Source: a bacterium
GTDB lineage: Bacteria; Babelota; Babeliae; Babelales; JABGSX01
Direction: 5' to 3'
NCBI GenBank assembly: GCA_018647505.1
Contig: JABGSX010000052.1
Location: 1 to 35,688, forward strand
DNA length: 35,688 bases
Each line of letters starts with the position of its first letter. Positions within the stretch are counted from its first letter, which is position 1. Under the pieces are notes generated by a model. That model was not told the DNA's origin, searched no databases, and was given only the letters and a program-made list of their open reading frames with translations. Position numbers and translations under genes: made by a program. Shown here one piece after another: positions 1 to 35,688 of the stretch.

Positions 1-200
1 CGACCTCGATCAACCACTTCTTGTCCACGGTCTCTAATATCAGATGCTCGCTCGCGTACTCCTTCTGCTGTCTCTTCTAGTCGTTCACGACCTCGATCAA
101 CCATTTCTTGGCCACGATCTCTAATGTCAGATGCTCGCTCGCGCACACCTTCTGCCGTTTTTTCTAGGCGTTCACGGCCGCGATCAACCATTTCTTGGCC
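1..200. repeat. 87-bp tandem direct repeats (29 aa), at least two full copies plus a partial third
   Basis: Unit starting cgacctcgatcaaccacttcttg at 1 recurs at 88 (cgacctcgatcaaccatttcttgg) and 175 (cggccgcgatcaaccatttcttgg); spacing exactly 87 bp. Confidence 0.9.
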
Positions 201-1259
201 ACGATCTCTAAGCTCTTGATATTTTTCGCGTGTTTCTTCTATTTTTTCTTGTATCGGGGCAGCAAGCTCTTGGCCCTTCTGTTTTAATTCGTCATATTTT
301 TCTTCTACTTTTTCCTTAAGTTCTTGGTATTTTTCTTGTGCTTGTTCGTATTTTTCTTCTGTTTTATCTTTAAGCTCTTGGTATTTATCTTGTGCGGTGT
401 CGTATTTCTCTTTATATTTTGAAAGAAATCCGCCTTCTTCTTGTGACCGTTGTAGGTGTTCGTCTGCGTATTCTTGTACCATTCCGCCAAGTTCTTCTTT
501 TCCTTTTGCTATTGCTTGGGATGCTATGTCTTTAGCCGCTTTTTTAAGTTCCACCTCAAACGCGTCACCAGCAACCTTTACGGCTTCTTTTAATGTAAAT
601 TCAAATTTGACGGTTATCATTTTTGGGTCTGGAACTTTATTTGTTGACATGTCCAGGGCAATTTGGTGTCTCTGAGAAACGAATTTTTCCAGAGTTCTTC
701 TGAATTCAAATTTTAATTTTTTAGCGAAGATTTCTAGCTGGGCATTGAATATGTCCTCTATTTTATTTTCGTATTCTTCGCCCTGTACCTTTTGTCCAAT
801 CAGGTGTTCTTGTTGTGGGCTTGGTGGCATATCGGAAAGGATATTCATTATGTCCGGGAGATGTACTGGTTCGAATCCAGCTTGTTGCTTGCGAGATGAA
901 TCTTCTATTTGATCAATTTTTTCTGTGAAGGCGAGTACTTTTTTGGTTGTAAAATTTTTATACTTTTCCAATGTAAGATCAAAAGATTGTTCGCCTTCGG
1001 GATCTGGATCATATTCTAGGCATTCTTTAAGGTACATTCTGTAGAAATTAAACATTTCTTCGCATTTTTTTGCTAGCATCTTGAATGTTTCAATTTCGTA
1101 CTCTCTAGCTGATCCTATTGGTCCCTGGACCGGAATTCCTGGGGCAGAATTTTCGGGAACAGGAGGTCCCGCGTCTTCATAGTACGTGCAAGAAGAGGCA
1201 AAATATGAACATGCTAAAAGCGCCAGAAATAATGTTATCCTTGTGTTTATTTTCTTCAT
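1..1259 (-). CDS. Putative lipoprotein with long amphipathic coiled-coil repeat region (partial, runs off left edge)
   Basis: Manual reverse translation from ATG at 1259 stays open to position 1: MKKINTRITLFLALLACSYFASSCTYYEDAGPPVPENSAPG...; lipobox-like ASSC; 18-aa repeats (KYDTAQDKYQELKDKTEE/KYEQAQEKYQELKEKVEE) then 29-aa repeats (RDRGQEMVDRGRERLEKTAEGVRERASDI). Absent from the supplied ORF track, presumably because no stop lies inside the window. Confidence 0.85.
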   Translation of the reverse strand, partial: MKKINTRITLFLALLACSYFASSCTYYEDAGPPVPENSAPGIPVQGPIGSAREYEIETFKMLAKKCEEMFNFYRMYLKECLEYDPDPEGEQSFDLTLEKYKNFTTKKVLAFTEKIDQIEDSSRKQQAGFEPVHLPDIMNILSDMPPSPQQEHLIGQKVQGEEYENKIEDIFNAQLEIFAKKLKFEFRRTLEKFVSQRHQIALDMSTNKVPDPKMITVKFEFTLKEAVKVAGDAFEVELKKAAKDIASQAIAKGKEELGGMVQEYADEHLQRSQEEGGFLSKYKEKYDTAQDKYQELKDKTEEKYEQAQEKYQELKEKVEEKYDELKQKGQELAAPIQEKIEETREKYQELRDRGQEMVDRGRERLEKTAEGVRERASDIRDRGQEMVDRGRERLEETAEGVRERASDIRDRGQEVVDRG

Positions 1260-1440
1260 ATGGTCTCCTATAACTCAATAGAAACAATCGTTCCACATAC
1301 ACTTATTTTCGTAGTATATAGCCAAGGAGTAATGTGTGTAAACAGGTTATATATGTGAAGGTGGAATTATTTTTTGTGTCTTGTTATTATGCAATACTGG
1401 TTGCGCTCTATTGAGATCTTTTCAATGTTAGGAGATTTGT

Positions 1441-2244
1441 ATGAAAAAAGGGGTATTATTGTTAGTGCTTTTTGTTTGGGGTGTAGGAATGAAACCTTTT
1501 TCGTTTGACTTTGGTATTTCTAAATTAAAAAGTTTGATCATTGCTAAGAAAGTCTTTGAAAATGCTCATAGCGACAAAAAGAGTGTTGCGGTAGGAAAGG
1601 ACATTATAATTAGAAAAGGGGCAGAGCCAACCGTAGGGGCTGCACCAAAAACATCTTATCCTAATTTCACCGGGGCAAGTCTAAAAGGTCTTGACCTTAG
1701 TGGATATAATTTCGAAGGAGCTATGTTGCAGAATTCTAATTTAAATAGCGCCAATATTAGCGGAGCAAACTTTAAATATGCAAATCTTCGTGGTTCATTT
1801 TTTTCTAAAGCAGATTGTGAAGCCTGCAACATGTCAAAAACCAATTTGAGTAACACAAATTTCTGGAAAGCTAATATGCAAAATGTTAATATGACAGGGG
1901 CGATATTAGATGGTTCTTTTTTTTGGGAAGTCAATTTGAGTAAATCAATATTATATCCAGTTAGTGCGCTGGGTGCTCAATTTCATAGAGCATTTTTATA
2001 TGAAGTTGATGCTCGTGGTGCTAATTTTCAGGGCGCAATATTTAAAAATGCATTTTTATGGTTGGCTAATTTAGAACAGGCTGACTTACGTGGGGCAAAC
2101 TTGTGTATGGCTGATCTACAGAATGCAAAAATATCCGGTGCAAAGCTTAAAGGGGCGCTTGTTTGTAAAAATACCATATGGATTGATGGTGAGCCAATGA
2201 CAGAAAAATTAGCTAATAAAAAAAATATGGTTTGGGTTAGTTGA
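1441..2244 (+). CDS. Secreted pentapeptide-repeat protein (267 aa)
   Basis: Hydrophobic N-terminus MKKGVLLLVLFVWGVG; A(N/D)Lxx repeats (LKGLDLSGYNFEGAMLQNSNLNSANISGANFKYANLRGSFF); C-terminal NTIWIDG cap motif. Confidence 0.85.
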   Translation: MKKGVLLLVLFVWGVGMKPFSFDFGISKLKSLIIAKKVFENAHSDKKSVAVGKDIIIRKGAEPTVGAAPKTSYPNFTGASLKGLDLSGYNFEGAMLQNSNLNSANISGANFKYANLRGSFFSKADCEACNMSKTNLSNTNFWKANMQNVNMTGAILDGSFFWEVNLSKSILYPVSALGAQFHRAFLYEVDARGANFQGAIFKNAFLWLANLEQADLRGANLCMADLQNAKISGAKLKGALVCKNTIWIDGEPMTEKLANKKNMVWVS

Positions 2245-2250
2245 AATTTG

Positions 2251-2290
2251 TTAATAATTAGGCCGGATTTTAATCCGGCCTAATTATTAA
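2251..2290. terminator. Bidirectional rho-independent terminator between convergent genes
   Basis: TTAATAATTAGGCCGGATT-TT-AATCCGGCCTAATTATTAA, 19-bp near-perfect inverted repeat between + gene ending 2244 and - gene ending 2305. Confidence 0.85.
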
Positions 2291-2304
2291 CTTGTTATAA
2301 AATA

Positions 2305-2811
2305 TTATTCAATCATTTCCCTATTAGTAGAAGGAATATTAAGCGAACTGAACGGTGAAAGCATCTGAACTTCGGTTTTTTGTGGTTCTGCTTTTGCCGC
2401 TTCTTTTGCAACGGCTACTTTTAGTTCAGCGTGAGCTTCTTTTGCTTTGTGTACAGCCTTTTTTGTTTTGTCGACTTCTTTTTCTGCTTTTTCTACGTGC
2501 TTTGCTGGGTCATGTTTTGTGACAATTTTGGTACTTTCTTTGTGATCTTTTTGTGCGTCTTTGTCTTCAGGCTTTACGATGGCATTGTGTGTTATAGCTT
2601 CGTGTTTTGCGGCAATAGCTTCATGATGTATTTGTGTTTTGTGGTGAAGATGGAAAAATGCTGCCAGGTGTCCCCAGGCTTGGTCGGCTTTTTCTTGTAC
2701 GTGGGCGGCGACTTCTTTAAAATCTATCCATAAACTTTTTTCTTCTTTGCAAACTGTAGGTAGTGCACTTGCGAGTAAAAATGCAAAAATGATAATAACG
2801 CTTTTTTTCAT
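2305..2811 (-). CDS. Secreted Lys/Ala/His-rich helical protein, unknown function
   Basis: Signal peptide MKKSVIIIFAFLLASALPTVC; low-complexity K/A/E region (EKAEKEVDKTKKAVHKAKEAHAELKVAVAKEAAKAEPQK). Confidence 0.7.
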   Translation of the reverse strand: MKKSVIIIFAFLLASALPTVCKEEKSLWIDFKEVAAHVQEKADQAWGHLAAFFHLHHKTQIHHEAIAAKHEAITHNAIVKPEDKDAQKDHKESTKIVTKHDPAKHVEKAEKEVDKTKKAVHKAKEAHAELKVAVAKEAAKAEPQKTEVQMLSPFSSLNIPSTNREMIE

Positions 2812-2860
2812 AATTCTTCCTTGTTTATTTTTATATTAAAATATAAATTTATTATTTTTT

Positions 2861-3340
2861 TTAAGCAACAATGACCATTTTTTCGCTATTTTTAGCTCCA
2901 TCGTCGTGTGCTTTTTGGCCTAGGTCTACAAGTTTTTTGGATGATTTTTCAGTTTGGTCACTTGCTTTTTCAAGTGCGGATATTGTTTCTTTAATAAGTT
3001 TTTTTACTTCCTTGTTGTCCTTTAGGCCGAGGCGGTTGGCGCAAGCGATTGTGTATTTTAGGGTTTCAATTTCTTTTTCGATATCATTCTTTAAAGTTTG
3101 CAACTTTAGACCGTGTCCCTTAAGATTTTCTGTTGCTTCTGCGCATCTTATAGCGTAAAGTTGAGCTAATGCTGAAGGTGTATTTTTAGAGAGCCATATG
3201 CATGGGTGAATTACTTTTCTTTTCGGTGCTTGCCTTGTTGAGTGTGTTGTTTTTCCTCTTCTTTTCGAGACTTTTTTTGCATCTAGACACATTGATGTTG
3301 CTAAAATGGCTGTGAGTAAAACAAGATATGTACGTTTCAT
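2861..3340 (-). CDS. Small secreted basic/helical protein, unknown function
   Basis: ATG at 3340 preceded by AAAGGGAG; signal peptide MKRTYLVLLTAILATSMCLDA; the listed start at 3346 is a TTG two codons upstream. Confidence 0.7.
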   Translation of the reverse strand: MKRTYLVLLTAILATSMCLDAKKVSKRRGKTTHSTRQAPKRKVIHPCIWLSKNTPSALAQLYAIRCAEATENLKGHGLKLQTLKNDIEKEIETLKYTIACANRLGLKDNKEVKKLIKETISALEKASDQTEKSSKKLVDLGQKAHDDGAKNSEKMVIVA

Positions 3341-3442
3341 ATACAACTCCCTTTGAGTTTTTTGAAAGTAACAAATTACTACTACTAAACATAATTCCTA
3401 CTATATAATTTTACATTGTGCAAGCTTAGAGTAGAAAATTTC

Positions 3443-4810
3443 TTATACTGAAAAGAAAACTAAAATGGATGCAAAGAGAATTATTAAAAAATTACGTAAT
3501 CGAATTGTCCAGGAGGCCTTGATGTTCCAAATTTTGTAAGAGACATATATCATTGCGGCGTAGTAAAACACTCTTATTATAGCCAGGGATGCATAAGCGA
3601 ACAGAAGGTGCTTTCCTCCAAAAAGATATATTATAATGGCAAAGATAGAGAGGGCAATAGAGTTTGCATAAAAAAGGAGTTGAACTTTTTCCTCTATAAT
3701 GTAAAACCTTTCATACACAACAAAAAAGTTGTGTAAAAAAGCAAAAATGAAGAAAAAGTAAATAGTTCCCCAGCTTACAGATATGCCTGAAGCTGGAATA
3801 AGCCTTGTTATATTGATGACCATAAAGATAAAAATTGTGTACAAAATAGGAAACAGTCTTGATGATGCAAGGTAAAACATTTTTTGTTTGCACGAGAGCG
3901 TGGCCTGTTTTATGTGTGCCAAAAGTGCGTTGCTTGTAAGCCCGAACATTCGCTTAATAATTGAGCGAATGTATTGTTCTGTGCTGCTGATAATCTGAAA
4001 AACTCCGGCTTGTTCCATGCCGATATGAACGGCAAAAAATGGAACCAAAAAACCATGCGAAAAAAATTGAGTGCTAAGCTCATGTGAATAGTTAAATATT
4101 CGATTTTTAAAGATAGATTTTAATGGGATTTTTGTTTCTAGAGCCTTTTCTTCTGGAAGCCCTTTATGCCATTTTGCAACCCATCGTGACATTATAATGA
4201 CGCTTATACCGGTTGAAATTACTAAAGATCCAAACGTTGAGTACAAAGATAATGGTATTCCAGCAAAATATTGTCCCCATACGAGGGACAAATATACTGC
4301 TATGGCAACAATTTCTGCGCACGCAGCCTGTTTGTTTAAAAAGGCAACCTGCATTAAGCCATTTAATGTTTTGCGTGCTCCGTCAAAGGCAATTGCGGCT
4401 AAAAATATTACAAGCATATACTTGTGTTGAATAAATATTTGTACAATTGAGATGTGCTTAAAATTTAAAAATATTGGCTTGTGGTAAAGAAAAAAAATGG
4501 TTGGTATTAATATGAATAGTGCAAGCTGGGGAAAAAGAACGTAGCGACACCAAGATTTAAAGTTTTGTTTGCAAGAAGAAAGCCATGTAAACAACGGTCC
4601 TATTGAAGACAAGTACCCAAAGTCTAACAATGATTCTATCATATAAGATAGAGCAAAAAGCGTTCCAAATTGACCGTAAAATTTTGGGGTGGTTAATTTA
4701 AAAACAACAAGTTGGTGAATAATAATTGCTGCATGAAAAACCAGAGCTTCAACAGTGTTCCATGCGACACCTCGAAAAAATTTTTTTTGTATTCTTTGAA
4801 TTGTTTCCAT
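3443..4810 (-). CDS. Polysaccharide/oligosaccharide flippase-like multi-spanning membrane protein
   Basis: 455 aa with many hydrophobic helices; N-terminus METIQRIQKKFFRGVAWNTVEALVFHAAIIIHQLVVFKLTTPKFYGQFGTL is Wzx/MATE-like. Confidence 0.6.
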   Translation of the reverse strand: METIQRIQKKFFRGVAWNTVEALVFHAAIIIHQLVVFKLTTPKFYGQFGTLFALSYMIESLLDFGYLSSIGPLFTWLSSCKQNFKSWCRYVLFPQLALFILIPTIFFLYHKPIFLNFKHISIVQIFIQHKYMLVIFLAAIAFDGARKTLNGLMQVAFLNKQAACAEIVAIAVYLSLVWGQYFAGIPLSLYSTFGSLVISTGISVIIMSRWVAKWHKGLPEEKALETKIPLKSIFKNRIFNYSHELSTQFFSHGFLVPFFAVHIGMEQAGVFQIISSTEQYIRSIIKRMFGLTSNALLAHIKQATLSCKQKMFYLASSRLFPILYTIFIFMVINITRLIPASGISVSWGTIYFFFIFAFLHNFFVVYERFYIIEEKVQLLFYANSIALSIFAIIIYLFGGKHLLFAYASLAIIRVFYYAAMIYVSYKIWNIKASWTIRLRNFLIILFASILVFFSV

Positions 4811-4894
4811 CTAAATTTTGGGTTTGAATTTTAAGTGAACAATGTTAAAATACCACCACGTCTAACCAGTTTTGTATGTTGCAAGGAGCGTAGA

Positions 4895-5767
4895 ATGATA
4901 AGATCCCCGAAGAATCTCGTGTTTTTCGTGCTGCTGTTTTTATTAGCATACGGCAGATCTTTACATACGAACGAACATTTTAACTATACCACACATTATA
5001 ATGAAGATGAAGACGATTCATGGCAGTTTTGCTCGATAAAAGATGTTGTTTATAGAATTGATCGGCATGTTGGGTATTTAACATCTCTAATAGAAAAGTA
5101 TAAAAAATTGTGGAGTTTGCTGCGTTTGAATAAGTTCCCAATTTTGAGATTTATAGGCCCGAACAAAGCATATCTTGACTACCTGGTAGTTGATCCAGAA
5201 ATTTCATTTGGACATCCTCTTATGAAATCGTGTTTAGATGGTATAAAGAAAAATAAAAATCTTAATGGGTTTTTCTCAACTTGGGCGTCTTTTGAAGCTG
5301 GAAATGTAAAAAGAGAGCGCTTATTTTTGAAAGAATTTTCGGTTCTTCTTATAATTATTTACACAAATATTTGGAAAAATTCTGTAAAAGGAAGAAGCAT
5401 GCGCCTTTCTTTGCCAGATCTTATTAGCCTTTACCAAAAAGCGTCCGGTCTTCCGATGTTAAAATTGCTTGATGCATTGGATGAATTTTTAAGCCAGTTT
5501 GAGCCTCTTTTGGCTGAATATGACATCGAGGATGCTTCGTGGCCAGCATGGAAGCGCTGGTTACTTAGAAAAGGAGTGAGCTACCTGGTTGTTTTAGCTG
5601 CCATCACTTACAAGGTTTTGACGCGTGGCAATACTATTATTCAGCCTAGGGATTTTCTAAGAGAAGATTATTTTTCGGAACCAGCGTGGCAATATCCAAT
5701 TGAGGAAAAATTTATGGTTCGACCGCAACAAAATAGGCCGCGATATGATATAGCATTTGGTGAGTAG
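4895..5767 (+). CDS. Secreted or membrane-anchored protein of unknown function
   Basis: In-frame ATG at 4895 after AAGGAG is a better start than 4835; MIRSPKNLVFFVLLFLLAYGRSLHTNE signal/anchor; no family recognised. Confidence 0.65.
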   Translation: MIRSPKNLVFFVLLFLLAYGRSLHTNEHFNYTTHYNEDEDDSWQFCSIKDVVYRIDRHVGYLTSLIEKYKKLWSLLRLNKFPILRFIGPNKAYLDYLVVDPEISFGHPLMKSCLDGIKKNKNLNGFFSTWASFEAGNVKRERLFLKEFSVLLIIIYTNIWKNSVKGRSMRLSLPDLISLYQKASGLPMLKLLDALDEFLSQFEPLLAEYDIEDASWPAWKRWLLRKGVSYLVVLAAITYKVLTRGNTIIQPRDFLREDYFSEPAWQYPIEEKFMVRPQQNRPRYDIAFGE

Positions 5768-5875
5768 AAACTATAGCACCAAAGCCAAAACGCAAATTAT
5801 CTTTTAGGTATGGGGGTTTCTGTAAAATTAAAAAAATAAAGTGCTCAATTGTTTTATTTTCTATCCAAATTTTGG

Positions 5876-5881
5876 TATAAT
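5876..5881 (+). promoter_or_regulatory. Extended -10 promoter element upstream of CarD-like gene
   Basis: TGG-TATAAT (TGN extension at 5873-5875); no strong -35; about 60 bp upstream of the start. Confidence 0.5.
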
Positions 5882-5940
5882 CTCATACGCACATTATGGC
5901 TTAGCTTTTTGAAGGATCAGTCCTTTAGGAAGGGGGCCCT

Positions 5941-6429
5941 ATGTTGTCTGTAAATGATAAGGTTGTATATCCTGGGTACGGTGTAGCGCGAATCATAAGA
6001 GTTATTGAGAGGAATGTTGGCGGTCTGCCAATATGCTTTTTTGAATTAGATTTTTTAAGCAAAGATATGACCGTTTTAGTCCCGGTTGATAAAGTTATTT
6101 CTGTTGGTGTTCGTCCATTGTGCACTAAGTCGAGAATAGATGATATTCTTCAGATGCTTTCGGATTCTAGAATCGGAATTAAAAGGGAATCAAAATCGAG
6201 CAACTGGAACAAGCGAAGCAAAGATTACCAAACAAAGTTGTGCAGTGGAAATTTGTTTGAAATATCAAAGATTTACAGGGACCTGAAGTTTATTTCGCAG
6301 AAAAAAGAGCTTTCATTTGGTGAAAAGAGCTTGCTGCAAAGAACTGAGGGTTTGCTAGCCGAGGAAATTTCTGTGGTTAATGAATTAAAAGAGGATAAAG
6401 CAATTGAGACATTGCGATCTTTTTTTTGA
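5941..6429 (+). CDS. CarD/CdnL-family transcriptional regulator
   Basis: MLSVNDKVVYPGYGVARIIRVIERNVGGLPICFFELDFLSKDMTVLVPVDKVISVGVRPL matches the CarD N-terminal RNAP-interacting domain pattern; SD AAGGGGG. Confidence 0.8.
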   Translation: MLSVNDKVVYPGYGVARIIRVIERNVGGLPICFFELDFLSKDMTVLVPVDKVISVGVRPLCTKSRIDDILQMLSDSRIGIKRESKSSNWNKRSKDYQTKLCSGNLFEISKIYRDLKFISQKKELSFGEKSLLQRTEGLLAEEISVVNELKEDKAIETLRSFF

Positions 6430-6458
6430 AAGAATGTAGGAGGTAACTGATTCTGGAG

Positions 6459-7430
6459 ATGTGCAAGTTTATTATTGTTCTTTTTGGTCCGACAGGTGTT
6501 GGAAAGAGTTCGCTGGCAGAAAAACTGGCGCGTAAATTTTCTGGCGAGATTGTAAATGCCGATGTCGGTCAATTTTATTTACCTTTTTCTATAGGCACGG
6601 CAAAACCAGAATGGAAAGACAATCCGATTGCTCACCATCTTTTTGATATTCTAGATTCCCCAAAAAATTTAACGGTTTGCGATTATCGATCAAAACTTAT
6701 CGAGTGTGTAAAAGATATTCATGGTCGCAAAAATGTTCCAATTGTTGTTGGCGGTTCCACATTTTATCTTTTGTCTCTTTTTTTTCCTCCTCTCTCTTTG
6801 GCGGCGAATATAAAAAAAAATATAGATAGAGATGGTTCGCAAGATTTATGGCAGAAACTTTATGATATTGATCCAGTCAGGGCGCAAGAACTTAGCAAAA
6901 ATGATGAATATAGAATTAAGAGGGCCTTAGACATTTGGGAGTCTTCTGGGATAAAGCCGTCTAAGCTAAAACCACCGTACAATCCTGTTAGCCGTTTTAT
7001 ATACGTTTATGTCGATCGTGATCGTTCGCAATTGTACGAGCGAATTGACAAGAGAACAATCGAAATGGTTCGGGATGGATGGATTGAAGAGGTGGAAGCT
7101 GTAAAAGAAAAAAAATGGAAAAAGTTCTTGTGTGAGAAAAAATTGATAGGATACCCAGATGTTTTGGACTATTTGGAGGGGAAAATTGCGACGAAAGATG
7201 AGCTTATAAATATTATTCAGAAAAAAACTCGCAATTATGCAAAGCGTCAGATTTGTTTTGGTAAAATGATTTTAAGAAAGTTGAAAACAGCTCAAGAAGA
7301 AGATAAACTACATAGCGAAGATTCCAGATCTAAAGAAATTTCTGTAAATTTAACGGATGAGCAAGTTGAGAAAAAGCTGGAAGAATTAGAAAAAATGATT
7401 ACACAATTTGCTGCTAAGATTGGAAAGTAG
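6459..7430 (+). CDS. miaA: tRNA dimethylallyltransferase (MiaA-like, divergent motifs)
   Basis: P-loop GPTGVGKSSLAEKLA, IGTAKP, VGGSTFYL, NDEYRIKRALDIWESSG, TRNYAKRQ. Confidence 0.85.
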   Translation: MCKFIIVLFGPTGVGKSSLAEKLARKFSGEIVNADVGQFYLPFSIGTAKPEWKDNPIAHHLFDILDSPKNLTVCDYRSKLIECVKDIHGRKNVPIVVGGSTFYLLSLFFPPLSLAANIKKNIDRDGSQDLWQKLYDIDPVRAQELSKNDEYRIKRALDIWESSGIKPSKLKPPYNPVSRFIYVYVDRDRSQLYERIDKRTIEMVRDGWIEEVEAVKEKKWKKFLCEKKLIGYPDVLDYLEGKIATKDELINIIQKKTRNYAKRQICFGKMILRKLKTAQEEDKLHSEDSRSKEISVNLTDEQVEKKLEELEKMITQFAAKIGK

Positions 7431-7442
7431 TTAGGAGAAAAT

Positions 7443-8108
7443 ATGTTTAAAGATGAAGAAGAAAATAAATATCAAGAAAACAGAGAAAACGGGATTTTTT
7501 TAACGACAAGACAGTTGAGTGGTGTTGTTGCGATTTTTTTGTTTTTGGGGATTGCAATTTTTATTTCGGGATATTTTTGGGGGCAGAGAAAAATTGTTGA
7601 AACAATTTCTGGCCATTTAAAAGAAGAATCGTTTAACGCGCAAGTTGCAACATCGATGGTTTCGTTGTATGATTCAGCCTCTTCCGCAGCAAATGAAGAG
7701 GTTGCACAAGAAGAAAAAGAGCTTGAAGAGCAGGTTGGCAAGGACAAAAAATCAGATGCTGATGTTGTTTTTGGTGATGAGGTTGTTGAAGGTAAGGCTA
7801 AAGAGGTTGAGGCTTTGACAGACAAAAAGGCGTTGGATAAAAAACCAGAGCCGGATGGCAAAAAATATTATGCTCAACTTGCAGGGGGAACGTACAAGGC
7901 AATGTCGCAATTTAATCAGCGGTTGAAAAAAAGAAACATTCCGCCGATTATTATAAAAAGACGACAAGGAAAAGCAAAGAGTGGTAAAAAAATTATTTGG
8001 CATCAAGCTGTTACGGATGTTTTTGACAGCAGGCGTGAGGTCGAGGATCTTATTGAAAGAATTAAAGAAAAAGAAAAATTAAACGGTGTGATTATCTTAT
8101 CGGTATAG
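7443..8108 (+). CDS. Membrane-anchored SPOR-domain-like protein
   Basis: Single TM (VVAIFLFLGIAIFISGYFWG), acidic linker, C-terminal KKYYAQLAGGTYKAMSQFNQRLKKRNIPPIII...WHQAVTDVFDSRREVEDLIERIKEKEKLNGVIIL resembling SPOR. Confidence 0.6.
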   Translation: MFKDEEENKYQENRENGIFLTTRQLSGVVAIFLFLGIAIFISGYFWGQRKIVETISGHLKEESFNAQVATSMVSLYDSASSAANEEVAQEEKELEEQVGKDKKSDADVVFGDEVVEGKAKEVEALTDKKALDKKPEPDGKKYYAQLAGGTYKAMSQFNQRLKKRNIPPIIIKRRQGKAKSGKKIIWHQAVTDVFDSRREVEDLIERIKEKEKLNGVIILSV

Positions 8109-8132
8109 AAATTAGTAAGAAAGGTTGATTTG

Positions 8133-10034
8133 ATGATAGTTTCATTTAAGCGTTTTCTACATGGACGGTTTGCAAAGGTTCTTTGGGGGCTTATCGCGTT
8201 AGGATTTGTTACCCCGTTTTTGATTCAAAGATTTGGTCCAGGGCCAAGGGTTGCCTTTGAAGTTGATGGAAAAAAAATATACTTATTCGAATTTAACGAG
8301 AAAGTTAAATCAGAACGAGAGCGGTTTTCTGGCTTTAAAAAGGAAGAGCGCGAATATTATAAGATTATCCTGGAATCGATGGGGGAAAGCACAGATCCTC
8401 AAGTGATGGCGTATGTTAATCTTATTAGAGAATCGCTTTTGAGTGACTTTTCAAGCAAATTGTCAATATCTCCTACTACAGACTTTGTTTTAAAATATGT
8501 TTCCGAAAAATTTCCGCATTACTTTACAGAAGGTAGGACTTTAGATTCGTTGCGCATGATGTTGCAGCAACAAGGAAAGACCCTTGAAGGGTTTATTGAG
8601 TCTGAAGGCGAGGAGCTGGCAAGAATGCTCAGCCTGGTCTTGGTTGGTCTTGCAACATATGTACCAAAGTTTCAAATTAAGCAGGAATGCATAAAAGAGT
8701 TTGTTCCTCGTAAATATTCTTTGTTGAAATTCCCATTTTCTGATTATGAAAAAAAGTCTAAGGGCGAGAAGGTTGACGAAAGTGAGCTTAAAAACTTTTT
8801 CAGAAAAGAAAACAAAGAATCAAAGCGATATTGGATACCGGAAAAGCGTGGTGGTAAGCAATGGGTCTTTGACTACAAACATTACAAGCTAAATGTTAGC
8901 GAAAAAGAGATTAACAGCTATTACAATTTAAACAAACATAAAGAGTTTTTGAAAAAGGCTGCCGAAGTAGAAATTCGTATGATTTTGTGTAAGGAGAAAA
9001 CAAAAGCGGATAAATTGTATCAGGAGCTTTCAAAAGACTCAAAAGAATTTGCGCAAGTTGCCAAGAAAGACTCTGAAGATGAAAAAACATCATCTAAGGG
9101 TGGTATGATTGGATTCATTAAAAAGGGTGAACTTGAAAGGTCGATAGAAAAGGCAGCTTTTTCTATTAAAAAAGATGGTGCAATTTCTAAAGTTGTAAAA
9201 GGTGAAAATGGCTTTGTAATAATACAGAGGGTTAGCAGGAAAAACTCAGAGTTTGTGCCATTGGAAAAGGTAAAAGATAAGATCGTAGAGCAAAAACAAA
9301 AAAACAAGTTTCCACGTATGTTTAAGGCTCAAATGAGCGCACTTGTAAGTGGCTATAAGCACAACAAGGCTTTGCTTGATAAAATTGTTAAAATGCATGG
9401 TGGAAAAAAGAAAAGCGTAGAGTTGATTGAGGACAATGGGTCCGATTTGGCTAAATGCTTATTCAAAACAAATAAGGATTCTCTGGGTTATTATACGTCT
9501 GATAATGAAGGCCATCTGTTGATTGTTGATAATGTCGAAAAAAGTTCTGTGGAAAAGTTTGACGATATTAAAAATAAAGTTGAAGAAGATTTTAATCAGT
9601 TTAGAGCTGCAGAGTTTTTAAAAAAGGCTTTAACCGAAGCTAAACAATCAGGAAAATCTCTTGAGGAGCTTGGTAAAGAACTAGATGAAAAGATAGAAGA
9701 AACTTCTTGGATTCGTCCAGATAATGCTATAGAGCATAAAAAAATGCTAAATAAAGGATTCCCTATTTCCACGATGCTTGAGCTTGAAAAGGTTGGAGCG
9801 ATTAGGGAATATTACAAGCCAAATAGTACAGACGATGGTTACATAGTTCGACTGGATAAGGCTGAAAGCATTGCTCCAGAAAAAGTATCAGAAAAGGAAG
9901 AGGAAATTGAGCCGCATCTTTACAAGACAGCACAATCACTTTGGACTGATAGCTTTATTGCGTCTTTGTACAGAAATGCTAAAATAAAACATATAGATTC
10001 ATTTATTAACACAAAAGAAGATCTTCCATTATGA
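8133..10034 (+). CDS. SurA/PpiD-like periplasmic peptidyl-prolyl isomerase
   Basis: N-terminal TM anchor; SurA_N-like region; parvulin-like segment [92 protein letters not shown] at 8130 is followed by ATG at 8133. Confidence 0.75.
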
Positions 10035-11083
10035 AACAAAAAAAACAAGCAAAAGAGTCCCAAGAGGCAATAGTAGATATGGCAGCGAAGAGAGGGGCGT
10101 TGGAAGTGACATTTGCTCAAATTGACAAGCAGTATGGCAAGGGAGCAGTTATGCTTCTTGGGCAAAAGGCTGTAGTCGAGTGTGACTCAATTTCTACAGG
10201 ATCGATTTTAATCGACAACGCCGTTGGGGTTAACGGTCTTCCTAGAGGTAGAGTTATAGAAGTTTTTGGCCCGGAGTCATCTGGAAAAACAACGCTTGCG
10301 TTACATGCTTTAGCTCAGGCCCAGAAAAAAGGTGGAATTTGTGCATTTATAGATGCAGAACACGCTCTTGACCCTGGCCATGCTAGAAGATTGGGTGTAA
10401 ATACAGATGAATTAATTATTTCGCAGCCAGATTACGGAGAGCAGGCGTTGGACATTGTTGAAATGTTAACGCGATCAGGAGCTGTTGATATTATTGTTGT
10501 TGATTCTGTTGCGGCGTTAGTCCCAAAAAATGAACTTGAGGGTGATATGGGAGACCATCATGTTGGGCTTCAGGCAAGGTTAATGTCACAAGCGTTGCGC
10601 AAGTTAACACCGATTGTTCACAAATCAAAAACAATTTTGATTTTTATTAACCAAATAAGACAAAAGATAAGCTCAATGTCATTTGGGAATAATGAAACAA
10701 CTTCTGGTGGAAATGCTCTTAAGTTTTATTCGTCACTTCGTCTTGATGTAAGGCGAATTGGGGGACTGAAAAAAAATGATGTTCTTTTTGGCAATCGTAT
10801 AGCTGTTAAAGTTGTAAAAAATAAGGTTGCCGCACCATTTAAACGAGTTGAGTTAGACTTGTTGTTCACAGAAGGTATTAGCAGAGAACTGGATTTGCTC
10901 GATGCGGCTATTCACTTTAAAGTGATTAAGCAATCGGGATCGTGGTTTTCATTGGGCGATAAAAAGTTCGCTCAAGGAAGAGAACAGGCTTTAAGTTTTT
11001 TAAAAGAGCATTCTGATACTGCCGATGCCATTCATAATGAGGTGAAAGCAATGATAAGAGAACAGCAAAGTCAACCACGTTGA
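10031..11083 (+). CDS. recA: Recombinase RecA
   Basis: [72 protein letters not shown]. Confidence 0.97.
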
Positions 11084-11105
11084 ATTTTTATATGATTGGG
11101 TACCA

Positions 11106-11651
11106 GTGAGAGAAAATAAAAAAAGTGGAAATATGCCTCTTGCAAATCACCTGATAAAATCTGAGAAGATTCAGGTTATTGCAGAAAACGGGGATAATAT
11201 TGGGGTTATATCCCGCTCCGATGCACTAAGAAAGGCAACGGAGGCTGAACTTGATCTTGTGCAAATTGCCGATAAGGGTGGCGAGGGTTACCCTGTTGCA
11301 AAAATAATGGATCTAGGTAAAGCTCTTTATGTTAGGAAGAAGAAGCAGGTTGAAGCAAAAAAACACCAGAAGATTATACAGATTAAAGAATTGAAATTCC
11401 GTCCAAAAATTGGCGAGCATGATTATATGACAAAAATGAACCATGCCCTTCAGTTTTTAAAAGATGGAAAGAGAGTGAAGATGACTCTTTTCTTCCGTGG
11501 TAGAGAAATGGCGACTAAGGAGGAGAGAGGTCGGGAACTGTTTGAAAAGATTGAAAAAACATTTGATGGTTTTGGTCTTGAAAACATGGTAAGAGACCGA
11601 GACTCAAGGGCTGGACCATTTTGGTCTCGCGTTTATTATTTAAAAAGTTAA
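11106..11651 (+). CDS. infC: Translation initiation factor IF-3
   Basis: IF-3 N- and C-domain patterns (DLVQIADKG...PVAKIMDLGKALYVRKKKQ; IQIKELKFRPKIGEHDYMTKMNHALQFLKDGKRVKMTLFFRGREM); directly upstream of L35 and L20. GTG start at 11106 or ATG at 11133. Confidence 0.95.
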   Translation: MRENKKSGNMPLANHLIKSEKIQVIAENGDNIGVISRSDALRKATEAELDLVQIADKGGEGYPVAKIMDLGKALYVRKKKQVEAKKHQKIIQIKELKFRPKIGEHDYMTKMNHALQFLKDGKRVKMTLFFRGREMATKEERGRELFEKIEKTFDGFGLENMVRDRDSRAGPFWSRVYYLKS

Positions 11652-11672
11652 CAACAAAAACGGGTGATTAAT

Positions 11673-11867
11673 ATGCCAAAGATGAAAACGCACGCAGCAT
11701 CTAAAAAAAGGTTTAAAAAAGTTGGAAGCTCAAAGATTAAGAGATCAAGCGCCTATAGAAGGCACTTGTTAACAAAAAAGACAGCTAAGAGAAAGCGAGA
11801 TTTGAGAAAAGATGTATTTATAGATTCGGTTGATGCACCAAGAATGAAAGTATTGCTTCCATATTAA
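11673..11867 (+). CDS. rpmI: 50S ribosomal protein L35
   Basis: MPKMKTHAASKKRFKKVGSSKIKRSSAYRRHLLTKKTAKRKRDLRK; between infC and rplT. Confidence 0.95.
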   Translation: MPKMKTHAASKKRFKKVGSSKIKRSSAYRRHLLTKKTAKRKRDLRKDVFIDSVDAPRMKVLLPY

Positions 11868-11931
11868 AGAATTTATTAATTCCAGATGTAATGTTAAAAT
11901 TTAAAATTTAAAATTTTGTAAAAGGAAATAT

Positions 11932-12303
11932 ATGACACGTGTAGCACGTGGGATTGTGACACGCAAAAAGCATAAAAGGTTAATTAAAAAGGCTAAGGGC
12001 TTTTGGGGACAACGCAAAAATGTTTTTAGAAGAGCAAAAGAGACTCTTTTAAGGGCTATGGCTTACGCGTTTAAAGGTAGAAAACTAAAAAAACGTGACA
12101 CAAGAGCGTTGTTTATAACTAGAATTAATGCAGCTGTAAGAAATCATGGATTGTCATATAGTACATTTATACATGGTCTTGATAAAGCTAAAATTCTATT
12201 AAATAGAAAGATGCTTAGTCAGATTGCAATATTTGATCCAGACGTTTTTGCCAAGATTGCATCTGAGGCAAAAGGAGTGCAAAAGAAAAAAGAAGAGCTG
12301 TAG
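11932..12303 (+). CDS. rplT: 50S ribosomal protein L20
   Basis: MTRVARGIVTRKKHKRLIKKAKGFWGQRKNVFRRAKETLLRAMAYAFKGRKLKKRDTRALFITRINAAVRNHGLSYS. Confidence 0.97.
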   Translation: MTRVARGIVTRKKHKRLIKKAKGFWGQRKNVFRRAKETLLRAMAYAFKGRKLKKRDTRALFITRINAAVRNHGLSYSTFIHGLDKAKILLNRKMLSQIAIFDPDVFAKIASEAKGVQKKKEEL

Positions 12304-12315
12304 CTTGACAAGTAT

Positions 12316-12346
12316 TTGTGCTTTGAATTAAATTGCTAAGTATAAT
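12316..12346 (+). promoter_or_regulatory. Possible promoter upstream of the ZapB-like/zapA pair
   Basis: TTGTGC-N19-TATAAT; perfect -10 but weak -35 with long spacing. Confidence 0.4.
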
Positions 12347-12367
12347 GAAAATTGTTAAGGGGAGATA

Positions 12368-12616
12368 ATGGAAGTGTTAGATGCTCTTGAAAAAAAAGTA
12401 GTTGGATTGTTAGAGTCGGCCAATAGGCTGAAAGAGCAAAGTAGCACTTTGTTGAAAGAAAACGAAGGGCTAAAAGAGAGGGTGCAGACTCTTGAGGCTC
12501 GACTTGAAATAGGTAGTGAGAATAGCAAAGAGTTGATCAGCGATCGCGCAGAGGTAAAGACATCGGTTGACGGGTTGATTGCTGACATAAATTCGTTTAT
12601 AGATAGCGAAGATTGA
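12368..12616 (+). CDS. Small coiled-coil protein, ZapB/TIGR02449-like, upstream of zapA
   Basis: Heptad pattern MEVLDALEKKVVGLLESANRLKEQSSTLLKENEGLKERVQTLEARLE; adjacent to ZapA-like ORF. Confidence 0.6.
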   Translation: MEVLDALEKKVVGLLESANRLKEQSSTLLKENEGLKERVQTLEARLEIGSENSKELISDRAEVKTSVDGLIADINSFIDSED

Positions 12617-12624
12617 ATAAAACT

Positions 12625-12909
12625 ATGAATGAAACAAAACGATATACGGTTTCTATTTTGGGAGAATCATATACGTTGCTGAGTGATGATACAGAAGAAC
12701 ATATACTCCAAACAGCACGAATGGTTAATAGTTTGTTGAAGGATATATTGGAAAAGACGAGTGTAACCGATACAAAGCGAGCGGCAGTGTTGGTTGCGTT
12801 TAGATTCGCAAGCAAATTGATCCGAGTAGAAACTAATAAAGCAGAACAAGAAGGAATGTGTAACAAGCTTATTGATTTAATTGACGAAAAGTCTGAAATG
12901 TTAGATTAA
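12625..12909 (+). CDS. zapA: Cell division protein ZapA family
   Basis: MNETKRYTVSILGESYTLLSDDTEEHILQTARMVNSLLKDI...DTKRAAVLVAFRFASKLIRVE; the listed start at 12613 is a TTG, ATG at 12625 is more likely. Confidence 0.75.
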   Translation: MNETKRYTVSILGESYTLLSDDTEEHILQTARMVNSLLKDILEKTSVTDTKRAAVLVAFRFASKLIRVETNKAEQEGMCNKLIDLIDEKSEMLD

Positions 12910-13117
12910 ATTAAATTATATCAGATTATTAAGTCGCATAACTTTGTGTTTTTTATTGTTTGGCTTCTCTCTTTTTGAGTATCTCTTAGGATTCTCAACT
13001 CTTTATAATCTCTAATTCTTTTCAAGTCTAGTTTAAAGTTTTTTATTTTTGTGTATGACGATTTTTTGTTGTCGCATCTAGAAATTGTGTGGTTATGATT
13101 TGAAATTAGGATGAATT

Positions 13118-14680
13118 ATGGTTGAGTTAATCAGTGTTGTAGGGATTTCGGGGCTTTCCCTTGTTGGGGTAAGCTTGTTGCTTTTTGGTTATTCGATGAT
13201 GCGAATCAAAAAGTCTCAGGTTCTTTTGTCAAAGTCTGTCAATAGATGGAAAAATACCAAGCGTGAAATTGAGAACGAGCGTCGAGAGGCTTTTTTAAAA
13301 GTAAAAGACGAAATATACAAACGAAGAAATGAGTTTGAATTAGAGATTAAACGAGAGCGCTTTGAGTTGGAACGTTTGAAAAATAAGATCAATTCAAAAT
13401 ATGAGACTCTTGAGCAAAAAGAAGAAAGTATGGAGCATTCCAAGCTTGAGCTTCAACAAAAGGAGCGCGAGCTGTCACGTCTTTCAGATAAAATTCGTAT
13501 AGATGAAAGTAAATTAAAGAGCGTATACAATGAGCTCATTAGCAAATTAGAAGCTATAAGTGGAATGACAAAAGATGAAGCAAAAAAGGCTTTGTTTGAT
13601 TCGCTTGATTCTGAGGTGAGATTTGCAAATGAAAAGTGGATTCAGAAAGTTGAAGAAGAGGCGCGGCAACTTGCCAAACAAAAGGCAATAGATATTGTTA
13701 TTGGTGCTATGCAGCGATATACAACCGAGCAGGTTTCTCCGCATTCTTCGTGTGTTGTCCATTTGCCAAATGATGATATGAAGGGGCGCATTATCGGTAA
13801 AGAGGGTCGCAATATCAAGGCTCTTGAACTTTCAACTGGGATGGAGTTTGTAATTGGAGAAACGCCGGAGATTATTACAATTTCAGGATTTAATCCGATT
13901 CGAAGAGAAATAGCAAAGCAGGCTCTGGATAGGTTGATTGCTGATGGTCGAATCAATCCAACACGAATAGAAGAAACTGTTGCGCGGTGTGAAAAAGAAA
14001 TAAACGAAACGATTGATGAAATTGGAAAAGGTGTTGTTTTAGAGTTTAACTTGCAAGGAGTTCACAAGGACCTTGTGACGATGCTTGGCAAACTTCATTT
14101 TCGAACCAGTTTTTCACAAAATGTTTTAGAGCATAGTAAAGAGGTTGGCTCTCTTGCTCGGATGATAGCCGAAGAGCTTGGCTTGGATGGTGACGTGGCG
14201 CTCAGAGCTGGTCTTTTGCATGATGTTGGAAAAGCTGTTAGTGAGGAGGTCGAAGGGCCACATGCAATTGTGGGTGGAGATGCTGCAAAGCGTTGTGGCG
14301 AGAGATCCGAAATTGTTAATGCAATAGCTGCTCACCACGAAGAAATTCCGTTTGCATCGTTTTATGCTCCAATAGTTCTTATTGCAGACTCTATTTCTGC
14401 ATCACGGCCTGGTGCGCGCAGAGAAACATTAGCCGCATATCTTAAGCGTCTTGAAAGGTTGGAAGAAATAGCAAATACATTTGATGGTATCAAAAAGGCA
14501 TATGCACTTCAGGCTGGTAGAGAAATCCGAATCATTGTTGAAGAAAATACAGTCAATGATGAAAAGGCTCAAGAACTAGCTAGAAATATTGCAATTAAAG
14601 TTGAAGAAGAGTTGAGTTTTCCTGGTCAGATCAAAGTTAATGTGATTAGGGAAAAACGATCTATAGAATATGCTAGATAG
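13118..14680 (+). CDS. rny: Ribonuclease Y
   Basis: N-terminal TM, long coiled coil, KH domain (MKGRIIGKEGRNIKALELSTGMEFVIGETPEIITISGFNPIRREIA), HD domain (RAGLLHDVGKA; AAHHEEI). Confidence 0.96.
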   Translation: MVELISVVGISGLSLVGVSLLLFGYSMMRIKKSQVLLSKSVNRWKNTKREIENERREAFLKVKDEIYKRRNEFELEIKRERFELERLKNKINSKYETLEQKEESMEHSKLELQQKERELSRLSDKIRIDESKLKSVYNELISKLEAISGMTKDEAKKALFDSLDSEVRFANEKWIQKVEEEARQLAKQKAIDIVIGAMQRYTTEQVSPHSSCVVHLPNDDMKGRIIGKEGRNIKALELSTGMEFVIGETPEIITISGFNPIRREIAKQALDRLIADGRINPTRIEETVARCEKEINETIDEIGKGVVLEFNLQGVHKDLVTMLGKLHFRTSFSQNVLEHSKEVGSLARMIAEELGLDGDVALRAGLLHDVGKAVSEEVEGPHAIVGGDAAKRCGERSEIVNAIAAHHEEIPFASFYAPIVLIADSISASRPGARRETLAAYLKRLERLEEIANTFDGIKKAYALQAGREIRIIVEENTVNDEKAQELARNIAIKVEEELSFPGQIKVNVIREKRSIEYAR

Positions 14681-14692
14681 GATATTTTAAAA

Positions 14693-15493
14693 ATGAAAGA
14701 AAAAATACGGATTTTGGCATTGGGAGACATAATTGGGAGTTCTGGTAGAACCGTTTTCCAAAAACATATACAAAACTTAAAAGAAACATATAATGTGGAT
14801 TTTGTTGTTGTGAACGGAGAAAATAGCTCTCATGGCAGAGGCATTACAACAAAAATTGCTCGTTTTTTTAAGCAGCACGGAGTGGATGCGATTACTTCTG
14901 GAAATCATATATGGGCCAATAAAGAAGTTTTCAAGTTTATGGATGAAGAGCAGTATGTTTTGCGTCCTGCAAACTATCCAGGGGGTTGCCCAGGTTCTGG
15001 CTATGCATTGGTAGAAAAAGACGGAGTTCGAATTGCGGTTGTAAATGTTCAGGGGCGTGTTTTTATGCGCGATACCATAGATTGTCCGTTTAGAACATTG
15101 GAATCGTTGTTGGTTTTTCTAAAAACAAAAACTAATATTATTTTTGTGGATTTCCACGCAGAGGCAACATCAGAAAAACTTGGTCTCGCCTATTATTTGG
15201 ATGGACAGATAAGTGCTCTTGTTGGTACGCATACTCATGTACAAACTGCAGATGAGCGTATTTTGGAAGGTGGCACAGCTTACATAACAGATTTGGGAAT
15301 GGCTGGATCGTTTGATTCTATGATAGGCATGAAAAAGGGCCCAATTATTGATCGCTTTATTACCCAGATGCCACGTAAATTTGAGGTTTCGGAGTCTTCG
15401 CCATTTATATTGACAGGTGCTTGCATAGAAGTAGACGTTGAGAGTGGTAAGGCGACAAGTATTGAAAGAGTCTTTGTAAAAGATGAAGGGTGA
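14693..15493 (+). CDS. YmdB-family metallophosphoesterase (TIGR00282-like)
   Basis: ILALGDIIGSSGRTVFQKHI, VVNGENSSHGRGIT, ITSGNHIW, VDFHAEATSEK, VGTHTHVQTADERIL; directly follows rny. Confidence 0.9.
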   Translation: MKEKIRILALGDIIGSSGRTVFQKHIQNLKETYNVDFVVVNGENSSHGRGITTKIARFFKQHGVDAITSGNHIWANKEVFKFMDEEQYVLRPANYPGGCPGSGYALVEKDGVRIAVVNVQGRVFMRDTIDCPFRTLESLLVFLKTKTNIIFVDFHAEATSEKLGLAYYLDGQISALVGTHTHVQTADERILEGGTAYITDLGMAGSFDSMIGMKKGPIIDRFITQMPRKFEVSESSPFILTGACIEVDVESGKATSIERVFVKDEG

Positions 15494-15498
15494 ATTAT

Positions 15499-15687
15499 AT
15501 GATTAAAAGTTTTGCATCTAAAATTATTGGCTTTGCTGTACTTACATTTTTTGTAAATTCTTCAGCAGCGTGCTCTTGTGAGAGTGGTTGCTGCTTGTGG
15601 ATGAAAATTCCCCTGGCTATTTTGGTAATTAGCGTAATTTTATTTTTTGTTAAAAAAGGGTGCAAGAATTGCAAAAACTGCAAATGA
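15499..15687 (+). CDS. Small Cys-rich membrane/secreted protein
   Basis: MIKSFASKIIGFAVLTFFVNSSAACSCESGCCLWMKIPLAILVISVILFFVKKGCKNCKNCK; ATG at 15499 rather than GTG at 15490. Confidence 0.55.
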   Translation: MIKSFASKIIGFAVLTFFVNSSAACSCESGCCLWMKIPLAILVISVILFFVKKGCKNCKNCK

Positions 15688-15732
15688 AGTTTTGCTTTTT
15701 AAATTTACAAGCAAAAACTAAAGGAGGGCTTT

Positions 15733-16668
15733 TTGGGTAATATTATTTCTATGATTCTTATTGGTCTTTTGTATTCTATTTTTGCATTTGATTTTGTTTT
15801 ATGTAAACTATTTCTGAATTATTCTCCTCCATTTTTTGGCATTGGGTTGCGTATGCTTTTTGCTGGCATAGTTATTATGCTTTTTTGCTTTTTTCGTTAT
15901 CCGGCCAAAAAGCTTTTTAATAAAACAACATGGACAGAGATTCTTGCTTTAGGATTTTTTAGGGCTGTTATTGTTAATGGTCTTTCAATTTGGGGTGTTC
16001 AGTATATATCCGCAACTAAAGCTTGTTTTGTTTATAATTTTTCACCATTTTTTGCTGTATTTTTTGGATTTCTTTTTTTGAAAGAAAAAATTTCACCAAA
16101 ATCATTTCTTGGAATAATAGTTGGATTTCTTGGATCAATAATCATTTTATGGCCTGACTCTCCTGGTGAAAGTGGGCTAGCAACATTGTTTTTTCTATCA
16201 ACAGCAGAGTTGTCACAGCTTTTAGCCGGTATGGGTTCTGCAATTGGTTGGACTCTTATGAAAAAAATTGTAAATAGAGGCGGCAATTTTTTTGCGGTGA
16301 ATGGTGCTAGTTTTATTTTTGGTGGTATTTTGTCGCTTATTGTTTCGGTTTTTGTTGGAGAATGGTCTGGAGTTCTAGTTGGTTCATGGAAGTTTGTAAT
16401 ATTTTATGTGGTTTTAATAGGAATCCTGGACAATGTGGTTGGTTATAATTTGTTTTCTTTTTTGCTAAAAAAATATTCATCGACATTTATAGTTTTTGCA
16501 GGATTAGCATCTCCATTTCTTGTTGGCTTTTTTGGGCTTATTTTTTTGGGCGAAAGAATTTATTCATCATTTCTAATTTCAGCAGTGTTTGTTTTTGCTG
16601 GTTTATGTCTTTTTTATTATTATGAAGTTCGGCCTAAAATAGAAGAGAGCTCAAACGTAGGGCCCTAA
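15733..16668 (+). CDS. EamA/DMT-superfamily transporter
   Basis: About ten hydrophobic helices with two internally similar halves; TTG start preceded by AAGGAGG at 15721-15727. Confidence 0.8.
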   Translation: MGNIISMILIGLLYSIFAFDFVLCKLFLNYSPPFFGIGLRMLFAGIVIMLFCFFRYPAKKLFNKTTWTEILALGFFRAVIVNGLSIWGVQYISATKACFVYNFSPFFAVFFGFLFLKEKISPKSFLGIIVGFLGSIIILWPDSPGESGLATLFFLSTAELSQLLAGMGSAIGWTLMKKIVNRGGNFFAVNGASFIFGGILSLIVSVFVGEWSGVLVGSWKFVIFYVVLIGILDNVVGYNLFSFLLKKYSSTFIVFAGLASPFLVGFFGLIFLGERIYSSFLISAVFVFAGLCLFYYYEVRPKIEESSNVGP

Positions 16669-16675
16669 GGCCTTA
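16658..16675 (+). terminator. Possible terminator hairpin whose loop contains the stop codon
   Basis: TAGGGCC-CTAA-GGCCTTA followed by TTTGTT; TAA stop at 16666-16668. Confidence 0.5.
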
Positions 16676-17033
16676 TTTGTTAATGTAAAAATATTAGTGG
16701 TAAATTGTAACGATTTTATTGTGTGCCTAGCGAATGTTAGAGAAATTGTTTTGATTCAAAAGAGACGCGTTTTTTTTAGCTATATTATATTAAACACTTT
16801 TTTTAATTCAGCCAGAGAGATGTTTTTGTGGGCGACAACAAGAAAGTTGCATGCTGAAAGGTTGAGCTTGTTTTATTATTTTTTCAAATTGGAATGTAGT
16901 ATGAATAGGTCTTTTTCATAAAATTTATATAAATGTATTGATTTTTTTTTGGTTAGCTTGGTATATTTTTCATGTTTACTACAATTACAAGGTTTACAGT
17001 TGTTACATTGTAATATTTTCAAGAGGGAGATAT

Positions 17034-17333
17034 ATGAAAAAAGGATTGTTCAAGCCGGCAGCAACAAAAGGGTTAGAGTGGATTGAAGAAGAAACTGAAA
17101 ATCATGTTGCAAAAATTATTCCTATTTCAGATTCCAATACATATTTACCAAAAGAAACGGCCAAGCAAGGCCTTCCAGAAGGTTGGACCCGCGCAACTTT
17201 TATTATGCGTGAGCAATATCTGGAGGACCTAAAAAACATTGCCTATTGGGATAGGGAAACAATAAAAACTGTTTTGGACGTTATATTGGACAGATTTTTA
17301 AAAGGTAAAAAAGTACCGCCCCGAAAAAAATAA
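17034..17333 (+). CDS. Small DNA-binding-like protein (RHH-type guess)
   Basis: ATG at 17034 after AAGAGGGAG; LPEGWTRATFIMREQYLEDLKNIAYWDRETIKTVLDVILDRFLKGK resembles a beta-strand plus two helices. The listed upstream start at 16938 covers unlikely AT-rich sequence. Confidence 0.5.
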   Translation: MKKGLFKPAATKGLEWIEEETENHVAKIIPISDSNTYLPKETAKQGLPEGWTRATFIMREQYLEDLKNIAYWDRETIKTVLDVILDRFLKGKKVPPRKK

Positions 17334-17340
17334 TAAGATA

Positions 17341-17362
17341 TCCCCGGCTAACCAGCCGGGGA
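17341..17362 (+). terminator. Terminator-like hairpin between the small ORF and the recombinase
   Basis: TCCCCGGCT-AACC-AGCCGGGGA perfect 9-bp stem; only a short T-rich tail (ctatttt). Confidence 0.6.
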
Positions 17363-17378
17363 CTATTTTGGAGAATTT

Positions 17379-18296
17379 ATGAAGCCAGAAGCGTTTGACT
17401 TGGTAAAGTTATCGGTGTTATTTGTCTCTTCTTGTGATATTTCGCCTGGTTCACGTGCAACGTATAAAAATGCACTTCTGCGCTTTTGTCGGTGGTGTGA
17501 AAGTTCAGATGTAAAAGAGCCTGCCAGGCAAACTATCCTGTCATATAAGTTGTGGCTAGATACCCACGGGTTTAGCTCGTTTACAAAATCAACCTACATG
17601 GTTGTAGTACGCAGGCTTTTTTCGTGGCTTGAAGAAAATGATTTATACCCAGACGTATCAAAAGGAATAAGGGGGGCCAAACGTTATATTAAGTCCCATC
17701 AAAAGGATTCTCTTTCTATAAAGGCTGTTCAAAATTTGCTTGCAAGTGTTGATGGGTCATCGTTAATTGGGGTGCGTGATTTTGCAATCGTTAATTTGCT
17801 CATTCGGACGGGAGTGAGGTTAAAAGAAATTTCACTGGCAACAATTAATGATATAGAGATCAACGAAAATCAGATGCGGTTGTGGGTCTATGGGAAAGGG
17901 CGTGGCGGAAAAGATGAATTTGTTGTTCTTACCAAAGAATCTCTTGACCCAATAAGAGCTTACCTTCGTTGTAGAGAGTTAAGTAACTCGTCTGAACCGT
18001 TGTTCGCAGCACTCAGTAATCGTAACTATGGAAAAACAATGTCTACATTTGCTTTGTCAAAAATGGTGAAAAGAAGGCTGCGAGGAGCTGGAATCGATAG
18101 CAAAAGAATTTCGGCACATAGTTTGAGACATACTTTTGGGGTGTTGGCCATAAAGGCTGGGGCAAGCCTGTATGATGTTCAGTTGGCAATGCGGCATAGC
18201 ACACCCGGGACCACTGAAATCTATTTAGGCGATATTGAAAAAATAAAAAGAGCAGAGTCTTCTCCAGAGAAAAAAGTTCGGGATTTATTAAGATAA
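17379..18296 (+). CDS. Tyrosine recombinase (XerC/XerD-like)
   Basis: Catalytic pattern: R in LLIRTGVRLKEISLATI, K in GKGRGGKDEFV, HSLRHTFGV, MRHSTPGTTEIYLGDI; SAM-like N-terminal domain. Confidence 0.9.
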   Translation: MKPEAFDLVKLSVLFVSSCDISPGSRATYKNALLRFCRWCESSDVKEPARQTILSYKLWLDTHGFSSFTKSTYMVVVRRLFSWLEENDLYPDVSKGIRGAKRYIKSHQKDSLSIKAVQNLLASVDGSSLIGVRDFAIVNLLIRTGVRLKEISLATINDIEINENQMRLWVYGKGRGGKDEFVVLTKESLDPIRAYLRCRELSNSSEPLFAALSNRNYGKTMSTFALSKMVKRRLRGAGIDSKRISAHSLRHTFGVLAIKAGASLYDVQLAMRHSTPGTTEIYLGDIEKIKRAESSPEKKVRDLLR

Positions 18297-18315
18297 ATTT
18301 TCACAATTTAAAAGT

Positions 18316-18359
18316 ATTCCAAAGGCAAGAAATCAAAATTTCTTGCCTTTGGAATTTTT
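18316..18359 (+). terminator. Strong rho-independent terminator after recombinase
   Basis: ATTCCAAAGGCAAGAAAT-CAAA-ATTTCTTGCCTTTGGAAT then TTTT; perfect 18-bp stem. Confidence 0.9.
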
Positions 18360-18437
18360 AACAAAACTATTCTTTTGGTGGCCATAAATTTGTTAATGTC
18401 GTAGCATGTTTATAAAAACAAAAAGAAGGATTTTGTT

Positions 18438-21400
18438 ATGAAGACTATTCTTAATAAAAAGATTTTTTTTCTATTTCTGTCTATTTCATTTTTATTGTCT
18501 AACAATATGAGCGCAAGTTGGCTTTCTGATATTGATCCTTTTGAGAAAAGTCTAAAAAATCAGAAGAGTGAATTTGTTGAAAGGCAAAAAGAAGAAAGGG
18601 TTGAGGCAGAGGCGCGACAAAAAAAAGAGCAACAATATATACTGGAAAAAAAGGCTGAGGAAACTTTGCAACAAAAAGAAAAGCACCAGTATACTTTGGA
18701 GGAAAATGCTGTTCATGTAGAAAATAATACAGGTTCGCCTATTTTTGTTTTAGCTGGTTGGAAGTACGCAGAAAAAGCTATTTTTCTTTCTGAAAAAATA
18801 GAATCGAAAAAAAATGGGGTTGCAGAATTTATTGGTGCGGAGCGGGCAACGTTATTATGGATTTTTTATGTTGATGACAAAAATCAAAAGAGTCAGCTTT
18901 TTAAGCTTCCTTCTTTGAAAAATAAAGGGCTTGAGGTTTATGATGGTTATATTGTTGAAGAAAGTGGAAAAAAAATAGAAGCAGAGCCTATTGTCATTTC
19001 AAAAAGCTTGAATGATTATATTTTTGGTTCTATTAAAAAAGGTGCTAACATTTCTTCTTCAATATCATTGCCAGAGCCTATAGAGCTAGATCCGTTAAAA
19101 AGGCTGTTAGAAAAAGGAAAAAAGTCGAACAATTTTACTGCAATAGAAAGCGTAGATTTAAATAATTATCTTAATGAAAATGATTATAAAAGTATTTCTG
19201 ACAGCCCTATAAAAGATGTTAATCCTCTTTTTAGAAATTGTTCTTTTGGTGGGGTTAAGTTTGGATCGGCAACGTTTAGGACTTGTCTTTTTAAAAAGAA
19301 CTCAAAATTGGATAATGCAATATTGGATGGAGCGAAACTTCCATTAATTAATATTTTTGACGGTTCATCAATGAAGAATGCTTCTTGTAAAAAAACTTAC
19401 TTTTCTTCGTCATGGGAAACAAAATTAAGCTATTTTGAGTCGGCACCAATTTTTTTAAATGTTGATTTTTCAGGAACAGATTTTTCCGGCGCAAAGTTTG
19501 AAAGATTTGGAATTGTTGGTTGCGATGCTACAGATTCTAATTTTGACTCTGCTAGTTTTAATACTGGTGCATTTGAAAAAATAAAGGGACTTAATAAGAT
19601 AAAAAACTTTAACAAGGCAAAGTTTGAAAATGTTACATTTGTTGATATAAATATGAGCGGAATAGATTTTTCAGGAATTAATTTAATAGATTGTAAGTTT
19701 TCTAATGTTACCGGAATTAATGGTTCAAGTTTTGATAATTCGGTTTTAAATAGGACAACTTTAAATGGATATGACTTTTCTAATAAAAACTTTAAAAATT
19801 GTTCATTTATTGAATCCAATTTATCAAATATAAATTTTGATGGGGCAGATTTATCAGGTGCCGATTTTAAAAAGACGAAGTTTTCTAAGGTAAATTTAAA
19901 TAATACTAATTTAAGTAGCGCAAAAAATCTAGAATTAACAACCTTATCTAAGCTTTCTATTAAAGGAGCAAATTTATCGGGCATAAATTTTGAAGGAATA
20001 GATTTTTCAGGAAAAGATCTGAGTGGTTGCAACTTTTCTGGATGCAATTTATCTAAAGCAAAGTTTGATAAAGCAAATCTTAATAATTCAAAATTTAATG
20101 GTGCAAATCTTTCTGGTGCATCATTTAGTGGTTCTTACATTCAAGGTGCAGATTTTACTGGTATAAAAAATTATAATAATTCAACATTTTTATCTTCAAA
20201 TGCGAATGATGAAACTAAATGGGTAGATGGCAAAAATATAAAATTTAATACCGCTTCAGTTTATGGTATTTCAATTGAAGGGAGAGATGGGTTTATTTTA
20301 GTTAATATGAGACCTGTTTCTTCTATAAGTTGTTGGGGCATATGGAAGAAAAAAGCCCAGGCTTCTTTAGTTTTAAGAAATATAGAAGCTGGTGGTGGCA
20401 TGGGAGAATGTAAGTTTATAGATTCTCGTGGGGCCGACTATTTATGGATTATAGAAAATGATGGAGCAAGTGGAGGCTCTGTATTTTCTATGCCAAAGGC
20501 AGGAGATTGTCTTTGTGCTTTCAGTGATGAAAACAGCTTATTAGATACCTATTTACAGAGTATGACATTTGGGGCAATTTATAAAAAAATAAATATAAAA
20601 TGGACTGGAAGTCTTGACCAAATAGCAAAGCAAAATAAGGTTCCATGGCTTGATGTTGCAAAATTAAACAATTTGGGTGCAATATTAATAACTTTAGGTT
20701 CTGTTAAAAATACATCAGGAAAAGTTGTTAATATTATTCCTAGTACAATTGTTCAAATTCCTTACAATCCGCTTAACTTGTCTTTGGGTAAGGTGAATCC
20801 GTTATATGAAAAAAGTATTAACTTAAAAAAATATTCATGGTACTCGGGCCGAAGTGAAGAATCCAAAATTCACTTTGTTCAGGCTAATAAAAAAATAAAC
20901 GGAGTGAGCTTTGAAAAAGCAAATATTTCCAAATATTTTAATGGAAAATTATTTAAAGGCTTTTTTCCTGGTACTGAATTTGATTCTTGCAATTTTGAAC
21001 ATGCTATATTGGACAGACTTGATTTAAGCCAAGTAACCTTTAAAAACTGTAATCTTAAACATGCTTCTTTTAAGCAATCAAATCTTTCTATGGCCGTTTT
21101 TTCTGAATGCAAAGGTGAAGATGTTGATTTTTCTATTGCAAATCTAGAAGGGGCAACGTTTAATACAAAGACTTATTCTAGTGGATATTTTTACAATTCC
21201 AATTTTAATAAAACAAACCTCAAGGACGTTGTTTTTGGCGGAACCTTTGGAGGCCTAAAAAATCTAAAAGATTCTATAAACTATAAAACAATTAAATTTG
21301 CGAAAACCTGTAGTTTATTTGGAGATTTTAGTGGTTTGAATCTTTCTGGAATGAATTTTTCTGGTGTTGGCTTTGGTGGAACAACAAATTTCAAAGGTGC

Positions 21401-24173
21401 AAACTTACAAAAAGCCAACTTTTCAAATTCGGATTTTAGTGGAGTTGATTTTGAAAATGCAAACTTAAATAATTCTATTTTTGACAATCCCCAAGTTAGT
21501 TATGGTAAAAAAGGATGCCCGTCATTTAAAGGGGCACAATTGAGAAACGTAAAAATTACTCCACTATTTAATTTTTCAATTAGAATAGGGCCGATTAACT
21601 TTTCTGGCGCTGATTTGCGTGGTGCTGATATGACAGCTTTAAAAGAAAATGATAATCCATTTTGGCAGCTTGTAAAAATTAGTCATTATAAGGATTATAA
21701 ACCGGTTTATAATTTTTCAACAATAAAAGGAGCGTGTGTAGACAAAAACACAAAATGGATTGATGGAAGGTCTGCAGCTAAACATAAAAAATCTATTGCA
21801 AGTTATGGTATGTGTTTTGACCAATGGCCTTGCCCTAATTTTTTAAATATGACAACACGCAAAACCATTACGGGAAATAATTTTTCGAATATGAAAATAT
21901 CAAAACTTCTTTCTGGAAAAAATATAAAAACAAATATTTTTACTAATTGTGTGTTCGATTATTGTGATATGTCAGAGCTGAATCTTTCTAGCAAGACTTT
22001 CAAGAATTGTTCTTTTATTGGAACAATTCTGAAAAATGTAGATTTTAAAAATTCATCTTGTATAAATACAAAATTTGATAAATCTATAGTTTATGAGGCA
22101 GATTTTTCTGGTGCAAATCTCTCTGGAGCATTGTTTAATTCAGCAGACCTAAAGGGGGTCAAGAATATAAATAAAGCAAAAAATATATCGTCTGTTTTTG
22201 ATTTTGATAACGCTGATTTAAGCGGGATTGACTTGTCTGGTATTTCTTGGAAGCAAAGAAAGACAAATAAAAAGAGAACATCCATTAAGCATGTTGTTGA
22301 CGCAAAGCAAGAAGAAAAGTTTTCAGCCTTAGCCAAATTTAATTCTAGCTCTTATGACTCAATTGGCGAAGGTGCCTTTGGTGGATATAAGCTAAAAATG
22401 AAACAAGAAACTGTTGTTAGTTCAGACTATATAAAAACAGGACCTTCATTTGTTGGAGCTAAAATGGCTGGTGTAAATCTTAAGAATTCTTCATTGAAAG
22501 AGTCATGGTTTAGCGGTGCGGATCTTACAGGAGCAATTTTAAACAATGCAGATGTTCAAGGCTCTTTATTTGCTAATGCAGTACTTGTAAAAGCTGATTT
22601 ACGAGGAGCCAACTTAAAAGACGCTCGATATTTTGGCAGTAAATGTTCAAGTTCAGACCTTAAAGCTGCAGTTACAGACTTAACGATGGGGAACAATTCA
22701 GAAAAAATAAGCAATAAACTATTAAAAGATGCTGTTTTGGATAGCAATACAACATGGTTGGGTGGATATAAAGTAGCAAAAGAAACGATAAGCGTTAATG
22801 CGGGGACTCTTTTTGTGCCTTTTTATTGGTGGGCAGACTCTTTGTTTGAAGGTTCTTTGAATATATTAAAAAATCCAAAAATAATTTTAAGACACATAAA
22901 TAAAAATAATATGTATTTTCTAATAAATGATAACTATCATTCTTTGTCAAAAAAGACCTCTGAGCATTCAAGTGGAAATAAATTCTTTAGTTCTGTATAT
23001 AAAAGATTAGGGAAGAATAAAACAATAAGAGAGGTAGATTTTTTCTTTGTGGATTCAGGCGTTAACTTAGGAATTAAAAGTAGTTACGGATATTTTTTTG
23101 GTTCTATTGGTGACTATAATATTAATCCTAATGCAGCAAAAAATGCAAAAAAGCTTGAAAATGAAAACGACGTAAAGGTTTTAATTGATATTTCCAGCAG
23201 CGATAGTTCAATAAATAATTCAAATAAGCCTATTGATGTATGGAAAAATACTAATCTAAATGCCTCAGGAAAATTAGTAAAAAATTATGTATCCATATAT
23301 AAAATGAGCGAGAAAGAGTTAATTTTTAAAATAGACGATAGATTTTACTTAAAAGGTTCGGCTGTAAGCCGTTTATCATCAATCGATAAGTTTGATGAGT
23401 ATTTAAAAAACTCCACAAACGGGTCGTTTGTTAAGAATCTTCCTATTATAAAAAAAGTAACCATATATAAAGCCCATGTTAATGGAATCCATTATTACCA
23501 GTGGAAAATAGATCTTAAAAAGTCTTTTGTAAATTCACAAGGGGTTAAAGCAAGCACTTTATATTATATATGGAGCGGTATTATTAGTAATAGATATTAC
23601 TATTTTGGTTCAAAAACTTTAGAAATTTGCAAAATTCCTGGAATTTCTGTTTTAAGCGCAGACAGTGAAGGTTCAATGTTGGCAGAAATTAATGGGAAAA
23701 AAAATTATCTTACAGGTCTTCCGCTTGAAGTCTCTGCAATTAAAAGCATTTTGAAAAAAAATGGATTTAAGGTTGGTGTAAATACCATTAAGAAAGATCC
23801 AAAATATTCTAAGCTTGTTAAAAATTGGCTAAAAGACTCCTGGTTAAAAATGAATATCCCAAAAGAAGTTCAGAATAAAATACATTTAAGTCTAGGAAAA
23901 GAGTGGAAGGCAATGGGTATTGAGCTTTTACTAGGTTCATTTAAAAATCTTGCAGACTTGCCAAAAAACTTGGTGGAGAATACTTTTGGAATTGGGCATA
24001 GTCATCATCATAATCATATAAAAGAAAATACTTCTGTGATGAGTAGTTTATTATCTGTGGATTTAAAATTTTCTGGCGAAGACGTTTATTTAAAGATATC
24101 AATAGGGCTTACAGATAAAACAACAGTTTCTTATGTTTCGAAAGACCCAATTTTTACTTTTAAAAAAGGATAA
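18438..24173 (+). CDS. Giant secreted pentapeptide-repeat protein (1911 aa), array member 1 (type A)
   Basis: Signal peptide MKTILNKKIFFLFLSISFLLSNNMSA; several blocks of A(N/D)(L/F)xx repeats; internal copy of the shared module; C-terminal non-repeat domain with HSHHHNH. Confidence 0.9.
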   Translation: MKTILNKKIFFLFLSISFLLSNNMSASWLSDIDPFEKSLKNQKSEFVERQKEERVEAEARQKKEQQYILEKKAEETLQQKEKHQYTLEENAVHVENNTGSPIFVLAGWKYAEKAIFLSEKIESKKNGVAEFIGAERATLLWIFYVDDKNQKSQLFKLPSLKNKGLEVYDGYIVEESGKKIEAEPIVISKSLNDYIFGSIKKGANISSSISLPEPIELDPLKRLLEKGKKSNNFTAIESVDLNNYLNENDYKSISDSPIKDVNPLFRNCSFGGVKFGSATFRTCLFKKNSKLDNAILDGAKLPLINIFDGSSMKNASCKKTYFSSSWETKLSYFESAPIFLNVDFSGTDFSGAKFERFGIVGCDATDSNFDSASFNTGAFEKIKGLNKIKNFNKAKFENVTFVDINMSGIDFSGINLIDCKFSNVTGINGSSFDNSVLNRTTLNGYDFSNKNFKNCSFIESNLSNINFDGADLSGADFKKTKFSKVNLNNTNLSSAKNLELTTLSKLSIKGANLSGINFEGIDFSGKDLSGCNFSGCNLSKAKFDKANLNNSKFNGANLSGASFSGSYIQGADFTGIKNYNNSTFLSSNANDETKWVDGKNIKFNTASVYGISIEGRDGFILVNMRPVSSISCWGIWKKKAQASLVLRNIEAGGGMGECKFIDSRGADYLWIIENDGASGGSVFSMPKAGDCLCAFSDENSLLDTYLQSMTFGAIYKKINIKWTGSLDQIAKQNKVPWLDVAKLNNLGAILITLGSVKNTSGKVVNIIPSTIVQIPYNPLNLSLGKVNPLYEKSINLKKYSWYSGRSEESKIHFVQANKKINGVSFEKANISKYFNGKLFKGFFPGTEFDSCNFEHAILDRLDLSQVTFKNCNLKHASFKQSNLSMAVFSECKGEDVDFSIANLEGATFNTKTYSSGYFYNSNFNKTNLKDVVFGGTFGGLKNLKDSINYKTIKFAKTCSLFGDFSGLNLSGMNFSGVGFGGTTNFKGANLQKANFSNSDFSGVDFENANLNNSIFDNPQVSYGKKGCPSFKGAQLRNVKITPLFNFSIRIGPINFSGADLRGADMTALKENDNPFWQLVKISHYKDYKPVYNFSTIKGACVDKNTKWIDGRSAAKHKKSIASYGMCFDQWPCPNFLNMTTRKTITGNNFSNMKISKLLSGKNIKTNIFTNCVFDYCDMSELNLSSKTFKNCSFIGTILKNVDFKNSSCINTKFDKSIVYEADFSGANLSGALFNSADLKGVKNINKAKNISSVFDFDNADLSGIDLSGISWKQRKTNKKRTSIKHVVDAKQEEKFSALAKFNSSSYDSIGEGAFGGYKLKMKQETVVSSDYIKTGPSFVGAKMAGVNLKNSSLKESWFSGADLTGAILNNADVQGSLFANAVLVKADLRGANLKDARYFGSKCSSSDLKAAVTDLTMGNNSEKISNKLLKDAVLDSNTTWLGGYKVAKETISVNAGTLFVPFYWWADSLFEGSLNILKNPKIILRHINKNNMYFLINDNYHSLSKKTSEHSSGNKFFSSVYKRLGKNKTIREVDFFFVDSGVNLGIKSSYGYFFGSIGDYNINPNAAKNAKKLENENDVKVLIDISSSDSSINNSNKPIDVWKNTNLNASGKLVKNYVSIYKMSEKELIFKIDDRFYLKGSAVSRLSSIDKFDEYLKNSTNGSFVKNLPIIKKVTIYKAHVNGIHYYQWKIDLKKSFVNSQGVKASTLYYIWSGIISNRYYYFGSKTLEICKIPGISVLSADSEGSMLAEINGKKNYLTGLPLEVSAIKSILKKNGFKVGVNTIKKDPKYSKLVKNWLKDSWLKMNIPKEVQNKIHLSLGKEWKAMGIELLLGSFKNLADLPKNLVENTFGIGHSHHHNHIKENTSVMSSLLSVDLKFSGEDVYLKISIGLTDKTTVSYVSKDPIFTFKKG
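20286..20612 (+). other. Internal copy of shared FILINND/SGGS module in the 1911-aa protein
   Basis: DGFILVNMRPVSSISCWGIWKKKAQASLVLRNIEAGGGMGECKFIDSRGADYLWIIENDGASGGSVFSMPKAGDCLCAFSDENSLLDTYLQSMTFGAIYKKINIKWTG aligns to the N-terminus of the other array members. Confidence 0.85.
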
Positions 24174-24176
24174 AAT

Positions 24177-25778
24177 ATGAAGTTTAGGACAATTTTATTG
24201 GTATCAATTTTATTTGGTTTCTTTTTCTCATCAAGGGCAGATTTTATTTTAATTAATAATGACCCCATGATGCCTGTAGGCGTATGGGGTGTTTGGAAAG
24301 AAAAGGCTCGGGTGATTTTGCTAAAAAAGAATATAGAGTCTGGTGGTGGAATGGCTTTGGTAAATTTTGCTAAAAATAAGCCTGATTATATTTGGATTGT
24401 GCAGAACTTTGGTCTAAGTGGTGGATCTATTTTTAAGTTAACAAAAAACTTGGACTGCTTTTTTATATATCAATCTTCTGATTGTTTTATGGATTGTTAT
24501 CTTGAAAGTGCTTCTTTTGGGGCCATTATAAAATTTGAAAATTCTTCTTTTTGTTCAAGTCAGGATAGCCTTTTAAATAAGAATATTTCTGCATTGGCAA
24601 AAAGAGTTCGGGATTCATTTGCAACAGAAGGCCTTGAGTTTGAAATTCCCTGTTCTCCCGTTGGAAATAGTTGCTATAACGCTGATATTAATGATGGAAA
24701 GTATAAGTTTCCATTTACTTCTAAGACTTCTTTAAGCTTGTTATCACTTTTTACAAAAGGTGGATTTATTGTAGGTAAAGACTATTCGAATAAAGATATA
24801 AGCGGATATTTCTTATCAAATGGGTTGAGTCCAGAAATTCCTTCTAATTCTTATTTTGTAAAATGCAACTTTAACAATGCTAACTTTAATGGGATTGACT
24901 TGAGAAATAGTATTTTTATAGATTGCTCTTTTAAAGAGGCTTTGTTTAAAGAAGTAAGTTTAGACTATTCTTCTTTTTCAAGTTCAACAAATTCAGGTCA
25001 ACCTATATCTTTTGTAGGGGCAGACTTCACAAGTTCTAGTTTTGTTGGAACAGTTATTAGAAATTCAGATCTATCAAATGCAAACTTCAAAAATTGCGTC
25101 TTAAATAAAACAACAATTAACAATTCAAAACTCAAAGGGAATGTTTTTGAAGGTTCCCAGTTATTAAATATGAAGTTAAAAGGTAATTTTGATTCTTCTA
25201 GTCTTATTGGTGCTAATATAACGAATGTTAATTTTGCAGGATCAAGTTTTAAAGAAGCTAATTTAAGCAAATCGGTTATTAAAAAGTCTAAATTTAACGG
25301 TTTAAATTTAGAAAAAGCAAATTTAAGCGGGGCAGTAATTAAAAATACGACGTTTTCTGGTTGTTATCTATTAAAGGCTAATCTTAATGATTCAGACTTA
25401 CGTGGAATAAATTTTGTAAAATCTAATCTTACAAATGCAAACCTAAAAAAAGCGCTATTACAGAAAGCTGATCTTACTGGTGCAAAAATAAGTGGCGCAA
25501 GTTGGAATGGGGCAAATCTTACCGGAACAAAAATGAACAGGACGGATAAAGCTGAAATTGTTTATGGGGGAAGTAAATCGGATAAAAATCAGATAGCAAT
25601 AGATACCGATAAAAGAGAAGCGATGAATTTATGGGGTATAATTCTACGTGAAAGACAACAGGCTTTTGAAAGTCTTGAGAACTTCGGTCGTAATCCTAGC
25701 CCAAATATAAGTGGTTACGGTTATAATAGCGGGTACGGAAATAATCCTTATTCAAGAGATTTACACATAGATTATTAG
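24177..25778 (+). CDS. Secreted pentapeptide-repeat protein (533 aa), array member 2 (type B)
   Basis: Signal peptide MKFRTILLVSILFGFFFSSRA|D; module FILINNDPMMPVGVWGVWKEKARVILLKKNIESGGGM; pentapeptides; Gly/Tyr/Asn-rich tail. Start 3 bp after previous stop with SD inside the previous ORF. Confidence 0.9.
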   Translation: MKFRTILLVSILFGFFFSSRADFILINNDPMMPVGVWGVWKEKARVILLKKNIESGGGMALVNFAKNKPDYIWIVQNFGLSGGSIFKLTKNLDCFFIYQSSDCFMDCYLESASFGAIIKFENSSFCSSQDSLLNKNISALAKRVRDSFATEGLEFEIPCSPVGNSCYNADINDGKYKFPFTSKTSLSLLSLFTKGGFIVGKDYSNKDISGYFLSNGLSPEIPSNSYFVKCNFNNANFNGIDLRNSIFIDCSFKEALFKEVSLDYSSFSSSTNSGQPISFVGADFTSSSFVGTVIRNSDLSNANFKNCVLNKTTINNSKLKGNVFEGSQLLNMKLKGNFDSSSLIGANITNVNFAGSSFKEANLSKSVIKKSKFNGLNLEKANLSGAVIKNTTFSGCYLLKANLNDSDLRGINFVKSNLTNANLKKALLQKADLTGAKISGASWNGANLTGTKMNRTDKAEIVYGGSKSDKNQIAIDTDKREAMNLWGIILRERQQAFESLENFGRNPSPNISGYGYNSGYGNNPYSRDLHIDY

Positions 25779-25815
25779 TGTAACATAAAATATATGATAT
25801 AAAAAAGGAGCAGAT

Positions 25816-28800
25816 ATGAATAGCGGTGTGAAATTTAGGATCATTTTATCGATATCAATTTTATTTGGTTTCTTTTGCTCATCAAGGGCGGATTTTATTT
25901 TGATCAATAATGATTCTATGAAGCCAATAAGCATTTGGGGGGTCTGGAAAAAGAAGGCTCAGGCAGTATTGCTAAATAAAGAAATTTCGCCTGGGATGGG
26001 CATGGCCTCTATTTCTACTTTAATGGCAAAGGGCGCAACTCACATCTGGGTTATTCAAAATTGTGGTTTAAGTGGTGGTTCTATATTTTTAATGCCGAAA
26101 AACAACGACTGCTTGTATGTTTATTCTGATCAGAATTGTAATTTAGATTCATACTTAGATAGCGTTGCGTTTGGAAATTTTTATAAAAAGTTAAATCAGA
26201 AATGGTGTGGCAATGTTAGTAACTTTGCAACAAAAATTCAGGACATGGCTAATGAAGTTAGAATTTCATATGCAAAAAGGGGGGTTGTGTTTAACCTAAA
26301 ATACTCTCCTTTTGATCTCTCTTACCAAAAAATAAACAAAAATTATAGTTCTACCGATCCTGTTTATACTGGTGTGCCAACAGATGAAAATCTTAAAAAT
26401 TTGGTGTCTAACGAGTATGGGCATACTATGTATAATGCTGACTTTAGTAATTATAATGGATCTGTTAAACCTTCAATTGCAAAGTTTGTTAATAATAATG
26501 GTGGAACAATAAGAAAAGCCATCTTTATTCAATGTAAATTTGATTCTTCGGATTTAAAAGGATTAGACCTGGATGATATATTGTTTCAGGATTGTTCTTT
26601 TAAAGGGGCTAATTTGGCAGGAACAAGTCTGAAAAATACAAGTTTTACTATTACAGAAGGATCGTTGAAAAACATTAGTTTTGCTAATTCAAATTTGACT
26701 GGTTCTCAGTTTATTAATTCAGAAATTGAAAAAGGGGACTTTTCAAAATCTAAACTTTTTGGAGCTAATTTTTCTGGTGCAAGCTTGGTAAATTGTAATT
26801 TTAACGGATTGAGTTTTAATAAAGTTGATTTGCGTGGAGCTGCAAGCCTTAAGGGCTCGACTTTTAAAAAATCAATTTTTAGGGGTGCTAAATTTAACGA
26901 TAAAACTAATTTTACTGGGGCAATTTTAGATCAAGCCATCTTTGATCATATAAATTTGTCTGGAATAAAGTTTGAAGATGTTTCTATGATAGGAGCTTCA
27001 TTTAATTTATCAACTTTTGTTCGTAAGGTTAAAGGGGCTCGAGTAAAATTTTTAGGCGTAAAAACTTTTTTAGTGAAAAAAATTAGAACGAGTTTTAAAA
27101 ATGTAATTTTTTCTACTAAAGCAAATAAGAGTGATTTTTCTAAATTAGATTTTAACGGTGCGGCATTTAATAATGTGCAGTTTAATGGGGCAAACCTTAC
27201 AAATACAAAGTTCATTGGATCTATATTTAAAGGGGCTAGCAGTTTTAATGGGTCGATATTAAAAAATACTAACTTTAAAGGCTCATTTCTAAATGGCGTT
27301 GACCTTAGAGGCATTGCTGGTAAAAAAATTGATACAGCAATTTTAAATAGCGTTGATTTGAGCCATGCAAAAATAGCTGGTATTTCTTTTGACGGGAATA
27401 AGAATCTAAGCTACACAAATTTTTCCAAAAATGATCTTACCGGATGTAGCTTTAAAAATACAGTATTGATAGATTCAAATTTTGGCCAACAAAAAAAACT
27501 ATCCTGTAATTTTTCTGGATCAAATTGTAGTATGGCGAATTTTTCAGATTCTAATTTAATGTCGTGTTATTTTACAGCTGCAAATTGTAGCAATGCAAAT
27601 TTCTCAAAATCTACTTTAGCATCATGCAATTTTACAGCTTTAGGGCCAACTACTGCTAAATTAACAAGCGCAAATTTATCTTCTACAAAAATAAAAAATA
27701 CAAATTTTTCGAGCGCAGATTGTAGCAGTGCAAATTTTGGTTCATCGAATATTGATACGTGTCTTTTTAAGGATAATTCTAAGTTAACAAGCGCTAATTT
27801 ATCGTCCGCTACAATAAAGAATACGAATTTTACAGGTGCAAAATGTAGTATGGCGAATTTTTCAAAATCAACATTAACATCTTGTTTGTTTACTATTTCT
27901 AATTTAATAAAGGCTAAATATTCTCATTCTATATTAGATAAAAATAATTTTGTTGGTGCAAATTGCAACAATGCTGATTTTTCAAATTCAACATTAACAT
28001 CATGTAACTTTACTGCTTGGGGACCAACTACTGCTAAATTAACAAGCGCAAATTTATCTTCTACAAAAATAAAAAATACAAATTTTTCGAGCGCAGATTG
28101 CAGCAGTGCAAATTTTGGTTCATCGAATATTGATACGTGTCTTTTTAAGGATAATTCTAAGTTAACAAGCGCTAATTTATCGTCCGCGACAATAAAAAAT
28201 ACAAATTTTACAGGTGCAAGTTGCAGTATGGCGAATTTTGGTGCATCGAATATTAAAGCATGCAATTTTACATCCTCAACATTAAAAAAGGCTTATTTTG
28301 GTGATTCAAAAATACAATCGACAAAATTTGTCTCAGCAAATTGTATTGGGGCAAATTTTGTACATATAAACAGGACAGAAGGAACTAATGGTTATGATGC
28401 TGCGGATTGTAACTTTAATGATGCAACTTTGGTAAATGCTAAGTTTAATGCGTCCTCATTGATAGGGTCAACTTTTGCTGGTGCTAATTGTACGATTGCG
28501 GATTTTTCATATTCTTGTATTTGTGCGGCACCAGAAACCTGTGGAAGTAGTTTTTCTGGAGCAACATTGAGATCTGCAAAATTTGTGGGGGCTACCGCTA
28601 AACATACAGACTTTACGGAAGTGACAGGTCAGTATGCAAATTTTTCAAAATCTAATTGCTCGCACTCTATTTTTGATTATGCAAATTTTGGTTCAACATC
28701 TGCTGGTCATGATCAGGCTGACTTTAGTAATGCGACATTAATTGGAGCGAGTTTTTCTGCATCTATAATAGACTATGTTTCTTTTAGTTCTTCAAATCTT

Positions 28801-35688: not shown

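Follow-up and report, generated by a model that had tools for sequence, protein, structure and literature searches.

The cysteines that form a ladder-like pattern in the long rod of a putatively exported pentapeptide-repeat protein of the Babeliales are best explained as ordinary residues of the rod core, with thiols that are most likely free and buried, and with a pattern that was spread by coil duplication. We give this reading a probability of about 0.75. On this reading, a Cys at position i would act as a small space-filling residue next to two Phe side chains that face each other, and a Cys at i-2 would be one of the small residues normally accepted at that corner, while the apparent ladder would have spread through duplicated coils and coil pairs, the latest being a 126-residue block. 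Fold periodicity, the duplication of coils and packing that depends on Phe can thus account for even a striking cysteine ladder in an exported repeat protein.

The 1055-aa Protein and Its Putative Export

The window analysed here is a stretch of 35,688 nucleotides. It holds a cluster of five related pentapeptide-repeat genes, the gene of the 1055-aa protein among them. The parts of this gene are as follows:

25816..28983, plus strand: pentapeptide-repeat protein, 1055 aa, putatively exported (ORF call; Pfam PF00805, E=1.5e-72)
25816..25890, plus strand: putative Sec signal peptide, residues 1-25 (by sequence inspection: basic start, hydrophobic core, SRA followed by D)
25891..26430, plus strand: N-terminal exported domain, residues 26-205 (first 100 residues predicted to be largely beta-sandwich; 8-9 copies, this genome only)

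The match to the PF00805 profile reaches 239 bits (cut-off 20.2), and the protein contains at least eight consecutive pentapeptide repeats. The rod extends from about residue 235 to the end, thus comprising about 800 residues. The frame 25816..28983 is translated, since the copies of the 126-aa duplication described below differ only synonymously over 195 nt. A 113-aa antisense ORF (27924-28265, minus strand) probably just shadows the repetitive sequence of the coding strand. Judged by inspection, the N-terminus is signal-peptide-like, so that the export proposed in the initial annotation seems likely; the same putative layout recurs in most paralogs, again by inspection, and the genome carries two secretin genes.

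Predicted Fold of the Rod and Register of the Cysteines

To obtain a fold model, residues 506-880 were submitted to AlphaFold2 (AF2) as single-sequence input. In the resulting model (pLDDT 87.8, pTM 0.86, with pLDDT >90 across most of the Cys-rich segment), strands recur at 20 residues, and coils of 25 and 21 residues occur at the inserted loops. Together with the PF00805 match, the model predicts a right-handed quadrilateral beta-helix with 20-residue coils, as the initial annotation had supposed. The best matches found by Foldseek were pentapeptide-repeat proteins, with HetL at the top (E=1.6e-10); the long-range TM values were low (0.14-0.29) because curvature differs between long rods.

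The pentapeptide positions were placed by a register HMM that disregards Cys. This model assigns the Cys of CNF and CYF to i-2 and the Cys of NC, DC and KC to i, in accordance with the coil phase of 20 residues in the AF2 model, so that the earlier assignment of CYF to i-2 and of ANC to i was correct. By the AF2 coil phase, the face-1 i-2 residues are 544, 564, 584, 604, 629, 649, 670 and 690 in coils 0-7, and 710, 730, 755, 775, 796, 816 and 836 in coils 8-14. C843 is placed at i by the register model, and C865 lies within an irregular stretch. In the segment 562-869, 16 of the 17 cysteines face inward (i-2 or i), just as had been claimed. Any inward column in a pentapeptide fold must show a 20-residue period.

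Cysteines Alternate Between Two Faces of the Rod

The features of the Cys-rich part of the rod are the following:

27445..28383, plus strand: residues 544-856, the Cys-rich part of the rod (coils 0-14), in which two coil types alternate (AF2 DSSP phase, coil table)
27445..27627, plus strand: consecutive coils bearing Cys, here only; C544, C564, C584, C604 at i-2 of face 1; C571, C591 at i of face 2
27646..27840, plus strand: internal duplication, first copy, residues 611-675 (97.9% nt identity to 28024-28218)
28024..28218, plus strand: internal duplication, second copy, residues 737-801 (378 nt spacing)

The segment contains 17 Cys in 308 residues vs. an expectation of 4.8 based on the genome's other rods, about 3.5 times as many (Poisson p about 1e-5, and about 2e-5 after removal of the duplicated block). 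The alternation of 7 and 13 residues described in the initial annotation is exact for residues 562-604 (nt 27499-27627), where Cys 564, 571, 584, 591 and 604 are spaced by 7, 13, 7 and 13, and it stops there: beyond residue 604 the spacings are 32, 13, 28, 13, 27, 13, 32, 13, 28, 13 and 27, so that the step of 13 persists while the return step becomes 27, 28 or 32. When the Cys of residues 562-869 were shuffled among the inward positions, lag 13 was significant (7 observed vs. 0.8 expected), and weaker signals were seen at lags 40/41 and 126. Neither lag 20 (three occurrences, p=0.13) nor lag 7 (two occurrences, p=0.20) differed significantly from the shuffles in this segment, and a strict 20-residue Cys period across the whole of it was therefore rejected. 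The last cysteines of the protein are at 901, 903, 909 and 948, with none at the C-terminal end.

The coil table shows how this pattern is built. In the order of coils 0-14, the face-1 i-2 residues are C C C C T C T C N C T C T C T, and the face-2 i residues are L C C L C L C L C L C L C L C. In coils 3-14 the two Cys columns are exact complements, the gaps in alternate coils being filled by Thr/Asn on face 1 and by Leu on face 2. The 13-residue step arises because a face-2 Cys in one coil is followed by a face-1 Cys in the next. The two stacked Cys columns that had been proposed are thus confined to coils 0-3 on face 1 and to coils 1-2 on face 2, where Cys of adjacent coils are aligned; in coils 3-14 adjacent coils show no such alignment, an outcome that the initial annotation itself had named as speaking against its reading, and each column is broken at every other coil. 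Hence the ladder was correctly noticed, though over-read, and the observation is partly confirmed.

The duplication accounts for part of the regularity. Coils 3-6 were recently copied to give coils 9-12, at an offset of 126 residues, and the copies are 97.9% identical over 195 nt, with four synonymous and no nonsynonymous codon differences. Since lag 126 reflects this recent internal duplication, the Cys in the two copies are not independent; lags 40 and 41 are likewise explained by duplication. Between coils 0-8, nucleotide identity is 61% at lag 2 vs. 52% at lag 1, coils of one type thus being closer to each other than to their neighbours, and an older duplication of coil pairs is indicated at the nucleotide level. 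The Cys-rich segment has no one-to-one relative.

Disulfide Bonds Between Stacked Cysteines Are Unlikely

Distances were derived from ideal geometry, in which 46 clash-free solutions were obtained for 5-residue repeats closing to a screw of 90 degrees and 1.2 A, and not from AF2 coordinates. For Cys 7 or 13 residues apart, the Cb-Cb distance is at least 11.8 A in all the solutions, which in this geometry rules out cross-core disulfides between them. By the assumed rise, Cys of the same column are 4.8 A apart at 20 residues and 9.6 A apart at 40 residues. A relaxed disulfide would have a Cb-Cb distance slightly shorter than 4.8 A.

This leaves vertical disulfides between stacked Cys of adjacent coils (C544-C564, C584-C604, C571-C591, C240-C260), which might staple parts of an exported rod and which we consider unlikely. 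The candidate partners are 20 residues apart in one column, at about 4.8 A by the assumed coil rise, and the signal-like start of the protein fits such a role, as do the invariance of C240 and C260 in eight paralogs and the behaviour of C108 and C131 in the N-terminal domain, which are either both present or both absent in the aligned paralogs. However, for most ladder Cys the next coil holds no Cys, the alternate-coil distance being 9.6 A. Moreover, i-2 Cys is common in this fold, including Qnr-type matches such as QnrB1; proteins of the QnrB1 type are cytoplasmic and protect gyrase. Another argument against such bonds comes from the genome (89.8% complete), where no match to DsbA, DsbB, VKOR or Thioredoxin_4 was detected. 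Among 84 Babeliales genomes, DsbA exceeded the cut-off in 1 and VKOR in 15, and most Babeliales appear from their gene content to lack the usual disulfide-forming enzymes. Because these enzymes were not detected, enzyme-driven disulfides in the 1055-aa rod are unlikely but not impossible: given the completeness of the assembly and VKOR in 15/84 relatives, an oxidase could be absent from the assembly, or it could be of another kind. Taken together, the geometry and the missing oxidative-folding genes disfavour the disulfides suggested in the initial annotation.

C240 and C260 (26533-26595, plus strand) form a vertically stacked i-2 pair, 20 residues apart, in the first rod coils. The pair is invariant in all eight aligned paralogs, is also seen in rods lacking a recovered N-terminal domain (L141:1, L142), and is better conserved than the Cys ladder. 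Should a stacked pair have a redox role at all, C240/C260 would be the more promising candidate.

Cysteine at Position i Lies Mostly Between Phenylalanine-Bearing Faces

The two alternating coil types differ in their cores. In one of them, the inward i-residues are Phe-Cys-Phe-Leu/Ile, with the Cys on face 2 and usually Thr or Asn at i-2 on face 1; in the other, they are mostly Phe-Leu-Leu-Ile, with Cys at i-2 on face 1 and Leu on face 2. An i-2 Cys is nothing unusual in the pentapeptide fold: its frequency is 5.7% in the other rods of the genome and 4.5% in other Babeliae, and the published i-2 consensus of pentapeptide repeats includes C (PMC8145042). At i, Cys makes up about 1.2-1.5% of residues elsewhere and is unusual.

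The faces adjoining an i-position Cys bear Phe in 19/21 cases after it and in 16/19 cases before it. In the own genome of the protein, with the duplicate removed, Cys was found at i in 13/176 Phe-X-Phe contexts vs. 3/547 elsewhere (p=2e-6). The enrichment is also seen when the 1055-aa protein is left out (5/140 vs. 3/489, p=0.016) and in other Babeliae (3/83 vs. 3/616, p=0.025), and pooling without the 1055-aa protein gives p=7e-4. We read this as packing, with a small residue between two Phe opposed across the core; of the options listed in the initial annotation, core packing is thus the favoured one. It also offers a testable packing rule for the design of pentapeptide-repeat proteins, namely an i-position Cys between two Phe-bearing faces. 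Two odd-type coils (coil 7, FLYL, and coil 13, FLFI) have Leu between aromatic neighbours; therefore, Cys is not obligatory between aromatic faces. The constancy of core volume per coil did not differ significantly from shuffles (p about 0.09-0.10), and a constant core volume was dropped as proof of packing.

The same data bear on the idea that the Cys have no role of their own and were fixed at tolerant core positions by neutral drift and coil duplication. The 126-aa duplication and the alternating coil families would explain lags 13, 40 and 126, i-2 Cys is ordinary, and conservation of the ladder is not seen outside the 1055-aa protein. Nevertheless, the confinement of i-position Cys to Phe-X-Phe exceeds chance and extends to other genomes, which suggests that packing constrains where such a Cys is tolerated and makes drift with duplication alone rather improbable. 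It is highly doubtful that a 40-residue core code (Phe-Cys-Phe-Leu / Phe-Leu-Leu-Ile) tunes the twist or stiffness of the rod, with the Cys of coils 0-3 and C240/C260 as vertical redox staples switching between the bacterial envelope and the reducing cytosol of the host. Metal ions (zinc, copper or Fe-S) held by the Cys columns, also proposed in the initial annotation and supported by the high local Cys content, can practically be dismissed, since at least 11.8 A (Cb) separates the two columns, the distance between Cys within a column is mostly 9.6 A, ideal geometry yields no four-thiol site anywhere in the rod, no His or acidic partner occupies an inward position, and the ligands would sit in a Phe/Leu/Ile core.

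Comparison with Other Cysteine-Containing Solenoids

Like the members of the PF00805 family with known structure (HetL, 3DU1; QnrB1, 2XTW; Np275/276, 2J8K), the 1055-aa rod has the A(N/D)(F/L)xx consensus and, in its predicted fold, four repeats per coil. Unlike typical members, it has a much longer rod (about 800 residues), a putative signal peptide and a genome-specific N-terminal domain, and its strict alternation involves Cys at i, a position for which the published consensus gives L/F. The protein can be regarded as an ordinary, long and putatively exported member of a known fold, in which the alternation is a local variation.

Regular Cys inside a beta-helix also occur in TmAFP, a disulfide-braced antifreeze protein whose Cys are paired within the coil across a narrow core. 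The core of the 1055-aa rod is too wide for this (Cb-Cb at least 11.8 A), and most of its coils hold a single Cys at i or i-2, with no within-coil pair at disulfide distance.

Solenoids with ladders of free cysteines have been described before. The beta-helix of the fucoidan lyase FdlA has five stacked interior Cys that form no disulfides, and its authors propose a stabilising role for them (PMC9410043); a cysteine ladder in the LRR solenoid of InlJ is named in a title cited in PMC3196904. In both, as in part of the predicted 1055-aa rod, the Cys side chains are stacked inside the solenoid. However, FdlA is a beta-helix of a different type, where the five Cys occupy consecutive coils 4-8, whereas here the stacking runs through just four successive coils of face 1 and through two of face 2, with alternation in coils 3-14.

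YjbI of Caulobacter, a secreted pentapeptide-repeat protein, has maleimide-reactive thiols (PMC12864828), and therefore exported repeat proteins can carry reduced Cys. The two proteins share a pentapeptide beta-helix, with export being putative in our case, and a Cys pair where the helix starts at its N-terminal side. YjbI comprises 183 residues, with a Cys pair at each end as well as an outer-membrane C-terminal tail (PMC12864828). The 1055-aa protein showed neither a C-terminal pair nor a tail to match these, and its helix is flanked by a Cys pair only at the N-terminal end (C240/C260).

Paralogs and Genomic Context

The genome (1.08 Mb) has 97 PF00805 matches and 8-9 copies of the N-terminal domain. 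Its RecA places it in Babeliales/Dependentiae, three of the best four hits bearing such a label. Relatives of this domain were found neither in GTDB contigs nor in 100 other genomes of the class nor in IMG/VR, save for matches to the rod part. Its fold gave no convincing PDB match, the hits being to repeat parts or weak ones to the HGSNAT luminal domain (E at least 0.02). Those Dependentiae whose biology is known live as intracellular parasites in protists and export many repeat proteins (PMC4378268, PMC6561590). Our data document a genome-specific expansion of long, putatively exported pentapeptide rods in a genome of the Babeliales (Dependentiae), a group in which repeat expansions usually concern ankyrin proteins.

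A tyrosine recombinase of the phage integrase family (17379-18296) is encoded directly upstream of the pentapeptide cluster and may be linked to its acquisition or rearrangement. After its first rod, the 1911-aa protein (18438-24173) has the N-terminal domain a second time, as an internal copy starting at 20247, and from its sequence it looks like a fusion of two proteins that each consisted of an N-terminal domain and a rod. Another paralog starts at 35179-35688 and is truncated by the contig end. Judged by eye, the 1911-aa protein and the 1384-aa protein (29008-33162) seem to have a non-repeat C-terminal region in common, with endings that resemble LYLRVNIKTTDNKV...DPIFTF/APVWTL.
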